A stretch of 64,000 nt of DNA from Pseudotamlana agarivorans (GTDB lineage Bacteria > Bacteroidota > Bacteroidia > Flavobacteriales > Flavobacteriaceae). A program made the translations under genes and the position numbers. The notes beneath the pieces are model-generated. The model was not told the DNA's origin. It saw only the letters and a list, made by a program, of their open reading frames with translations, and ran no database searches. The stretch is from positions 1-64,000 of the forward strand of contig NZ_JAHKPD010000025.1 of assembly GCF_018860245.1 (NCBI RefSeq). Reading direction: 5' to 3'. Positions within the stretch are counted from its first letter, which is position 1, and each line of letters opens with the position of its first letter. This document shows positions 1 to 64,000 of the stretch, one piece after another.

Positions 1-95
1 GCAATATTCTTTTTACACGAAATCTTCTAAAAACTTTAAAAGTTATTGAATGTTCTTCCTATTATATAGGTACACATTATATGTAACGAGAATAA

Positions 96-255
96 TTCCG
101 CCGAAAGGCTAAACCCACATACCCTAATAAATAGTATTAATAAAAACAAAAGCTTCAGAAGTTAAGGGGTGCAAAAAAACAGCATTACAAAACTAGGCAT
201 CAATAATATTGCTATCATTATGGATGAAGTAATTCACCCTTCCGCCGAAAGGCTT
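96..255. repeat. Two copies of a short GNRA-capped hairpin motif
   Basis: The same 15-nt string TTCCGCCGAAAGGCT occurs at 96-110 and again at 240-254. Its core folds as GCC-GAAA-GGC, a three-pair stem closed by a GNRA tetraloop. The copies are 144 nt apart in a gene-free stretch downstream of the channel gene. No U-tract follows either copy, so a simple terminator is unlikely. Function unknown. Confidence 0.5.
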
Positions 256-288
256 ATAAAAATGAGTTAATATTAAACAAGAATTAAC

Positions 289-1386
289 CTATCTATATAG
301 TAAGTCGTAATTAGCCAAAAGCAAACGCCAATCATTAGATTCGATGTAATCAATAATATCTTGAGATATTTCGTTCTTTAATGCGGCATCAAATTGTTTA
401 GAAAACGCCATGGCATACATAGAGGTATTAAAGGAAAACTTGGATACTTCGTATTTTGAATCGTCTAAATCCTTTAATGTAAATCTAATTAAAGGTTCGT
501 CGTAAGCTAAGGCTTGAATTTCATCGTTATTTAAACCTTCCATTAATTCTGAAAATGTTTGATAAGAGCTCACTTTATTAAAGTAGTGGTTTACTAACCA
601 GGATTCGGTTGCTGATTTTTTAACGGTACCAATTTTGTAATTCTTAAATGTATCAAAACTATCGTCGGAAATACGCAGTTTATGCACGGTTAACGATGAT
701 GCAATACTGGCTGTTATACCTGAAATAAGAACGATAGCGGTAAACATCCAAATTAACCCGACAAACCTACCTCCTACCGTTTTAGGAGATTTATCGCCAT
801 AACCTACCGTTGTCATGGTTACTGCAGACCACCAAATACTATTAAAAACACCATGCCAACCTGGGCCAAACTCATCTTTGTTTTTATGACGCTCGAAAAA
901 CCAAACTAATACCCCAAACAGGGTTAATAAGAATAGTAACGTTCCTATGACTTTTAAGAAGTTGAAACTAAAAAAAGAATTAAGATAATCAATTAGCCTA
1001 CCGCCTTGAGATTTACTTTTAATCAAGCCCTTACATTCGGATATATAATAAGGTACAGAAAAGTCCATAACAGCATGGCGATCACTAGTGATGGTTAATG
1101 GCGATAACGACATATCTATTTCGCCATTTCCAACTCCTTCTAATAAATGTTCTAATGTGCGTTGTTCATAGATATAAACATGATCATTTAAGGATTTATT
1201 GATTTTATGCCACAACCTCACACTTATCCCTTCTAATTTTCCGTTTTCTAAAAAGCAAAAAGGCGGATCAATATTATAACCGATTATAATAGTATCTTTT
1301 CCTTTTAATATATCGCTATCTATTTGTTGGGCGCTAACCGCCTGTAAACTTAATAAAGCGATTAAAAGGGTTATTAGTTTATTCAT
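289..1386 (-). CDS. GluR0-like ligand-gated potassium channel (bacterial ionotropic glutamate receptor type)
   Basis: The protein combines a periplasmic amino-acid-binding-type domain with a K+ channel pore. With the start taken at 1386 it has 365 residues: a signal peptide (1-20), a binding lobe with the S1-like string PLTITSDR around 96-103, a membrane segment at about 143-164, a pore loop with the potassium selectivity filter TVGYGD at 193-198, a second membrane helix at about 206-230, then the second binding lobe to the C-terminus. This order (half-lobe, two-TM pore, half-lobe) is that of GluR0-type receptors. A longer frame reaches 1449, but the TTG-N19-TATATTTG promoter at 1405-1434 lies inside it, so 1386 is preferred. 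It probably senses an extracellular ligand and passes K+; the ligand cannot be read from the sequence. The gene stands alone. Confidence 0.85.
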   Translation of the reverse strand: MNKLITLLIALLSLQAVSAQQIDSDILKGKDTIIIGYNIDPPFCFLENGKLEGISVRLWHKINKSLNDHVYIYEQRTLEHLLEGVGNGEIDMSLSPLTITSDRHAVMDFSVPYYISECKGLIKSKSQGGRLIDYLNSFFSFNFLKVIGTLLFLLTLFGVLVWFFERHKNKDEFGPGWHGVFNSIWWSAVTMTTVGYGDKSPKTVGGRFVGLIWMFTAIVLISGITASIASSLTVHKLRISDDSFDTFKNYKIGTVKKSATESWLVNHYFNKVSSYQTFSELMEGLNNDEIQALAYDEPLIRFTLKDLDDSKYEVSKFSFNTSMYAMAFSKQFDAALKNEISQDIIDYIESNDWRLLLANYDLLYR

Positions 1387-1404
1387 AAAATAGGTTGTTG
1401 ATTT

Positions 1405-1434
1405 CAAATATAACAATTTATAAAACGTGTACAA
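1405..1434 (-). promoter_or_regulatory. Bacteroidota-type promoter of the channel gene
   Basis: On the minus strand TTG (1432-1434) is followed after exactly 19 nt by TATATTTG (1405-1412), matching the Bacteroidota -33/-7 consensus TTG-N19-TAnnTTTG. It lies 18 nt upstream of the ATG at 1386. Confidence 0.75.
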
Positions 1435-1679
1435 CCCTAACTGTAGCAACTATAAACAATCCATTTTAATGCATTTTAGTATTCATAACATCAACCTTAC
1501 TTACGTTAATACTGTAAACGTTCAATTATAAAAACTTAGTTATAATATGCACCGGTATGATAAGGATTATAGGATTAAAAAAAGTACGTCCACTTATATC
1601 AAAATAGGCCGAGCAATGATTAACCTGCCAAAAATCATTAAAATAATAGCTATCAACTTTAAATAATAATACACTGTAA

Positions 1680-1710
1680 TTGTATTAACAATTTTATACC
1701 ATTATCTTTG
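1680..1710 (+). promoter_or_regulatory. Bacteroidota-type promoter of the thrS operon
   Basis: TTG at 1680-1682 and TATCTTTG at 1703-1710 are separated by 20 nt, close to the TTG-N19-TAnnTTTG consensus. The -7 element lies 22 nt before the thrS ATG, leaving a short leader. No T-box-like leader fits in this distance. Confidence 0.75.
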
Positions 1711-1732
1711 CAGCCAGATTTTAAAATATTTT

Positions 1733-3667
1733 ATGATACATATTACATTACCTGATGGCAGTGTGAAAACGTTTGATGAAGGCGTTACACCTATGGATGT
1801 TGCAAAAAGCATTAGTGAAGGATTTGCTAGAAACGTGATTTCTGCAAATTTTAATGGTACAACTATTGAAACAGTAACTCCATTAACTACCGATGGTGCT
1901 TTAATTTTATACACCTGGAGGGAGGACGAAGGTAAAACCGCTTTTTGGCATAGTTCTGCTCACGTTTTAGCTCAAGCTATTGAGGAATTGTATGAAGGCG
2001 CTAAACTTACTATTGGTCCGGCTATCGAAAATGGTTTTTATTATGATGTTGATTTTGGCGACCACACTGTTTCTGAAAAAGATTTTAAAGCCATTGAAAC
2101 TAAAATGCTTGAAATCGCAAGAGGAAAGCATGAGTTTAAAATGCGTTCGGCAAGTAAGGCTGAAGCTTTAGACCTTTATAAAGAAAATCCTTTTAAAACA
2201 GAATTAATTGAAAACTTAGAAGATGGCACCATTACATTTTGTGACCACGCTACGTTTACCGATTTATGTCGTGGTGGGCACATTCCAAACACCGGAATCA
2301 TCAAAGCAGTTAAAATATTAAGTGTTGCTGGTGCTTACTGGAGAGGTAATGAGAAGAACCCACAATTAACACGTGTTTACGGCATTTCGTTTCCGAAGCA
2401 AAAAGAGCTTACCGAATATTTACATATGCTTGAAGAAGCAAAAAAACGCGACCATAGAAAACTTGGTAAGGAGTTAGAACTTTTTACATTTTCTAAACGC
2501 GTTGGACAGGGTTTACCGTTATGGTTACCTAAAGGTGCTGCTTTACGCGAACGTTTAGAGAATTTCTTGAAAGCGGCTCAGAAAAAAGCAGGCTACGAAA
2601 TGGTGGTTACCCCACATATTGGACAAAAGGAACTGTATGAAACATCAGGGCACTATGCTAAATATGGTGAAGATAGCTTCCAACCTATTTTAACACCTAA
2701 GGAAGATGAAGAGTTTTTATTAAAACCAATGAACTGTCCGCACCACTGTGAAATTTACAACAGTGCACAATGGAGTTATAAAGATTTACCAAAACGTTAT
2801 GCTGAATTTGGTACCGTATATAGATATGAACAAAGTGGCGAATTGCACGGTTTAACTCGTGTACGTGGCTTTACTCAAGATGACGCCCACTTATTCTGTA
2901 TGCCAGAACAATTGGATAAAGAATTTAAGGATGTTATCGATTTAGTACTTTATGTATTTGGTTCTTTAGGATTTGAAAACTTTACGGCACAAGTTTCTGT
3001 AAGAGATCCTGAAAATCCAGATAAATATATTGGTGATGTTGAAAACTGGGAAAAAGCAGAACAAGCGATTATTAATGCCGCGACCGATAAAGGTTTAGAT
3101 TTTGTTATTGAAACTGGAGAAGCTGCTTTTTATGGTCCGAAGTTAGATTTCATGGTGAAAGATGCTTTAGGAAGACGCTGGCAATTAGGAACGATTCAAG
3201 TAGATTACAATTTACCAGAACGTTTTGATTTAACATATAAAGGTAGCGATAATGAATCCCACAGACCAGTTATGATTCACCGTGCTCCTTTTGGAAGTAT
3301 GGAGCGTTTTGTAGCACTATTGCTAGAACATACAGGGGGTAATTTCCCGCTTTGGTTAATGCCAACACAGGTAATTATCCTATCAATTAGCGAGAAATAT
3401 GAAAAATACTCACAAAAAGTTTTAAATTTGCTAGAAAATGACGAAATTCGCGCCCTTGTAGACCATAGAAATGAAACTATAGGGAAGAAAATTAGGGAAG
3501 CCGAAATGCAAAAGCATCCTTATATGATCATTATAGGCGAGCAAGAAGAACAAGAAGGTAAAATCACTGTACGTCAGCACGGTGGCGCAGATTTAGGAAT
3601 GATTTCTGTTGAAGCTTTCTCTGAAATTATAAAAGAAGACATTAAAAAAACGTTGAAATCGTTTTAG
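1733..3667 (+). CDS. thrS: Threonyl-tRNA synthetase
   Basis: Class II aminoacyl-tRNA synthetase that charges tRNA-Thr in the cytoplasm. The 644-residue length is usual for the family. In order: an N-terminal TGS domain (about 1-62), the SAD editing domain with the HxxxH zinc motif (H73, H77), the catalytic core with the MNCPHH zinc/active-site string and the motif-2 region around YRYEQSGELHGLTRVRGF, motif 3 near HRAPFGSMERF, and a C-terminal anticodon-binding domain. The ATG at 1733 follows the promoter by 22 nt. The next gene, infC, begins 33 nt after the stop, and thrS-infC-rpmI-rplT form one operon, a widespread arrangement that ties tRNA charging to initiation factor and ribosomal protein supply. 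Confidence 0.98.
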   Translation: MIHITLPDGSVKTFDEGVTPMDVAKSISEGFARNVISANFNGTTIETVTPLTTDGALILYTWREDEGKTAFWHSSAHVLAQAIEELYEGAKLTIGPAIENGFYYDVDFGDHTVSEKDFKAIETKMLEIARGKHEFKMRSASKAEALDLYKENPFKTELIENLEDGTITFCDHATFTDLCRGGHIPNTGIIKAVKILSVAGAYWRGNEKNPQLTRVYGISFPKQKELTEYLHMLEEAKKRDHRKLGKELELFTFSKRVGQGLPLWLPKGAALRERLENFLKAAQKKAGYEMVVTPHIGQKELYETSGHYAKYGEDSFQPILTPKEDEEFLLKPMNCPHHCEIYNSAQWSYKDLPKRYAEFGTVYRYEQSGELHGLTRVRGFTQDDAHLFCMPEQLDKEFKDVIDLVLYVFGSLGFENFTAQVSVRDPENPDKYIGDVENWEKAEQAIINAATDKGLDFVIETGEAAFYGPKLDFMVKDALGRRWQLGTIQVDYNLPERFDLTYKGSDNESHRPVMIHRAPFGSMERFVALLLEHTGGNFPLWLMPTQVIILSISEKYEKYSQKVLNLLENDEIRALVDHRNETIGKKIREAEMQKHPYMIIIGEQEEQEGKITVRQHGGADLGMISVEAFSEIIKEDIKKTLKSF

Positions 3668-3700
3668 AAAATAATAAGTTTAATTTAAAATCATAAGGCC

Positions 3701-4246
3701 ATAGCAATTAGAAGAAGACAGCAACCAAGAAGGGTTTCGCAAGAAGACAAGCATAAAATTAACTCTAAAATTACTGCTCAAAAGTTACGTCTAGTAGGCG
3801 ATAACGTAGAGATTGGTATTTACACTAAAGGTGATGCTTTAAGAATAGCGAATGAGCAAGAGTTAGATCTTGTAGAAATATCTCCTAATGCAGACCCACC
3901 GGTTTGTAAGGTTATGGACTATAAAAAGTTTCTTTACGAACAAAAGAAACGTGATAAGGCTTTAAAATCTAAAGCGACGAAAGTTATCATTAAAGAAATT
4001 CGTTTTGGTCCACAAACCGATGATCATGACTACGAGTTTAAAAAGAAACACGCAGAGAAGTTCTTAAAAGAGGGTGCAAAATTAAAAGCATTCGTATTCT
4101 TTAAAGGACGTTCTATCATATTCAAAGAACAAGGGCAAATTTTATTATTAAAATTAGCAACCGATCTTGAAGAATTTGGAAAAGTAGAGCAAATGCCTCG
4201 ATTAGAAGGTAAGCGTATGACCATGTTTATTGCTCCAAAAAAGTAA
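3701..4246 (+). CDS. infC: Translation initiation factor IF-3, probable non-AUG start
   Basis: IF-3 binds the 30S subunit and checks initiator tRNA and start codon. The first in-frame ATG is at 3914, but that would remove the whole N-domain. Reading upstream in the same frame, the sequence stays open and encodes a typical N-domain (conserved strings [16 protein letters not shown] and [20 protein letters not shown]) back to an in-frame TAA at 3686. No ATG, GTG or TTG fits there; the likely starts are ATA at 3701 (IAIRRRQQ) or ATT at 3707, giving about 181 or 179 residues. AAGG at 3695-3698 is the only Shine-Dalgarno-like string. Rare start codons in infC (AUU in Escherichia coli) let IF-3 repress its own translation, and the same logic is expected here. 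Confidence 0.93.
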
Positions 4247-4335
4247 TAAGCATTAGTTAAAGTAGAACAAAAAGCTGAACATATATTCAGCGTGAAAATA
4301 ATTAAGCGAAATAATTATAAACTAGGAAGAAGAAA

Positions 4336-4533
4336 ATGCCTAAAATGAAAACAAAATCTAGTGCCAAGAAACGTTTTAAAATAACGGGTACTGGAAAGAT
4401 CAAAAGAAAGCACGCTTTTAAGAGTCACATCTTAACAAAGAAATCTAAAAAGCGTAAGCTAAAGTTAACTCATGATGGTTTGGTACACAAAGCAGATGAG
4501 GATAACATTAAAACTATGATGCGTTTAAAATAA
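4336..4533 (+). CDS. rpmI: 50S ribosomal protein L35
   Basis: A very basic 65-residue protein beginning [20 protein letters not shown] and containing the L35 signature [20 protein letters not shown]. It belongs to the large ribosomal subunit. Length and sequence match the family. It lies 89 nt after infC and 160 nt before rplT, in the standard infC-rpmI-rplT order. In other phyla L20 represses this operon by binding its mRNA; the gap before rplT has a small hairpin (CTGG/CCAG near 4571-4586), but I cannot show an L20 site. Confidence 0.97.
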
Positions 4534-4693
4534 ACACATCGGTTTTAATCGGTTAAAACAATTTATAAACCCTGGAGTTAGGCCAGTAAAAAAGAGTTAA
4601 AAATTAAAAGTTAGAAGTTTTAAATCTAGAAATAGACCAAAAATGAATAACTAGAAAGCATTTTAACCGCCTACTACAAAACACATTAAAATT

Positions 4694-5038
4694 ATGCCAA
4701 GATCAGTAAACTCTGTAGCAAAAAGAGCCAGAAGAAAAAAGGTTCTAAAACAAGCAAAAGGTTACTTCGGACGTCGTAAAAACGTTTGGACAGTAGCAAA
4801 AAACGCGGTTGACAAAGCGATGCAATACTCGTATAGAGACCGTAGAAACAAAAAGAGAACATTCCGTGCCTTATGGATTACGCGTATTAACGCTGCAGCC
4901 AGAGAACATGGTTTATCTTATTCTCAATTCATGGGCCAATTAAAAGCTAATGATATCGAATTAAACCGTAAGGTTTTAGCCGATTTAGCTATGAACAACC
5001 CAGAGGCTTTCAAAGCTGTAATTGAAAAAGTAAAATAA
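4694..5038 (+). CDS. rplT: 50S ribosomal protein L20
   Basis: A 114-residue basic protein with the L20 hallmark strings [20 protein letters not shown] near the start and [17 protein letters not shown] and [18 protein letters not shown] further on. L20 is an early assembly protein of the 50S subunit binding 23S rRNA. It is the last gene of the thrS-infC-rpmI-rplT operon and is followed 38 nt later by a strong intrinsic terminator. Confidence 0.98.
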
Positions 5039-5076
5039 GGCTTTTTGCCTATTGTAAAACATATTATTCGCTTAAT

Positions 5077-5110
5077 AAAAAATCCGATTCGCAAGAATCG
5101 GATTTTTTTT
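5077..5110 (+). terminator. Rho-independent terminator of the thrS-rplT operon
   Basis: A perfect 10-bp stem (5081-5090 with 5095-5104, AATCCGATTC/GAATCGGATT) closes a GCAA loop and runs into eight T residues, with A residues upstream. It lies 38 nt after the rplT stop. Confidence 0.9.
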
Positions 5111-5138
5111 GTGGTATTTTGGGCGCTTGCTTCTTTAT

Positions 5139-5421
5139 GCTATTACGCAGAGAGGCACTGAGATTTCACAGAGTTTCACTGAGAAAATCAATGAATTAAT
5201 ACGCATGCTATTATGTAAAAAATTAGTAGGCGAGCAAGGCTCCAAAAACTAATAACCAAAAACCAGCAACCAATTTCAAGAAGCTATTACGCAGAGTTTC
5301 ACAGAGAATGACACAGAGCTCCACTGAGAAAATCAATAACTTAATGTGCATACTATTATGTAAAAATTAGCATACGACTAAGCCTCCAAAAACTAATAAC
5401 CAAAAACCAGCAACCAATTTT
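5139..5421. repeat. Two tandem copies of a degenerate intergenic repeat of about 140 bp
   Basis: Copy A (about 5139-5276) and copy B (about 5283-5421) share the same order of short strings: GCTATTACGCAGAG, TTTCACAGAG, CACTGAGAAAATCAAT, TATTATGTAAAAA, then TCCAAAAACTAATAACC and CAGCAACCAATTT. CACAGATT-type strings follow to about 5460. Related strings recur between the two tRNA genes (16718-17280). No open frame spans it. It is a dispersed non-coding repeat; its origin is not visible here. The rest of 5111-5576 shows nothing else. Confidence 0.7.
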
Positions 5422-5576
5422 TCCAGACACAGATTTCACCGATTTACACAGATTTTAGCTCAAAACCTTATTTTTGACACGAATTACACTAATTATCATT
5501 AATTTTTGTGTGCTACATCTTGGCGACTTTGTACCTTTTCGAGAAATAAAATACTAGATTGAACTTCGTTAAAAAT

Positions 5577-5831
5577 TTACTCAAATGGCTCCTTAGGTAA
5601 TGCTTTTAGGTTTTTGATGTACCGTTCTAGATTGAATGGTTTTTGATTTTTTATAACTTCAAATAACTCAACAGACACGCACTGTCCAATCATCTGTTTG
5701 GTATCAAAATCATCATATCCGTTTTTTATCAATCTATTATATGTCACCTTAACTTCAGGTGGATTATTATCCCTAAGTTGATTTTTTATAATCTCAAAAA
5801 TCTGTTCTCTAATTTTTTCATTTGCTTCCAT
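5577..5831 (-). CDS. Conserved small protein of unknown function
   Basis: I do not recognise a named family with certainty. The product is a small soluble acidic protein (84 residues from the ATG at 5831; 95 if the upstream in-frame ATG at 5864 is used). It shows a helical pattern, the string NNPPEVKVTYNRLIKNGYDD, a hydrophobic stretch MIGQCVSVELFEVI and a C-terminal LKALPKEPFE. There is no signal peptide or membrane segment. It follows yjbQ by 12 to 45 nt on the same strand, so the two are probably co-transcribed. The start at 5831 is preferred because the family-like sequence begins at MEANEKIREQIFEI, but 5864 cannot be excluded. Confidence 0.7.
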   Translation of the reverse strand: MEANEKIREQIFEIIKNQLRDNNPPEVKVTYNRLIKNGYDDFDTKQMIGQCVSVELFEVIKNQKPFNLERYIKNLKALPKEPFE

Positions 5832-5876
5832 AAATATAGTATCTCTAAGTTCGTTAGACTTCAATCTATAATTTTA

Positions 5877-6299
5877 TTAATTCCCAAAAGCCGTAACCAC
5901 AAGACTACGAGCCCCTCCATAATCACGATGTTCACACAAATAAATACCTTGCCAAATCCCCAAATTTAATCGTCCGTTTGTAATAGGGATTTGAACAGAA
6001 GCACCTAATAAAGAAGCTTTAATATGTGCTGGCATGTCATCAGGACCTTCGTAATTATGTTTGTAGTAGGGCGCATTTTCAGGAACCATTTTATTAAAAT
6101 GACTTTCAAAATCTTGACGCACGGTAAAATCGGCGTTTTCGTTAATGGTTAAACTGGCTGAAGTATGCTTGATAAAAACTTGCATCTGCCCCATTTGTAA
6201 ATCTTTAATTTCAGGCATTGCCTTTAGAATGTCCTCTGTAATTAAATGAAACCCTCTAGAATGTGGTTTTAATTTTATTTCCTTTTGAAAAAAATTCAT
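5877..6299 (-). CDS. YjbQ / UPF0047 family protein
   Basis: A 140-residue protein of the YjbQ (UPF0047) family. Family strings visible are FIKHTSASLTINENAD, the DMPAHIKASLLGASVQIPI block and the C-terminal LGIWQGIYLCEHRD. The His and Glu/Asp positions in these blocks form the conserved metal-site-like pocket of the family. Some members can substitute weakly for thiamine phosphate synthase, which gave the name 'secondary thiamine-phosphate synthase', but the physiological role is unsettled. Length is normal for the family. A small conserved unknown gene follows closely downstream. Confidence 0.88.
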   Translation of the reverse strand: MNFFQKEIKLKPHSRGFHLITEDILKAMPEIKDLQMGQMQVFIKHTSASLTINENADFTVRQDFESHFNKMVPENAPYYKHNYEGPDDMPAHIKASLLGASVQIPITNGRLNLGIWQGIYLCEHRDYGGARSLVVTAFGN

Positions 6300-6360
6300 G
6301 ATTGAAAATATAATCGTGCAAAATAATTGTTACTGATCAGTGAAGAACTTGTACTTACAA

Positions 6361-6393
6361 TACAGTCGACCTCGACTGCGCTCGGCCTGACAC
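6361..6393. repeat. Short G+C-rich intergenic repeat-like motif
   Basis: A G+C-rich island (GTCGACCTCGACTGCGCTCGG at 6365-6385, then CCTGACA) stands out in A+T-rich DNA between two minus-strand genes. From memory, strings of the type GAGCGCAGTCGA are common dispersed repeats between genes in Flavobacteriaceae; only one copy is in this window, so the repeat status is inferred. Confidence 0.4.
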
Positions 6394-6442
6394 TTTACTA
6401 ATCATGTTATTTAAAAGTATAAATCTAACAAAGAAAATTCAA

Positions 6443-7702
6443 TTAAGTTTTTTGTTTCTTCTTTTTTGCAGCTGGAAACAACACATTATTCAAAATTAGG
6501 CGATAACCTGGAGAGGTTGGGTGTAAGTCTAATTCTGTTTTAGCATCCCCTACCCGATGCTGATAATCTTCAGGGTCATGTCCGCCATAAAACGTAAAAA
6601 AACCTTTTCCTTTTATTCCATGAATGTATTTGGCTTCACCATTGGATTTTGTTTCACCCAGAACTAATACATTCGATTTAATTTCTTCACGTGTAAACGC
6701 CGTAGTTTGTCCCATAAAACCTTTTACTAAAGCCGTATGATTCTGGCACAACATAGTCGGAATAGGATCCCATTTTGCCGAAAAATCCATTAGTGAAAAA
6801 TAATCTGCTGTTTTAGGAATCATGCGTTTTCTTGTCATATCAATAGAAGAGAACTCATAAACTACTGGGCTGCGTTCAATCAAAAAATCGGTAAACGCAA
6901 AGGTTTTAGTGTAGTCAATTTTATTCTGATAATTTGGATCACTACCATCGCCGTCAAACATAGGTTCACAAATATCGACACCTTCAGCAGAGAGTGCGAT
7001 ATCAAAACTATCGGTCGCACTACACATGGCAAACATAAAGCCGCCACCAATAACATAATCTCTAATTTTTAAAGACACGGCTAATTTTTCCTCAGAAACT
7101 TTACTATAACCCAATTTTTCGGCTAAATCTTCGGCTTCTTTTTTCTCGTCTATATACCATGAGGTTGCACGATATTGGGCATAAAATTTGCCGTATTGCC
7201 CTGTGAAATCTTCGTGATGCAAGTGTAACCAATCGAAAACAAGTAAACCATCGTTTAAAACTTCTTCATCGTAAACCGTTTCATAAGGGATTTCGGCATA
7301 TTGAAGTACCATGGTTACGGCATCATCCCAAGGTAATTTTCCTTTAGGTGTGTAAACCGCTATTTTTGGTGCCTTCTCTAAAACAACAGCTTCCATGTTT
7401 TTGCTGGGACTGCTTATATCTTCAAGGATACTTTCTGTTTTAGCATTAGAAATGATTTCAAAAGAAACCCCTCGAATTTGACACTCCCTTTGAATATCTT
7501 CGGTATCAGGCAATAAAAAAGAACCACCTCTAAAGTTTAACAGCCACTTCACTTTTAAGTCTCTGTTAAGTGTCCAATAGGTAATTCCGTATGCTTTTAG
7601 GTGATTTTTTTGGCTCCCGGCATCCATAGGAATGAGGATGTAGGACGCATAGGAATTAAGCCCTAAAAATATAAAGAATAAGGTAAATATTATTTTTTTC
7701 AA
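6443..7702 (-). CDS. Secreted GATase1-like protein (often labelled 'asparagine synthetase B' in flavobacteria)
   Basis: A 419-residue protein with an N-terminal signal peptide (about 1-19) and no membrane segment after it. Homologues in flavobacteria often carry the name asparagine synthetase B, but I see neither the N-terminal Cys2 glutaminase nor the ATP-pyrophosphatase domain of AsnB. The visible motifs, GGGFMFAMCSATDSFDIAL (a possible nucleophile elbow) and GKGFFTFYGGHDPED near the C-terminus, look more like the class I glutamine amidotransferase / ThuA-like fold, where catalytic residues may be altered. Substrate and role are unknown. The gene stands alone between yjbQ and dnaB. The fold assignment is inference. 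Confidence 0.65.
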   Translation of the reverse strand: MKKIIFTLFFIFLGLNSYASYILIPMDAGSQKNHLKAYGITYWTLNRDLKVKWLLNFRGGSFLLPDTEDIQRECQIRGVSFEIISNAKTESILEDISSPSKNMEAVVLEKAPKIAVYTPKGKLPWDDAVTMVLQYAEIPYETVYDEEVLNDGLLVFDWLHLHHEDFTGQYGKFYAQYRATSWYIDEKKEAEDLAEKLGYSKVSEEKLAVSLKIRDYVIGGGFMFAMCSATDSFDIALSAEGVDICEPMFDGDGSDPNYQNKIDYTKTFAFTDFLIERSPVVYEFSSIDMTRKRMIPKTADYFSLMDFSAKWDPIPTMLCQNHTALVKGFMGQTTAFTREEIKSNVLVLGETKSNGEAKYIHGIKGKGFFTFYGGHDPEDYQHRVGDAKTELDLHPTSPGYRLILNNVLFPAAKKKKQKT

Positions 7703-7828
7703 TTTGAAAATAAAAGTTTTTAAGTTTTCTCAATCGTTACTTTTCGTAAGGAAAAAACTCAAAGGATTATAAACTGAAAGATACTTAAAAATTACAGCTC
7801 ATTAAACCATTTAACGAAATATTACGCG

Positions 7829-9379
7829 TTAAAACGGCACTTCATTATCATCGTCATCATTGAAAGAGCTACCAAAAGCTTGATCTGGACTGGCCTTAAA
7901 ATTATCAGATTGGAACGTATTATCGTTTGCTGCGGCATTCATTTTGGAATGAAATTCATTGTCTCCAAACGGCGAATCAAAATCATCTAAATTATCAAAC
8001 TTACCTAAGTGACCTAAGAATTTTAAACGGATGTTTTCCAAACCACCATTACGGTGCTTTGCTACAATAAACTCACCTTGCCCTTCTGTTGGAGAACGTT
8101 CTTCGTCATCCCATTCGTCAATTTTATAATATTCTGGTCTGTAGATAAAGGATACAATATCGGCATCCTGCTCAATCGCTCCAGATTCACGTAAATCGGA
8201 AAGTAAAGGTCTTTTACTACCGCCACGAGTTTCAACGGCACGTGATAGCTGAGATAAGGCAATTACAGGTACCATAAGTTCCTTTGCTAAAGCTTTAAGG
8301 TTTCGAGAAATCATTGAGATTTCTTGCTCACGATTTCCACCATGGTTAGAACCACCTGTCATTAACTGTAAATAATCAATCATGATCATTTTAATACCAT
8401 GTTGCGAAGCCAAACGGCGCGCTTTTGCTCTTAGATCAAATATAGAAAGTGACGGCGTATCATCAATAAATAACGGTGCGTTTTCTAAACCTTTCACCTT
8501 TACATTTAATTGTTCCCATTCGTGTTTTTCTAATTTTCCAGTACGTAGTTTTTCCGAAGATAATCCTGTTTCACTAGAAATTAAACGCGTAATTAATTGT
8601 ACCGATGCCATCTCTAATGAGAAAAAGGCCACTGGAATGTTTTGATCTACGGCAATATTTCTTGCCATGGATAAGGTTAATGCTGTTTTACCCATACCAG
8701 GACGGGCTGCAATAATAATTAAATCGGAAGGCTGCCAACCTGAGGTTAGTTTATCCAATTTATGAAAACCTGTAGGAATACCACTAAGCCCCTCTTTATT
8801 TGAAATTTCTTCAATTTTCTTTTTCGCTTGAATTACCAAGTCCAGTGCTGTTTCACTAGATTTTTTAATATTACCTTGGGTAACTTCGTATAATTTTGAT
8901 TCTGCTGTATCTAATAAATCAAAAACATCTTTAGTTTCATCGTAGGCTTCTTCTATAATTTCATTAGAAATTTTAATTAAACTACGTTGAATAAATTTCT
9001 GTAAAATAATACGTGCATGAAACTCAATATGAGCCGATGAAGATACCTTATTTGTTAATCCGATAAGGTAAAAATCACCTCCAGCAGCCTCTAACCTAGC
9101 GTTCTTTTTTAATTGGGTAGAAACGGTTAATAAGTCGACAGGCTCACTGTTTTCAAACAGCTGAAAAATAGCTTCAAAGATGTATTGATGGGCTTCTTTA
9201 TAGAAAGCATCTTGACTTAAAATATCAATAACTTCATCTACACCTTTTTTATCAATCATCATAGCACCCAACACAACCTCTTCTAAATCAATTGCTTGAG
9301 GCGGAATTTTACCTTTTTCAAGGCTAATAAGCGTACTTTTGTCTACTTTATAGGAAGAGATTTGATTTGGTTGTTTCAT
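7829..9379 (-). CDS. dnaB: Replicative DNA helicase
   Basis: Hexameric 5'-3' helicase that unwinds the fork during chromosome replication. The 516-residue protein has the DnaB N-terminal helical domain (about 25-130), a linker, and the RecA-like C-domain with Walker A ARPGMGKTAL (GMGKT at 228-232), Walker B IIMIDYLQLM, and the conserved ALSQLSRAVETR and SDLRESGAIEQDAD blocks. The acidic, low-complexity tail ending NDDDDNEVPF is typical of Bacteroidota DnaB. No intein is present. It is preceded by a TACTTTCG -7-like box at 9385-9392. Confidence 0.97.
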   Translation of the reverse strand: MKQPNQISSYKVDKSTLISLEKGKIPPQAIDLEEVVLGAMMIDKKGVDEVIDILSQDAFYKEAHQYIFEAIFQLFENSEPVDLLTVSTQLKKNARLEAAGGDFYLIGLTNKVSSSAHIEFHARIILQKFIQRSLIKISNEIIEEAYDETKDVFDLLDTAESKLYEVTQGNIKKSSETALDLVIQAKKKIEEISNKEGLSGIPTGFHKLDKLTSGWQPSDLIIIAARPGMGKTALTLSMARNIAVDQNIPVAFFSLEMASVQLITRLISSETGLSSEKLRTGKLEKHEWEQLNVKVKGLENAPLFIDDTPSLSIFDLRAKARRLASQHGIKMIMIDYLQLMTGGSNHGGNREQEISMISRNLKALAKELMVPVIALSQLSRAVETRGGSKRPLLSDLRESGAIEQDADIVSFIYRPEYYKIDEWDDEERSPTEGQGEFIVAKHRNGGLENIRLKFLGHLGKFDNLDDFDSPFGDNEFHSKMNAAANDNTFQSDNFKASPDQAFGSSFNDDDDNEVPF

Positions 9380-9384
9380 GACTG

Positions 9385-9392
9385 CGAAAGTA
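9385..9392 (-). promoter_or_regulatory. Probable -7 box of dnaB
   Basis: The minus strand reads TACTTTCG, one mismatch from TAnnTTTG, six nt before the dnaB ATG. No clear TTG lies at the right distance, so this is a modest call. Confidence 0.4.
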
Positions 9393-9493
9393 ACTAAAAA
9401 GAAAGTGTTTTGATGAATTTTAACGCTTAGGGTTGTTCACTACTCGTTAACAATCAGCTGTTAATAAATAAATTATTTTGTTAATAAGCACAA

Positions 9494-9524
9494 AAAATCT
9501 GAAGTTGGTATTACTTCAGATTTT
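9494..9524 (-). terminator. Rho-independent terminator downstream of accA
   Basis: A 12-bp perfect stem (9494-9505 with 9513-9524, AAAATCTGAAGT/ACTTCAGATTTT) with a 7-nt loop is followed on the minus strand by a run of T residues. It lies 24 nt after the accA stop. Confidence 0.8.
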
Positions 9525-9547
9525 AATACGTTTCGGTTTCAATAGGC

Positions 9548-10501
9548 TTAGCCTTTAAAGACTCCCATATTAGCATATTTATCCATACGCTCTGAAACCA
9601 AATCTGCTGGTGATAACTTTTTAAGCTCCTCAAAAGATTTTAAAATAGTATCACTAACCGATTGAAATGTTTTTTCACGATTTCTATGTGCGCCACCAAG
9701 TGGTTCTTTAATAATACCATCTACAAGTTTCAATTTTTTCATATCTGAAGCTGTAAGTTTTAAAGATTCAGCAGCTTGTTCCTTATACTCCCAGCTACGC
9801 CATAAGATTGAAGAACAAGATTCTGGCGAAATCACAGAGTACCATGTATTTTCTAACATGAAAACTTTATCACCAACACCAATACCTAAAGCTCCCCCAG
9901 AAGCTCCTTCACCAATTACGACGGTAATAATAGGCACTTTTAAACGCGTCATTTCTAAAATATTTCTAGCAATCGCTTCTCCTTGTCCGCGCTCTTCAGC
10001 TTCCAAACCTGGATAAGCTCCCGGTGTATCTAAAAAAGTTACCACAGGAATACCAAATTTTTCAGCAGACTTCATTAAGCGTAACGCTTTTCTGTAACCT
10101 TCTGGATTAGCCATTCCGAAGTTTCTATATTGCCTAGTTTTGGTATTAAACCCTTTTTGCTGACCAATAAACATAAAGCTTTGGTCTCCAATTTTACCTA
10201 AACCACCAAGCATAGCCTTATCATCTTTAAAGCTTCTATCGCCGTGAAGTTCTAAAAAAGAAGTGCCACAAATCGCTTTAATATAATCTAAGGTATATGG
10301 TCTATCTGGATGACGTGATAATTGCACACGTTGCCATGGCGTCAAATTTTTATATAATTCTTTTTGAGTATCTTTTAACTTCTTTTCAATCTGAGAACAA
10401 GTCTCAGAAACATCAACATCACTTTCTTGTCCAATGATTGCACATTTTTGCAATTGGTCTTCAAGTTCTTTTATTGGAAGTTCAAATTCTAAATATTCCA
10501 T
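9548..10501 (-). CDS. accA: Acetyl-CoA carboxylase carboxyltransferase subunit alpha
   Basis: Subunit of the AccA2D2 carboxyltransferase that moves the carboxyl group from biotin to acetyl-CoA, the first step of fatty acid synthesis. The 317-residue length is standard. Family strings include the coiled N-terminus [70 protein letters not shown] and [14 protein letters not shown]. It sits next to dnaB in the tgt-lptG-accA-dnaB run, downstream of the remains of a DMT-type permease gene. Confidence 0.97.
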
Positions 10502-10540
10502 AGAAATTTAGTTATTACTTTTTAAACAAAGGTTAGTCTG

Positions 10541-10548
10541 CAAATATA
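10541..10548 (-). promoter_or_regulatory. -7 box of accA
   Basis: TATATTTG on the minus strand, 39 nt before the accA ATG, matches TAnnTTTG exactly. A TTG at the -33 position is not evident. Confidence 0.55.
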
Positions 10549-10571
10549 AAAACTTTAATTATGATATGATG

Positions 10572-10775
10572 TTAAGTTCGCTTTCTTTTTAGTTTTCTTC
10601 CCCCTTTTAATCTAGCGTTTACAACAATGAATCCAATAATAACAAGGGCTCCGATATAAAAATTAGTGCTCATATTTTCTTTTTCAGGAAACAAATTAAC
10701 GGCTAATGTAATACCATAAACTGGCTCTAAATTATAGGTTAACACAACAGCATACAGGTTAATAATTACAACTGT
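10572..10775 (-). pseudogene. 3' remnant of an EamA/DMT-family transporter gene
   Basis: On the minus strand 67 sense codons are open before TAA (10572-10574) and read as the end of an EamA-type drug/metabolite transporter: the hallmark NLEPVYGI, then a last membrane helix (FYIGALVIIGFIVVNARL) and a basic tail. Upstream the frame stops at once (TAA at 10776-10778) and the lptG stop codon is six nt further on, so about four fifths of a normal gene of roughly 300 codons is missing. No start codon or signal lies in the remnant. A DMT permease gene next to lptG is, as I recall, a common arrangement in flavobacteria, so an internal deletion here is the simplest reading. Confidence 0.8.
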
Positions 10776-10781
10776 TTAAGT

Positions 10782-11858
10782 CTAACGTTTGGCATTGGAC
10801 ATCAGGAATATAGCCAAAATACCAAAAATAACATTTGGAAACCATACAGCTACTAACGGCGGAAAATCAGATTGCTCTGCCATTACCCCGAAAATCTTAT
10901 CAAAAAACACGAAAACCATAGCGATGCAAATACCAACAGCTAGATTAACTCCCATACCGCCACGTCGTTTCATTGATGATACAGCCACGGCAATAATGGT
11001 TAAAATAAACACAGATACTGGTAAGCTCCATTTTCTATATAGTACCAATTTAAAGCGCCCTACATTACTAGAACCTCGAGCCTCTTCTTTAGCTATAAAG
11101 TTTTTTAAATCGCCATACATTTTAGTTTCAGCAGCATAAATAACAGGAATTAAATCATCGACATCAAAACTGAAAAGGGTATCTTTTCGTCGTACAATTT
11201 CTAATTCATCTTCACGTTCCCCAATAGTACGTTTCACATAATTGGTAAGGCGGTACAAAGTATCTTTTTCAATATATTGAATGCTCGAGGCATTAATTTT
11301 ATACGCTAGTTTGTTGTCTTCAAAATGCTCTAAAGTGAAGTTATTACCTCTGCTGTTTTTAACATCGAAACTACTAACATAAATAATATCATTATCATTA
11401 ATTTGTCTGTAAACATTGGTATTATCTACGTCACTACGCCCTTTTTTAAAATATTTGTAGCTAAAATCATTAAAACCTTCACTTGCCTTAGGCGCTAGAA
11501 AAAGCCCCATTATAATGGCTAGAATCGACACAATAAAAGCGCCAATCATATAAGGTCTTAAAAACCTAGAAAACGAAACTCCTGAGCTTAAAAATGCAAT
11601 AATTTCGGTGTTATTAGCCAGTTTAGATGTAAACCAAATAACAGATAAGAATAAAAATAGTGGAAATAATAAATGAGCAAAATAAACAGTAAAATCTAAG
11701 AGGTACACTAAAACCTCATTTAAAGGCACATCATTATCTAAAATTTTACCAATTTTCTCTGCCAAATGCACCGTTATCCCAATGGGAATAAAGAGCAGTA
11801 ACATCATAAAAAATGTAAACAAATAACGTTTTAGTATGTACCAATCTAAAATTTTCAT
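10782..11858 (-). CDS. lptG: LPS export ABC transporter permease, LptF/LptG family
   Basis: A YjgP/YjgQ family inner-membrane permease of the Lpt machine, which extracts lipopolysaccharide from the inner membrane. The 358-residue protein starts MKILDWYILKRYLFTFFMM, has three N-terminal membrane helices, a periplasmic beta-jellyroll domain (about 125-260), and three C-terminal helices, as expected. The N-terminus is LptG-like, but LptF and LptG are hard to separate on sequence alone. It starts five nt after the tgt stop, so it is translated from the tgt message. Confidence 0.9.
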   Translation of the reverse strand: MKILDWYILKRYLFTFFMMLLLFIPIGITVHLAEKIGKILDNDVPLNEVLVYLLDFTVYFAHLLFPLFLFLSVIWFTSKLANNTEIIAFLSSGVSFSRFLRPYMIGAFIVSILAIIMGLFLAPKASEGFNDFSYKYFKKGRSDVDNTNVYRQINDNDIIYVSSFDVKNSRGNNFTLEHFEDNKLAYKINASSIQYIEKDTLYRLTNYVKRTIGEREDELEIVRRKDTLFSFDVDDLIPVIYAAETKMYGDLKNFIAKEEARGSSNVGRFKLVLYRKWSLPVSVFILTIIAVAVSSMKRRGGMGVNLAVGICIAMVFVFFDKIFGVMAEQSDFPPLVAVWFPNVIFGILAIFLMSNAKR

Positions 11859-11863
11859 GTTAC

Positions 11864-12994
11864 TTATAAACGATTATCCATTTGTTTTACCATTTTGTCT
11901 TTCCATGTTCTAAAATCTCCTGCTAATATATGTTTTCTAGCTTCGCGAACCAACCATAAATAAAATCCTAGGTTGTGAATAGTGGCAATTTGTTTCCCTA
12001 GTAATTCATTAACAGTAAATAAATGACGTAAATATGCTTTCGTATACTCGGTATCCACAAAAGTGATTCCCATCTCGTCTATAGGTGAAAAATCGTCTGC
12101 CCATTTTAGGTTTTTAATATTTATAGTACCGTTGGCAGTAAATAACATGCCATTTCTGGCATTTCTAGTAGGCATTACACAGTCGAACATATCTACACCT
12201 AACGCTATATTTTCTAGAATATTGATTGGTGTTCCTACCCCCATTAAGTATCGTGGTTTGTCTTCAGGTAAAATAGAACATACTACATCGGTCATGGCAT
12301 ACATTTCTTCCGCTGGTTCTCCAACCGATAAACCACCAATAGCATTACCTATTGCTCCTGCATTAGCTATATACTCTGCCGATTGTTTTCTTAAATCGGT
12401 ATACGTACTCCCTTGTACAATTGGAAAAAATGCTTGATTATAATCATATTTTAGCGGTGTTTTTTCTAAATGATTAATACATCTATCCAGCCAACGGTGG
12501 GTCATGTGCATGGAACGCTTCGCATAATTATAGTCGCAAGGATAAGGGGTACACTCATCGAAAGCCATAATGATATCGGCACCGATAGAACGTTGAATTT
12601 CCATTACATTTTCTGGAGTAAACGTATGATAGCTTCCGTCGATATGCGATTTAAACTTAACACCTTCTTCTTTAATTTTTCTATTGGCAGAAAGTGAATA
12701 TACTTGATACCCCCCTGAATCGGTTAAAATATTCCTGTCCCAATTCATGAATTTATGAAGTCCGCCAGCTTTTTCGATAATATTCGTTTGTGGGCGCAAG
12801 TATAAATGGTAAGTATTGCCCAATATTATATCTGGATTTATATCATCCTTTAACTCACGCTGATGCACGCCTTTAACCGTTCCAACAGTACCTACAGGCA
12901 TAAAAATAGGCGTTTCAATAACACCATGATCTGTTGTTAATTTACCTGCCCTAGCCTTACTCTGTGGGTCTTGTGCGTTTATTTCAAACTTCAT
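11864..12994 (-). CDS. tgt: tRNA-guanine transglycosylase (queuine tRNA-ribosyltransferase), zinc ligands absent
   Basis: Exchanges guanine-34 for a queuine precursor in GUN-anticodon tRNAs. The 376-residue protein has the family blocks TPIFMPVGTVGTVKG, ILTDSGGYQVYSL (substrate-binding/catalytic Asp), GGLSVGEPAEEM and FDCVMPTRNARNG (second catalytic Asp). The usual C-terminal zinc site, CxCxxC followed by His in YTRAYLHHLF, is not intact: here the region reads FVDTEYTKAYLRHLF, so the His-containing helix is present but the three Cys ligands are absent. I believe this is shared by other Bacteroidota, but cannot check here. Five nt upstream of lptG. Confidence 0.95.
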   Translation of the reverse strand: MKFEINAQDPQSKARAGKLTTDHGVIETPIFMPVGTVGTVKGVHQRELKDDINPDIILGNTYHLYLRPQTNIIEKAGGLHKFMNWDRNILTDSGGYQVYSLSANRKIKEEGVKFKSHIDGSYHTFTPENVMEIQRSIGADIIMAFDECTPYPCDYNYAKRSMHMTHRWLDRCINHLEKTPLKYDYNQAFFPIVQGSTYTDLRKQSAEYIANAGAIGNAIGGLSVGEPAEEMYAMTDVVCSILPEDKPRYLMGVGTPINILENIALGVDMFDCVMPTRNARNGMLFTANGTINIKNLKWADDFSPIDEMGITFVDTEYTKAYLRHLFTVNELLGKQIATIHNLGFYLWLVREARKHILAGDFRTWKDKMVKQMDNRL

Positions 12995-13149
12995 CTTATT
13001 TCTATTATGCTTTTATGAACATGAATTCTAGGGAAAATGCTCCTTAGATTAAAGAATGTCACCATTAAGTGGACAAAGATAATTAACTGAAATATGAAAA
13101 CGATTGTATTAAAAAGAAAATAATACTGTTCTAATGTCGTTAATGATTT

Positions 13150-13157
13150 TATATTTG
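13150..13157 (+). promoter_or_regulatory. -7 box of the beta-barrel protein gene
   Basis: TATATTTG (TAnnTTTG) lies 17 nt before the ATG at 13175. The -33 region has only a weak CTG at about 13126-13128. Confidence 0.55.
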
Positions 13158-13174
13158 AACTTAAAACAAACAAC

Positions 13175-13813
13175 ATGACAAACTTAAAAATTATGGTAAA
13201 AAAATGCTTCCAGAAATCAGGAATTGGAAAGAAACTCTTTTTTATTTTATTAATTGGAGTAGTTCCAAATCTATCCATAGCACAATCAGAAGCTGGTTGG
13301 GGTATTAAAGGTGGATTAAATTATAATGCCAATGGTGATTATTTTGATGCTGTTGAAGACGCTTATAAAGACCCCACGGCAAATGCTGGTTTTCATATAG
13401 GTGTTTTTGGAAAAACAGGAGGTTTTATATTTCTTAAACCAGAACTTGTTTACACGAATACGAAAACAGATTATGACGGTGATGCTTTTAAAATGCAAAA
13501 AATTGATGGTACTATACTTGCTGGATTAGATGTTATAGGTCCGCTAAGTTTATTTGCCGGTCCTTCATTTCAATATATTATAGATTCTGAATTTGAATCG
13601 CTTTCGATAGGTGATTTGGAAAAAGACTATACCGTTGGACTAAATATCGGATTAGGATTTAATTTGAAAAGAATAGGTATCGACTTAAGATATGAACGTG
13701 CTTTTACTAAAAATGAAGCTTCTATTATAGATTCTAATTTTCCGGGAGGCGCAACAGGACGCATCGATACGCGCTCTAACCAACTTATTTTGAGTTTATC
13801 TTTATTGCTTTAA
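13175..13813 (+). CDS. Outer-membrane beta-barrel protein (PorT / porin-family type)
   Basis: A 212-residue exported protein. After a signal peptide (about 1-37, ending NLSIAQ) it has alternating hydrophobic strands typical of a small eight-stranded barrel: GWGIKGGLNYN, NAGFHIGVFGKTGGFIFLKPELVYT, GTILAGLDVIGPLSLFAGPSFQYII, YTVGLNIGLGFNLKRIGIDLRYERAF and the last strand NQLILSLSLLL ending in a hydrophobic residue. This matches the outer-membrane beta-barrel family common in Bacteroidota. Substrate or role is unknown. Monocistronic: its own promoter lies upstream and a bidirectional terminator follows. Confidence 0.82.
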   Translation: MTNLKIMVKKCFQKSGIGKKLFFILLIGVVPNLSIAQSEAGWGIKGGLNYNANGDYFDAVEDAYKDPTANAGFHIGVFGKTGGFIFLKPELVYTNTKTDYDGDAFKMQKIDGTILAGLDVIGPLSLFAGPSFQYIIDSEFESLSIGDLEKDYTVGLNIGLGFNLKRIGIDLRYERAFTKNEASIIDSNFPGGATGRIDTRSNQLILSLSLLL

Positions 13814-13830
13814 TCATTTACTTGAATTAT

Positions 13831-13871
13831 AAACATAAAAAAACCTCGCTTAACGAGGTTTTTTTATGTTT
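13831..13871. terminator. Strong bidirectional terminator
   Basis: A perfect 18-bp stem (13831-13848 with 13854-13871; core CCTCG/CGAGG flanked by A and T runs) closes a 5-nt loop CTTAA. It sits between two convergent genes and can serve both. Confidence 0.92.
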
Positions 13872-13878
13872 AAATACT

Positions 13879-14844
13879 CTATATCTTATCTACATCGTAA
13901 TTGGCTTCCGTTTCTTCGGGGTCTAAATACTTCGGAATTCCGTTTTTTCCAATATCATTTGTTGGATCCCCATCACCATCAATATCCTCATAAATAGTTA
14001 ACACACCATCGCCATCATCGTCGGTATCATAAGCATCTATAACCCCATTACCATCGGTATCATCACCATCAAAAACATCGACTGCTGAATTTAAGGTGAA
14101 TTGGCCATCGCCATTAATATCTTCCAAATAAGAAGGCACGCCATCACCATCATGATCATTTTCGAACATTTGTAACAGATCAAAAGTAAAAGCGATACAG
14201 GTATAAGCTGGTATACTTGTACTACCTGTAGAGTAATATGCTAATCCAGAAGGTACAAACATCACCCCTACACCATGATTTACGTAATTAGAGGTCCCGT
14301 CTGCATTTTCGTTAAAAGTTTCTGCTGTGTGAAATTCAGGAATCACTTTTTGCCAAGCCGTGATAAGGCTTAACAAGTCGGTATTAAAAGCACCATTTGT
14401 AGATCTATCAAAAACTTCATTATCCAAGGTAAACCCTTCATAATTTGTTACAACATTATCACAAAAATGTGGTGAAGGCGCATTTGGATCTACGTTTCTG
14501 TTTAAATCCAAATAATAAATTTCGTAATCTGTATCGGCATAATTCACATCCTTCGTGATCACATCATCAATTAACAACTTATGACCTACAGGAACGACAT
14601 CACCATCATTAAGCTCGGTAATTACAATATCTTCAGATTTAGGATCTGGATTAGAACTATCAAATTTAGAGGCATTATAATAATGCGTTTCTAAATAATC
14701 AAGTAACAACGCTTTATCTTCAACTTGTTGTTCTGTTCTATCTCTTATTACTATTGTAGTACTATCATCATCATCGTCCTTGTCACAAGAAAAAAAACAG
14801 GTTGCTAAACCTAATACAAACAAACTTAATTTCATTAATTTCAT
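13879..14844 (-). CDS. FKBP-like lipoprotein with C-terminal calcium-binding (thrombospondin type-3) repeats
   Basis: An exported lipoprotein: the lipobox region is TCFFSC, followed by an acidic linker (CDKDDDDDS). The middle resembles flavobacterial FKBP-type peptidyl-prolyl isomerases (blocks GAFNTDLLSLITAWQKVIPE and NHGVGVMFVPSGLAYYSTG). The C-terminal 90 residues hold repeated DxDxDG loops (DHDGDGVPSYLEDINGDGQ, DGDDTDGNGVIDAYDTDDDGDG), the pattern of type-3 thrombospondin / EF-hand-like calcium loops. It probably folds or stabilises surface proteins; isomerase activity is inferred. The start at 14844 (MKLMKL) gives a clean signal peptide; an in-frame ATG four codons upstream (14856) is possible. 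Confidence 0.75.
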   Translation of the reverse strand: MKLMKLSLFVLGLATCFFSCDKDDDDDSTTIVIRDRTEQQVEDKALLLDYLETHYYNASKFDSSNPDPKSEDIVITELNDGDVVPVGHKLLIDDVITKDVNYADTDYEIYYLDLNRNVDPNAPSPHFCDNVVTNYEGFTLDNEVFDRSTNGAFNTDLLSLITAWQKVIPEFHTAETFNENADGTSNYVNHGVGVMFVPSGLAYYSTGSTSIPAYTCIAFTFDLLQMFENDHDGDGVPSYLEDINGDGQFTLNSAVDVFDGDDTDGNGVIDAYDTDDDGDGVLTIYEDIDGDGDPTNDIGKNGIPKYLDPEETEANYDVDKI

Positions 14845-15014
14845 TCTCAAAATCATTTATTAAAGTGAAGGAAAACGGGTATAAATTCAAACCCAACAGA
14901 TCGTAAGCGAATTTATACGCAATAAAGTTCAATATTCCTTATTTTTGAAGCCGCAAGATACGATATAAATATATTCTTGCACAATAAGATTAACGTAGTT
15001 TTAGTATTAATTAT

Positions 15015-15404
15015 ATGCGAATAGACAAGTATTTATGGTGTGTTAGATATTATAAAACCAGAACACTGGCAACTACGGCGTGTAAAAAAGGTCAGGTTCG
15101 AATTAACCAGGAGATTGTAAAGCCAAGCCGTGATGTTTATCCTTTGGACACCGTGGAATTAAGAAAAAACCAAATTAACTATAAACTTAAAGTTAATGAC
15201 CTACCCCCAAACCGTGTTGGCGCTAAGATAGTAGATCTCTATCGAACCGATATTACTCCAAAAGAACAATTTGAAGCACAAGAGCTTCTTAAATATTCGA
15301 AAGATTATTACCGAAAAAAAGGAACTGGAAGGCCTACCAAAAAAGACCGTCGAGATATAGACGATTATACCGATGAAAATTTTATTGAGGAAACAGAATC
15401 TTAA
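15015..15404 (+). CDS. S4-domain RNA-binding protein, Hsp15 (HslR) type
   Basis: A 129-residue protein with the S4 RNA-binding fold at the N-terminus: MRIDKYLWCVRYYKTRTLAT, CKKGQVRINQEIVKPSRDV and DTVELRKNQ. The rest is a basic, charged tail. Hsp15 binds stalled 50S subunits carrying peptidyl-tRNA in Escherichia coli; the role here is inferred from that family. The PRTase gene follows 38 nt downstream on the same strand. Confidence 0.85.
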   Translation: MRIDKYLWCVRYYKTRTLATTACKKGQVRINQEIVKPSRDVYPLDTVELRKNQINYKLKVNDLPPNRVGAKIVDLYRTDITPKEQFEAQELLKYSKDYYRKKGTGRPTKKDRRDIDDYTDENFIEETES

Positions 15405-15442
15405 ATAAAATTGAGTAATTTTATGCTTTAAATATACAATGT

Positions 15443-15946
15443 ATGACAGTTAATAATAATATCATCCTTAATCATAACGAAATCAATCATAAAATAAGAC
15501 GTATTGCGTTTCAAATTTATGAAAGCAATGTGGATGAAAAAGAGGTTATTTTAGCTGGCATTGGAACCAACGGCTATATTTTTGCGAAAAAGCTAAAATT
15601 AGCACTTCAAAAAATATCTGAGATTTCACCTGTACTTTGTAAAGTAACTATGGATAAAAAACAACCATGGTTAGAAATTACCACGTCATTAAAACCTGAA
15701 GCGTATAAAAATAAATCTTTAGTGCTGGTTGACGATGTTTTAAATTCTGGAACAACATTAATTTACGGTGTAAAGCACTTTCTAGATGTACCATTAAAGC
15801 AATTTAAAACAGCCGTTCTCGTGAATAGAAATCATAAAAAATACCCTGTAAAAGCAGATTTTAAGGGTATTTCATTATCGACTTCCTTAAAGGAACATGT
15901 TCATGTGACTTTAGAAGGTAAAAATTTTGAAGCTGTTTTAGAATAA
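15443..15946 (+). CDS. Phosphoribosyltransferase-family protein
   Basis: A 167-residue type I PRTase-fold protein. The PRPP-binding signature is clear: LVLVDDVLNSGTTLIYGV. A pyrophosphate-loop-like AGIGTNGYIFAKKL lies near residue 42. It is closest in look to PyrR-like PRTases, but the base specificity is not readable and a pyr-attenuator role cannot be claimed. It follows the S4 gene and overlaps the convergent aroK by nine nt at its 3' end. Confidence 0.82.
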   Translation: MTVNNNIILNHNEINHKIRRIAFQIYESNVDEKEVILAGIGTNGYIFAKKLKLALQKISEISPVLCKVTMDKKQPWLEITTSLKPEAYKNKSLVLVDDVLNSGTTLIYGVKHFLDVPLKQFKTAVLVNRNHKKYPVKADFKGISLSTSLKEHVHVTLEGKNFEAVLE

Positions 15947-16459
15947 TACAGACAGTACATCTTCTACAATTTCATCTTTTGCTTTGTTATCTATTGATAC
16001 TTTAATTTCAGCTTGACTGTAAAATGGCGAACGCTCAAATAAGTGTTTCCCAATGAATTCAGCCATGGCTTCTTCAGTTTCAATATGAGCAATTAACGGA
16101 CGCTTGGCTTTTTTACGCAGCAACTTTTCGGCTAAAGTTGGAATCGTCGCTTTTAGGTAAATACTTTTAGCGTTTTCAGCATCTAAAATATCCTTCATGT
16201 TATTACTGTAACAAGGCGCTCCTCCTCCAACTGAAAGGATGATGTTTCCAGACATGGCTAAAACTTCTTTAAGATACTCGGTTTCTTTTTTTCTGAAGTA
16301 AACTTCACCTTTATTTTTAAATACTTCTGTAACCGAAGCATTTTCTTTTTCTTCAATCAGATCATCTAAATCTATGAAGGTATAGTTCAATTTAGCGGCT
16401 AATCTTTTTCCAATTGACGTCTTTCCAGAAGCCATATATCCTATTAATACAATGATCAT
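15938..16459 (-). CDS. aroK: Shikimate kinase
   Basis: Phosphorylates shikimate at the 3-hydroxyl in the chorismate pathway. At 173 residues it has the Walker A loop GYMASGKTSIGK at 7-18, the shikimate-binding DLDD (about 32-35) and GEVYFRKKETE blocks, LSVGGGAPC, and the adenine/lid region around KKAKRPLIAHI. Length and order are normal for the family. The gene is convergent with the PRTase gene, with a nine-nt overlap at the 3' ends. Confidence 0.95.
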   Translation of the reverse strand: MIIVLIGYMASGKTSIGKRLAAKLNYTFIDLDDLIEEKENASVTEVFKNKGEVYFRKKETEYLKEVLAMSGNIILSVGGGAPCYSNNMKDILDAENAKSIYLKATIPTLAEKLLRKKAKRPLIAHIETEEAMAEFIGKHLFERSPFYSQAEIKVSIDNKAKDEIVEDVLSVLF

Positions 16460-16535
16460 TTTCTCGTTATAATTTGATTTCTAAAAACATAGATTTATCT
16501 CTCACAAAAAAACGAAAATTTATTTAAAAAAAGCA

Positions 16536-16565
16536 TTGTATTTTTAAATAAAGCTTTTATATTTG
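16536..16565 (+). promoter_or_regulatory. Promoter of tRNA-Lys
   Basis: TTG at 16536-16538, 19 nt, then TATATTTG at 16558-16565: an exact TTG-N19-TAnnTTTG promoter 35 nt upstream of the tRNA 5' end. Confidence 0.8.
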
Positions 16566-16600
16566 CACCCGCTAACGACAATTAGTTAGCTTGACATAAT

Positions 16601-16673
16601 GACCTGGTAGCTCAGTTGGTAGAGCATCTCCCTTTTAAGGAGAGGGTCCTGGGTTCGAGCCCCAGCCCGGTCA
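16601..16673 (+). tRNA. tRNA-Lys (anticodon TTT)
   Basis: A complete cloverleaf of 73 nt: acceptor GACCTGG/CCCGGTC with discriminator A, D-arm GCTC..GAGC, anticodon stem TCTCC/GGAGA around loop CTTTTAA (anticodon TTT), T-arm CTGGG-TTCGAGC-CCCAG. CCA is not encoded. Position 5:68 of the acceptor stem is a T-C mismatch; CCAGGTC at the 3' side would have paired fully. Confidence 0.96.
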
Positions 16674-16681
16674 CATTATAC

Positions 16682-16717
16682 AAAAAAGCCTGTAACTTAC
16701 GTTGCAGGCTTTTTTTT
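16682..16717 (+). terminator. Terminator after tRNA-Lys
   Basis: A stem GCCTGTAAC/GTTGCAGGC (one G-T pair) extended by A6/T6, with a TTAC loop and an ending T tract, begins eight nt after the tRNA 3' end. Confidence 0.85.
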
Positions 16718-16803
16718 GTTATTACGCAAAGTTTCACAGAGGTAACACAGAGTTTCGCTGAGGAAATTTTCAAACACTGATTTCCACTGATTTTTTTTCA
16801 GGG

Positions 16804-17179
16804 TTCGCTAGTTCGAGTTTGTAACTCGGACTTTCACAGTTATCCCACACACAGCAAATTTATGTCTATTTCTTTTTCTTGACGGCACTCGTTGAAAACG
16901 AGCGCTAACAGGGTAGTTTTTAGCGTTTACTCAGCTTTATGAATGTCTGAGTTACAATCTCAAACTAGAAAATTACGTATAGAATCTATGAAAGTCTGTG
17001 TAATCTGTGTCTAAAATAATTCTTTGTGATTTTTCTTGAAATCTCAGCGAAGTTCTGTACATCAATAATTTTATTTCTCGCAGAGACGTAAAAACACAAA
17101 GGTTCATTACTTGAAAAACTTGAGACTTCTATTACAAATAATATTATGAAAGTCCGAGTTACAAACTCGAACTAGCGAA
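16804..17179. repeat. REP-like palindrome cluster with a 33-bp perfect inverted repeat
   Basis: Arm 1 (16804-16836) and arm 2 (17147-17179) are perfect inverted copies, 310 nt apart. Each arm contains the small hairpin CGAGTT-TGT-AACTCG. A decayed copy of arm 2 with its right flank lies at about 16937-17018 in the same orientation as arm 2. Another hairpin, CTCGTT-GAA-AACGAG, is at 16888-16902. Strings such as TCTGTGTAATCTGTGTCTAAAATAA and CAGAGTTTCGCTGAGG repeat in the flanks (16718-16790, 17195-17270). There is no open frame. This looks like a REP/BIME-type element; no partner transposase is in the window. Confidence 0.75.
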
Positions 17180-17292
17180 TTACGTATAGAATCTGTGTAA
17201 TCTGTGTCTAAAATAACTCCTCAGCGAAACTCTGTGTAATCCTCTGTAAATCTCAACGTAATAACAAAAAAACCTAAATAGATAGTAAAAAC

Positions 17293-17324
17293 AAAAAAGC
17301 TCCACTATTTCTAGTGAAGCTTTT
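17293..17324 (-). terminator. Terminator after tRNA-Arg
   Basis: On the minus strand AAAAGCTTCACTA-GAAA-TAGTGGAGCTTTT forms a 13-bp stem with one T-G pair and a T-rich 3' end, immediately after the tRNA. Confidence 0.8.
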
Positions 17325-17326
17325 CG

Positions 17327-17400
17327 TGAGCCCTTCAGGATTCGAACCTGAGACCGCCTCCTTAGAAGGGAGGTGCTCTATCCAGCTGAGCTAAGAGCCC
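17327..17400 (-). tRNA. tRNA-Arg (anticodon TCT)
   Basis: A 74-nt cloverleaf on the minus strand: acceptor GGGCTCT/AGGGCTC-like pairing with discriminator A, D-arm GCTC..GAGC, anticodon stem CCTCC/GGAGG with loop CTTCTAA (anticodon TCT), T-arm CTCAGGTTCGAATCCTGA. CCA is not encoded. Confidence 0.96.
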
Positions 17401-17430
17401 TAAAGAAAATCATTTTTGATTTCCGGTGTG

Positions 17431-17438
17431 CAAATATA
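17431..17438 (-). promoter_or_regulatory. -7 box of tRNA-Arg
   Basis: TATATTTG on the minus strand, 31 nt upstream of the tRNA 5' end; a TTG lies 21 nt further upstream, slightly long for the consensus. Confidence 0.6.
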
Positions 17439-17551
17439 AAAATTAACTACATACCTAACCAAAAAAAAGATGATAATTTTTATTAAAAAAACATATTTCA
17501 GATAAACAGCTTGATTTGCTGAGACTTAAATTATGTTTAATTCAGTGCCTT

Positions 17552-19180
17552 CTACCAAAATAACGCATACAACACGGTTAAAATGATACAAACTACAAAG
17601 GAACCTATATTAAATAACGGTGAAGTTTTGAACAACTCCTTTGATATCTCAATACCCTTAGGATCATCTGCCCCTTTATTCTGCATGTAACTTAATAGCA
17701 TAATAATAGCCATAGTTAATAATGCCGTTATCCCCATTTGATGCATCCAAGGTTCTAACATTGGAATTGGTAAAAACTTAAGGGCTAAGGCAATTGGAAT
17801 TGATGCTACTGCACCCCAGATAGCTGCATTATTTGTTGTTTTCTTCCAGAATAGCCCCAACATAAATACTGCTAAAATACCCGGACTTACAATACCCGTG
17901 TATTCTTGAATAAATTGAAAAGCTTGATCGATACCTCCTAATAACGGTGCCACAATCACCGCTATAATTAACGCCACAGCACCAGATATACGGCCCACGT
18001 TTACTGTAGCCTTATCGGTTGCATTTTTATTAATGTATTGTTTATAAATATCCATGGTAAATATGGTCGAAGTAGAATTTAACATTGATGCTAAAGAAGA
18101 CACCACTGCAGCCGCTAATGCCGCAAAAGCAACACCTTTAAGACCTACAGGTAAAAACTGCAATAACCAAGGGTACGCTTTATCCGCTTGTTCTGCAGAC
18201 GGTACATTTAACATACCTACTTCTCCTAAATTAGCCATAATAGCAGGATCGTTAACCATTACATAGGCTGCAATACCTGGTATCACAACAATTAATGGAA
18301 TGATTAACTTTAAAAATGCCGCCAACAGAATACCCTTTTGAGATTCTTTTAAAGATTTTGCTGCTAAAGTACGTTGGATGATATATTGGTTGAACCCCCA
18401 GTAGTACAGGTTAGCAACCCAAAGACCACCAACTAACACCCAAATACCAGGTAGGTTGTTATAATTATCGTTTGTTTCATCAAGAATCATATGGAAATTT
18501 TCTGGTGCTGCTTCCCAAACTTTAGAAAAACCTGCTAACATGCCTTCCCCTCCTGAAACTGTATTTAAGGCCAAATAAGTGGTTGCCAACCCACCCAATA
18601 CTAAGAATACCACCTGAATAACGTCTGTCCATGCTACGGCAGATAATCCGCCATATAAAGAATAGGCTGCTGCAAATAATGCTAAACCAATAATAGCATA
18701 CATCATATCAACACCCATAATGGTTTCAATGGCTAAACCGCCTAAATAAAGCACAGAAGCTAAGTTCACAAAAATGTATAATCCTAGCCAGAATACTGCC
18801 AAAATGGTTTTTAAGTTTGTTGAGAATCGTTTTTCAACAAATTCGGGAATGGTATAAAGTCCCTTTTCAATAAAAATGGGTAAAAAGTACTTACCCACAA
18901 TAATTAAGGTTAATGCTGCCATCCACTCGTAGGAAGCAATCGCAATACCGAGTGCAAATCCAGACCCAGACATACCAATAAATTGTTCTGCTGAAATATT
19001 TGCTGCAATTAATGAGGTACCTATAGCCCACCATGGTAGTGACTTACTTGCCAAAAAGTAATCTTCGGCGTTTTTTTGGTGTCCTTTCTTATCTCTTGAT
19101 ACCCAAAGCCCTACACCTAAGATTAAAATCGCATAGGCAATAAAGACTACATAGTCCCAGAAATCAAATCCTGCTGTCAT
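17552..19180 (-). CDS. Sodium:solute symporter (SSS family), probable Na+/galactose transporter
   Basis: A 542-residue inner-membrane protein with 13-14 hydrophobic helices. SSS-family marks include DYFLASKSLPWWAIGTSLIAANISAEQFIGMSG (helix 2 and the sodium site region), YTIPEFVEKRF, AAAYSLYGGLSAVAWTDVIQ and the SSLASMLNSTSTIFTMDIY stretch near helix 8. The overall form is that of SGLT/vSGLT-type sugar symporters. It is divergent from the regulator-galM-galK-galT operon, which makes galactose (or a galactoside) the likely substrate; that step is inference from context. A TATATTTG box lies at 19212-19219. Confidence 0.88.
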   Translation of the reverse strand: MTAGFDFWDYVVFIAYAILILGVGLWVSRDKKGHQKNAEDYFLASKSLPWWAIGTSLIAANISAEQFIGMSGSGFALGIAIASYEWMAALTLIIVGKYFLPIFIEKGLYTIPEFVEKRFSTNLKTILAVFWLGLYIFVNLASVLYLGGLAIETIMGVDMMYAIIGLALFAAAYSLYGGLSAVAWTDVIQVVFLVLGGLATTYLALNTVSGGEGMLAGFSKVWEAAPENFHMILDETNDNYNNLPGIWVLVGGLWVANLYYWGFNQYIIQRTLAAKSLKESQKGILLAAFLKLIIPLIVVIPGIAAYVMVNDPAIMANLGEVGMLNVPSAEQADKAYPWLLQFLPVGLKGVAFAALAAAVVSSLASMLNSTSTIFTMDIYKQYINKNATDKATVNVGRISGAVALIIAVIVAPLLGGIDQAFQFIQEYTGIVSPGILAVFMLGLFWKKTTNNAAIWGAVASIPIALALKFLPIPMLEPWMHQMGITALLTMAIIMLLSYMQNKGADDPKGIEISKELFKTSPLFNIGSFVVCIILTVLYALFW

Positions 19181-19211
19181 AATTAGTTAGTTTATTTAGT
19201 TAAGTTAATTC

Positions 19212-19219
19212 CAAATATA
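19212..19219 (-). promoter_or_regulatory. -7 box of the symporter gene
   Basis: TATATTTG on the minus strand, 31 nt before the symporter ATG; no good TTG at -33. Confidence 0.55.
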
Positions 19220-19263
19220 GAGATTAATTTATAATAATCTTAAATTTTACTAAAAAAAACCAA

Positions 19264-19306
19264 CTAGTAGGGTCTAGTATGTTTTGTGGATTTTTTTATA
19301 TATTTG
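19264..19306 (+). promoter_or_regulatory. Promoter and candidate operator of the gal regulator operon
   Basis: TATATTTG at 19299-19306 is the likely -7 box, ten nt before the ATG at 19316. Just upstream, CTAGTA occurs twice (19264-19269 and 19274-19279), exactly 10 bp apart, one helical turn. No TTG is found at the -33 site. The repeat is a candidate binding site for the adjacent GntR-type regulator; this is inference. Confidence 0.45.
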
Positions 19307-19315
19307 CCGAACACT

Positions 19316-20308
19316 ATGATTCAAATTAAAAAAAATACAGGCATCCCAATATACAAGCAAATCATTCATGCTATTGAAGCAGCTATTGCTCAAGGGGTAT
19401 TAAAAAAAGGAGACCAGTTACTTTCTATTAACAATATTAAGTCAACACACAAATTATCACGAGACACCGTTTTAATGGCGTATAACGACCTGAAAAACAG
19501 AGGCATTATTCAATCGGTAGTTGGAAAAGGTTACTTTGTAGCTAGTGAACATGTTAATATTCAGCAAAAGGTATTTTTACTTTTTGACGAGCTAAATACA
19601 TTTAAAGAAGACCTCTATAATGCTTTTTTAAATCGTTTGGGACAACAGGCCGAAGTTGATATTTTCTTCCATCATTTTAATGAAAAAATTTTCAGTAAAC
19701 TTATTAATGACCACGCTGGTGACTATAATCATTATGTGATTATGCCAGCGAACCTAGAAAACACCACTGAAATAATTGAAACCCTTCCTAAAGATCAAGT
19801 GTATATTCTAGATCAGTTGCATGACGAATTATCAAACTACCCAGCTATCTATCAGGATTTTGAAAATGACATTTTCAACAGCCTCACTAAAGCGGAGCAT
19901 CTCATAAAAAAGTATAGTCGTATGGTTTTAGTTTTTGATTTTAAAAAACAACCTGAAGGCATGCGTAAAGGCTTTGTCAAATTTTGCGAAAAACAGAAAA
20001 TGGCTTATGAAGTGACACCACATTTTCAAGCTGAAACTTTAGAAAAAGACACCATATATATTACACCCGATGATCGCAGTTTACTGAGTCTGATTAAAAG
20101 CTCTAAAAGTCAGAACTTAAAATTATCAAAAGACATCGGTTTAATCTCATACAACGAAACTCTTTTAAAGGAAGTTGTCGAGGGCGGCATCACCACCATT
20201 TCAACCGATTTTAATTTTATGGGTAATCGGTTGGCCGAAATGATTTTAAATAAAGAACAGATTAAGTTAAAAAACCCAAACAACATCATTATTAGAAACT
20301 CATTATAA
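19316..20308 (+). CDS. GntR-type wHTH / LacI-type sugar-binding hybrid regulator
   Basis: A 330-residue transcription factor. The N-terminal 70 residues are a GntR winged helix (IPIYKQIIHAIEAAIAQGVLKKGDQLLSI, LSRDTVLMAYNDLKNRGIIQSVVGKGYFV); the rest is a periplasmic-binding-protein-like effector domain of the LacI type (VFLLFDEL, KDIGLISYNETLLKEVVEGGITTISTDFNFMGNRLAEMIL). The AraR regulator of Bacillus has the same hybrid plan. It heads galM-galK-galT and is divergent from the symporter, so it probably responds to galactose or a derivative. The start at 19316 is preferred to an upstream TTG (19286), which lies in the promoter. Confidence 0.87.
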   Translation: MIQIKKNTGIPIYKQIIHAIEAAIAQGVLKKGDQLLSINNIKSTHKLSRDTVLMAYNDLKNRGIIQSVVGKGYFVASEHVNIQQKVFLLFDELNTFKEDLYNAFLNRLGQQAEVDIFFHHFNEKIFSKLINDHAGDYNHYVIMPANLENTTEIIETLPKDQVYILDQLHDELSNYPAIYQDFENDIFNSLTKAEHLIKKYSRMVLVFDFKKQPEGMRKGFVKFCEKQKMAYEVTPHFQAETLEKDTIYITPDDRSLLSLIKSSKSQNLKLSKDIGLISYNETLLKEVVEGGITTISTDFNFMGNRLAEMILNKEQIKLKNPNNIIIRNSL

Positions 20309-20320
20309 AACGACCAACCC

Positions 20321-21211
20321 ATGTACCAGATTAGACATCATAAAGCCGCTCATATTTTAGAAATTGAAAATAAAGCATCTGCAATCTCTGCTAAAATTCA
20401 GCTTAACGAAGGGGCTTCACTGCAGGAATATACTTTTAATAATTTACTAATAATTAAAAATTTAGAGCCATTAAGCTATCAGAACACCTATGCCTCGGCT
20501 ATCCTTTTTCCTTTTGCAAATAGAATAAAGGATGGTAACTATACCTTTAATGGCAAAACTTATCAGTTTCCTATTAATCAAAAGGAAGAAAACAATGCGC
20601 TGCATGGGTTAATTTTCAACAAAACATTTAAAATTTCGGAAACCGAAGCGTTAGTAGATACGGCCTCAGTAACACTAGAATACACAGAAAAAGGAGACTC
20701 TCAAGGTTTCCCTTACCCCTACCATGTTTCCATTAAATACACCTTTACAAAAACAGGTCTAAGCTTAAGTTTTTCTGCTAAAAACACGAGTAACGAAGCT
20801 TTTCCTTTTACCGTAGGCTGGCATCCTTATTTTGCTTCTGAAAATTTATATGAAAGCACCCTTCAATTTGACAGTAGTAATAAGTTGATTATTGGTGATA
20901 GAAATATTGGTACAGGAATAAAAGCCAACGATACCCCTGAGGGTTTTCAAATAAAAGATCAACAGCTTGATGATTGTTGGGTTCTTAATCAGGATAAAGT
21001 GGTATTTACAACACCTCAATACAAATTACAGTGCTCTTCAAACGTTGAAGGCAATTTTTTACAGGCCTATACCCCCCCTTTAGAAAACATAATAGCAATT
21101 GAACCTACCACTGGAGTATCCAATAGTTTTAACAACAAAATAGGCCTTCAAGTATTAGACCCGGGAAACACCTATAATATCGCTTGGAACTTAAAGATAA
21201 ACCACATCTAA
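20321..21211 (+). CDS. galM: Aldose 1-epimerase (galactose mutarotase)
   Basis: Interconverts alpha and beta galactose so that galactokinase can use it. The 296-residue protein shows the family path: ASAILFPFANRIKDGNYTFNGKTYQFP, the catalytic-His region NALHGLIFN, VGWHPYF with the second conserved His, and the C-terminal IAIEPTTGVSNSFNN containing the catalytic Glu. It starts 12 nt after the regulator stop and is ten nt before galK, so it is operonic. Confidence 0.92.
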   Translation: MYQIRHHKAAHILEIENKASAISAKIQLNEGASLQEYTFNNLLIIKNLEPLSYQNTYASAILFPFANRIKDGNYTFNGKTYQFPINQKEENNALHGLIFNKTFKISETEALVDTASVTLEYTEKGDSQGFPYPYHVSIKYTFTKTGLSLSFSAKNTSNEAFPFTVGWHPYFASENLYESTLQFDSSNKLIIGDRNIGTGIKANDTPEGFQIKDQQLDDCWVLNQDKVVFTTPQYKLQCSSNVEGNFLQAYTPPLENIIAIEPTTGVSNSFNNKIGLQVLDPGNTYNIAWNLKINHI

Positions 21212-21221
21212 ACACACTACA

Positions 21222-22370
21222 ATGAACAAAACACTAATTAATGATGTAAAAAAAGCATACATCGACACCTTTAAGGAAGCCCCTTTACTGGTGTTTTCAC
21301 CTGGGCGTATAAATATTATTGGCGAACATACCGATTATAACGATGGTTTTGTTTTTCCAGCAGCCGTCAATAAAGGGATTGCAGCAGCCATTCAAAAAAG
21401 TAACTCAAACGTTTCTACAGCCTATGCTTTAGATAAAAACAGTAAGATTGAATTTCAGCTTGATCGCATACAACCTTCAAAAGAAGGCAGTTGGCAAAAC
21501 TATATTTTTGGTGTTGTGGCCGAAATCCAAAACAGAAACAAAACTTTAGAAAACTTTAATATTGTTTTTAAAGGTGATATTCCCGGAGGCGCAGGCATGT
21601 CTTCTTCGGCAGCCTTAGAGAACTCGGTAGTTTTCGGATTAAACGAACTCTTCGACTTAGAACTTTCTAAGGAGGACATGATTTTTATTTCGCAGAAAGC
21701 AGAGCACAATTATGTTGGTGTTAATTGCGGTATCATGGACCAATACGCTAGCATGTTTGGTATTAAAGACAACGCCTTGCATTTAGATTGCAGAAGCATT
21801 CAAGCGAAACCCTATAAGATTGATTTTAAAGATCATCAATTAATGCTCATCAACACAAACGTAAAACACAGTTTGTCTGATAGTGCTTATAACGACCGTC
21901 GTTCGGCTTGTGAAAATATTTCAGAATTGCTAGACATTAAAGCTTTAAGAGACGCTTCTGAAGCGGATTTAGAACGCATTAAAGATCAGGTTACGCCTGA
22001 AAATTTTCAAAAAGCATTGTTTGTGATTCAGGAGAACAAAAGAACCAAAGAAGCCGCTAAAGCCATTGAGAATCATGACTTAGAAACCCTTGGGGAATTA
22101 ATTTACGCTTCACACCACGGATTGCAGCACCAATACAAAGTAAGCTGTGAAGAATTAGATTTTCTAGTAGATCAAGCAAAAGCCAATAATCATGTTTTAG
22201 GTTCCAGAATGATGGGTGGCGGTTTTGGTGGTTGCACCATTAATTTAGTAGCAAAATCTGAAGCTAAGGCTTTTTCCGAAAAGGCTTCTTTAGCCTATAA
22301 ACAGGAATTCAACAAAGATTGTTCGGTGTATTTTATTGAACTGTCTCAGGGCACGCATCGCGTCGAATAA
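21222..22370 (+). CDS. galK: Galactokinase
   Basis: GHMP-family kinase forming galactose-1-phosphate. The 382-residue protein has the galactokinase signature FSPGRINIIGEHTDYNDGFVFP near the start, the phosphate loop GGAGMSSSAALENSV, GVNCGIMDQYASMFG with the catalytic Asp, and the C-terminal GSRMMGGGFGGCTINLV. Length fits the family. It lies between galM and galT in a tight operon. Confidence 0.96.
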   Translation: MNKTLINDVKKAYIDTFKEAPLLVFSPGRINIIGEHTDYNDGFVFPAAVNKGIAAAIQKSNSNVSTAYALDKNSKIEFQLDRIQPSKEGSWQNYIFGVVAEIQNRNKTLENFNIVFKGDIPGGAGMSSSAALENSVVFGLNELFDLELSKEDMIFISQKAEHNYVGVNCGIMDQYASMFGIKDNALHLDCRSIQAKPYKIDFKDHQLMLINTNVKHSLSDSAYNDRRSACENISELLDIKALRDASEADLERIKDQVTPENFQKALFVIQENKRTKEAAKAIENHDLETLGELIYASHHGLQHQYKVSCEELDFLVDQAKANNHVLGSRMMGGGFGGCTINLVAKSEAKAFSEKASLAYKQEFNKDCSVYFIELSQGTHRVE

Positions 22371-22388
22371 AATCATATTTCTATTAAA

Positions 22389-23411
22389 ATGAAAAATACA
22401 GACTTACAAGATTACTCGCATAAACGCTTTAATATACTAACTGGTGAATGGGTTTTGGTTTCTCCTCACCGCGCTAAGCGTCCGTGGCAAGGTCAAAATG
22501 AAGCGGTTTCTAATGAAAAACGCCCAACCTATGATGAATCCTGCTATTTATGTGCCGGAAACACCAGGATTAATGGTGAAGTGAACCCTGATTACACAGA
22601 CGTTTTTGTTTTCACCAATGATTTTGCCGCACTCCAAAAAGATTCAAAAACTTTTAATATGAACGACGGCTTATTGGTGGCACAAAGCGAAACCGGTATT
22701 TGTAAGGTGATTTGCTTTAGTCCAGACCACTCCAAGAGTTTAGCTGATATGACTCCTACTGAAATTCAGAAAGTGGTTTTTGCATGGCAAAAGGAATTTA
22801 AAGATTTAGCCGAAAAACCAAACATCAATTACGTTCAAATATTTGAAAACAAAGGTGCCGTGATGGGCTGTAGCAATCCGCACCCACATGGTCAAATTTG
22901 GAGCCAGTCTACGCTTCCTAATGAAGTCGATAAGAAAAACACCCAGCAACTTAAATATTACAACGAAAACAAGCGCAGTTTGTTAGGGGATTATTTAGCC
23001 CAAGAGCTCGAAAAGCAAGAACGCATCATTTTTGAGAATGATGGTTTTGTGGTTTTAGTGCCGTTCTGGGCCGTTTGGCCTTTTGAAACTATGATTGTTC
23101 CTAAAAGACCACAGACTAACATCCTTGACATGAACGACCAAGAAACCTTACAATATGCCGAAGCTATCGCAGTAATCACCAAAGCTTACGACAAACTGTT
23201 TATGACGTCGTTCCCCTATTCTAGCGGAATTCACCAATCGCCAACCGATGGCAATGACAACAAACACTGGCATTGGCACATGAGTTTTTATCCGCCACTT
23301 TTAAGAAGTGCTACCGTTAAAAAATTCATGGTGGGTTACGAAATGTTCGGTTCACCACAACGTGATATTACCGCCGAAACTGCAGTAAAAATGATTCGCG
23401 CGTTATTATAA
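22389..23411 (+). CDS. galT: Galactose-1-phosphate uridylyltransferase
   Basis: HIT-superfamily enzyme that swaps UMP between UDP-glucose and galactose-1-phosphate. The 340-residue protein has Cys52 and Cys55 (YLC in a CxxC zinc site), the GAVMGCSNPHPHGQIWSQS active site with the nucleophilic His in HPHGQ (H165, H167), and the C-terminal HWHWHMSFYPPLLRS block. Last gene of the regulator-galM-galK-galT operon, followed by a terminator. No galE is in the window. Confidence 0.96.
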   Translation: MKNTDLQDYSHKRFNILTGEWVLVSPHRAKRPWQGQNEAVSNEKRPTYDESCYLCAGNTRINGEVNPDYTDVFVFTNDFAALQKDSKTFNMNDGLLVAQSETGICKVICFSPDHSKSLADMTPTEIQKVVFAWQKEFKDLAEKPNINYVQIFENKGAVMGCSNPHPHGQIWSQSTLPNEVDKKNTQQLKYYNENKRSLLGDYLAQELEKQERIIFENDGFVVLVPFWAVWPFETMIVPKRPQTNILDMNDQETLQYAEAIAVITKAYDKLFMTSFPYSSGIHQSPTDGNDNKHWHWHMSFYPPLLRSATVKKFMVGYEMFGSPQRDITAETAVKMIRALL

Positions 23412-23442
23412 AAATTCCACAACCACTTATTACTACTACTTT

Positions 23443-23475
23443 AAAACCCTTGATCTTAAAAACATCAAGGGTTTT
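23443..23475 (+). terminator. Terminator of the gal operon
   Basis: A 12-bp perfect stem (23443-23454 with 23464-23475, AAAACCCTTGAT/ATCAAGGGTTTT), nine-nt loop, T-rich 3' side, 31 nt after galT. Confidence 0.85.
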
Positions 23476-23584
23476 AATTTAACCATGTTAATTCTTCATT
23501 AAAACGCACGTTAAAGTCTCTTAATAAAATGCTTTCAAAAGTGATAAAGGACTTAATTTGAGCAACCAACCAATACTTATTATC

Positions 23585-24301
23585 GTGAAAAAGCTCAACT
23601 GGGTTCTATTGCTTTTACCTTTAACAACCCTATCTCAACAATTAAAGGGGAAAGTTTATGATAGTGAAACAACAGTAAAAGGCATTGTAGTTTATAATAT
23701 CAGTGATTATTCAAAAACTTTTACAGACGATGATGGCAACTTCATCATAAAAGCTTCAAAAAACGATACTTTATCCTTCCACTCGACTTTTCATTACAAA
23801 AAAATCATTGTTTTAAAAGAAGCCAATTTTAATCAGGTTATGGTTATTGAACTTCAAAAAACAGTGAATGCATTAAAGGAAGTATTAATTACTAATAACT
23901 ATAAAGATTTTAATGAAGCTAAAGCTGAAAAAACCTTAGCTGAAGAAATCACAAAAGACACCAAAGCGAATCCGCACTTATACGGTACCTACTCCAGCTA
24001 TGGTCTTGATTTTGTACGCTTGTATAAATTAGTATATAAACCTGAAAAGTCTAAAAATCAACCACAGGTTATTAATGCTAAAAATTTAGATTCACTTTTT
24101 CAACATGATGATTTGTTCAATAAAAAACTTTTATATGAAGACCTTAAAATCCCAGAAGAATTTTCGCAACAATTCTTCAATTACCTCGAAGCCCAAGCCA
24201 TAGATAAAAAATTGTTCTCGCCCTCCAATAAGCTTCTACTTTTGGATCAACTTATTATTTTCAGCAAATCCTATTTAAAAATACGAGAAGAAGCAAAGTA
24301 A
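23585..24301 (+). CDS. Secreted protein with carboxypeptidase-like regulatory domain
   Basis: A periplasmic or outer-membrane-associated protein of about 238 residues. The GTG at 23585 gives a standard signal peptide (MKKLNWVLLLLPLTTLSQ); a TTG at 23558 is an alternative. Residues following the signal (QLKGKVYDSETTVKGIVVYN.. TFTDDDGNFII) form the CarboxypepD_reg-like beta-sandwich seen at the front of SusC proteins and in stand-alone Bacteroidota proteins. The rest is a charged helical region. Function unknown. It is 91 nt upstream of the beta-helix lipoprotein gene on the same strand. Confidence 0.75.
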   Translation: MKKLNWVLLLLPLTTLSQQLKGKVYDSETTVKGIVVYNISDYSKTFTDDDGNFIIKASKNDTLSFHSTFHYKKIIVLKEANFNQVMVIELQKTVNALKEVLITNNYKDFNEAKAEKTLAEEITKDTKANPHLYGTYSSYGLDFVRLYKLVYKPEKSKNQPQVINAKNLDSLFQHDDLFNKKLLYEDLKIPEEFSQQFFNYLEAQAIDKKLFSPSNKLLLLDQLIIFSKSYLKIREEAK

Positions 24302-24392
24302 AACTAGTGCTGATTTAGATAATTTACTGGATTTCATACTAAATCATAGCTTCAAAAGTTATATTTTTAGCCATCCAAAACTTAAGCTTTTA

Positions 24393-25964
24393 ATGAAACG
24401 CCATTTATATTTTTTTATCACTCTTGCTTTTTTAACCCTTTGGAGCTCTTGCCGGAAAGATTTTGAATTTTCGCCAAGCACTGGAAGGTTGCATTTTTCA
24501 AAGGACACTGTGTATTTGGACACCGTTTTTACGAATATTGGATCCAGTACTTATAATTTAAAGGTTTACAACCATAGTGACAATGACATTTCAATCCCTA
24601 CGGTTAGTCTTGCTTTAGGTGATGCTTCAAATTACAGATTAAGTGTTGATGGTATTGCTGGAAAAACCTTTCAAAACATAGAAGTACAGGCCAACGATAG
24701 CTTATTTATTTTTGTAGAATCTACTATAGATATTAATAGTCTGCCAAGTTTAGACGGCACTTTTCTATACACCGATCAAATTGAATTTGATGCCGGTTCA
24801 AACCTTCAAAAAGTGGAATTGGTGACTCTTGTTCAAGATGCCGTTTTTATTTATCCAGACCGTGATAACACGACGAAAATTATTGAAACTTTAAAATTAA
24901 ATATTGAAGGTGAAATTGTTGAAACCAATATTGAAGGCCGCGAACTTTTACCTACCGAACTCACTTTTACAAACCAAAAACCATACGTTATTTATGGGTT
25001 CGCTGCCGTTCCAGAAAATGAAACACTAACTATTGAAGCCGGAGCTCGTATACATTTTCATGAAAACTCTGGAATTATAGTCCTTAATGAAGCATCAATA
25101 AATGTAAATGGGGCCTACAGTAACGATCAAGATCTATTAGAAAACGAAGTTATTTTTGAAGGTGACCGTTTAGAACCAGAATTTTCTGAATTACCTGGCC
25201 AATGGAGTGCTATTTGGCTTTTTGATGGTAGTAAAAATAACAGTATCAATTATGCCACCATAAAGAATGCTACCGCCGGAATTATTAGTGATGGAAACCC
25301 GATAGGGGCAACCGATAAACTCATTATCACAAATAGTAAAATTTACAATTCTAGCAGTTATGGTATTTTAGGACGAAACACCTCTATTCTAGCCGAAAAT
25401 ATCGTTATAAATAATTCTGGCCTATCTTCTTTTGCAGGAGTTATTGGCGGAAAATACAATTTTACACACGCAACACTTGCGAACTATTGGAATTATGGCT
25501 TCAGACAATTTCCAACAGTTTTGCTAAATAATTACACCATTGACGAGGATGACACTATTATTATAGCCGATTTAACTGAAGCTAATTTTAATAATTGCAT
25601 TATTTATGGTGATGAAAATATTGAATTTATTCTTGATGAAGTTGAAGAAGACCAAGCTGATTTCAACTTTAAATTCACCAATTGCTTAGTTCGTTTTAAT
25701 GATAACAATGATGAATTTGAAGGTGAAAACTATGATTTTACAAACACCAATCATTATGAAAACATCATATTTAATGAAGATCCAAACTTTAAGGATAGTG
25801 ATTTAAACCAATTGCATATTGGTGATGAATCTGCAGCTATTAATGAGGGCAATGCGAGTTTTGCTTCACAAGTGCCTTTCGATGTTTTAAATGTGAGTAG
25901 AACAGCCGCTCCCGATTTAGGCGCCTACCAACATGTTACTTTTGAGGAGGATACAACACCATAA
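24393..25964 (+). CDS. Surface lipoprotein with right-handed beta-helix domain
   Basis: A 523-residue lipoprotein: signal peptide with lipobox LWSSC (Cys20). An N-terminal immunoglobulin-like region (about 30-150, DTVYLDTVFTNIGSSTYNLKVYNHS) precedes a pectate-lyase-like parallel beta-helix (about 195-480) with repeated Asn- and Ile-rich turns such as ITNSKIYNSSSYGILGRNTSILAENIVINN. The C-terminal AAPDLGAYQ motif is typical of such proteins in Bacteroidota. No enzyme motif is clear; it may bind or cleave polysaccharide at the cell surface. The flavodoxin-like gene follows eight nt downstream. Confidence 0.78.
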   Translation: MKRHLYFFITLAFLTLWSSCRKDFEFSPSTGRLHFSKDTVYLDTVFTNIGSSTYNLKVYNHSDNDISIPTVSLALGDASNYRLSVDGIAGKTFQNIEVQANDSLFIFVESTIDINSLPSLDGTFLYTDQIEFDAGSNLQKVELVTLVQDAVFIYPDRDNTTKIIETLKLNIEGEIVETNIEGRELLPTELTFTNQKPYVIYGFAAVPENETLTIEAGARIHFHENSGIIVLNEASINVNGAYSNDQDLLENEVIFEGDRLEPEFSELPGQWSAIWLFDGSKNNSINYATIKNATAGIISDGNPIGATDKLIITNSKIYNSSSYGILGRNTSILAENIVINNSGLSSFAGVIGGKYNFTHATLANYWNYGFRQFPTVLLNNYTIDEDDTIIIADLTEANFNNCIIYGDENIEFILDEVEEDQADFNFKFTNCLVRFNDNNDEFEGENYDFTNTNHYENIIFNEDPNFKDSDLNQLHIGDESAAINEGNASFASQVPFDVLNVSRTAAPDLGAYQHVTFEEDTTP

Positions 25965-25972
25965 TTCGTTTC

Positions 25973-26482
25973 ATGAAAACAGTTGTAATTTCAGGGAGTT
26001 CTAGAAATGATGGCCATACTAAAGTGTTAACCGATCAACTTGTTAAAAATTCAGGTTGGGATTTTATCAACCTTAATGATTATAACTTCTCGTATTACGA
26101 CTACGAACATTTAAACAGCAATGACGACTATATTCCGTTAATGCGAGAAATCATTCAAAAATACGACTGTTTAGTTTTCGTCACGCCTGTTTATTGGTAC
26201 GCGATGAGTGGTATTATGAAAGTGTTTTTTGATCGCTTTACAGACTTATTAACCATAGAAAAAGACCTCGGCAGGCAATTACGTGGAAAACACCTGGCCG
26301 TAATCTCTAGTTCTATTGGTGAACATTTAGGCGATCAATTTTGGTTACCTTTTAAAGAAACTGCCAAATATTTAGGTATGATTTATATTGGAAATATTCA
26401 TACGTTTTCAGGAGAAGATAACACCAAAAAGATTAGTGGGTTTGTTGATCTTGTTGATCTTGTTGAAAATAATTCTAAATAA
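25973..26482 (+). CDS. NAD(P)H-dependent FMN reductase / flavodoxin-like oxidoreductase
   Basis: A 169-residue protein of the NADPH-dependent FMN reductase (flavodoxin-like fold) family. The FMN phosphate loop SGSSRNDGHTKVL is at residues 6-18, and VFVTPVYWYAMSGIMKVFFDRFTDLL carries the second FMN contact. It probably binds FMN and reduces quinones, azo compounds or metal chelates; the acceptor is not visible. Its eight-nt spacing from the beta-helix gene suggests co-translation. It marks the left edge of the small accessory island. Confidence 0.85.
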   Translation: MKTVVISGSSRNDGHTKVLTDQLVKNSGWDFINLNDYNFSYYDYEHLNSNDDYIPLMREIIQKYDCLVFVTPVYWYAMSGIMKVFFDRFTDLLTIEKDLGRQLRGKHLAVISSSIGEHLGDQFWLPFKETAKYLGMIYIGNIHTFSGEDNTKKISGFVDLVDLVENNSK

Positions 26483-26554
26483 ACATTATAAGCTGACTAA
26501 GGGCTATATATTCTATAGTGGGTGTAATTTGAAAATCGAGCTTAATTTGGAGTT

Positions 26555-26573
26555 TTTACCAATTTTTGGTAAA
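26555..26573 (+). promoter_or_regulatory. Perfect palindrome, candidate autoregulatory operator of the first toxin-antitoxin pair
   Basis: TTTACCAA (26555-26562) and TTGGTAAA (26566-26573) form a perfect inverted repeat around TTT, ending 19 nt before the antitoxin ATG. Ribbon-helix-helix antitoxins usually bind such sites in their own promoter. Confidence 0.6.
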
Positions 26574-26592
26574 TTTAATTAAAAATAAAACA

Positions 26593-26841
26593 ATGAAGAA
26601 TACATCCATATCACTCGGAAATTATTTTGACCAATTTGTACAAACTCAAGTTTCTGCTGGTAGATACAAAAACGTTAGCGAAGTTATCAGAGCTGGACTC
26701 AGAATGTTGGAAAATGAAGAAAGTAAAGTAATTGCATTACGAAACGCCATACAAGAAGGATTAAACAGTCCATTAGTTGAGGATTTTGATTTTGATGAAA
26801 ATCTGAAAAGACTAAAAGCAGAAAAAAGAAAGAATGGCTAA
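26593..26841 (+). CDS. ParD-family antitoxin (ribbon-helix-helix)
   Basis: An 82-residue antitoxin. MKNTSISLGNYFDQFVQTQVSAGRYKNVSEVIRAGLRMLENEE is the classic ParD ribbon-helix-helix DNA-binding region; the acidic tail (SPLVEDFDFDENLKRLKAEKRK) would wrap the toxin. An in-frame TTG at 26566 lies inside the palindrome and is unlikely to be the start. The toxin gene overlaps by eight nt, so translation is coupled. Confidence 0.9.
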   Translation: MKNTSISLGNYFDQFVQTQVSAGRYKNVSEVIRAGLRMLENEESKVIALRNAIQEGLNSPLVEDFDFDENLKRLKAEKRKNG

Positions 26842-27133
26842 AGTTATACTGAGACAAGAAGCTATTGATGACTTAAATAGTATTTGGGAATACACTTTCG
26901 AAAAATGGTCGGAAAAGCAAGCTGACAAATATTATGCAACAGTTAAAATGGCTTGTAATGGAATTGGAAATAATCCCGATATTGGAAAAGAATATTACGA
27001 AATAAACAATAACTTACTCGGACTAAAATTTGGAAAGCATATAATATTTTATCAGCAAATGTCAAATGATAGAATTGAAATAATCAGAATTCTACACGAG
27101 AGAATGGATTTAAAAAATAGAATAAGCGAATAA
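26834..27133 (+). CDS. ParE/RelE-family toxin
   Basis: A 99-residue toxin of the ParE/RelE superfamily: LRQEAIDDLNSIWEYTFEKWSEKQADKYYATV at the N-terminus, NPDIGKEYYEI, LGLKFGKHIIFYQ and the C-terminal IEIIRILHERMDL. ParE members inhibit DNA gyrase, RelE members cut mRNA; the sequence (no clear RelE catalytic set, IIRILHERMD tail) favours ParE. Its start ATG lies within the end of the antitoxin gene. Confidence 0.88.
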   Translation: MAKVILRQEAIDDLNSIWEYTFEKWSEKQADKYYATVKMACNGIGNNPDIGKEYYEINNNLLGLKFGKHIIFYQQMSNDRIEIIRILHERMDLKNRISE

Positions 27134-27140
27134 AAAAACT

Positions 27141-27339
27141 ACACCCAACAATGCCTATACTTAAGACGGGTTTTGAGTTTAATTGAAAAGTTGGTTTGTG
27201 TTTGCAAAGTCCGCCAATTCTTTTGATTTGGCTTTAGCACTAAAAAATATAAAACAAAATAATAAGATTTGGCTAAATGCTTAGTACGGAGATTATTTAC
27301 TTTTAATTCCCGCACTAATCATACCATAACGCTGGCAAT
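27141..27339. repeat. Cassette-junction-like element with imperfect terminal inverted repeats
   Basis: Left end 27141-27170 (ACACCCAACAATGCCTATAC..GACGGG) and right end 27309-27339 (CCCGCACTAATCATACC..GCTGGCAAT) are imperfect inverted copies of about 27-30 nt. Inside are more pairings, for example CCAATTCTTTTGATTTGG at about 27211-27228. The left tip contains ACCCAAC, which fits the RYYYAAC core of integron attC sites; the right tip GCTGGCA only partly fits GTTRRRY. There is no open frame. It separates the first toxin-antitoxin pair from the next small gene. Confidence 0.5.
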
Positions 27340-27354
27340 AATTAGAGAAACCCG

Positions 27355-27753
27355 ATGAGAATAATAACAATAATCATTTTTTTGAATTATTTCAATCAAT
27401 CTTTTGCGTGTGAATGCAAAACTTATCCAATTACTATTGAAAAAAGTCATTCGGAACTGAAATTAGAAGATAGCTTTGAAAGTTCGAATGTGATTTTTTA
27501 CGGGAAATATATTGGTGATGGAATGTTTGAAACAATAAAATTATATCGCGGAAAAAAAATACTACTGAATCGGAAATTAATTGAGGAAAAAGAAGATAAG
27601 AATAATTGCGACTATTTTTTCGAAAAAAACAAAAAGTACTTAGTTTTTGGAAAAATAGATGAGAACGGAAAATTGTGGACAAGTATCTGCGTTTCGAATT
27701 CCCAAATTGACAATAAATCGGAACTGAAATTCGTAAAAAAACATCTAATTTAA
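27355..27753 (+). CDS. Small secreted Cys-containing protein, possibly NTR/TIMP-like
   Basis: A 132-residue exported protein of no named family. A signal peptide (about 1-18) leads to a mature N-terminus starting CECKTYP; further Cys occur in KNNCDYFF and TSICVSN. The order CxC near the mature N-terminus, VIFYGKYIG, an LYRGKK strand, a Cys before a KKYLVFGKI strand and a late Cys resembles netrin/TIMP-like OB-fold proteins; this is a pattern-based guess. It lies alone between the two toxin-antitoxin pairs, in the position of a cassette gene, and uses a codon mix like its A+T-rich island neighbours. Confidence 0.6.
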   Translation: MRIITIIIFLNYFNQSFACECKTYPITIEKSHSELKLEDSFESSNVIFYGKYIGDGMFETIKLYRGKKILLNRKLIEEKEDKNNCDYFFEKNKKYLVFGKIDENGKLWTSICVSNSQIDNKSELKFVKKHLI

Positions 27754-27817
27754 TAGAATTCAAACTTAAAACGTGTATAATTAATTGCTTAGGCAGGTAC
27801 TTATTTGGAAACGATTC

Positions 27818-27841
27818 ATATTTGGTGTATATTTACACCAA
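27818..27841 (+). promoter_or_regulatory. Palindromic operator overlapping the promoter of the second toxin-antitoxin pair
   Basis: TTGGTGTA (27822-27829) and TACACCAA (27834-27841) form a perfect inverted repeat with loop TATT. CATATTTG (27817-27824), one mismatch from TAnnTTTG, overlaps its left edge. The palindrome ends 11 nt before the antitoxin ATG, a layout suited to autorepression. Confidence 0.6.
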
Positions 27842-27852
27842 GCTATAAAATT

Positions 27853-28092
27853 ATGTCAAGACAAAGTATATCATTTACAAAACCGAATGACGAATGGTTA
27901 AAAGCTCAAGTAGACAACAAAGAATATTCAAGCAAAAGTGAATTAGTTAATGACTTGATTAGACAAGCTAGAAAACAACAGGTGCAAATTGACTGGATTA
28001 GAGCAAAACTGGAAAAAGCTGAAAATAGCGGATTTACGGATGACAGTAAAGAAAGTATTTTAGCGCAATCAAAGTCCTTGCTTAATGGCTAA
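27853..28092 (+). CDS. ParD-like antitoxin
   Basis: A 79-residue antitoxin: MSRQSISFTKPNDEWLKAQVDNKEYSSKSELVNDLIRQARKQQ is a ribbon-helix-helix region of ParD type, and the rest is a charged helix ending KSLLNG. It differs clearly from the first antitoxin. The start at 27853 is preferred to an upstream in-frame TTG at 27805, which would place the operator inside the gene. The toxin gene overlaps by eight nt. Confidence 0.87.
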   Translation: MSRQSISFTKPNDEWLKAQVDNKEYSSKSELVNDLIRQARKQQVQIDWIRAKLEKAENSGFTDDSKESILAQSKSLLNG

Positions 28093-28372
28093 ATACAAGC
28101 TAACCAACGAAGCAAAAAATGATTTGATTAGAATTCATCATTACGGAGTTAAAAAATTTGGAATGACTCAAGCGGACAAATATTTTGAATCCTTTTTTGA
28201 ATATTTTGACATTATTTCCGAACGTCCTTTTTCATTCGAGTCAGTTGACTATATAAAAAATGGTTATAGACGTTGCGTATGCGGAGTTGATAGTATTTAC
28301 TATAAAATAAATGAAAATAATATCGAAATAATGGCAATCGTCGGAAGACAAGATATAAACGAAAAACTATAA
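28085..28372 (+). CDS. ParE/RelE-family toxin
   Basis: A 95-residue toxin of the ParE superfamily: YKLTNEAKNDLIRIHHYGVKKFGMTQADKYFESFFEYFDII at the N-terminus, then GYRRCVCGVDSIYYKI and a C-terminal IEIMAIVGRQDINEKL. The conserved Arg in YRR and GRQD ending match ParE toxins. Start codon inside the antitoxin gene, as in the first pair. The two toxins are divergent in sequence, so the pairs are unlikely to be a recent duplication. Confidence 0.87.
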   Translation: MAKYKLTNEAKNDLIRIHHYGVKKFGMTQADKYFESFFEYFDIISERPFSFESVDYIKNGYRRCVCGVDSIYYKINENNIEIMAIVGRQDINEKL

Positions 28373-28606
28373 CTAAATTTAGTTCCTTTAAAATGGACTT
28401 ATACCCACTCATTAAAGGCCTTTCTGAATTTTAAAACAAGTTGATTACTCCTGCTCAACTTTTAGTGCGTTTTTCAATAAACTTCAGGTATTTTTTAAAG
28501 TTGTAGTTTATGCCAGAGCGTTGACATTAGTTTATACCCCTAATACGAAAGAAGCATATTTTGAAAAGTAAAATTATAAGGTTCGCATAATTAACACCCC
28601 CACAAA
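28373..28606. other. Gene-free stretch at the right edge of the accessory island
   Basis: No gene, RNA or convincing repeat is seen between the second toxin and the glyA terminator. The island's right boundary probably lies here, where housekeeping genes resume. Confidence 0.4.
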
Positions 28607-28638
28607 CAAAAAAATCCTGCTTCACGCAGGATTTTTTA
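28607..28638 (-). terminator. Terminator of glyA (bidirectional)
   Basis: The stem AATCCTGC/GCAGGATT extended by A and T runs, loop TTCAC (28621-28625), gives a U-tract on both strands. It lies 47 nt after the glyA stop. Confidence 0.85.
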
Positions 28639-28684
28639 TTATCAGCTCAAAAAATATTCAAGCTCTATTATATTTTAAAGTGCA

Positions 28685-29956
28685 TTACACGAATAAAGGT
28701 TGATCCTTCATCATGTCATTTACTTTTACTTTTACAGCTTCTAAAACCGCTTCATCTTCAAAATTGGTGATCACTTCATCAATTAATTCAACGATAGCTT
28801 TCATATCATCTTCTTTTAAGCCACGTGATGTTACTGCAGCTGTTCCTAAACGAATACCTGAAGTTACAAACGGTGATTTATCATCAAAAGGCACCATGTT
28901 TTTGTTTACGGTAATATCAGCTTTTACTAAAGCCTGTTCAGCATCTTTACCAGATAAATTTTTATTACGTAAATCAATCAACATACAGTGGTTATCCGTT
29001 CCGTCAGAAATGATTTTATAATCTTTAGCTACTAAACCTTCAGCAAGCGTTGCAGCATTTTGCTTCACTTGTAATTGGTAGTGTAAAAAGTCGTCTGTTA
29101 AAGCTTCACCAAAAGCAATGGCCTTAGCAGCGATGATGTGCTCTAATGGTCCACCTTGATTACCTGGGAAAACTGCAGAATCTAACAAAGAAGACATTTT
29201 ACGCAAGTTTCCGTTTTTAAGTGTAATTCCGAAAGGGTTTTCAAAATCTTGCCCCATCATAATCATACCACCTCTAGGACCTCTTAAAGTCTTGTGTGTC
29301 GTTGTAGTAACAATGTGACAGTGTGGTAAAGGATCATTTAAAATACCTTTAGCAATAAGCCCTGCTGGGTGTGAAATATCAGCCATTAATATAGCACCAA
29401 CGCTATCTGCAATTATTCTAAAACGTTTAAAATCAATATCACGAGAGTAAGCTGATGCCCCTGCAATGATTAATTTTGGTTGCTCTTTAGTGGCAATCTC
29501 TTGAATTTTATCATAGTTTAAAACACCTGTTTCCTGCTCTACACCGTAAAACACCGGGTTATAAAGTTTACCAGAAAAGTTTACTGGCGAACCATGAGTT
29601 AGGTGACCACCATGCGATAAATCGAAACCTAAAATCTTATCACCTGGATTTAAACAAGCGTGATAAACAGCAGTGTTTGCTTGACTTCCAGAGTGTGGTT
29701 GTACGTTCACGTAGGCCGCTCCGAATAATGCTTTAGCACGATCTATTGCAATTTGTTCTACTTCATCAACAACTTCACAACCTCCATAATAACGCTTTCC
29801 AGGATACCCTTCAGCGTATTTGTTAGTTAGCACAGATCCTGCAGCTTCCATCACTTGTGGGCTTACAAAGTTTTCTGATGCAATAAGTTCTAAACCATGT
29901 AATTGGCGTTCTTTTTCAGCTTGAATAAGTTCAAAAATTTGTTCGTCGCGTTGCAT
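28685..29956 (-). CDS. glyA: Serine hydroxymethyltransferase
   Basis: PLP enzyme that converts serine and tetrahydrofolate to glycine and methylene-tetrahydrofolate. The 423-residue protein has [57 protein letters not shown] and the PLP-lysine block [15 protein letters not shown] (K222). Length is standard. It stands alone with its own terminator; a TATTTTTG box at 30031-30038 may be its -7 element. Confidence 0.97.
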
Positions 29957-29984
29957 AAATGTATATTTTTTTCATTTCCATGAA

Positions 29985-30002
29985 TCCCGATAGCTATTGG
30001 GA
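29985..30002. repeat. Palindrome TCCCGATAGCTATTGGGA, copy 1
   Basis: A near-perfect 18-nt palindrome in the glyA leader region; related copies are at 33167-33183 and 33356-33373. Confidence 0.6.
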
Positions 30003-30030
30003 GGAAATCTAATTCTATTTAAATATCCCG

Positions 30031-30038
30031 CAAAAATA
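30031..30038 (-). promoter_or_regulatory. Probable -7 box of glyA
   Basis: TATTTTTG on the minus strand fits TAnnTTTG; no TTG at -33. It lies 74 nt before the ATG, with palindrome copy 1 in the leader. Confidence 0.4.
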
Positions 30039-30162
30039 GCAAATAGATTAGTTAATAGCATTAAAAAACATAGAATTACTTTTAAGTTTTCCACCATCTT
30101 ATCAACTGTTAAAGCTTACTTATATTTTATTCAATTTTTTCCATTAAAATAAAAAAAATGTG

Positions 30163-30170
30163 TAGGTTTG
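30163..30170 (+). promoter_or_regulatory. -7 box of the fumarylacetoacetase gene
   Basis: TAGGTTTG fits TAnnTTTG exactly, 31 nt before the ATG at 30202. The -33 region is only T-rich. Confidence 0.55.
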
Positions 30171-30201
30171 ATAAGAATACAATAACATTAAAAAACAAGT
30201 T

Positions 30202-31488
30202 ATGCCATTATCAGCTAACAACCCAGATAGAAAATCGTGGTTACACGTAGATAAAAATTCCGATTTCCCGATTCAGAATATTCCGTTTGGCGTCTTTCTA
30301 ACACGAGACGACATTATAACTATAGGCACCCGAATTGGTGACACCGCTATAGATTTAGGTGCTTTGCATCAATTAGGTTATTTTAATGATATCCCTTTAA
30401 CAGACGATATTTTTCTTCAAGATTCTTTAAATGATTTTATTGCCGACGGAAGAAAAACATGGCGTGCCGTTAGAAATAGAATAGTTGAAGTTTTTGATGC
30501 TGAAAACGACACCCTTAAAAACAACTCAAAACATAAAGAGACCATACTTTTCAGGTTAGATGAAATTGAAATGCAATTACCAGTTCAAATTGGCGATTAC
30601 ACCGATTTTTACTCAAGTATGGAGCATGCTACAAACGTAGGCTTAATGTTTAGAGATCAAGAGCATGCTTTGTTGCCTAACTGGTTACATATTCCTATTG
30701 GGTATCATGGTAGAAGTTCTTCTATCATTCCATCTGGAATCCCCGTACACAGGCCAAATGGACAAACTTTGCCAGAAGGTGCAAGCGAGCCTGTTTTAGG
30801 ACCAAGCCAATCGGTAGACTTTGAGTTAGAAATGGCTTTTATCACAACAGATGCTAACGATTTAGGTGAATCTATCCCAACAAATGAAGCTGAAGAATAT
30901 ATTTTCGGATTGGTTTTATTCAACGATTGGAGTGCTAGAGACATTCAAAAGTGGGAATATATCCCATTAGGCCCCTTTTTAGCAAAGAATTTTGCTTCGT
31001 CTATTTCTCCATGGATTGTCACATTGGATGCCTTGGAACCTTACCGTGTTGAGAGTCCGAAACCTATCAAGCCACAATTAGATTATTTAAAATACGATGG
31101 CAAGAAGAGTTACGATATTAATTTAGAAGTAGCGATTCAACCTAAAGGCGCTAAAGAAACTGTGGTTAGTAAATCAAATTTCAAATATATGTATTGGAAT
31201 ATGGTACAACAAGTTGCACACCATACGATAAACGGTTGCCCAATTAATTCTGGTGATATGATGGGTAGCGGAACCATTTCTGGTCCTTCGGAAGACAGTT
31301 TTGGATCTATGCTAGAACTTACCAAAAATGGTGAAAAACCATTAAAAATGAAAGACGGCAGTACTAGAAAATATGTTGATGATAATGATACCGTTATCAT
31401 GCGCGGACATTGTGAAAAAGACGGAACCAGAATTGGTTTTGGAGAAGTCTCTACAAAACTACTTCCTGTTTACAAGAAAAAAAAGTAG
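30202..31488 (+). CDS. fahA: Fumarylacetoacetase
   Basis: Last enzyme of tyrosine and phenylalanine breakdown; splits fumarylacetoacetate into fumarate and acetoacetate. The 428-residue protein has the N-terminal SH3-like domain (about 15-120) and the FAH hydrolase domain with DFYSSMEHATNVG (metal/active site), the IPIGYHGRSSSI block, VDFELEMAF with metal-binding Glu, and LFNDWSARDIQKWEY. Length is close to the usual 420-430. No other tyrosine-catabolic gene is adjacent. It ends just before a shared terminator. Confidence 0.96.
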   Translation: MPLSANNPDRKSWLHVDKNSDFPIQNIPFGVFLTRDDIITIGTRIGDTAIDLGALHQLGYFNDIPLTDDIFLQDSLNDFIADGRKTWRAVRNRIVEVFDAENDTLKNNSKHKETILFRLDEIEMQLPVQIGDYTDFYSSMEHATNVGLMFRDQEHALLPNWLHIPIGYHGRSSSIIPSGIPVHRPNGQTLPEGASEPVLGPSQSVDFELEMAFITTDANDLGESIPTNEAEEYIFGLVLFNDWSARDIQKWEYIPLGPFLAKNFASSISPWIVTLDALEPYRVESPKPIKPQLDYLKYDGKKSYDINLEVAIQPKGAKETVVSKSNFKYMYWNMVQQVAHHTINGCPINSGDMMGSGTISGPSEDSFGSMLELTKNGEKPLKMKDGSTRKYVDDNDTVIMRGHCEKDGTRIGFGEVSTKLLPVYKKKK

Positions 31489-31512
31489 CTACTAAGTTAA
31501 GTTTATAATAAA

Positions 31513-31546
31513 AAAAGGCTGTTCAAATTATTTTGAACAGCCTTTT
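31513..31546. terminator. Bidirectional terminator
   Basis: A 15-bp perfect stem (31513-31527 with 31532-31546, AAAAGGCTGTTCAAA) closes loop TTAT. It serves fahA and overlaps the stop codon region of the convergent gene. Confidence 0.88.
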
Positions 31547-31952
31547 ATTTTTCACTGTAATTAAGAAAATCACCAGAAGTTATTTGCTTCAGCCCTTCTA
31601 CCGGGTGATTAAAAAAGTATACCCAAGCCTCGATTACGGAATGATCTTCTAAATAAATAGACACGATATGTCTTTGAAACAAGTCAGGTTCTAGTGATTG
31701 CGGATTAACACCTTCATAAACATCTAAGGCCTTAAAAACAGTTTCAAAATCGAAAACTCTAAAAAGTGATCCATAAACTTTTTCTGAAGGGTTTTTACTC
31801 GGAATAGCTCCTGGAAACCATGAAACAAGATATAGTTTTCCGTAAAAACAACCGTCAGCTTCATGCGCTGAGTGCTTCTCTAAGAACTTAGACATGCTAT
31901 GCTCTGCATCCTTTAACAGGGTGCCGTAAACAAAAATATAATCTGACTTCAA
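31545..31952 (-). CDS. Gamma-glutamylcyclotransferase-like family protein
   Basis: A 135-residue cytoplasmic protein of the GGCT/AIG2-like fold. The family's substrate loop VYGTLL is at residues 8-13, LDVYEG carries the usual catalytic Glu, and the barrel strands YGKLYLVSWFPGAI and VYGSLFRVF are clear. Enzymes of this fold cyclise gamma-glutamyl amines or peptides; the substrate here is unknown. It is followed on the same strand, upstream, by the DJ-1-like lipoprotein gene (16-nt gap), so they may share a transcript. Confidence 0.85.
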   Translation of the reverse strand: MKSDYIFVYGTLLKDAEHSMSKFLEKHSAHEADGCFYGKLYLVSWFPGAIPSKNPSEKVYGSLFRVFDFETVFKALDVYEGVNPQSLEPDLFQRHIVSIYLEDHSVIEAWVYFFNHPVEGLKQITSGDFLNYSEK

Positions 31953-31968
31953 TGAATTAATACTATTG

Positions 31969-32721
31969 CTATTCCTTCCAATTTTGAAGACGATCTAGGT
32001 ACAAATAACTTTCTACAAATTTCCTATGTTCAAGACTCGTCATTTTCTCTAATAAATTCAAGGCAGAAATATAACTCGCTAAATTTCCATTGGAAGAACT
32101 AAATTTTCCGTCCTCAACAAAAGCCACAATACTATCGTCTTGTACTTTTAAATTGGGATAATCTTTCTGTAATTGTTCACCGCCACCAATCCACGTTACA
32201 ATTTTATGTCCATCTGCAATGCCAGATTTTCCTAATAATTGCGCGCCAGCACAGTTACTCACCGTATATTTAGTCTCCTTATTTTTTTCTTTTATGAAAT
32301 CCACAATGTTTTCGTTATGCTCCTGAGTATACATATCGTAAGCACTTGGCACAAAAAGAGCCGTTAGTTTCGGACAATTATTAAAAGTAAAATCTGGAAC
32401 AAAATGCATACCTTCCTCTGTGGTGATTGGGTTTTCAGTTTCTGCGATTGAAACGACATTAAAAAGCTGTATCCCATCTTCGGTTGGTTTTGCAAAAACG
32501 TCTGAAGTCGCAATTACTTCACTCTGTAAAACGCCGTTATACATTAATAATCCGATTGTTGGTAATTCCGGATTAAACGGTTTTAAATGTTTTGTGAGCG
32601 CATCTGTTTTAGGTTCACTTTTTAAGACCTCCTGATTTTCTGTTTTAATTTTTGACTTATCAGTGTTACAGCTCGTAAAAACAGTAGCAATAACCATGAG
32701 CATCACTACAAATTGTTTCAT
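31969..32721 (-). CDS. DJ-1/PfpI-family lipoprotein
   Basis: A 250-residue exported lipoprotein (lipobox FTSC, Cys18) with a DJ-1/PfpI domain: PTIGLLMYNGVLQSEVIATSDVF at the first strand, the nucleophile elbow TVSNCAGAQLLGKSG with the conserved Cys, and IVTWIGGGEQL. It is like the cyclohexyl-isocyanide hydratase / AraC-N-terminal branch, but exported. Enzymatic role unknown. It lies between ytxJ and the GGCT-like gene in one minus-strand run with short gaps. Confidence 0.83.
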   Translation of the reverse strand: MKQFVVMLMVIATVFTSCNTDKSKIKTENQEVLKSEPKTDALTKHLKPFNPELPTIGLLMYNGVLQSEVIATSDVFAKPTEDGIQLFNVVSIAETENPITTEEGMHFVPDFTFNNCPKLTALFVPSAYDMYTQEHNENIVDFIKEKNKETKYTVSNCAGAQLLGKSGIADGHKIVTWIGGGEQLQKDYPNLKVQDDSIVAFVEDGKFSSSNGNLASYISALNLLEKMTSLEHRKFVESYLYLDRLQNWKE

Positions 32722-32742
32722 CCTTTTTTATTTTACAAGTTA

Positions 32743-33138
32743 CTAAACAAAGCTAGATAAATCAACACTGCTAATCGCGCCATGAGATTCATGTGCCACC
32801 ACTTCCCCATTTTTAATCACTAACAATTGCGGAGACTCGTGTCTTACTTGAAATTTGTAACCTGTTTCGTTAGACACTTCTCTAAAGTTCAATAAATCTA
32901 GATAGTATAAATCTACATCATCTTGCGTTAAAGCATAAGCAGAAACAAATTGTTTCATCGCCATTCTACTAATACCGCAGGTTGTAGAATGCTTAAATAT
33001 AACCTGAGTCTTCGTATTAGACTTTTCCTTGATGTCCTCCAATTGCGATACATTCACTAAAGGAATCCACGGCAAAACCTTTTCTTCTTTTTTCTCTTTC
33101 TCTACAGACGACCCAAATAATTTATTTAATAAACTCAT
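32743..33138 (-). CDS. ytxJ: YtxJ-like thioredoxin-fold protein (bacillithiol system)
   Basis: A 131-residue protein of the YtxJ (DUF2847) family: a monothiol-type thioredoxin-fold active site in FKHSTTCGISRMAMKQF (Cys in TCG), then DLYYLDLLNFREVSNE and HESPQLLVIKNGEVVAHESHG (cis-Pro loop). It is annotated in databases as a bacillithiol system redox protein and probably reduces bacillithiolated proteins; Bacteroidota use bacillithiol. The start at 33138 (MSLLNKLFG) is chosen; an upstream ATG (33216) would put a REP-like palindrome into the gene. Confidence 0.85.
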   Translation of the reverse strand: MSLLNKLFGSSVEKEKKEEKVLPWIPLVNVSQLEDIKEKSNTKTQVIFKHSTTCGISRMAMKQFVSAYALTQDDVDLYYLDLLNFREVSNETGYKFQVRHESPQLLVIKNGEVVAHESHGAISSVDLSSFV

Positions 33139-33166
33139 ATTTAATAGCTTTAAAGTCTTCCGCGAA

Positions 33167-33183
33167 TCCCGATTGCTACCGGA
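33167..33183. repeat. Palindrome TCCCGATTGCTACCGGA, copy 2
   Basis: Degenerate copy of the palindrome at 29985, just upstream of ytxJ. Confidence 0.5.
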
Positions 33184-33355
33184 CGAAAAACTGTATATTA
33201 TTTTCTTGTTGCACAATAAGTCGTTAACTTATGTAAATCTTACAAAAGACAAAAAGTCAGCTTAAAATTAACAATAAGCGACATTTTGTCTGATAAATCC
33301 TATTGGTAGGATTATTGACTTAATGTGTTTGTAAATGTAAAAGAATTAAGATTTC

Positions 33356-33373
33356 TCCCGATAGCCATCGGGA
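33356..33373. repeat. Palindrome TCCCGATAGCCATCGGGA, copy 3
   Basis: Near-perfect copy (7-bp arms CCCGATa/tATCGGG-type) in the clpB leader, 13 nt before a poly-A tract. Confidence 0.6.
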
Positions 33374-33386
33374 TCTACCGAAATGT

Positions 33387-33405
33387 AAAAAAAAAAAAAA
33401 AAAAA
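33387..33405 (+). repeat. 19-nt poly-A tract in the clpB leader
   Basis: An uninterrupted run of 19 A residues ends ten nt before the clpB ATG. Runs this long tend to slip in replication, so the length may vary between cells; it may also stiffen DNA or help ribosome loading. Confidence 0.85.
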
Positions 33406-33415
33406 TAATAATCAA

Positions 33416-36022
33416 ATGAATTTAAATAATTATACCATAAAATCGCAAGAGGCCATACAGCAAGCGCAGCAAATCGCGCAGGGTTTCGGACATCAGCAAA
33501 TTGAAAACGAACACATCTTCAAAGGTATTTTTGAAGTTGATGAAAACGTTTTACCCTTCCTATTAAAAAAGCTAAATGTAAACGTTTCTATTTTAGAACA
33601 AGCTTTAGATAAGCAAATTGAAAGCTTTTCGAAAGTTTCTGGAGGCGAACTTATGCTTTCTCGTGAGGCTGGAAAAACCTTAAACGAAGCATCAATCATC
33701 GCTAAAAAGATGAAAGACGACTATGTTTCGGTAGAGCATTTAATTCTTGCTGTTTTAAAATCTAAAAGCAAAATTTCACAAATGCTAAAGGACCAAGGCG
33801 TAACCGAAAAAGGGCTAACTGCTGCTATAATCGAATTACGTCAAGGCGAAAACGTGACCTCTCAAAGTCAGGAAGACACCTATAATTCGCTTAACAAATA
33901 CGCAAAAAACTTAAATCAGTTAGCCAAAGACGGCAAACTAGATCCTGTTATTGGTCGCGATGAAGAAATTAGACGAATTCTTCAAATTTTATCACGTCGA
34001 ACCAAAAACAACCCGATTCTAGTAGGTGAACCTGGCACAGGTAAAACCGCCATTGCCGAAGGTTTAGCACATCGTATTATTGATGGTGACATTCCTGAAA
34101 ACCTAAAGGACAAGCAAATTTTTGCCTTAGATATGGGCGCCCTTATTGCGGGTGCCAAATATAAAGGTGAATTTGAAGAACGCCTAAAAGCCGTGATCAA
34201 AGAGGTTACCACTAGCAATGGTGATATCGTGTTATTTATTGATGAAATTCACACACTTGTGGGTGCTGGTGGCGGACAAGGTGCTATGGATGCTGCTAAC
34301 ATTTTAAAACCTGCTTTAGCTCGTGGAGAACTGCGTGCTATTGGTGCCACAACCTTAGATGAGTATCAAAAATACTTTGAAAAAGACAAAGCCTTAGAGC
34401 GTCGTTTTCAAAAAGTGATGGTTGATGAACCTGATACCGAAAGTGCAATTTCAATTCTTCGTGGTATTAAAGAAAAATATGAAACACACCATAAAGTACG
34501 TATCAAAGATGAAGCTATTATTGGTGCCGTAGAATTATCTTCTAGATATATCACGAACCGATTTTTACCAGACAAGGCCATTGATTTAATGGATGAGGCT
34601 GCATCAAAACTACGCATGGAAATTAATTCTAAACCTGAGGAATTAGATGTTTTAGATCGTAAAATCATGCAGCTTGAAATTGAAATTGAGGCGATTAAAC
34701 GTGAAAAAGACGAAACCAAGTTAAAATCGTTACGTGCTGATTTGGCCAATATTAAAGAATCCAGAAATGAAATTAATGCAAAATGGAAAAGTGAAAAAGA
34801 AGTTGTTGACAACATCCAAAACACGAAGCAAGATATTGAAAACTTCAAGTTGGAAGCTGAAAAAGCCGAACGTGAAGGTGATTACGGAAAAGTAGCCGAA
34901 TTACGATACGGAAAAATAAAAGAAGCTCAGGAACAACTTGAATTTGCTCAGCAAAAATTAAAAGAACACGCCGAAACTTCTTTAATTAAAGAGGAAGTGA
35001 CTTATGATGATATCGCTGAAGTGGTTGCTAAATGGACTGGAATTCCGGTAACAAAAATGCTTCAAAGTGAACGTGAAAAACTACTTAAACTGGAAGATGA
35101 ATTACACAAACGTGTAGTTGGTCAAGAAGAAGCAATTGAAGCCGTTAGTGATGCCGTAAGAAGAAGCCGTGCCGGATTACAAAATCCGCACAAACCTATT
35201 GGTACCTTTTTATTCTTAGGAACAACAGGTGTTGGTAAAACAGAACTTGCTAAAGCCTTAGCTGAATACCTGTTTGATGATGAAAACGCTATGACAAGAA
35301 TTGATATGAGCGAATACCAAGAGCGCCATGCGGTAAGCCGTTTAGTTGGTGCACCTCCAGGATACGTAGGTTACGATGAGGGCGGACAATTAACTGAAGC
35401 AGTAAGACGCAAACCCTATTCGGTGGTACTTTTAGATGAAATTGAAAAAGCACATCCAGATACTTTTAACATCTTACTACAAGTTTTAGATGAAGGGCAT
35501 TTAACAGACAACAAAGGGCGTGTAGCCGATTTTAAAAACACCATTATAATCATGACTTCTAACATGGGGAGTCAAATTATACAAGAGCGTTTTGAAGCGG
35601 TTAAAGATATTGAAACAGCCATTGAAGGCGCAAAAGTTGATGTATTAGCCTTATTAAAACAAACGGTAAGACCTGAGTTTTTAAATCGTATAGACGACAC
35701 CGTGATGTTCACACCTTTAAGTAAAGAAAACATTGTCGAAATTGTTGGCCTACAACTAAAAGGCATCACTAAAATGATTGCCGAACAGGGCATAACCTTT
35801 GATGCCACACAAGAAGCTATTAATTATTTAGCTGAAAAAGGCTACAACCCTGAATATGGTGCACGACCTGTAAAACGTGTGATTCAAAAAGAAGTATTAA
35901 ATGCTTTAAGTAAAGAAATTCTAGCAGGCAAAGTAACTACAGATAGTGTCATTTTACTTGATGCCTTTGATGAGAAACTCGTTTTTAGAAACCAAGGCGA
36001 TTTAGTACAAGAACAATTTTAA
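33416..36022 (+). CDS. clpB: ATP-dependent disaggregase ClpB
   Basis: Hsp100 chaperone that pulls proteins out of aggregates with DnaK. The 868-residue protein has the Clp N-domain (1-145), NBD1 with Walker [10 protein letters not shown] (204-212) and the [15 protein letters not shown] pore block, a long coiled-coil middle domain (about 405-525, rich in E/K) that separates ClpB from ClpA/ClpC, NBD2 with [24 protein letters not shown] and the [10 protein letters not shown] pore loop, and the D2-small domain. A weak promoter TTG-N18-TGTGTTTG is at 33303-33331. It has an odd leader: a palindrome and 19 A residues. Confidence 0.97.
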
Positions 36023-36087
36023 AAAATTAATAATAATTTAACAAGAAAAAAAGCACATAACACACTTAATTTTAAGTGATTAACAAC

Positions 36088-36128
36088 AAAAGCAACAAGA
36101 ATACCATTATAGTATTCTTGTTGCTTTT
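36088..36128 (+). terminator. Terminator of clpB
   Basis: A 17-bp stem (36088-36104 with 36112-36128; core AGCAACAAGAATAC) with a seven-nt loop and T-rich 3' end, 65 nt after the stop. Confidence 0.87.
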
Positions 36129-36372
36129 CTATTTTTACAAGGATATTCTTAATGATTTAGTAAAAAAAACTTAAATAATAAAATTTTGAAGGATGTTTTC
36201 TACGATTTACACAAGCAGTATACCGTTTATCTAAAATACGTATAATTAAGATCAATTAATTTGATATATTTTTTAGATTAGCCATGTAATTATCCCCCTA
36301 AGCATATTTTATTTTTTCACCACAGGTTGTTAATCAGAAATAAAGTATCAAAAAAAACTAATTATAAACTAA

Positions 36373-37131
36373 ATGAACATAGCCTCTCACCTAGATTACA
36401 CGCTCTTAGAATCAACCACTACAGAACGTGAAATTATAGACCTCTGCAATAAAGCTAGAGAAAACAACTATTTTGGTATTTGTATTAATGGATCATATGT
36501 ATCATTAGCCAAACAATTTCTACAAGACACAGCTATTAAAGTTTCTACTGTTGTTGGTTTTCCGTTGGGCTGCTCAACAACAAAATCAAAAATTTACGAG
36601 GCCAAGCAAGCGGTAGAAGATGGTGCTGAAGAAATTGGTATGGTAGTAAATATGGGGTATGTAAAAAGCAAAAACTATGTTTCTGTTTTAAAAGATATTA
36701 GTGATGTAAAAATGGCCATTGGAGACACGCCTTTAAAAGTCATTATCGAAATTTCAGAATTAAACAAAAATGAAATTGTAAGAGTTAGTGAAATCTGTAT
36801 AGATGCTAACGCCGACTTTATAGAAACTTCCACAGGGTTTTCAAAAAGTGGCGCCACCCTTACGGCTATAAAAATTATCAAAAAAACCATAAAAGATGCA
36901 GCACAGATAAAAGCATCAGGAGACATTCTTGATTATGAGTCGGCTGTAAAATACCTAGAAGTTGGTGCCGATCGTTTAGGCATATCAACAGCTTTCAAAG
37001 GACTAAACAACAATACCCGCCAGCAAAGAAACAGCAAAATCTACAAGCAATATTTAGAATCTGCGGCAAAAAAATCTGAAGGTGCAAATCAAGATACAAA
37101 TCTTAAAGAAACAACCTCTACTAAGTTTTAA
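36373..37131 (+). CDS. Degenerate DeoC paralogue lacking catalytic residues (probable pseudoenzyme)
   Basis: A 252-residue protein that is clearly a DeoC (deoxyribose-phosphate aldolase) homologue over residues 1-215 but has lost key residues. Where active DeoC has EIDMV (the proton-relay Asp, D102 in Escherichia coli) it has EIGMV (G89); where the Schiff-base Lys sits in DFIKTSTG (K167) it has DFIETSTG (E151). The second Lys is kept (K180 in QIKASG), but GGIR is replaced by GDIL. The motif IDHTLLK is also altered (LDYTLLE). The codons (GGT at 36637, GAA at 36823) are unambiguous and the frame is intact, so it is not a broken gene. An extra C-terminal tail of about 35 polar residues is unusual. 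It directly precedes an intact deoC and deoD. Perhaps a regulator or structural partner. Confidence 0.9.
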   Translation: MNIASHLDYTLLESTTTEREIIDLCNKARENNYFGICINGSYVSLAKQFLQDTAIKVSTVVGFPLGCSTTKSKIYEAKQAVEDGAEEIGMVVNMGYVKSKNYVSVLKDISDVKMAIGDTPLKVIIEISELNKNEIVRVSEICIDANADFIETSTGFSKSGATLTAIKIIKKTIKDAAQIKASGDILDYESAVKYLEVGADRLGISTAFKGLNNNTRQQRNSKIYKQYLESAAKKSEGANQDTNLKETTSTKF

Positions 37132-37263
37132 TACCCGGTTTCAATCCTCTATTTAACACAGAAATTGTGATTAACTAGAAAAATGTTGATACCTTTGGAA
37201 TAATGGCATCTCCCTATGCATTTAATGTTTAAGTAGTATGCTTGTTTATTTAAAAGTCAAGAC

Positions 37264-37929
37264 ATGAATCCGTTTAGTCAATACATCGACCACACCCTCT
37301 TAAAAGCAACAGCAACAACATTAGATATTATCAAACTATGTGAAGAAGCTAAACAATATCACTTTTTCTCAGTTTGTGTGAACAGTTGTTATGTAAGTTT
37401 AGCAAAAGCTTCTTTGTCTGAAAGTAACATAAAAGTATGTGCAGTAATCGGATTTCCCTTAGGAGCTATGTCTACCGCTAGTAAGGTATCTGAAACAGCT
37501 CAAGCATTAAAAGATGGAGCCGATGAAATTGATATGGTTATCAATGTAGGTTTCCTTAACAGTAAAGCTTTTGATACTGTTGAAAAAGAGATAAAAGCTA
37601 TCAAAAGTATCATGCCAAATAAAGTTTTAAAAGTTATTCTAGAAACATGTTATTTAGATGATTCCGAAATATTAAAAGCCAGCGAAATAGCTATAAAAGC
37701 AGGAGCCGATTTTATAAAAACATCAACAGGGTTTGGAACCCGTGGGGCAAGTACGCATGATATAAAAATCATGAAAAGCGCCCTAAAAGGTGATGTAAAA
37801 ATCAAAGCTTCAGGAGGCATTCGCGATGCGGAAACCGCTTTAGAATATATAAATTTAGGCGTTAAACGACTTGGAACTTCTTCAGGAATCGCCATTGTAA
37901 ATGGCACAACATCAAAATCTGACTATTAA
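37264..37929 (+). CDS. deoC: Deoxyribose-phosphate aldolase
   Basis: Splits 2-deoxyribose-5-phosphate into glyceraldehyde-3-phosphate and acetaldehyde. The 221-residue length matches the short (Bacillus-type) DeoC branch. Catalytic residues are all present: Asp90 in [12 protein letters not shown], the Schiff-base Lys152 in DFIKTSTGF, and Lys181 in [10 protein letters not shown]. The N-terminal [11 protein letters not shown] is conserved. It follows the degenerate paralogue by 132 nt and precedes deoD by 11 nt, forming a nucleoside-salvage operon. Confidence 0.96.
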
Positions 37930-37940
37930 AAAGAAAGACT

Positions 37941-38639
37941 ATGAGCGTACATATAGAAGCCAAAAAAGGTGAGATTGCTGAAACCATTTTACTACCAGGC
38001 GACCCTTTACGCGCTAAGTGGATTGCAGAAACCTTTTTAGAAGATCCCGTTTGTTTTAATAAAGTTAGAAATATGTTTGGCTACACTGGTAGCTTCGAAG
38101 GAAAGAAAATTTCCGTTATGGGAACCGGTATGGGTATCCCATCCATTTCTATTTATGCTCATGAACTTATTACCGATTACGGCGTTAAAAATCTTATACG
38201 TGTTGGAAGTGCGGGTTCATACCAGAAAGAAGTAAAAATTAGAGATATTGTTTTAGCTATGGCAGCCTCGTCAAATTCTGGATTAAATGAATTACGTTTT
38301 AATGGAGCCGACTACGCGCCTACTGCAAATTTTGACTTATTCCAAAAAGCCCTAGACGCTGCTAAAGCAAGAGACATTCCAGTAAAAGCGGGTAATATTT
38401 TTAGTTCAGATGAATTCTATGCCGATGATTTTGAATCGTATAAAAAATGGTCAAAATTTGGCGTACTCTGTGTAGAAATGGAAACCGCTGGCTTATATAC
38501 GGTTGCCGCAAAGCACAACGTGAAAGCCCTTTCTATTTTAACTATCTCAGATTCTTTAGTGACTGGAGAACGCACAACGAGCTTAGAACGCGAAACCACT
38601 TTTAAAGATATGGTTGATATTGCTTTAGAACTCGCTTAA
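37941..38639 (+). CDS. deoD: Purine-nucleoside phosphorylase, DeoD type
   Basis: Phosphorolyses purine (deoxy)nucleosides to free base and (deoxy)ribose-1-phosphate. The 232-residue protein has the hexameric NP-I signature: [19 protein letters not shown] (phosphate loop), [40 protein letters not shown] and SDSLVTGE with the catalytic Asp. It ends the deoC-like/deoC/deoD operon. A phosphopentomutase to link it to DeoC is not in the window. Confidence 0.96.
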
Positions 38640-39013
38640 AATAATATATTATTGATACAAGTCGCTAATTTCCAATTCTTAACTTAAATATTCGGTAGAA
38701 TATCAAACTGGGTACCCTCGAGTTTGAGTCTTTTTAACAAGATAACAAGAAAACCTTCGCGATAGCACCATCTTTATTTACAAATAAAACGACACTTCAG
38801 CGCTTTATAACTCCTGTTTAGCTACTCATCTTACTTAAAAACTGAGAACCAAAAAGATCAACAAAAAAAGGCCACACTCGAGTTAGTTAACTCATATTGA
38901 ACAACTTCTAACCGATTATCGCAACACACAAAACTATAGCGTTAACCCCTTCATGGTCAACGACAAGAAAAACAGAATATAGAATTAGAAACACACCTTT
39001 AAAACCAGTGAAA
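38640..39013. other. Long gene-free stretch between deoD and the SusD terminator
   Basis: No gene, RNA or intact element is seen. There is a small palindrome GAGTTAGTTAACTC at 38880-38893 and the rest is A+T-rich with no open frame of note. Confidence 0.5.
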
Positions 39014-39045
39014 ACAAAAAAGCTGGTCTAAAATAGACCAGCTTT
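39014..39045 (-). terminator. Terminator of the susC-susD operon
   Basis: A perfect 12-bp stem AAAGCTGGTCTA/TAGACCAGCTTT (39019-39030 with 39034-39045), loop AAA, followed on the minus strand by a T tract; 38 nt after the susD stop. Confidence 0.88.
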
Positions 39046-39082
39046 AAAGGAACTTAATTATAAAATAAAGTTATGAAAACTC

Positions 39083-40624
39083 TTAATTTGTCAAGTTAGG
39101 ATTACTTTGAATCTCATCTTGAGGAATTGGCGTATCATAATCAACAGCCGCATTCCAATCAGGCTTAAGACCTTCATATCCAGAAGCACCAAATACTTGA
39201 TCACCTAAATCTCTACGCTTGATATCATACCATCTTTTACCTTCGAAAGCTAATTCAACTCTACGTTCTTCTATAACATCAGCAACAGTAACAGTTCCAG
39301 TTAAATCGGCTGGTACAGCACTAGCTGGTACAGTTTCAGGAACATAACCACCATTTGTAGATACACCACCTTTTCTAGCTCTCGCTCTAACTTCGTTGAT
39401 ATACTTTAATGCATTAGCATTATCACCAGCTTCAGCAGCACACTCAGCAGCAATTAATAAAACTTCAGCATAACGCATCATTGGGTATTTAATACTTGTA
39501 GCACGCTTGTTACCTCTAGCATAATCACCAGGGAAACGCGTATACTTAGCAATATATGGCATGTTTCCTGCATGCTCATGACCACTAATAGTAAAGTTGG
39601 TATAATCAACAGTTGTTCCACCAATAGTAGCTTCAGTCTGGAAACTTACACGTTTTCTATAATCTCCATCTTCGAACGAATCATAAACAGCCATTACAGG
39701 AACAGCAACAGACCAACCTTGATCATCATCATCACTTCTAACACCCGTCATTGGTGCAACTTGATCGTATGCATTATCATCAGCCTCTACATTGTTATAA
39801 TCTAAAGTAAAGATCATTTCAGGAGAATTTGCAGATTCACTTGCATTAAACAATGTTTGGAAATTATCATCTAAAGAATAAACACCACTATTAATTACCT
39901 TTTGAGCATATAAACTAGCTGTATTAAAATCTTTTGATTCACGAGCATCACTAGTTGCTCTAGTTAAGTGCACTAATGCTAAATAAGCACTTGCAGCTCC
40001 TTTAGATGGAATTCCTGGTGCAGCAGTAGTATCATCTAACCATTGTTCAGCATATTCTAAATCTGAAATAATGTTTTTATAAACGTCTGCTTCTGGTGTA
40101 CAACTGATATTACGATAAAAATCAGAATTACTACCATCAATAGTTTCAGCGATATAAGGCACATCACCAAACAAACGTACTAGGTGGAAATAATACCATG
40201 CTCTAATAAAATAAGCTTGAGCAGTAATCGGGTTTTTTAAATCATCAGCAGCAACAACATCATCTGCTCCTTCAATAGCATTATTAGCAGCAGCAATACC
40301 TAAATAGATTCTTCTCCATGGATCGTAAACCATTTCGTTATTTCCAGTAATTGTATGCATATCCATTTCAACTCTACGAGCCTGACTAGATTGCACATTA
40401 ACCATATCAGAACGTAACATTAAAGCTACAGATAGTTTTCTACCCCAGATTTGTTCATTAATTGCATGCGTTAACGCACCATCAACTGCAATTTGAATGT
40501 CTCCAGGAGTGTTAAAGAATCCATCAGGAGATAATAAACCTACTGGTTCTTCTTCTAAATCCGAACATCCCATTATTGATAATCCCATTACCAATAACCA
40601 CATTATATATTTCGTATTTTTCAT
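39083..40624 (-). CDS. RagB/SusD-family glycan-binding lipoprotein
   Basis: A 513-residue outer-membrane lipoprotein (signal peptide with lipobox IMGC, Cys20) of the RagB/SusD family, whose TPR-rich fold captures glycans or peptides for its SusC partner. Marks: SDLEEEPVGLLSPDGFFNTPGDIQIAVDGA after the lipid anchor, AQAYFIRAWYYFHLVRLFGDVPYI, and the C-terminal EERRVELAFEGKRWYDIKRRD. It is the second gene of a SusC-SusD pair (25-nt gap). No glycoside hydrolase is nearby, so the ligand is unclear; the adjacent 5-oxoprolinase genes do not prove a peptide ligand. Confidence 0.95.
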   Translation of the reverse strand: MKNTKYIMWLLVMGLSIMGCSDLEEEPVGLLSPDGFFNTPGDIQIAVDGALTHAINEQIWGRKLSVALMLRSDMVNVQSSQARRVEMDMHTITGNNEMVYDPWRRIYLGIAAANNAIEGADDVVAADDLKNPITAQAYFIRAWYYFHLVRLFGDVPYIAETIDGSNSDFYRNISCTPEADVYKNIISDLEYAEQWLDDTTAAPGIPSKGAASAYLALVHLTRATSDARESKDFNTASLYAQKVINSGVYSLDDNFQTLFNASESANSPEMIFTLDYNNVEADDNAYDQVAPMTGVRSDDDDQGWSVAVPVMAVYDSFEDGDYRKRVSFQTEATIGGTTVDYTNFTISGHEHAGNMPYIAKYTRFPGDYARGNKRATSIKYPMMRYAEVLLIAAECAAEAGDNANALKYINEVRARARKGGVSTNGGYVPETVPASAVPADLTGTVTVADVIEERRVELAFEGKRWYDIKRRDLGDQVFGASGYEGLKPDWNAAVDYDTPIPQDEIQSNPNLTN

Positions 40625-40649
40625 TATTTATATTTTTTTAAAATGATTC

Positions 40650-43600
40650 TTAAAATGTTAAGTTTAAGCTGAAACTAAAAGATCTAACAGTTGGATAAGA
40701 TCCAAAATCGAAACCTCTAGTTGTATTGCTCGCTTGGTTGTTACCATTTGTTCCCCCTTGAGCTCCAAAATAACTTACTTCAGGATCTAAACCAGAGTAA
40801 TCTGTAATTGTAAATAAGTTTTGACCACTTACAGATAATCTTAATTTTTCAATACCAATGTTTTCTATAACCTTAGAAGGTAAGTTATATCCTAAAGCTA
40901 AGTTTTTCAAACGAATATAGCTTCCGTCTTCAACAAAACGAGAAGAAATCTCTCTAAAACTTGCATTACCTACACGTGGCTCATTAGTATCGGTGTTACT
41001 TGGAGTCCAAGCATTGTTAAAATAATCGTAAGTTGTATTAGAATCACCATTATTTAACTGTACAGCTGTCATGTTAAAGATTTCATTTCCTTGAGATCCT
41101 TGGAAAAAGATATTTAAATCCCAGTTTTTATATGTGAAGTTGTTTGTGAAACCCCAAGTAAAATCTGGATTTGGATTACCAATCATAGTTCTATCGGCAT
41201 CAGTAATTTCCCCATCACCATCTAAATCTCTAAATAAAGGCTCACCAGGAACCACTACTCCATTCTCTCTAGATGCAGCAATTGCAGCAGTTCCAGCAGG
41301 AGCACCTCCAGATTGAGCTACACCAGCATAATCATATCCCCAGAATTGTCCAACTTCTTCTCCTTCTCTCAACACGAAAGTATCCTCAAGACTAAAGTAA
41401 GATGGCGCTCCGTTTCCAAACCAGTCATCTCCATTAATTAAAGAAGTCACTTTGTTAATGTTTTTAGAGAAAACGAAATCAGTAGACCATGTAAAGTTAT
41501 CGTTAGTAATGTTATTAGTAGTTAAAAATACTTCGAAACCAGTATTATTCATAGCACCAACATTTACTAAAGATTCGTTGTTATAGAATCCTAAATAATC
41601 AGGTTGACCTCTATTTACCATAATTAAATCTTCAGTATCGATGTTATAGTAGTCTAAAGAAAGTGTAATTCTGTTATTTAAAAATCCGAAATCCAAACCT
41701 AAGTTCGTTTGAATAGATGTTTCCCATTTTAAATCTGGGTTTGCCATTTGATATGGTGTAATTGCAGCAACAGTAGATCCAGCGCTTGAAGCATAAATAA
41801 CTTCTGAACTCGCTAAAGATTGGTAAGGTGCAATAGAAGGGTTACCTGTTTCACCGTAACTTGCTCTTAATTTTAAGTTAGAAATAGCATTACTATCTTC
41901 TAAAAACTTTTCGTTAGAAATTTTCCAACCTAAAGCAGCTGAAGGGAACGTAGCATATTTATGATTTTCAGCAAAGTTAGAAGCTCCATCACGTCTTACT
42001 GTAGCAGTAAGTAAGTACTTATCGTTAAAATCAAAATTTACTCTACCAAAAACAGACTGAATTGTACGCTCGTTTGTGTAAACTTGTCCTGAAGTTGGTT
42101 GAATTAAACTTGTTGCAGTATATAAACCATAGTAAGAGAATGAATCTGAAATAGTACCGATTCCTTCATTGTAAGCACTTTTGTTTGTGTTTTGTTGGTA
42201 AGAGTAACCTCCTAATAACGTTAACACACCTTTTCCGATTTCTCTATTATAAGTTAAATAACTTTCACTTAAAACACTTTCAGATTTTGTGTTTTGCATA
42301 ATCGCTCTACCATTCTCTGTACCAGCAGTAATTTTTAAGGTACGAGGCATATACATTCCTCTAAAAGTATTCTCTCCACTAATACCAAAAGTAGTTTTGA
42401 AGTTTAATCCTTCTAAAATATCATAGCTTGCAAAAAGATTTGCTCTAAAATTATCAATCTCAGTATCATCATCTCTTTCTGTTGCAACAGCATAAGGGTT
42501 ATCAACTGCATCACCAATAGCATCATTCGTAGAAAACGACCCATCAGCTTCGTAAACTCCTTTATCTGGAGCAAAACGCATTGCTAAAGATACAACGTCA
42601 TCACCACCCACAGTTACAGAACCGTTAGATTGTGTAGTTACACCACTTTTTTGACTTCTACCTCCTACTAAGTTTACACCAACTTTTAATTTGTCAGTTA
42701 CTTGTGCATCTAAGTTAGATAAGAAAGTAAGTCTCTCGTAATCAGAGTTTACTAAAACACCATCTTGACCGAAATAAGTTGCCGAAGCATAGTATTTTAC
42801 TTTTTCAGAACCACCTGAAACAGCTAATTGATGATTTACAACACTACCATTTCTATAAATCATGTCTTGCCAATCAGTATCATATGGCCCTTGAGGGTAT
42901 GCATTAGAATTCCCTTGGTTTACACGAATATTATTTTGGTATTTTGCAAAATCATTTGCATTTAATAAATCTAAACTGTTAGAAGTAGATTGTACTTGGT
43001 AAGTTGTATTAAAATCAATATTTAATCTACCAACTTTACCTTTTTTAGTTGTTACTAAAACAACACCATTAGCACCTTGCGAACCATAAATCGCAGTTGC
43101 AGAGGCATCTTTTAAAATTTGCATAGACTCAATATCACCAGCTTGTGGCATGTTACCACCTACGAATCCATCTACAACAATAAGAGGACTACTACTTGCA
43201 TTAATAGAAGTATTACCTCTAATTTTAATACTAATAGGAGCACCTGGCTCACCACCGTTATTAGATTGAACATCTACACCAGCAGCACGACCTTGTAATG
43301 CTTGAGAAGCATCTAATACAGGGAACGCTGTTAATTCTTCAGTTTTTACTGAAGAAACAGAACCTGTAACATCACTCTTTTTACGAGCACCATATCCTAC
43401 TACTACAACTTCTTCAAGTTGACTTGCATCCTCAACCATAACAATGTTAAGAGACTTTTGATTTGAAATCGTAACAGACTGTTTAACATAACCAATGTAT
43501 GAAAACTGAAGAACGTCACCTGGCTTAACGTTTAATGTAAAACCTCCATCGAAGTCTGTTGCCGTTCCTGTTGTAGTTTTGGCAATAATTACATTAATAC

Positions 43601-43721
43601 CCGGAATAGGGGTGTTGCTTTCATCTGTTACAGTACCGGACAACTGGTACCCATCCTGTGCAAACAATGATATATTGAATATCATCATTAACATTAATGT
43701 TAGTTTAGTTTTTAAATTCAT
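40650..43721 (-). CDS. SusC/RagA-family TonB-dependent outer-membrane transporter
   Basis: A 1023-residue TonB-dependent transporter of the SusC/RagA family. After the signal peptide it has the carboxypeptidase-like regulatory domain (GTVTDESNTPIPGINVIIAKTTTGTATDFDG), a TonB-box-like segment around EEVVVVGYGARKKSDVTGS, the plug domain with GEPGAPISIKIRGNTSIN and SATAIYGSQGANGVVLVTTKKG, and a 22-strand barrel that ends SFSLNLTF with a terminal Phe. It works with the SusD lipoprotein downstream. Its upstream region carries two candidate operators (43757-43796). Confidence 0.96.
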   Translation of the reverse strand: MNLKTKLTLMLMMIFNISLFAQDGYQLSGTVTDESNTPIPGINVIIAKTTTGTATDFDGGFTLNVKPGDVLQFSYIGYVKQSVTISNQKSLNIVMVEDASQLEEVVVVGYGARKKSDVTGSVSSVKTEELTAFPVLDASQALQGRAAGVDVQSNNGGEPGAPISIKIRGNTSINASSSPLIVVDGFVGGNMPQAGDIESMQILKDASATAIYGSQGANGVVLVTTKKGKVGRLNIDFNTTYQVQSTSNSLDLLNANDFAKYQNNIRVNQGNSNAYPQGPYDTDWQDMIYRNGSVVNHQLAVSGGSEKVKYYASATYFGQDGVLVNSDYERLTFLSNLDAQVTDKLKVGVNLVGGRSQKSGVTTQSNGSVTVGGDDVVSLAMRFAPDKGVYEADGSFSTNDAIGDAVDNPYAVATERDDDTEIDNFRANLFASYDILEGLNFKTTFGISGENTFRGMYMPRTLKITAGTENGRAIMQNTKSESVLSESYLTYNREIGKGVLTLLGGYSYQQNTNKSAYNEGIGTISDSFSYYGLYTATSLIQPTSGQVYTNERTIQSVFGRVNFDFNDKYLLTATVRRDGASNFAENHKYATFPSAALGWKISNEKFLEDSNAISNLKLRASYGETGNPSIAPYQSLASSEVIYASSAGSTVAAITPYQMANPDLKWETSIQTNLGLDFGFLNNRITLSLDYYNIDTEDLIMVNRGQPDYLGFYNNESLVNVGAMNNTGFEVFLTTNNITNDNFTWSTDFVFSKNINKVTSLINGDDWFGNGAPSYFSLEDTFVLREGEEVGQFWGYDYAGVAQSGGAPAGTAAIAASRENGVVVPGEPLFRDLDGDGEITDADRTMIGNPNPDFTWGFTNNFTYKNWDLNIFFQGSQGNEIFNMTAVQLNNGDSNTTYDYFNNAWTPSNTDTNEPRVGNASFREISSRFVEDGSYIRLKNLALGYNLPSKVIENIGIEKLRLSVSGQNLFTITDYSGLDPEVSYFGAQGGTNGNNQASNTTRGFDFGSYPTVRSFSFSLNLTF

Positions 43722-44259
43722 TTGTTAATTTTTTTTTGTTAATAAAATAATTAGTCTATGGTAAACCAATCTGGTTTTTTAAACTGGTACACCAATTTGG
43801 CGATGCTAATATATGTTATTAATATGTTAAAATCACAATCATTGTAGAAGAAATCTAGAAATCACGGTAAAAAAATCATGATATGATAATTAAAACGTGT
43901 TAAAACCTAGATATACTTAGTTTCTGTTTAACACTATTTTAACTAAAAAATTTAAAATATGAATTCAAAACACCACACAAACACTTTAAACTGTAAGCAT
44001 ATCGCCCTAATCACAATAATTCAAAAAATATTAAACGACTCTTATTTATACTAAATCTAAACCCAGACCTCTAATACATTATCTTATTGTAAACAATGTT
44101 TTAAAAAATAGTTAAGCTACTCAAACCACATCATCACTAAGCTACCGCATATATAACTACTAATCAACAAACTACACAAAACACCATATAAATAAGGAAC
44201 TCCAAGAGATGATATATACTTTTGTGGAAAGTAAATTTGAGCTAAAAAGAGCAAAAAAA
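43722..44259. other. Long leader and gene-free region upstream of susC
   Basis: Contains the paired TGGT-N2-ACCA sites next to susC; the rest (about 43800-44259) is A+T-rich with no gene and no clear TAnnTTTG box. The 5-oxoprolinase genes end at its right side without a visible terminator. Confidence 0.5.
43757..43796 (-). promoter_or_regulatory. Paired TGGT-N2-ACCA operator candidates upstream of susC
   Basis: TATGGTAAACCAAT (43757-43770) and ACTGGTACACCAAT (43783-43796) share the palindromic core TGGT-N2-ACCA plus AAT, with centres 26 bp apart, 36-75 nt before the susC ATG. Such sites are typical of GntR/FadR- or LacI-type repressors. No dedicated regulator lies next to this pair. Confidence 0.5.
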
Positions 44260-45108
44260 TTAATCAAGAAATTTAAAACTGCATACTTTACCTGTATGCT
44301 TTTGAGAAAGCAAGTCAAGACTAGTAGCATTTAATTGCAAAACTCTTGGATATCCACCTGTAGTTTGACAATCGCGCATTAAAACAATCAATTTACCCGA
44401 TGGCGTTAATTGAACTGTCCCAGGCAAAACCTGAGCTGTAATTATGGCTTCCAAACTATTTTCTAGAGGCTCCTCCAATTGATAAGCCATCCTATTATTG
44501 TTACTAGAAATACTAAACTGAAAAGACATGAGGTTTTGCTGCTGCTCTTCAGACAAAAAATCAAATTCAGGGCCTTTAGTTACCCTTAATTCGGTTTCTT
44601 CAAAGTAATTATGATTTACCTTTAAAGCAGCATAATGATTTACATCAATATCACTATAAGACTGAATGGATAATTCATCGCCATTTTGAATCACATGGCA
44701 TGAGGTTAGACCTTGATACATGCTGCGACTATTCATAACTAATTCAGTTTGAAAACCACCTTTAACAGCCAAATAGGTTCTAAAACCATTTTTAGGCGAC
44801 GAAAAACTTAAAACATCACCAGCATTTATTTTTAACAGTTTATATGCTGAAACTTTCTTATTATTAATTTTGGGTTGCATAGAGGCCCCAGAAACACTAA
44901 TTAAGGTTTCGCACGTAAATTCTAGTTTGGCACCAACCATTGTCATTTCAAGAACAGCGCTATTTTCATCATTACCCAAAAGCGCATTGGCCAACTTTAA
45001 TGCTTGAACATCCATAGCTCCAGAATACGGCACACCAAATTCTTGAAAACCAAATCGACCTAAATCTTGAATTGTTGAATAAAACCCGTGTTTTAAAATT
45101 TTAATCAT
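44260..45108 (-). CDS. pxpC: 5-oxoprolinase subunit C (KipA-like, biotin-dependent carboxyltransferase family)
   Basis: Third subunit of the bacterial ATP-dependent 5-oxoprolinase PxpABC, which opens pyroglutamate to glutamate. The 282-residue protein has STIQDLGRFGFQEFGVPYSGAMD at the front and VLMRDCQTTGGYPRVLQ near the end, both typical of the AHS2/KipA domain. It overlaps pxpB by eight nt (45101-45108), so the two are translationally coupled. Last gene of the pxpA-pxpB-pxpC operon. Confidence 0.93.
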   Translation of the reverse strand: MIKILKHGFYSTIQDLGRFGFQEFGVPYSGAMDVQALKLANALLGNDENSAVLEMTMVGAKLEFTCETLISVSGASMQPKINNKKVSAYKLLKINAGDVLSFSSPKNGFRTYLAVKGGFQTELVMNSRSMYQGLTSCHVIQNGDELSIQSYSDIDVNHYAALKVNHNYFEETELRVTKGPEFDFLSEEQQQNLMSFQFSISSNNNRMAYQLEEPLENSLEAIITAQVLPGTVQLTPSGKLIVLMRDCQTTGGYPRVLQLNATSLDLLSQKHTGKVCSFKFLD

Positions 45109-45829
45109 AAAGTCCCTCGCTTTCTATTTGATACACACCAGCATCCACCAAAATTTTGATATCGTTAAACGCTTCAAGACTTACTGAATAAAATTTTATG
45201 CGGTCTCCAGACTTCGCAAAACAAGGTGGTTTTAAATTTGGGTTAAAAAAATCAATTGGGGTTTGACCAATTATATGCCAACCACCGGGACTTGGAGAAG
45301 GATATATACCTGTTTGGTTTCCGCCAATGGCAACCGCACCTTTTTCAACATTTAGTCTTGGAGTTGCTTTTCTAGGAGTGCTTAATTTTTCATCTAAACC
45401 ACCCAAATATAAAAAACCAGGTAAAAACCCAATAAAGTAAACCGTGTATAATACGTCTGTATGCCGTTTTATAATTTCAGGTTGTGATACGTTTTTCGTT
45501 TGCTCGAGATCATTTAAATCTAAAGCAAAAATTTCATCATAACACACAGGAATACGCCAAGTATTAGATTTTATTTCTGAAATATTTTTTTCTGAAAAAT
45601 ATATCTTTTTCAACACCTCCACTTCCTTTTGAAAATCAATTGCATCGTAAAAAATAATTAAAAGGGATTGATAGGCTGATCTAATTTCCTGTATATTTTT
45701 GACTTCCGAAGTCTTTAATTTTTCCTTAAAACCTAACACATCCTTTAGAATGGATTCTAAAATCTCCTTTGGCCACTCGATTAAAATCGCTTGTTCTCCA
45801 AAAGGTTTGTATGAGAGTTTGAAACCCAT
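45101..45829 (-). CDS. pxpB: 5-oxoprolinase subunit B (KipI-like)
   Basis: AHS1/KipI-domain subunit of PxpABC; about 242 residues. It starts MGFKLSYKPFGEQAILIEWP and has YFIGFLPGFLYLGGL, KGAVAIGGNQTGIYPSPSPGGWHIIGQTP, the last part forming the conserved active surface. The start at 45829 lies one nt after the pxpA stop; an in-frame ATG seven codons upstream (45850) would overlap pxpA by 20 nt. Both begin with MGFK, so the true start cannot be fixed. In Bacillus, KipI also inhibits KinA; that role is not expected here. Confidence 0.92.
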   Translation of the reverse strand: MGFKLSYKPFGEQAILIEWPKEILESILKDVLGFKEKLKTSEVKNIQEIRSAYQSLLIIFYDAIDFQKEVEVLKKIYFSEKNISEIKSNTWRIPVCYDEIFALDLNDLEQTKNVSQPEIIKRHTDVLYTVYFIGFLPGFLYLGGLDEKLSTPRKATPRLNVEKGAVAIGGNQTGIYPSPSPGGWHIIGQTPIDFFNPNLKPPCFAKSGDRIKFYSVSLEAFNDIKILVDAGVYQIESEGLYD

Positions 45830-45830
45830 C

Positions 45831-46568
45831 TTATATGATTTGAATCCCATTAGACTTTAAGCGATTGGTTAAAGCTGAAATTAACGCATAAGCATCAGGA
45901 CTATCACCGTGAACACAAAAAGTATCTGCTTTTATATGGACGTATTCTCCTGTTGCAGTTTTTACTTTTTCATCTGTAATCATATTAAAAACATGATCAA
46001 ACATAGTATCTGGATCTTTTATTAATGCGTTCGCTTTTGTTCTTGAAACTAAAGTTAAATCTGAATTATAATTACGATCTGCAAAAGCTTCGTACATGAT
46101 TGGAATTTGGTTTTCAATTGCCATTTTAGCAATTACCGAATTGTAAGGCACATAAAGTCGAATGCGCAACATTAAAGCCTTCATCACCTCTATAATGACT
46201 TGTGCTATTTTTTCATCTACAGCTGCTAAATTATACAAAGCACCATGTGGTTTTACATGATGAAGTCGCAAATGCTCCTCATCTAAAACCCTTATTAAAT
46301 CTTTAATTTGATTTTTAATAGACGTGTACAAAGCTATGCAAGGCATCTCAATCGCTTTTCTTCCAAAATTATCCTTATCAGGAAATGAAGGATGCGCTCC
46401 AATTTTCACCCCATACTTTTTAGCTAATCTCGAAACCGTTATCATAGATTCCAAATCGCCAGCATGACCACCGCAAGCAATATTACATGAAGTGATATAT
46501 GGCATGAGTTTGGATTCATTCCCGATTCCCTCGCCTATATCGGCATTTATATCTAGGCGCGTTTGCAT
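45831..46568 (-). CDS. pxpA: 5-oxoprolinase subunit A (LamB/YcsF family)
   Basis: LamB/YcsF-family subunit of the PxpABC 5-oxoprolinase; 245 residues. Family marks are LDINADIGEGIG at the start, SCNIACGGHAGD, IGAHPSFPDKDNFGR, HHVKPHGALYN and the C-terminal CVHGDSPDA, whose His/Asp residues form the metal or substrate site. The ATG at 46568 (MQTRLDINAD) is preferred to a longer frame reaching 46655. First gene of a coupled three-gene operon. Pyroglutamate arises from glutamine damage and protein turnover. Confidence 0.94.
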   Translation of the reverse strand: MQTRLDINADIGEGIGNESKLMPYITSCNIACGGHAGDLESMITVSRLAKKYGVKIGAHPSFPDKDNFGRKAIEMPCIALYTSIKNQIKDLIRVLDEEHLRLHHVKPHGALYNLAAVDEKIAQVIIEVMKALMLRIRLYVPYNSVIAKMAIENQIPIMYEAFADRNYNSDLTLVSRTKANALIKDPDTMFDHVFNMITDEKVKTATGEYVHIKADTFCVHGDSPDAYALISALTNRLKSNGIQII

Positions 46569-46840
46569 GGTTATTTTATTTAATTGAAAAATATTTTTAT
46601 AAACAATCAAATATAAGATACTAATATTTAATTTTCTATTAAAGCCTACCTTCATAAATTACAAAACATCCTGTCGTAAATCATGATTTAAACACCTATT
46701 CAAAACGAATTAATTACGCCAACCACTAAGCATCAACCTATTAAAAAAAAAGATTATCATATCTTAAAAAACACCCCACTTAGACGCAACTATTTTCTTT
46801 TGCTAGCATCTTATTGAAACAAATTAAAACCCAAAAGACA

Positions 46841-47380
46841 ATGAACAAATCAATTTTAGTAGTTAAAAGTATTTTAGCATTAACTTTTTTAAGCGCATTA
46901 ATAGTGAGCTGTAGTGATGATACCAGTGAGAGTTTATGTATGGATCCATTAGTAGGAGCACTTACTGATCATGAAACAGAATTTTCAGGTACTTGGATAC
47001 TAAAAAGCGTTGTTGCCGACGAGGCAATTGACTTAACAGATGATGATACCGATAACCCAAGTACAGATATTTACGCCCAGTATGATGCGTGCTCACAAGA
47101 TGCATCCTACACATTTAGCAGCGACAGGGGCTATACTTTTGAACAAGGAAATCAAGCTGGTGATTGTGAAAATCAGCAAGAGGGCGATGGCACATGGAAA
47201 TTAGAAGAAAACAACATTTTAACTTTTGTTTCTAATTGTTTTTCTGCGAATACCGCACTGGAATTAAATGAAGACATTAGTGAGTTCTCTATTGAAGGAC
47301 CTGCTGTTTTTCAAGATGTTGATGGCAACAACGTGAAGGTCATCATTATTACAACTTACGAAAAACCAGCAATTAATTAG
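46841..47380 (+). CDS. Lipocalin-like domain lipoprotein
   Basis: A 179-residue exported lipoprotein (lipobox IVSC, Cys23) with a small beta-barrel-like body: FSGTWILKSVVADEAIDL, a Tyr/Phe-rich middle strand region (ASYTFSSDRGYTFEQG), GDGTWKLEENNILTFVS and a final strand NVKVIIITTYEK. This order matches the lipocalin-like / DUF5004-type domains common in Bacteroidota; function unknown. Acidic and Cys-containing (four further Cys). The ATG at 46841 is used rather than an upstream in-frame TTG (46814). Stands alone. Confidence 0.75.
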   Translation: MNKSILVVKSILALTFLSALIVSCSDDTSESLCMDPLVGALTDHETEFSGTWILKSVVADEAIDLTDDDTDNPSTDIYAQYDACSQDASYTFSSDRGYTFEQGNQAGDCENQQEGDGTWKLEENNILTFVSNCFSANTALELNEDISEFSIEGPAVFQDVDGNNVKVIIITTYEKPAIN

Positions 47381-47439
47381 TAAGAAAATAAATAATCTAA
47401 CGTTTACAACCGTGTCGTTATCCTCCAGATAAAATACCT

Positions 47440-47605
47440 AAAAAGGAGGCTGGCAAAATATGTAAAGTTTACTTCTACCTGAACTCGATCCGGATTATCA
47501 CAATAAATGATTATCCATATCATGTGATCCTGAAATCGAAGATTCAATGCAGTTTAATAAATTCAAAATGACGTACTTTCATAATTTTTGGACAGCCTCC
47601 TTTTT
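47440..47605. repeat. Long imperfect inverted repeat between convergent genes
   Basis: AAAAAGGAGGCTGGC at 47440-47454 and GACAGCCTCCTTTTT at 47591-47605 form outer arms; pairing continues imperfectly for about 30 nt on each side, with about 100 nt between. The right arm ends in a T tract and could terminate the lipocalin-like gene. The inner part holds ATCCTGAAATCGAAG-type strings that I recall as dispersed repeats in flavobacteria. Confidence 0.55.
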
Positions 47606-47606
47606 T

Positions 47607-49142
47607 TTACCCCAACCATCCTTCACGATCTAAGCTCCTGTACTGAATAGCCTCACTTATATGTGTGCCATTTATGGCTTTTGAACCGTCTAAATCGGCA
47701 ATCGTTCTAGAAACTTTTAAAATTCTATCGTACGCTCTAGCGGAAAGATTTAACTGTTCCATAGCTGTTTTTAATAATGCCTTCGAAGCATCATCTAAGG
47801 CACAATGTTTTCGAATTTGCTTGGTATTCATTTGGGCATTATAATGCACCGTTTCCGAATCGGAAAAACGTTGCGTTTGAATCTCTCGACCTCGTGTCAC
47901 GCGTTCTCTAATAGCAATTGATGTTTCACTTTTTCGCTCATCTGAAAGTTTCTCAAAAGGCACCGGCGTCACTTCTATATGAATATCGATTCTATCCAAC
48001 AATGGCCCTGAAACCTTACTTAAATACCGTTGCATTTCAGCAGGACTAGAAGTTACAGGCGCACTAGGATCGTTAAAATACCCACCTGGACTCGGATTCA
48101 TACTCGCTACTAACATAAATGACGAAGGATACGTTACCGTAAACTTCGCTCTAGAAATGGTGACTTCACGATCTTCAAGCGGTTGACGCATCACCTCCAA
48201 AACTTCGCGTTTAAATTCGGGCAATTCATCGAGAAATAAAACACCGTTATGAGACAATGAAATCTCTCCTGGTTGCGGGTAACTTCCGCCGCCTACTAAA
48301 GCGACATTGCTTATGGTATGATGTGGACTTCTAAAGGGGCGTTGCGCCATCAATCCAGTATCTTTTACACGCCCAACAACAGAATGAATTTTAGTTGTTT
48401 CCAAGGCTTCATGAAGCGTCATTGGCGGTAAAATACTTGGTAATCGTTTAGCTAACATCGTTTTTCCCGCACCAGGCGGACCTATTAAAATAATATTATG
48501 CCCACCGGCTGCCGCAATTTCCATACAGCGCTTAATGCCTTCCTGACCCTTAACATCATTGAAGTCGAACTCAGGAAAATTCAAACTTTTATTAAACTCT
48601 TCACGTGTGTTTATAATGGTTTGTTCTAAAGGCACCCCTTTGTCAAAAAAATCAATGACTTGCTTGATATTATCAACGCCATAAACCTTAAGATTATCCA
48701 CTATAGCAGCTTCCTTATCGTTAGATTTTGGCAGTATAAACCCCTTAAAACCTTCTTCTCTAGCTTTTACAGCAATAGGCAAAGCGCCCTTAATTGGATG
48801 AATACTGCCATCTAAGGACAATTCACCCATAATTAAATATTGATCTAAATTTTCAGCTTGAATTTGCTTGGAAGCGGTTAAAATTCCAATAGCCAATGTT
48901 AAATCGTAAGCACTCCCTTCTTTTCTTAAGTCGGCAGGTGCCATATTGATCGTTATTTTTTTCCCTGGAATTTTATAGCCGTTATTTTGAAGCGCTGCAG
49001 CGATACGAAAGTTACTTTCCTTGATCGCATTATCTGGTAAACCTACTAAATGATAACCAATTCCGCTATCGACATTAACCTCAACGGTAATCGTTGAAGC
49101 TTCAACACCAAAAACGGCGCTGGCAAAAACTTTTTTCAGCAT
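47607..49142 (-). CDS. comM: YifB/ComM-family Mg-chelatase-like AAA+ ATPase
   Basis: A 511-residue AAA+ ATPase of the YifB/ComM family. It has the N-terminal ChlI-like domain ([32 protein letters not shown]), the AAA+ core with Walker [21 protein letters not shown], Walker [10 protein letters not shown], and the C-terminal Mg_chelatase_C domain ([16 protein letters not shown]). ComM promotes branch migration in natural transformation in Vibrio and Haemophilus; the family is common in Bacteroidota, where the role is likely but untested. Its stop is close to the inverted repeat at 47440-47605. Confidence 0.94.
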
Positions 49143-49191
49143 AAATATTATTTATGTGATAAATGTAAGAAAAGTATTTTGTTAAACAAGA

Positions 49192-49216
49192 AAAATCCCG
49201 CAACTGCGGGATTTTA
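49192..49216 (-). terminator. Terminator of the porin gene
   Basis: An 11-bp stem AAAATCCCGCA/TGCGGGATTTT with a two- to four-nt loop, followed by T residues on the minus strand, 30 nt after the porin stop. Confidence 0.8.
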
Positions 49217-49246
49217 ATTCGATTATATTTAAGTCGTACTAAAATA

Positions 49247-50521
49247 TTAGTTCAAAAATTTAGGTTTGAACACTAACATGGCCCAAGCCCAGTTTTGAAT
49301 ATCATCAGCATCTACCTCAGCAACATTTTTCAGCTCATACATACCATCGGCAGGAAACATATGAGAATACCCTACTTTTAAAGCATACCCTTTAAATTGT
49401 TTAGCAAAAACTAAATCTAACTCTGTACCCAATGCCTTATCACCGCTAGGTAATTCCTGTTGTCCACTAAAGTTTAATGCTTTTACTAATAAGCTTGTTG
49501 AGTCATTAAATTTGAAATTCGCACTAACGTGAATATCAACTAAACCAATAGAATTCGCATGGTTTCCTACGTAGAAATAATCCATAAAACCATTGAATTT
49601 ATGATTGGTTCCGTATAATGGAAAGAAAGCACTTGTATTAGCGACATCAGCTTCACCGTTACCACTAATAATTTCACCACCAAGACCTAAAGTAATTTTA
49701 TCGGAAGCTTTAAATCCGAAATCTAAACTAGATAAATAACCACCTTTTACATCTTTGTATGAAGTCCCGTAAATTGCTTCACCTGTTTGTAAGTATAAAT
49801 TAGCAGCTAAAGAAAACGCCCCTTTTCCATATTTTAAATGCACACCCATAGTTTGCAAATTAGCTACATCATTTAACCCAGCGGCATCATTTTGAAAGCC
49901 ATTATTCATTAATAATAAGCTTCCTGAAAAGGCACCCCATTTATCACTTAAATGCGCCATGTACATGGTTTTATAAGAGAAAAACCCACTAGTATTATAT
50001 TCATTTCCTTGTGATACAAAACCAGTTGGATTAGAATAATCTTGATTAAACGCTAAAGCTACATCTAAAGCAAAATCATTTTTCTTATATGTAATAAGCC
50101 CTGCATCATGGTTACGACCTTGTTGTGCCCAATCTAGACCACCTAAAATACGTTGATCATCATAAGACAATACTTGACGACCTAATTTTGTATTCCAACC
50201 TGACCCTAATTTAATTTCAGCCCAAGCTTCAAAAACTGCAAATGAATTGTTTTGATCGTAAGGTAAAATTTGTCTGTTTTCACCCCAAACGAATACATCT
50301 TGAAAACTGATATATGCTTTGTAAGAATCTGATTCATAGCCTGCATTTAAACGCACTCTGGTAGAAATACCATAACCAGGCTCGGAAGCTTCTGGAATTA
50401 AGGAACCAAATCCGTTACGGTATTCTGTTCTAGGTCTTAATTGCCCGTCTATTGAAAATTGAGCTTGTGCGAATTGAATACAAGCGAATAATAGCGCAAA
50501 AAGTAAATATTGTTTTCTCAT
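49247..50521 (-). CDS. Outer-membrane porin, alginate-export (AlgE) type
   Basis: A 424-residue exported barrel protein (signal peptide MRKQYLLFALLFACIQFAQAQ). The pattern of about 18 amphipathic strands and the strings IDGQLRPRTEYRNGF, RLNAGYESDSYKAYISFQDVFVWG and LGRQVLSYDDQRILGGLDWAQQGRNHDAG match the alginate_exp porin domain. In this position, downstream of a nitrate-type ABC transporter, it may be the outer-membrane entry route for nitrate or another anion rather than an alginate exporter; that is inference from context. It has its own upstream control region with a TGA-N6-TCA site. Confidence 0.82.
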   Translation of the reverse strand: MRKQYLLFALLFACIQFAQAQFSIDGQLRPRTEYRNGFGSLIPEASEPGYGISTRVRLNAGYESDSYKAYISFQDVFVWGENRQILPYDQNNSFAVFEAWAEIKLGSGWNTKLGRQVLSYDDQRILGGLDWAQQGRNHDAGLITYKKNDFALDVALAFNQDYSNPTGFVSQGNEYNTSGFFSYKTMYMAHLSDKWGAFSGSLLLMNNGFQNDAAGLNDVANLQTMGVHLKYGKGAFSLAANLYLQTGEAIYGTSYKDVKGGYLSSLDFGFKASDKITLGLGGEIISGNGEADVANTSAFFPLYGTNHKFNGFMDYFYVGNHANSIGLVDIHVSANFKFNDSTSLLVKALNFSGQQELPSGDKALGTELDLVFAKQFKGYALKVGYSHMFPADGMYELKNVAEVDADDIQNWAWAMLVFKPKFLN

Positions 50522-50583
50522 GTTGTTTTTTTTTAAGTTTGATTGTTTGTTATTTTTTGTTTTGGTTTATTTATAAAATTCAC

Positions 50584-50628
50584 TAAATATAAAAGTACGA
50601 AAATACATAGATCATGACAATTATCATG
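50584..50628 (-). promoter_or_regulatory. Porin promoter with a Crp/Fnr-like site at about -40
   Basis: CATGACAATTATCATG (50613-50628) has the Crp/Fnr-family core TGA-N6-TCA. On the minus strand TATATTTA (50584-50591), one mismatch from TAnnTTTG, lies 33 bp centre-to-centre downstream, so the site is centred near -40, the classic class II activation position. No TTG is at -33, as expected for an activator-dependent promoter. Confidence 0.5.
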
Positions 50629-50667
50629 TCATATTAAATATTCAAACGCAATCTATATTCTGGTTTA

Positions 50668-51501
50668 TTAATGTTCTAAAAAATCAATTAAATGTTTTCT
50701 GTATTTGTAATAATCGTCGTGTTCTAATACTGATTTTCTAGTTCTTGGTCTTTCGAAATCAATATTTAAAATATCTCCAATTTTTGCTTTTGGGCCACTG
50801 GTCATCATAACCACTCGATCGGCTAAGAATATCGCCTCATCGACATCGTGGGTAATCATAACTGCGGTAATTTTTTCCTTGTTCCAAATCTCAATTAGAA
50901 TATCTTGAAGCTCTCCTCTGGTTAAAGAATCTAGCATTCCAAAAGGCTCATCTAAAAGCAATACTTTAGGCTTAATAGCAAAGGCTCTTGCAATACCAAC
51001 ACGCTGCTGCATCCCTTGAGATAAATCGCTAGCTTTCTTATGAAAGGCATCTTCTAGCCCTACTTTCTGTAAATAATATTTCGCAACATCATGACGTTGC
51101 GCTTTGGTTGCATGAGGAAAAACTTGATCGACACCTAATAACACATTTTGAAGGGCTGTCATCCAAGGCATTAAACTTGGCGACTGAAAAATAACACCTC
51201 GATCTGGGCCTGGGCCTTTAATATGCTTACTTAACACCGAAATACTTCCTCCTGAAATCTCGTTTAAGCCAGCAATCATAGACAGCATAGTCGTCTTCCC
51301 ACAACCAGAATGCCCAATAATAGTCACAAACTCTTCTTTTCTAATCTGAAGATTTAAATCCTCTAGCACCACATAATCCCCTTTAGGTGTTGGATACACT
51401 TTCTTTAAATCTTTTAAATCTAGCATGACTTCAGATGAAGGAAAAACTTCAGGTTGCGTAATCACACGTTTCGGGGTATTATCTATAATATTTGTAGTCA
51501 T
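50668..51501 (-). CDS. nrtD: Nitrate-type ABC transporter ATP-binding protein (NrtD-like)
   Basis: A 277-residue ABC ATPase of the NrtCD/SsuB/TauB branch. Walker A GHSGCGKTTML, Q-loop near VIFQSPSLMPWMTALQNV, signature LSQGMQQRVGIARAF, Walker B VLLLDEPFGMLD and the H-loop MITHDVDEA are complete. Second of two ATPase genes, starting eight nt after nrtC-like ends. It should pair with the other ATPase to drive import through the NrtB-like permease. Confidence 0.9.
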   Translation of the reverse strand: MTTNIIDNTPKRVITQPEVFPSSEVMLDLKDLKKVYPTPKGDYVVLEDLNLQIRKEEFVTIIGHSGCGKTTMLSMIAGLNEISGGSISVLSKHIKGPGPDRGVIFQSPSLMPWMTALQNVLLGVDQVFPHATKAQRHDVAKYYLQKVGLEDAFHKKASDLSQGMQQRVGIARAFAIKPKVLLLDEPFGMLDSLTRGELQDILIEIWNKEKITAVMITHDVDEAIFLADRVVMMTSGPKAKIGDILNIDFERPRTRKSVLEHDDYYKYRKHLIDFLEH

Positions 51502-51509
51502 TTTTCTAA

Positions 51510-52358
51510 TTATTTAAAGCGTCCAACAAAACTTTTTGGTTCTAATTCAGGCAATTCAAAAACTTCTTGAGCTTCAGATTTACGATCGTTTCCAATCTCC
51601 ATTAAGTATTCAATAATGGAATTTCTAGTTTCCTTGAAACTCTCATTATCGTTTAATTCGGTTTTATCACGAGGGCGTTCAATATCAATTTTAAATTCTG
51701 GTCCTAAAGTGGCTTTTGGCCCTGGTTTTAAAGGAATAATACGATCTGCCATATAAATACCTTCATCTACATCGTTGGTTATTAATAAGGCCGTTCGCTT
51801 ATCTTTTCCCCAGATATTTAAAATTTCATCTTGAAGATTTCCACGTGTTAAGGCATCCAAGGCTCCTAAAGGTTCATCCATAATAATCATCTCTGGCTTC
51901 ATAGCTAAAGCTCTAGCTACAGCAACACGCTGGCGCATCCCTCCAGATAATTCATTGGGACGTTTGTTAATCGCGTGCGATAAGCCTACCATTTCAACAT
52001 AATCCTTAACGATCTCATTTAACTCCGTTTTGCTTTTCTTAGGAAAGGCTTCTTTAACAGCCATATATATATTTTGAGCTACAGTTAACCAAGGTAATAG
52101 TGAGTAATTCTGAAAAATCACACCACGTTCATGGCTCGTTCCAACTACGGGTTCTCCTTTAAATAAAACCTCACCACTTGTAGGTTGTATAAGCCCGTTT
52201 ATAAGATTAACTAAAGTTGTTTTTCCACTTCCTGTGAATCCTACAATTGCTACAAACTCACCTTCTTCAATGGTTAAATTGATATTTGAAAGCACTTCGG
52301 TTTCGTTTTCACCTTGACCGTAAGATTTATATATATTTTTTAGTTCTAAGTAAGCCAT
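51510..52358 (-). CDS. nrtC: Nitrate-type ABC transporter ATP-binding protein (NrtC-like ATPase)
   Basis: A 282-residue ABC ATPase: Walker [30 protein letters not shown], signature [15 protein letters not shown], Walker [13 protein letters not shown]. The H-loop has Asn in place of His ([10 protein letters not shown]), a change seen in the NrtC branch and likely to weaken or alter hydrolysis at this site; the partner ATPase keeps His. It lacks the C-terminal nitrate-binding regulatory domain of cyanobacterial NrtC. Two ATPases from separate genes form a heterodimer. Confidence 0.9.
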
Positions 52359-52378
52359 TTCTTTTATGTTTGTTTGTT

Positions 52379-52425
52379 AAACCGTTGATTTGTTGATTTG
52401 TTGATTTGTTTAATCGCCTAAACCC
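52379..52425. repeat. Short tandem repeat GTTGATTT
   Basis: TTGATTTG is repeated three times from about 52384 and is followed by TTTAATCGCC, between nrtB and nrtC. It belongs to the same family of GTTTAATCGTTTATTTG-like strings as the large tandem repeat at 61471-61815. Confidence 0.55.
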
Positions 52426-52443
52426 TTCAACAATGTAATCCCA

Positions 52444-53550
52444 TTATATCGCATCTGATTTATTAAACGATACCCAGTTTTGAATGGTAAGCATAATGCG
52501 ATCTAATAAGAATCCGATAATACCGATAACAAACATGGCTACGATAATTTTTGAATTTGAATCGTTGGCTCCGTTTTGAAATTCTTCCCAAACAAATAAT
52601 CCTAAACCTGGACTCTGCGCTAATAATTCAATGGCAATTAAAACCATCCATGCTACAGATAATGTAATCTTTAAACCTGTAAATATTAACGGTAAAGACG
52701 ATGGTAAGATCACTTTAAAAATCTTTTGTACTGGTCCTAACTTCAAGACTTTAGCCACATTAATATAATCTTTATCTACTGAGGCTACACCCATAGCTGT
52801 ATTTACTAAAGTTGCCCACATCGAACAGAAACCAACACTAATAAAAGAAATGATGAACGAGCTATCTTCTGTAGAATCGATTAAAATTGTTTTTACAATC
52901 ATAAAAACTAATAAGTACCATACTACAGGCGATACAGGTTTAAAAATTTGAATAAACCAGTTGAAAGCACTTTTTAACGTCGGACTTAATCCTATAAATA
53001 TTCCGATCGGGATTGCAATAATTAAGGCTAATAAAAACCCTGCGAATACCGTTTTTAAACTCATCACGATTTGATCGATAAAAGAAGGTCTACCTGTATA
53101 AGTAATCGGGTCTTTACCCGCAGCAATACGTTTTTCATTTAAAGCCGCTGTTTTTTCAATAAACGCCGCTTTATCGGCTCTAATAATGTTGTGATCTCTA
53201 ATTAAAGACTGGTAAGAGCCCCAAACTTGACCAGGAGATGGTAAAGTGTTTGGCTGGCAGCTAATATCTCCAGAAGCGATACATGTACGCATAGCCTCAG
53301 CAGCTTCTGGCCCTTGGTCAACTAAAGCTGTTTGAATTTTATAATTAGCTTCTCTTTCATACAAGGCTCTTGACCCCAGTTGCCACAGTCCGATAAATAA
53401 AAGAATAGAAGCAAGCGGTACAACTACTTTACGTAAAAATTTTACAAAATCTTCTTTCTCTAACTTCCCCGTGAACAGATCCTTTAAGGTGGTTAAAAAA
53501 CCCAATCCCATAAATTTGGATACTTTATCTAATGTTATACTTTGCTTCAT
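52444..53550 (-). CDS. nrtB: Nitrate-type ABC transporter permease (NrtB-like)
   Basis: A 368-residue inner-membrane permease of the binding-protein-dependent family. The N-terminus has one helix at about 43-65, then a periplasmic insert (about 70-165), then five or six helices of the standard permease core; the EAA-type loop VNTAMGVASVDKDYINVAKVLKLGPVQKIFKVILPSSLPLIFTGL is clear. NrtB-like, but about 90 residues longer than the cyanobacterial protein because of the insert. It lies between the binding protein and the two ATPases, which together form an importer. Confidence 0.9.
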   Translation of the reverse strand: MKQSITLDKVSKFMGLGFLTTLKDLFTGKLEKEDFVKFLRKVVVPLASILLFIGLWQLGSRALYEREANYKIQTALVDQGPEAAEAMRTCIASGDISCQPNTLPSPGQVWGSYQSLIRDHNIIRADKAAFIEKTAALNEKRIAAGKDPITYTGRPSFIDQIVMSLKTVFAGFLLALIIAIPIGIFIGLSPTLKSAFNWFIQIFKPVSPVVWYLLVFMIVKTILIDSTEDSSFIISFISVGFCSMWATLVNTAMGVASVDKDYINVAKVLKLGPVQKIFKVILPSSLPLIFTGLKITLSVAWMVLIAIELLAQSPGLGLFVWEEFQNGANDSNSKIIVAMFVIGIIGFLLDRIMLTIQNWVSFNKSDAI

Positions 53551-53629
53551 GACTCTTATTTATTTGATTAGTGATTATCTAATAAGGAACTTCTTAACTC
53601 CTAAACTTCTATGCTTCTTTATTTTTTAA

Positions 53630-55024
53630 TTACTGTACTGCTTCGTCTTTGTTTCCTATCTTGAAACTGTTGATGTATGATATTGGATCTTTACCATCAT
53701 AAGTTGTTCCATCGATAAAGTCTGCTGTTGCCGGCTTATAACCGTCTGTTGTTGGAATATCTCCTGCAGGAATGTTTCCTTCTTCTACTAAAAGATTAGC
53801 CGCTTTAGTCCAGATATCTGGTCTGTAAATATCTTTGATCGTTTCAGCATACCAATTTGCTGGTTTCGCTTCAGGAATTTGTCCCCATCTACGCATTTGC
53901 GTTAAGAACCAAATACCATCTGAATAAAAAGGATAAGTTGCATTGTACTTGTAGAATACGTTGAAATCTGCCATGTCACGTTTATCACCTTTTTCAAATT
54001 CGAAAGTTCCTGTCATAGAGTTTGCAATTACTGCTTCATCAGCACCTACATATTGAGACATTGATAAGATTTTTACAGCTTCTGCTCTATTTCCTGGCTC
54101 ATCTAACCATTTTCCAGCTCTAATTAAGGCTTTTGTAACAGCGATCGCTGTATTAGGATTTTCTTCAACAAATTTTTCAGTCATTACAAATACTTTCTCT
54201 GGGTTGTTTTTCCAGATATCTAAGTTGGTTACAACAGGCACACCAATACCTTTAAAAACAGCTTGTTGATTCCATGGCTCACCTACACAATATCCGTGAA
54301 TTGTTCCAGCTTCAAGCGTCGCTGGCATTTGTGGCGGAGGCGTAACAGATAGTAAAACATCAGCATCAATTTGTCCTTGAACGTTATCAGCTGTATACAT
54401 ACCAGGATTAATACCTGCAGCAGCTAACCAATATCTAATTTCGTAGTTGTGTGTAGATACTGGAAATACCATACCCATTTTAAAAGGTTTCCCTGAATTT
54501 TTATATTCTGTAATCACTGGCTTTAAAGCATCGGCTTTAATTGGGTGAACAGGTTTTCCATCTGAACCATTTGGTACGTTAGGTTTCATTTTAGACCAAA
54601 CATCGTTTGAAACTGTAATCGCGTTTCCGTTTAAGTCCATTGAAAAAGCAGTGACTAATTTAGCTTGACGACCAAAACCAGCACCTGCTGCAATAGGCTG
54701 ACCGGCTAACATATGCGATCCGTCTAACTGACCATCAATTACGCGGTCTAAAACATTTTTCCAGTTTGATTGTGCTTCTACCGAAACAAATAAACCTTCA
54801 TCTTCAAAAAACCCTTTTTCTTTTGCAATGGCTAATGGCGCCATATCTGTTAATTTGATAAAACCAAATGTTAATTGTGGTTTTTCAATCTCTAATGTTT
54901 TTGTTTTTGAAGTTTCAGGAACTATAGTTTCAGCTATAGTTTCCTTTTTTTCTTTATTACCACAAGAAAATAGCAATGCTGCTACTGGTAAGATTAATGT
55001 TGATTTTTTGAATAGTGATTTCAT
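53630..55024 (-). CDS. nrtA: Nitrate-type ABC transporter substrate-binding lipoprotein (NrtA/CmpA-like)
   Basis: A 464-residue lipoprotein (lipobox LLFSC, Cys21) of the NrtA/CmpA family. Family strings are [104 protein letters not shown] and [12 protein letters not shown]. It should capture nitrate (or nitrite/bicarbonate-like anions) in the periplasm for NrtBCD. The first gene of the operon; its promoter carries the 16-bp palindrome that is also upstream of the globin gene. Confidence 0.92.
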
Positions 55025-55045
55025 TATGTTTGGTTTTAATTAAAC

Positions 55046-55148
55046 TAAGTATTAATACTTATACACGGCAAATATATAAGTAGTACTCGTTTTATTTCAT
55101 GATGGATACCATGTACAAACCTCTTTTTAAACCACATTAAAACATGTT
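55046..55148 (-). promoter_or_regulatory. nrtA promoter with two shared blocks
   Basis: In gene direction: 17-nt block AACATGTTTTAATGTGG (55132-55148), 55 nt, -7 box TATATTTG (55069-55076), 7 nt, perfect palindrome TAAGTATTAATACTTA (55046-55061), then the ATG 22 nt later. The palindrome falls at about +1 to +17. The same blocks in the same spacing lie upstream of the globin gene. Confidence 0.7.
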
Positions 55149-55446
55149 TTAAAACATGTTTTTAAACTAAAACACTATTTAACAACCTATTAACACAAAA
55201 TAAACATACTTAATTACTCCCCTCATCACATACGTAGAACACTTAGTTTTCAAAGTATTTGTCAATTTTTCAAGTATTTTTCTCAATAAAACATCTAAAC
55301 AAGCGCTATGAAAACGAATAAAACACGTAGTTAACTAAAAAAACAATTCATCGTATTTTTCCTTCTCATTATATACTTAGCCTTCAATCACTACTAACCA
55401 CCGCACCTAGTACGTATTCTTATAAGCAAACGCATTATTAGCCCAT
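55149..55446. other. Remainder of the nrtA upstream gap
   Basis: A+T-rich DNA with AAAACATGTTTT twice in a row near 55139-55162 and no open frame of note. No further gene or RNA seen. Confidence 0.4.
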
Positions 55447-55480
55447 AAAAAAACCAGCCTTTAATTTATAAAGACTGGTT
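55447..55480 (-). terminator. Terminator of the globin-to-pentahaem operon
   Basis: A 12-bp stem AACCAGCCTTTA/TAAAGACTGGTT (one mismatch) with a five-nt loop, T tract on the minus strand, 50 nt after the pentahaem gene. Confidence 0.8.
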
Positions 55481-55529
55481 AATAACCTTGTTTTGAACAC
55501 AAAGCTCTAATTCATTATAGCAACAAGGT

Positions 55530-56237
55530 TTACTTCTCTAAACTTTCAAGCCAGGCTTCCTGGGAAAGCGCTTTATATTTTTTATGATCTCCATAAGGGT
55601 CTTTTCCACCATCAAAATAGGCCTTAATGTATTTCATAGGTATGGTATCTTTTAACTTTTCAGGGACATCATATTTATGATTTCCATGAAAATCATGACA
55701 TTGAATACAAGTATTCCAGGCTTCTTGAGCAATTAATTTTTGATGAGAAACATCTAAAGGGTCATCTTCTACCTCTAAATCTTGATGACAGTTCATGCAA
55801 TAATTAATATTCGCTACCGAAACACGCTCGTTGCCATGTTCGGAATGACAAGTGATACAAGTTGTCGCATCAATATGTGTAATCGCTTCCTTAAATCGAG
55901 GTTCAGAAAACCGATACGTTGGATGTCTGTCGTTAGCTCGGTCGTGACATTGCAAACAGTTATCGACCGTTACATCTTGGGTTCCAAAATCTACTCCTTT
56001 TTCTCTAGCGCCTACTGCGTGAGAGATATTAGATTGCACTTGCTGCAATAAATTACCCTTAGCATCAGCGTGACAAGCAAAACAATTAAGATCTTGATGA
56101 CCTGTATTCATCGGACCAATGGAGACATAAGACTCTGTAGACTCTAGAGTTAAAATATAAAACAATGCCCCGCCCAGCACCAAACCAATGATGCTTCCTA
56201 AAACTTGTCTTTTTCGTAACGGACTTACTTTAAACAT
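55530..56237 (-). CDS. Membrane-anchored pentahaem c-type cytochrome
   Basis: A 235-residue protein with one N-terminal membrane anchor (about 11-31) and a periplasmic domain holding five CxxCH haem sites: CFACH 52-56, CLQCH 94-98, CITCH 127-131, CMNCH 147-151 and CIQCH 177-181. The anchor-plus-multihaem plan is like NapC/NrfH quinol dehydrogenases, but those have four haems and a different N-terminus, so the exact family is uncertain. It is the last gene of the five-gene operon and probably accepts electrons from the quinol pool or the b-type membrane protein and hands them to periplasmic partners. Confidence 0.88.
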   Translation of the reverse strand: MFKVSPLRKRQVLGSIIGLVLGGALFYILTLESTESYVSIGPMNTGHQDLNCFACHADAKGNLLQQVQSNISHAVGAREKGVDFGTQDVTVDNCLQCHDRANDRHPTYRFSEPRFKEAITHIDATTCITCHSEHGNERVSVANINYCMNCHQDLEVEDDPLDVSHQKLIAQEAWNTCIQCHDFHGNHKYDVPEKLKDTIPMKYIKAYFDGGKDPYGDHKKYKALSQEAWLESLEK

Positions 56238-56254
56238 TTATTAAAAGCTTTAAT

Positions 56255-57283
56255 TTATAATTCAATCACTACTTTTTCAGACGCAGGATAACTCACACAG
56301 GTTAAAATTGCACCACTTGCCACCTCACTTTCAGGCAACAAATGCCCTTCAACCATTTGAACTTCGCCTTCCACGCATTGTGCTTTACAAGTCGAACACA
56401 TACCTGATCTACATGAATACGGAATCACCACATTTTCAGACATGGCTTGCTGCAGAATAGACTGGTCTCCCCTAACTTTTAACTCATGGGTTTTACCATC
56501 CTGTTTTAAAGTCACTTCACTGAGCAAGTTTTTTCCTGAAACTTTTATAGTAGGACTTTTAAATACCTCTAATTTTATTTTTTCTCGAGTAACTCCATTT
56601 GCATTTAATATTTCTTTAATTTTCTCCATATATCCTGAAGGACCACATATCATATACTCATGGTCTTCATACTTCAAATCGTGTTTATAAAAAACCGCAT
56701 CTACAAGGTCTATTGTAGCCAAACCGGCATGGTAATTATTCTCCCCTTGAGGATTAAAAGATATGATATGCTCCACAGAAAATTTTTCAGAATAAGCAAC
56801 CTCTAAAGCTTTAATTTCATCATGGAAAATAATAGAATCCATGCTTTGATTGGCGTAGATTAGAAGCACTTTAGAATTTGTCTCCTGGGTAAGTATTGAT
56901 TTCACAATTGAAAACATGGGGGTTATACCGCTTCCTCCTGCAAATAACACATATTGCTTTTTGGCCTTAGCTTCTGGCTCAATACAGAATGTTCCTGCTG
57001 GAAGACCGACTTCAATTTTATCGCCTGCACTTAAAAAATCGTGTACATAATTTGAAATTAAACCTTCCTCGACGCGCTTGATGGTTATTTTCAAGTCCTT
57101 ATCGGTATAAGGGTTGCTACTAAAAGAATATGCACGATTATGTTTGACGCCTTCAATTGGAATCTTTATGGTTAAAAACTGCCCCGGCTTGTACTTTAAC
57201 TTCCTAAAAAAGTTTCCGTTTTTAAAACAAATACTTACCGCATCGTCTGTTTCTTTAATTATATCTTTTATTAATAGCTTCAT
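56255..57283 (-). CDS. FAD/NAD(P)-binding reductase with C-terminal 2Fe-2S ferredoxin domain (Hcr/PaaE type)
   Basis: A 342-residue soluble electron-transfer protein. FAD domain with RAYSFSSNP (about 50-58), NAD(P) domain with FAGGSGITPMFSIVKSIL and MICGPSGYM, and a plant-type 2Fe-2S domain with CRSGMCSTC...C (C-x4-C-x2-C plus LTC). Related to hybrid-cluster-protein reductase and PaaE. It lies next to the b-type membrane protein (7-nt gap) and in one operon with a globin, so it may feed electrons from NAD(P)H to either. The single-domain globin lacks its own reductase domain, which makes this a candidate partner. Confidence 0.92.
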   Translation of the reverse strand: MKLLIKDIIKETDDAVSICFKNGNFFRKLKYKPGQFLTIKIPIEGVKHNRAYSFSSNPYTDKDLKITIKRVEEGLISNYVHDFLSAGDKIEVGLPAGTFCIEPEAKAKKQYVLFAGGSGITPMFSIVKSILTQETNSKVLLIYANQSMDSIIFHDEIKALEVAYSEKFSVEHIISFNPQGENNYHAGLATIDLVDAVFYKHDLKYEDHEYMICGPSGYMEKIKEILNANGVTREKIKLEVFKSPTIKVSGKNLLSEVTLKQDGKTHELKVRGDQSILQQAMSENVVIPYSCRSGMCSTCKAQCVEGEVQMVEGHLLPESEVASGAILTCVSYPASEKVVIEL

Positions 57284-57290
57284 TCTTCAT

Positions 57291-57773
57291 TTATTTATAA
57301 TAAAATACCATAACCACATGAAACAACAGCAATATACTCACCATCATAGACAGAGCGACATGAGTAATCATCCACCCTTTAAACCAAGCATCACTTCGAC
57401 TCTTAATCACATCTAGATTAAGGTAACCTAGCAAGGTATTTGAGAAAAACACATAAGAAAGCAGCAATAAATAGCCGTAGCCTAACGCCATACTATGGAA
57501 GTAAAAAAACAACGGACTTATTGCACCTAACCACTTGTGAATGGTTTGCATGGTCATCGCGTGTTTACGCCATTTTGAAACCGTTCGTGTTAGCGTAAGC
57601 ATCCATTGAAAGCAAATAAACAGCGCCAAAACCAAGCCAGACCAGCGTTTATACATTTGGTCCTGCTGCAATACCTCCAGCCATTCCCATGAAAGTCCTA
57701 AAAAGTATTGCAGAAAGTAAGCGCAAAGCAACAGCAATCCTAATACCGTGGATTTATTCGTACTTAATACCAT
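57291..57773 (-). CDS. Four-His b-type membrane cytochrome (ferric-reductase/NOX-like)
   Basis: A 160-residue membrane protein with about five hydrophobic helices. Two helices carry matched pairs H79-x13-H93 and H138-x13-H152, the spacing that holds two stacked b-haems in ferric reductases and NADPH oxidases. Other His (H71) lies just outside. There is no flavin domain in this chain, but the FAD/2Fe-2S reductase gene starts seven nt downstream. Together they resemble a split ferric-reductase/NOX: cytosolic NAD(P)H to FAD, then across the membrane through two haems. Haem binding and the electron acceptor are inferences. Confidence 0.72.
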   Translation of the reverse strand: MVLSTNKSTVLGLLLLCAYFLQYFLGLSWEWLEVLQQDQMYKRWSGLVLALFICFQWMLTLTRTVSKWRKHAMTMQTIHKWLGAISPLFFYFHSMALGYGYLLLLSYVFFSNTLLGYLNLDVIKSRSDAWFKGWMITHVALSMMVSILLLFHVVMVFYYK

Positions 57774-57869
57774 AAATAGTTATGATTGTTTGTTGTCATT
57801 GAAAAACACAACCTTTTAATTTTATAATAAAACCTTACGGAAGGCTGCCTTAATCTTATTGATTTCTTT

Positions 57870-58685
57870 TTACTCAGAAGTTACTACCAAATGCTTCACC
57901 GTTTCATATGAAGACAGCTTTTTCACGCTATCTAAAAACACTTCAGCTGAAGGCAAATAGAAGCCTTCTTCTGGCCATTTATCACCTATCTCTGGTTTTT
58001 CACTTGCTTTAAAATTTTCAATTTCATCTAAGTATTCCATATAAACATCTACTGTCCCTTTAGCATAAGAACTAAGTACATCCACCGTTTCCTTATAAGT
58101 TAAAGAGTCTTTGGGGTATTGCCAAGTTGTGGCTCCCATGACATCACCTAGTTTCCAATCAGATTTGGTCGTTTGCGGGTGCTTATTGTGACAGGTTACA
58201 CAGGCATCTGCACTGGCTAAATCTGCAAACATGGCCGTATGCAATTTCTGGTCTTCATCAAAGAAAAACTGCGGTTTTTGGTCTTTTTTAATTTGAGTAA
58301 AAAGTTCGGCTTGTTTGCCTTCAAACTTATTCGCGGCGTTCACCGGAAAATCAGAACCCAAATACAAACCTAAAGGCACTGGGCTCTTTCTAAGGCTCGT
58401 TGCGACACCACGTAAAAATAATGCTGGTAAGGGTCCCGCTTCTACGTCGTCTTTTCTCCAATCCTCATCAAACTTCATCCCTTGAGTTTTTCCTTTACCA
58501 ACAATGGCTTTGGTGTATAGAGTTCTAGTTACATCATTTTCTTTAGAGACCATTTCTAACACCTCTTCTACCGAAAAAGCATTTTCAACAGTAGCCGTAT
58601 CCGCTTTATCTTCCGGTACACCCCCGCAAGAATGTAACATACAAATACTCGTTCCTAATAAAATGGTTTTTAATAGTATTCTCAT
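57870..58685 (-). CDS. Mono-haem lipoprotein with Tll0287-like (DUF3365) domain
   Basis: A 271-residue exported lipoprotein (lipobox LHSC, Cys20). The Tll0287-like/DUF3365 domain covers most of the protein: TRTLYTKAIVGKGKTQGMKFDEDWR, then a haem site DACVTCHNKHPQTTKSDWKLGDVMG with CVTCH. The fold is PAS-like and often occurs in redox sensors. It lies between the globin and the b-type membrane protein genes in the operon (16 and 96 nt gaps). In the periplasm it could receive electrons from the b-type protein or sense a ligand such as NO. Confidence 0.82.
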   Translation of the reverse strand: MRILLKTILLGTSICMLHSCGGVPEDKADTATVENAFSVEEVLEMVSKENDVTRTLYTKAIVGKGKTQGMKFDEDWRKDDVEAGPLPALFLRGVATSLRKSPVPLGLYLGSDFPVNAANKFEGKQAELFTQIKKDQKPQFFFDEDQKLHTAMFADLASADACVTCHNKHPQTTKSDWKLGDVMGATTWQYPKDSLTYKETVDVLSSYAKGTVDVYMEYLDEIENFKASEKPEIGDKWPEEGFYLPSAEVFLDSVKKLSSYETVKHLVVTSE

Positions 58686-58701
58686 AATTACTTAGTTTTA
58701 A

Positions 58702-59115
58702 TTAATATGCAGCTTCAATCATCACACTTGACATGGTTCCATAAACCTCAGCCCAAGCGTCTTTAACTTCAGGTGTAAAATCATCACCCAAGCCTGCGGC
58801 AAGCGTACCCAATAATGCAGCACCTACAGTCTCGTAATGAGAAGGCTCTACCTTATAGGCTACATGGCGCTTACCTAAATCTTTTAAAACTGGAATTAAT
58901 GCATCTAAATTATTAAGGCCAGCAACGGCCGCTCCAAGCATAGTCATTAACTTATTACCTTGAGTTTTCATCGCATCACCGTCGCTAGGAAACAAAGGCT
59001 TTAATTTAGGATCGAGTTCGAATAGTTTTGTATAGAATATTTCTGCAGCAGCAGGTGCTATAGGTTTTACTTTTTCAAAAGAGTCTTGTACAAGAGTAAC
59101 TGTTTTTGCTTCCAT
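58702..59115 (-). CDS. Single-domain globin (Vitreoscilla/flavohaemoglobin-like)
   Basis: A 137-residue haem protein: VQDSFEKVKPIAPAAAEIFYTKLFELDPKLKPLF at the start and the proximal-His block GKRHVAYKVEPSHYETVGAALLGTL, which is the typical F-helix region of bacterial haemoglobins. No reductase domain is attached. It heads the five-gene operon. Such globins bind O2 and NO and, with a reductase, oxidise NO to nitrate; location beside nitrate-transport and nitrate-reduction genes supports NO handling. Confidence 0.95.
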   Translation of the reverse strand: MEAKTVTLVQDSFEKVKPIAPAAAEIFYTKLFELDPKLKPLFPSDGDAMKTQGNKLMTMLGAAVAGLNNLDALIPVLKDLGKRHVAYKVEPSHYETVGAALLGTLAAGLGDDFTPEVKDAWAEVYGTMSSVMIEAAY

Positions 59116-59151
59116 AAATTATAAATGTTTTTGGTTTGATTAGGTTTTTAA

Positions 59152-59254
59152 TAAGTATTAATACTTACCCAAAGCAAATGTAAAATGTATATGGCTAACC
59201 AATTATGAAATAAAGCAGGCTTAAAGAAGCTTTTATTCCACATTAAAACATGTT
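59152..59254 (-). promoter_or_regulatory. Globin operon promoter with the same two blocks as nrtA
   Basis: In gene direction: AACATGTTTTAATGTGG (59238-59254), 55 nt, -7 box TACATTTG (59175-59182), 7 nt, palindrome TAAGTATTAATACTTA (59152-59167), then the ATG 36 nt later. Block sequences and spacing equal those upstream of nrtA while the sequence between them is unrelated. Confidence 0.7.
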
Positions 59255-59305
59255 AAAACGCAGAAGTTAAAAAAAGAGCAAAAAAAAGGGTCTAAGCCCA
59301 AGACA

Positions 59306-60055
59306 TTAAATATCTAGAAAATAATTATGGTCGTTAATCTCTTGTTTGAGCAAGCGCACATCTGGAATTCCAATTTTTTTCCCTTTTGCTGAAATAAGAT
59401 TTTCCTTTTTTAGAGCTGAAAAAATGCGAATCACCTGTTCCTCTGTAGTTCCTGCATAATCTGCATATTCCTTACGGCTTAAAGGTAATTTTAAGAAACC
59501 ATTTAAATCACCAAACTTGCGATGTAAATATAGTAAGGTATCAATAACACGCTCACGAACCGTCATTTGAGAAATAGACTTGACTTTATTTTCACTTCTA
59601 TTGAGTTCATTAGCATAAAACAACATCATACTATAGGCAAACTGCGGATTTTCAAACAAGGCTTCCTGAAGTTCGTCTTTTGAAAAATAACACAACAGCG
59701 TATCCTGTAACGCAATGGCTCCAATAGAATAATACTCTTCGGTACCAAAACCACGATGTCCGATAATCTCACCTTCTTTAGCAAAACGAACAATTTGCTC
59801 TCTACCATTAATACCCGTTCTAAATACTTTAACGGTTCCTTTAAGTATAAAAAAGAGTCCATTTACAGGAGCGCCTTCCATAATAAACTGCTGCCCTTTT
59901 TTACATTTTAAAGTGTTTTTGCTTTTTACGAAAGTAGAATCTAATGCCGTAGACAAACTGCTTTTTATTAAACAGTTTTGATTTAGGCAAACTTCACAAG
60001 ACACATCGTTTAACGATTTGTTTCTTGAATTGGAATGTAAAGCTGATAAAGGCAT
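59306..60055 (-). CDS. FNR-type transcription regulator (Crp/Fnr family, Fe-S-cluster cysteines present)
   Basis: A 249-residue Crp/Fnr regulator. The effector domain has the cNMP-binding fold (GQQFIMEGAPVNGLFFILKGTVKVF); the C-terminal helix-turn-helix includes LPLSRKEYADYAGTTEEQVIRIFSALKK. The N-terminus carries C20-x2-C23-x4-C28, and a fourth Cys sits at 122 (LLCYF). Escherichia coli FNR uses C20, C23, C29 and C122 for its O2-sensitive 4Fe-4S cluster, so this set fits an O2- or NO-sensing FNR. It lies between the NrfD-like gene and the globin operon. A near copy of the palindrome (60079-60094) is in its own upstream region. Confidence 0.9.
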   Translation of the reverse strand: MPLSALHSNSRNKSLNDVSCEVCLNQNCLIKSSLSTALDSTFVKSKNTLKCKKGQQFIMEGAPVNGLFFILKGTVKVFRTGINGREQIVRFAKEGEIIGHRGFGTEEYYSIGAIALQDTLLCYFSKDELQEALFENPQFAYSMMLFYANELNRSENKVKSISQMTVRERVIDTLLYLHRKFGDLNGFLKLPLSRKEYADYAGTTEEQVIRIFSALKKENLISAKGKKIGIPDVRLLKQEINDHNYFLDI

Positions 60056-60078
60056 AAAAGTGATATCTTTTTCAAAAT

Positions 60079-60094
60079 TAAGTAATAATACTTA
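60079..60094 (-). promoter_or_regulatory. Third, imperfect copy of the palindrome upstream of the FNR-type gene
   Basis: TAAGTATTATTACTTA in gene direction, one base different from TAAGTATTAATACTTA, 24 nt before the ATG. A half site (TAATAGT/ACTATTA) follows at 60105-60111. No good TAnnTTTG box at the matching distance; TAGTTTTT is the nearest. Confidence 0.5.
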
Positions 60095-60197
60095 GTTTTA
60101 AAAACTATTACTTATTTTTAGGAGTCTAACAAAAAACACCAACCGAAATTATTCAATTGATGTTTTGCAGCCTTTATATTCAGAAATCAGGAAGAGA

Positions 60198-61421
60198 CTA
60201 AGCTTCCTTCTTGTATCTCAAATTACCCAATTCGATACCTATGGCTGTTTTAGCAAGTATCGTAAACACAAAAGCACCCATAGCCCAAATACCTAGAGTC
60301 ACGCCTATTTCTATACCTGTAGGTGTGTATTCAACAATTTTACCATAAGGCCCTGGAATAAAACCAGGCACAATTAATCCGAAACCTTTTTCAATCCAAA
60401 TGGCCACAAACAAGAGGAAACAACAAAAGAAAAGCACTCTAAAATTATTTCTTAATTTATGAAAAGTCAGCAATACGGTAGCCAGTACATTCATAGGAAT
60501 CGCCGTCCAAATCCATGGTAACAAAGCGTCTTTTCCGTGTAAACCAAAGAATAAATAATAAGCGCTTTCACTGTGGTGTGTAGGTGCATAAAATTCTTTA
60601 AAAAGCTCCGAAACCAACATAATTAGATTAATTTGGGCCGCTACAGTAACCACCATAGCAATTTTTCTAAGGGTTCTATCCTGAACTTTGAATTCGGTAA
60701 AGTTTCTAATAATTGCTAAAACTAATATGATTAACGCAGGTCCTGCAGCAAATGCAGAGGCTAGAAAACGCGGACCTAATAGGGCATTATTCCAAAACGG
60801 TCGAGCCTGTAAACCTTGATATAAAAACGCAGTAACCAAGTGAATACCAACAGCCCAAAACACCGATAAAATAGCCCCTGGAATATAAACACTAGACTTT
60901 GCCTCCTTACCTTGATAATGTCTAAATAATATATATAACGGTATGGTGATATTTAAAAACAGATAACCATTTAGTACCAAAACATCCCAGGTAAGCATAG
61001 AATTAGGGAAGTTAAACACCCCTATCCCGGGCAACATGTGCCATAACACCGAAGGTCCTCCCATATCTGCAACCACAAAAGCCAAACACATAATTAAAGC
61101 AGCCACAGCAAGCCCTTCACCTATTAACACCGCTTGTTTAAAATCTACATCATGCAAGACATAAGTAGGCATAACAAGCATAACGGCGGCGGCGGCAACT
61201 CCAACTAAAAATGTAAAATTAGAGATATAAAGTCCCCAGCTCACACGATCGGTCATTCCCGTAACACTCAAACCTTCACTCAATTGAATGGAGTAGCAAT
61301 ACATACCCACCAACATGATAAAAGTTAATGCCCCCATCCAAATATGATACCTCAAAGAACCGCGCGTTATCGTAGCTAAACTGTCCTTAACCAAACTTCT
61401 AAAAACTTTAAATCCACTCAT
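60198..61421 (-). CDS. nrfD: NrfD/PsrC-family membrane subunit (quinol-linked)
   Basis: A 407-residue inner-membrane protein with about ten helices of the NrfD/PsrC family. Recognisable features are RGSLRYHIWMGALTFIMLVGMYCYSIQLSEG, WGLYISNFTFLVGVAAAAVMLV, GGPSVLWHMLPGIGVFNFPNSMLTWDVLVLNGYL and GPYGKIVEYTPTGIEIGVTLGIWAMGAFVFTIL. NrfD-like subunits exchange electrons with (mena)quinol and pair with a four-cluster Fe-S protein, here encoded upstream. A 448-nt repeat-filled gap separates the two genes. Confidence 0.92.
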   Translation of the reverse strand: MSGFKVFRSLVKDSLATITRGSLRYHIWMGALTFIMLVGMYCYSIQLSEGLSVTGMTDRVSWGLYISNFTFLVGVAAAAVMLVMPTYVLHDVDFKQAVLIGEGLAVAALIMCLAFVVADMGGPSVLWHMLPGIGVFNFPNSMLTWDVLVLNGYLFLNITIPLYILFRHYQGKEAKSSVYIPGAILSVFWAVGIHLVTAFLYQGLQARPFWNNALLGPRFLASAFAAGPALIILVLAIIRNFTEFKVQDRTLRKIAMVVTVAAQINLIMLVSELFKEFYAPTHHSESAYYLFFGLHGKDALLPWIWTAIPMNVLATVLLTFHKLRNNFRVLFFCCFLLFVAIWIEKGFGLIVPGFIPGPYGKIVEYTPTGIEIGVTLGIWAMGAFVFTILAKTAIGIELGNLRYKKEA

Positions 61422-61470
61422 GTTTTTAATAATTCTTTTTTGTGACTGATTATTTGTTTAATTGTTTATT

Positions 61471-61815
61471 CGTTTAACCGATCTTCCTTTTTCAACATTT
61501 CGACTAATAAATCAACTCTACTATTCCTTGTGAAAGTTTATTCGTTTAATCGTTTATTTGTTGAACCGATCTTCCCTTTGGTTGTTTAATCGTTTATTTG
61601 CTTATTCGTTTAACCGATCTACCTTTTTCAACATTTCAATTAATATATCTGCTCTACTGTTCCTTATGAAAATTTATTCGTTTAATCGTTTATTTGTTGA
61701 ACCGATCTTCCTTTTGGTTGTTGAATCGTTTATTTGCTTATTCGTTTAACCGATCTTCCTTTTCAACATTTCTACTAATAAATCAGCTCAATTAATTCTT
61801 TGGTGAATGTTGATT
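61471..61815. repeat. 136-bp tandem repeat (two full copies and a partial third)
   Basis: CGTTTAACCGATCT recurs at 61471, 61607 and 61743, giving a period of exactly 136 bp. Units hold TTCAACATTT, TAATAAATC, CTCTACT, TTATTCGTTTAATCG, TTTATTTGTTGAACCG and GGTTGTT, with few changes between copies; the last copy fades at about 61815. A related single-unit tail runs to 61862. It fills most of the 448-nt gap between the NrfD-like and Fe-S genes. Any frame across it is a by-product of the repeat. Confidence 0.8.
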
Positions 61816-61869
61816 CGTTTAACCGGTTCTCCCGATTAAACAGTTCAACGATTCAACATATAAACAACC

Positions 61870-63018
61870 TTAATCCATAAAATACCAGAACTTAGGTTCT
61901 GTTCCTAAATCTTCTTTCAGTCTAAATACTTTCTTATTTTCTAAAACCCATCTAATCGTACTTTTAGGGTCTAATAAATTCCCAAAAATTCGCGCACCTG
62001 TTGGGCAAGCTTCAACACAAGCAGGATTTTTACCAGCTCTTGAACGCTGTACGCAGAACGTACATTTTTCCATCACACCTTTCTTACGCATACGGTTTCC
62101 TAAGTAATGCTGATTGTGGTTAACTTCCTTTTCAGGAACCTCAGGTTTACTCCAATTGAAGCGTCGCCCATCATAAGGACAAGCTGCCATACAGTATCTA
62201 CAGCCCACACACCAATCGTAATCGATAACCACTAAACCATCATCTTCACGCCAAGTAGCTTGTACCGGACAAACCTCAACACATGGCGGATTATCACAAT
62301 GAAAACACTGTGTCCCCATGTAAAAATGACCTTCCGCAGGCACTTCATGGTAATAATTATCATCAGCTTCATTGAAATTAAAGCCTTGACCATCTTTCAT
62401 CTCATGAATTCTAATGTATTGCATTTCCGAATCGCGGTCTTGGTTATTCTCCTCAACACAAGCATTCACACAATCCATATAACCTTGACACTTCGAAATA
62501 TTAAAAGCATAACCAAACAAGACATCTTCCTCAGCATTTTTTGAAGACATACTTAAATTTTTCCCTGTTCTTAATTCGTAAGAGCGCATTAAACGATCAA
62601 CCGTAGCCCCTTTTTCCTCATCAGACATCAATTTGTAGTTCCCCTTAAATTGCTCTTCCCAATCTATCTGTGCCTTCTCTTTGCTTTCATCACCACCTAT
62701 CACACTACAAGAGGTACTTACCGCACCGGCACCAATTAACAAACTTGCTGTTAATTTCTTAAACGCCGTACGTCTGTCCATTTTCACATCAAAAACCTGA
62801 TCGAAACCATCTTTTTTAGTTTCCTCTCCAATCGATGCCTTTATAGCAGCTTCAGCAAATTCTGCATCAGTCATTTGCGCTACATCTGGTATTTCACCAC
62901 TAGAAGGTTGATGAGAACCACAGCCTCCAGAGGTTTTTCCGCAGCCACAAGACCCCTTATCAGGTTCATTATTTCTACCAAAATTTAAAGAAAACCATTT
63001 TTTGTTAGTACCGCTCAT
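61870..63018 (-). CDS. NrfC/DmsB-type four-cluster Fe-S protein with an internal Tat-like signal
   Basis: A 382-residue protein. The C-terminal half holds four Fe-S motifs: I, C177-x5-C183-x3-C187 (the usual second Cys of C-x2-C-x2-C-x3-C is Y180); II, C238-x2-C241-x4-C246-x3-C250; III, C270-x2-C273-x2-C276-x3-C280; IV, C319-x2-C322-x11-C334-x3-C338. A Tat-like segment RRTAFKKL and hydrophobic stretch ending STSC lie at 82-104, after an 80-residue N-terminal part containing Cys-rich GSCGCGKTSGGCG. The long N-terminus is like that of alternative complex III subunits; a start at 62781 (residue 80) is an alternative. It should link the NrfD-like subunit with multihaem partners. Confidence 0.9.
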   Translation of the reverse strand: MSGTNKKWFSLNFGRNNEPDKGSCGCGKTSGGCGSHQPSSGEIPDVAQMTDAEFAEAAIKASIGEETKKDGFDQVFDVKMDRRTAFKKLTASLLIGAGAVSTSCSVIGGDESKEKAQIDWEEQFKGNYKLMSDEEKGATVDRLMRSYELRTGKNLSMSSKNAEEDVLFGYAFNISKCQGYMDCVNACVEENNQDRDSEMQYIRIHEMKDGQGFNFNEADDNYYHEVPAEGHFYMGTQCFHCDNPPCVEVCPVQATWREDDGLVVIDYDWCVGCRYCMAACPYDGRRFNWSKPEVPEKEVNHNQHYLGNRMRKKGVMEKCTFCVQRSRAGKNPACVEACPTGARIFGNLLDPKSTIRWVLENKKVFRLKEDLGTEPKFWYFMD

Positions 63019-63053
63019 GTCTTAAATATTTTAAAATCTTCGTGTATGTTTTA

Positions 63054-63662
63054 CTATTTTCTTTCTTCTTCTGTAACTGTATTAAATCGTGCTGGCCACC
63101 TAGACTCGAAACCAGGTTTATGCGGATTATGACAATTAACACAAGTCATCGCAGCTCTTGGAGGCGCCCAACCACCAATACGTTTCCCGTGCGCCCCACC
63201 TTTCCAATCTTCAAATTGCTTGGTGTGGCATTGGCTACATAATTGATAACTATTATTAAAATCGATATCCTTGCCTGTCAGACTTTTTAATTCGTTCATA
63301 TTATTTGGGTTATGACAAGTCACGCAATTCATCGTATTTTCGTTAGCATGCACCAATTTCATATCCCAATGCGCCTTTTGCATGCCTTCACTATGCATGT
63401 CACTTAATGATTTGGAATGGCATTCGGTACAAGCATAAGATCGAATGTCTCCTTTTCGCTCGGGAATTAAAAACGTATGACCACCTTCGGTGATTTCAAT
63501 CATTCTTAGATCTTCTAAATATTTTTCAGATGAAATCGACGTCCCTTGATAGTTTTTACCTTCAGCGTTAATTTTTTCAATAACACCATGATACTCGCCT
63601 TCGCCATGTTTACATGAAAAAAAGCAGATTAATATCATAAAGCCATAAACTATTCTATTCAT
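63054..63662 (-). CDS. Tetrahaem c-type cytochrome lipoprotein
   Basis: About 202 residues from the ATG at 63662 (MNRIVYGFMILICFFSC), with lipobox FFSC (Cys17). Four CxxCH sites: CTECH, CVTCH, CSQCH and CVNCH, spread over residues 70-190. The pattern is that of small multihaem cytochromes in nitrate/nitrite or sulfur respiration. A longer frame starts at 63683 and would overlap the upstream gene. It begins seven nt after the NapB-like gene ends, so the two are coupled. It probably carries electrons between the NrfD/Fe-S pair and periplasmic reductases. Confidence 0.88.
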   Translation of the reverse strand: MNRIVYGFMILICFFSCKHGEGEYHGVIEKINAEGKNYQGTSISSEKYLEDLRMIEITEGGHTFLIPERKGDIRSYACTECHSKSLSDMHSEGMQKAHWDMKLVHANENTMNCVTCHNPNNMNELKSLTGKDIDFNNSYQLCSQCHTKQFEDWKGGAHGKRIGGWAPPRAAMTCVNCHNPHKPGFESRWPARFNTVTEEERK

Positions 63663-63669
63663 AATATAT

Positions 63670-64000
63670 CTATTGCACTTCATTGGTATGCATTCTTTTA
63701 AAAGTTCCTATATCTGTCATTTCCTTATTATTAGGCACATGACACTGACGGCAATTAATACGTTCGGGATGTGTTACTCTAATTTCCTTTGGAGCAGCAG
63801 GCCCCGCATGACAAGACAAGCAATTTTCATGTAATTGTATTTGATGTGGTATAATGGGCGGACTCGTTAAAAGGGCATTGTTTACACCGGCTTTTGGCGC
63901 TTTCATCTTTTCAAAATTGTTCGCCACAAATAACTTATCGGTTTGTTCTGGTACGTGACATTGCCTACAATTTACCAACTCGGGATGAGGCGTTACTGGA
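63670..64000 (-). CDS. NapB-like multihaem cytochrome, 5' part cut off by the window edge
   Basis: At least 110 codons are open to the right window edge, so the start lies outside. Visible haem sites: CRQCH (in LVNCRQCHVPEQ), CLSCH and CRQCH (in RINCRQCHVPNN). The stretch SPPIIPHQIQLHENCLSCH followed by HPERINCRQCHVP matches the C-terminal half of NapB, the diheme electron-transfer subunit of periplasmic nitrate reductase. A third haem site precedes it, as an extra copy of the last motif. NapA itself is not in the window; if it lies beyond the edge, this is a nap-type operon. Confidence 0.8.
   Translation of the reverse strand, partial: PVTPHPELVNCRQCHVPEQTDKLFVANNFEKMKAPKAGVNNALLTSPPIIPHQIQLHENCLSCHAGPAAPKEIRVTHPERINCRQCHVPNNKEMTDIGTFKRMHTNEVQ

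Follow-up and report, generated by a model that had tools for sequence, protein, structure and literature searches.

A five-gene operon of nitrate loci in Bacteroidota encodes a putative split NOX-like electron path and a single-domain haemoglobin

A five-gene operon in Pseudotamlana agarivorans, encoding a single-domain haemoglobin (GLB), a haem lipoprotein (LIPO), a four-histidine membrane protein (MEM), a flavin and 2Fe-2S reductase (RED) and a pentahaem cytochrome (CYT), forms a cassette that nitrate loci may carry or lack; in a relative from the same genus, the locus is there and the cassette missing. We read the operon tentatively, at a little under an even chance, as an accessory of nitrate assimilation that deals on either side of the inner membrane with reactive nitrogen, NO being the likeliest form. 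The nitrate use of marine and algae-associated Bacteroidota would then be coupled to a dedicated exporter of electrons across the membrane, of which we found no description in open PMC text. The operon and the following neighbouring features lie in the 64,000-nucleotide stretch of DNA analysed here (the window).

51510..52358, minus strand: nitrate ABC transporter ATPase (NCBIfam TIGR01184, 282.9 bits, just below the cut-off of 291.8)
52444..53550, minus strand: NrtB-like nitrate ABC transporter permease (Pfam BPD_transp_1)
53630..55024, minus strand: NrtA-like nitrate ABC transporter substrate-binding protein (Pfam NMT1_2)
55046..55061, unstranded: palindrome copy 2, upstream of nrtA (exact match)
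55530..56237, minus strand: CYT, N-terminally anchored pentahaem c cytochrome, 235 aa
56255..57283, minus strand: RED, NAD(P)H/FAD/2Fe-2S reductase (PaaE/Hcr-like), 342 aa
57291..57773, minus strand: MEM, five-TM membrane protein with H79/H93 and H138/H152, predicted to hold two b-haems, 160 aa
57870..58685, minus strand: LIPO, lipoprotein (lipobox Cys20) with one c-haem, a DUF3365/Tll0287 haem-Cache domain and a C-terminal helical part, 271 aa
58702..59115, minus strand: GLB, single-domain haemoglobin, 137 aa (Pfam Globin)
59152..59167, unstranded: palindrome TAAGTATTAATACTTA, predicted operator, 37–52 bp upstream of the globin start (exact match)
59306..60055, minus strand: Crp/Fnr-family regulator with FNR-like Cys C20, C23, C28 and C122, 249 aa (Pfam cNMP_binding and HTH_Crp_2 above cut-off)
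60079..60094, unstranded: palindrome copy 3, preceding the gene for the FNR-like regulator (one mismatch)
60198..61421, minus strand: NrfD/DsrP-like membrane subunit of the nap (periplasmic nitrate reductase) cluster (NCBIfam DsrP, 418 bits, cut-off 350)
61870..63018, minus strand: DsrO-like 4Fe-4S subunit of the nap cluster (NCBIfam DsrO, 196.7 bits, below the cut-off of 200)

The napA gene sits just past the window end. The word 'nitrate' for the NrtA-like protein is taken from the match of the neighbouring ATPase and from the surrounding genes.

A preliminary description of this DNA had proposed a five-gene operon, and all five open reading frames do lie on the minus strand (55530..59115), with the flavin part encoded by a separate gene downstream of MEM across the 7-nt gap it had reported (57284–57290). 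It had also staked its reading on conservation of the gene set in relatives, which held up in 77 loci: LIPO, MEM, RED and CYT co-occur in every one (77/77; Flavobacteriaceae, Marinoscillum and Flammeovirga), the globin gene lies within the set in 71, and five of the six loci without an operon globin have a tandem di-globin nearby. Co-variation among the four non-globin proteins was high (r 0.91–0.95), each reaching only 0.70–0.76 against the globin, and one genome (G256) has the set without a globin, distant from nrtA and with no copy of the palindrome in the examined stretch; the looser co-variation and this globin-free set argue that the globin is not the core of the unit. In G256, RED and CYT form one polypeptide, joined through a hydrophobic segment, which supports an electron path across the membrane.

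The electron path and the pairing of globin with reductase, both read from the operon earlier, found support, and what had been overlooked was the decisive context, namely membership of nitrate loci and a palindrome common to them. MEM is present in 31 of 397 family genomes, and NrtA was found in all 31, compared with 42 of the 366 MEM-negative genomes (Fisher p 2.9e-26, uncorrected for relatedness). Since 42 of the 73 NrtA genomes lack MEM, the protein is not required for nitrate use as such. Among 13 further genomes with the operon, a NasA of 65–75% identity turned up in 12 (one partial), with the four Flammeovirga and the Marinoscillum among these. The FNR gene is directly followed by nrtA in the same-genus relative, with the operon absent, only a 72-aa CYT-like remnant is left at the locus of a second genome, and a third has retained only the globin of the operon. 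Presence and absence at one locus within a genus make the effect of the cassette directly testable.

Globin and flavoreductase genes are linked here to a nitrate transporter and an assimilatory reductase, as in units of the Bjgb–Flp type. The narK-bjgb-flp-nasC unit of Bradyrhizobium likewise has haemoglobin and NAD(P)H flavoprotein genes beside a nitrate ABC transporter, NarK and an assimilatory nitrate reductase, and the available text of PMC4724949 describes its induction with nitrate metabolism, protection by Bjgb and Flp against NO arising in nitrate assimilation, and a requirement for Flp when the cells grow on nitrate, where it probably supplies NasC with electrons. The operon here, which may be likened to it by sequence, differs in the 2Fe-2S centre of its flavoprotein, in its additional two-b-haem membrane protein (as predicted), pentahaem cytochrome and haem-Cache lipoprotein, in coming from another phylum and in having nasA in a separate transcription unit, with NasA carrying its own diaphorase (NirB-like NADH) part. 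This second function of Flp counts against the NO reading, as RED could likewise work for nitrate reduction.

The 16-bp palindrome TAAGTATNNATACTTA has five exact copies in the genome (reversed control, none), which precede the operon, nrtA, nirBD, narK and nasA (about 480 bp upstream in the case of nasA). The pattern TAAGTA-N0-6-TACTTA occurs in 52 of 78 operon upstream regions (260 bp each), mostly at -44 to -60, and the remaining 26 have no palindrome within 260 bp. With a spacing of N4, it lies in front of nrtA, as the closest gene downstream, 35 times and before the FNR gene 18 times in the 77 loci; two sites in relatives lie away from nitrate genes. FNR-type (4Fe-4S) regulators have four cluster cysteines, and the first three are found in nearly all listed homologues of the window's regulator, with the fourth elsewhere in several. 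The common palindrome would tie expression of the operon to nitrate metabolism and, if so, would give Bacteroidota an operator of a nitrate regulon. Elsewhere, the palindrome regulon includes a NarX-like PilJ kinase.

RED has the Pfam domains FAD_binding_6, NAD_binding_1 and Fer2, all above cut-off, and the RxY[ST], GSGxTP-type and 2Fe-2S cysteine motifs were found in 77/77 reductases, with C291, C296, C299 and C329 invariant (77/77), which bears out its earlier identification as a FAD/2Fe-2S reductase. Assignment as PaaE, the phenylacetyl-CoA epoxidase reductase, was rejected (NCBIfam equivalog, 256.4 bits against a cut-off of 420.8), the two being alike in architecture only. GLB, correctly called a globin before, scores 76.1 bits with Pfam Globin (cut-off 22) and aligns through residues 2–134 to only the globin part of the NCBIfam flavohaemoprotein model. 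It has the features of single-domain haemoglobins of the Vgb/Bjgb type, a globin domain without reductase and the pocket residues Y28 (71/71), Q52 (69/71) and H84 (69/71), which we take to be Tyr B10, Gln E7 and His F8. Its best solved-structure sequence matches were 3s1i, 3ubc and 3wfw, with Vitreoscilla Hb also in the list. A globin with a Tyr/Gln/His pocket and a FAD/NAD reductase resemble flavohaemoglobin Hmp, although here they are two proteins, and the reductase has 2Fe-2S and, in its co-variation, follows the membrane chain more closely than it does the globin. The earlier suggestion that globin and reductase together remove NO agrees with the setting among nitrate genes.

Both H-x13-H pairs noted earlier in MEM (H79-x13-H93 and H138-x13-H152) are present and are kept in 77/77 homologues, so they are not due to chance, and the alignment has all four histidines invariant (77/77). 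An AlphaFold model (mean pLDDT 87, pTM 0.80) has the pairs on helices 66–93 and 128–158, the third and fifth long helices, and the histidines are predicted to face each other from this helix assignment and the SpNOX alignment register, not from distance. Four histidines in two pairs on TM3 and TM5, the arrangement found in MEM, are given as a feature of the NOX/FRD superfamily in the available text of PMC5676040. The SpNOX haem ligands are H69/H129 and H82/H142 (PMC11031084, available text), and model residues 37–160 align on SpNOX 27–150 with matching histidine register. A Foldseek search with the model gave no match at E <= 0.001, and unrelated helical bundles rank above SpNOX in the fold comparison.

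A split NOX/FRD-like electron path, as first proposed, appears from the sequences to be the best reading of MEM, RED and CYT: the invariant four histidines, the SpNOX register and the RED–CYT fusion speak for it, whereas MEM has five long helices in the model and five TM segments by hydropathy instead of the six of NOX/FRD proteins, and scores under the cut-off with Pfam Ferric_reduct (15.5 bits against 28; 15.8 for the G256 homologue). CYT carries one separate hydrophobic segment, and the FAD/NADPH dehydrogenase that NOX proteins have on the same chain is encoded separately as RED. SpNOX shares the two histidine pairs on TM3 and TM5 and the FAD/NAD(P)H domains (PMC11031084, available text), unlike the present unit with its separate polypeptides, MEM without a sixth TM helix, multihaem c acceptor and 2Fe-2S-containing reductase. 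The split alone is no novelty, the FRD/FNR pair MsrQ/Fre of E. coli being already described in the available text of PMC11031084 and PMC5676040. In that system, which includes MsrP, a membrane b-haem FRD protein takes its electrons from a separate flavin reductase and hands them to a periplasmic partner, as is proposed here; in the present operon, the presumed partner is a pentahaem cytochrome with a haem-Cache lipoprotein rather than a Mo protein, the reductase has 2Fe-2S, MEM has five predicted TM segments and the context is nitrate. If true, the path would give split NOX-type pairs a further physiological role besides MsrQ/Fre.

CYT agrees with its description as a pentahaem membrane-anchored cytochrome, having exactly five CxxCH motifs in 76/76 scored proteins (a contig end truncates the 77th) and an N-terminal hydrophobic segment at about residues 12–30. 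Several multihaem families in Pfam score above cut-off, and six further histidines are invariant (H47, H105, H134, H165, H184 and H187), enough ligands for five bis-His haems. LIPO has one CxxCH in 77/77, as expected of the mono-haem lipoprotein reported earlier, and goes beyond a carrier in matching Pfam PF11845 (Tll0287-like/DUF3365; 32.2 bits against a cut-off of 24.1). Its only cysteines after the lipobox are those of CxxCH (77/77), and the Tll0287-type axial Cys is absent, His/Cys axial ligation as in Tll0287 being not common to all DUF3365 members. Of the c-haems encoded in the set, only that of LIPO would seem to have no evident second axial ligand of known kind. Two other invariant residues, H169 and M152, are candidate haem ligands, a point against an NO site. 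Its stand-alone CxxCH haem-Cache domain resembles DUF3365/Tll0287 proteins (PMC12889525, available text), from which it differs in the missing axial Cys, the lipoprotein anchor, the extra C-terminal helices and the electron-transfer operon; if true, our reading would supply a context for such stand-alone proteins. In its available text, the same source reports slow NO release from a DUF3365 haem protein without axial Cys and rapid release from a stand-alone example, in its wild-type form and also after a Cys-to-Ala change at the axial position, and concludes that stand-alone domains are redox-like. Absence of the axial Cys does not by itself denote an NO site, because the stand-alone example released NO rapidly either way, and the apparent membership of LIPO in the class read as redox-like counts against an NO site.

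Under the accessory reading, RED would draw on NAD(P)H and move the electrons by way of FAD to its 2Fe-2S centre, as its domains suggest. It would reduce the globin, which may oxidise NO to nitrate with O2, judging from its residues and the Bjgb–Flp precedent, and also MEM, whose two b-haems would move electrons across the membrane as in NOX and MsrQ. MEM would deliver to the anchored CYT, consistent with the RED–CYT fusion, and CYT to LIPO outside, the candidate periplasmic acceptor, which might, speculatively, bind or reduce a periplasmic N-oxide, most likely NO. A fuller version, in which RED serves both an NO-dioxygenase globin and a split-NOX MEM/CYT pair, LIPO is a new NO/N-oxide reductase and the whole is co-regulated with nitrate assimilation, seems to us distinctly unlikely. 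Were LIPO such a reductase, it would be an enzyme on a Cache sensor fold and would bring a new route by which NAD(P)H drives the reduction of N-oxides beyond the inner membrane; we know of no other enzyme of this kind. A limited search of open PMC text found no published system with the exact five-gene set, in agreement with the preliminary description.

RED, MEM and CYT could instead be an NAD(P)H-driven supply to periplasmic NapA or NrfA that bypasses quinol, with the globin a separate NO safeguard and LIPO a shuttle, a reading that we consider somewhat unlikely. By cluster, napA is found in 9/77 loci and nrfA in 9/77, full-length NrfA is present in 19 of the 31 NrtA genomes with MEM and in 8 of the 42 without it, and CYT and NrfH give one weak profile match (E 1.3e-4 over 36 residues); yet NrfA gave no match in 12 of the 31 genomes that carry MEM, 20/77 loci have a NasA cluster in which NasA has its own NirB-like NADH part, and the window's nap cluster has NrfD/DsrO-like and cytochrome genes of its own. 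It is improbable, in our judgement, that LIPO holds the catalytic haem of a periplasmic N-oxide reductase acting on nitrite or hydroxylamine instead of NO, as the genome already encodes NirBD and NrfA, even though the operon is linked to nitrate genes and LIPO, without the Tll0287 Cys ligand in 77/77, accompanies MEM in all 77 loci. To our knowledge, no nitrite reductase has the fold of LIPO.

The weak Ferric_reduct similarity of MEM, a gene annotated hemA directly before the globin in Flammeovirga kamogawensis and four occurrences of the palindrome before members of the hemA gene cluster would accord with a ferric reductase or a NOX-like, superoxide-producing oxidase that has c-haems and supplies iron for the haem- and sirohaem-rich nitrate enzymes. 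We give this a low probability: no siderophore or iron-uptake gene was recognised among the 30 commonest neighbour clusters, some of them unannotated, an exposed haem would meet the pentahaem cytochrome rather than iron or O2, and the palindrome marks nitrate genes. NO sensors occur in the DUF3365 family (PMC12889525, available text), and LIPO and CYT might accordingly be a redox or NO sensor input, not an enzyme, with the chain setting the redox state; this is very improbable, as LIPO is a lipoprotein without an accepted signalling domain in Pfam, and the regulon already includes the NarX-like PilJ kinase elsewhere.

The five-gene operon is real and conserved, and a pathway can be assigned to it. 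Minus-strand genes for a globin (GLB), a haem-Cache lipoprotein (LIPO), a membrane protein with two H-x13-H pairs (MEM), a FAD/2Fe-2S reductase (RED) and a pentahaem cytochrome (CYT) occupy 55530..59115, where the preliminary description placed them, with the 7-nt MEM-RED gap that it gave. Domain searches matched GLB to the Globin domain, LIPO to Tll0287-like/DUF3365, RED to FAD, NAD and 2Fe-2S domains and CYT to multihaem cytochrome families; MEM matched no accepted family, Ferric_reduct scoring 15.5 bits against a cut-off of 28. The preliminary reading as a split NOX/ferric reductase plus globin was partly right.

MEM was present in 7 of 60 genomes, the Pseudotamlana agarivorans genome included, and a phylum-wide set of 395 genomes yielded that genome and only two weak partial matches of ~30 residues. 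All five genes keep one order in P. agarivorans, in the six relatives with MEM and on a plasmid of Flammeovirga kamogawensis, the one record with the operon in a plasmid collection. We compared 77 loci, the plasmid and 76 from a scan of genome contigs; the latter were picked by two conserved MEM peptide patterns, so this sample is biased to close relatives, and all locus counts take in related genomes. Conservation of the set in relatives, on which the preliminary reading depended, held: LIPO, MEM, RED and CYT occur together in 77/77 loci. By BLAST, GLB was found in 71, an FNR-like regulator gene in 50 and CYT in all 77 (76 by neighbour clustering, because locus L083 ends within the CYT gene). 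Median gaps were 24 (GLB-LIPO), 57 (LIPO-MEM), 8 (MEM-RED) and 12.5 nt (RED-CYT), compared with 218 nt between the FNR-like gene and GLB; ORF starts were set mechanically, so some gaps are negative. One Marinoscillum locus (L086) has a gene for a CcmF-like cytochrome c assembly protein inserted between RED and CYT, at about 9600-12100.

Putative haem and cofactor ligands are strongly conserved. MEM H79, H93, H138 and H152 are invariant (77/77), unlike H71 (26/77), and CYT retains five CxxCH motifs and six further His in all 76 sequences scored. LIPO keeps its CxxCH, H169 and M152 in 77/77; the CxxCH cysteines are its only ones after the lipobox in every locus, which rules out the His/Cys ligation seen in Tll0287. 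GLB Y28 (71/71), Q52 and H84 (69/71 each) and RED C291, C296, C299 and C329 (77/77) are likewise retained. MEM and LIPO profiles gave no meaningful match to PDB sequences, and Foldseek no match at E <= 0.001 for either.

The operon is tied to nitrate metabolism. In flanks of up to 8 kb per side, less where a contig ended (12 kb for the Flammeovirga locus, L008), the 77 loci contain nrtA (52), NasA that includes a NirB-like diaphorase part (20), napA (9), nrfA (9) and molybdenum-cofactor genes (14-16). Among 397 family genomes, 31 had MEM and 73 had NrtA at E <= 1e-60; NrtA occurred in 31/31 MEM-positive versus 42/366 MEM-negative genomes (Fisher p 2.9e-26, kinship ignored). Full-length NrfA was found in 19/31 MEM-positive versus 8/42 MEM-negative genomes with NrtA. 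NasA at 65-75% identity was recovered from 12 of 13 genomes behind chosen outlying loci (one partial), and only a 38% relative from G802. Nitrate loci carry the operon as an optional cassette, as three layouts show. G002, a member of the same genus, runs from napA to dsrP, FNR and nrtA and lacks the operon in between; G365 holds at the operon site just a 72-aa CYT-like ORF (L101:9999-10217, between the FNR-like gene and nrtA), likely a trace of operon loss; and G240 has a globin alone.

Two further proteins were seen near nitrate genes. Directly after nasA on contig C20 of the P. agarivorans genome lies a gene (L123:10267-11697; homologues, for example, at L022:3976-5415) for a protein of 476-479 aa with a weak match to the nitrite/sulfite-reductase ferredoxin-like half domain. 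Because of a rubredoxin match at the C-terminal end of the L022 copy and the cysteine pattern of the P. agarivorans copy (two C-x2-C pairs at the end, just three Cys before them), it looks, from sequence, like an electron-transfer relative of NirA, not a sirohaem nitrite reductase. A gene for a DUF4202 protein (L122:10024-10608) is flanked by nirD and the gene of a NarX-like sensor kinase.

The globin start is preceded, at 37-52 bp, by a palindrome, TAAGTATTAATACTTA. TAAGTA-N0-6-TACTTA was found in 52 of the 78 upstream regions (260 bp each) and was lacking from the other 26. The P. agarivorans genome has five TAAGTATNNATACTTA sites versus none for the reversed pattern: two precede the operon and nrtA, and the others, on contig C20, precede nirBD, narK and nasA (the last from ~480 bp). 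A one-mismatch copy lies upstream of the FNR-like gene, and genes for a NarX-like PilJ kinase and a NarL-like response regulator follow nirBD. Assigned to the nearest downstream gene, 125 N4 sites in the 77 loci fell before GLB (48), nrtA (35), FNR (18), nasA (5), MFS (4), a hemA-type gene before GLB (4), LIPO (3) and other genes (6, two of these being the di-globin), with two unassigned. One site in G001 lies between genes without a nitrate link, and one in G072 inside a gene. Neither FNR (TTGA-N6-TCAA) nor CRP (TGTGA-N6-TCACA) sites occurred in the 78 regions. The half-site TACTTAT presumably resembles the NarL heptamer, and we take the spacing of AAGTA-N4-TACTT to be FNR-like. A gene annotated hemA (glutamyl-tRNA reductase; L008:9170-10432) directly precedes the globin in F. 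kamogawensis; its neighbour cluster also occurs in L086-L090, with the palindrome upstream of members four times.

The globin does not form the core of the set. The six loci lacking it are Aquimarina and form one clade; all six genomes encode a tandem di-globin of ~300 aa, two globin domains in one protein, which lies inside the fetched locus, near the operon, in five, both halves being 60-64% identical to the window globin:

L058:6941-7822, strand opposite the operon, di-globin
L063:13936-14820, strand opposite the operon, di-globin
L073:11549-12424, strand opposite the operon, di-globin
L078:13893-14783, strand opposite the operon, di-globin
L080:11461-12339, strand opposite the operon, di-globin

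The palindrome lies upstream of two of these five. Among the 73 NrtA genomes, globin matches occurred in 30/31 MEM-positive (the exception being G256) versus 5/42 MEM-negative genomes; three of the five were of flavohaemoglobin length, and two were single-domain globins located within ~6 kb on the contig that carries nrtA. The truncated-globin family PF01152 had no match in the P. agarivorans genome. A simple split flavohaemoglobin, with globin and RED alone sufficing, was rejected because RED, MEM, CYT and LIPO remain together where the globin gene left the operon and show tighter co-variation among themselves (correlations over loci with all five genes).

G256, in which no globin match was found, encodes RED-CYT as one 571-aa protein, followed by LIPO and MEM. 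A hydrophobic segment separates the 2Fe-2S part of the fusion from its haem part; to judge from this architecture, the natural topology would place the reductase in the cytoplasm and the haems in the periplasm, which supports an electron path across the membrane. MEM of G256 is 38% identical to the best match among the 77 loci and shares a contig with nrtA, ~445 kb away; the fetched stretch has no palindrome.

We propose that RED would take electrons from NAD(P)H and deliver them along two branches, one ending at the globin and the other crossing the membrane through MEM to reach CYT and LIPO. That RED feeds both branches to handle NO of nitrate metabolism is, tentatively, the best explanation as a whole, with stronger support for the path of the electrons than for the identity of the substrate. 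NO seems the likeliest candidate because the operon is tied to nitrate/nitrite reduction, because globin and flavoprotein guard against NO in Bradyrhizobium nitrate assimilation (excerpts of PMC4724949), and because a haem-Cache protein without axial Cys releases NO slowly (excerpts of the preprint PMC12889525). Against this, the same excerpts indicate that Bradyrhizobium Flp seems to feed NasC too, that stand-alone haem-Cache members are assigned redox roles, and that one released NO fast even with its Cys replaced. LIPO as a new NO (or N-oxide) reductase in a two-sided NO-handling machine is unlikely; a Cys-to-Ala haem-Cache variant that, in those excerpts, did not bind NO tightly lowers our confidence in both readings.

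FRD and FNR are separate proteins in MsrQ/Fre too, which makes that pair the precedent (excerpts of PMC5676040 and PMC11031084). In agreement with the preliminary description, no described system combining a 2Fe-2S reductase, pentahaem cytochrome, haem-Cache lipoprotein and globin was found in open PMC text; the titles and abstract openings listed for nitrate reduction in Tamlana, or for NarX/NarL/nrtA in Bacteroidetes, made no mention of the operon. Proteins of 333-345 aa with two H-x13-H pairs (L105:562-1596, L106:589-1587; G759 and G657) match the MEM profile at the C-terminal end only. Their genes are flanked on one side by that of a 4Fe-4S protein and on the other by that of a large multihaem cytochrome, and the proteins possibly belong to a wider family of b-haem/multihaem modules.
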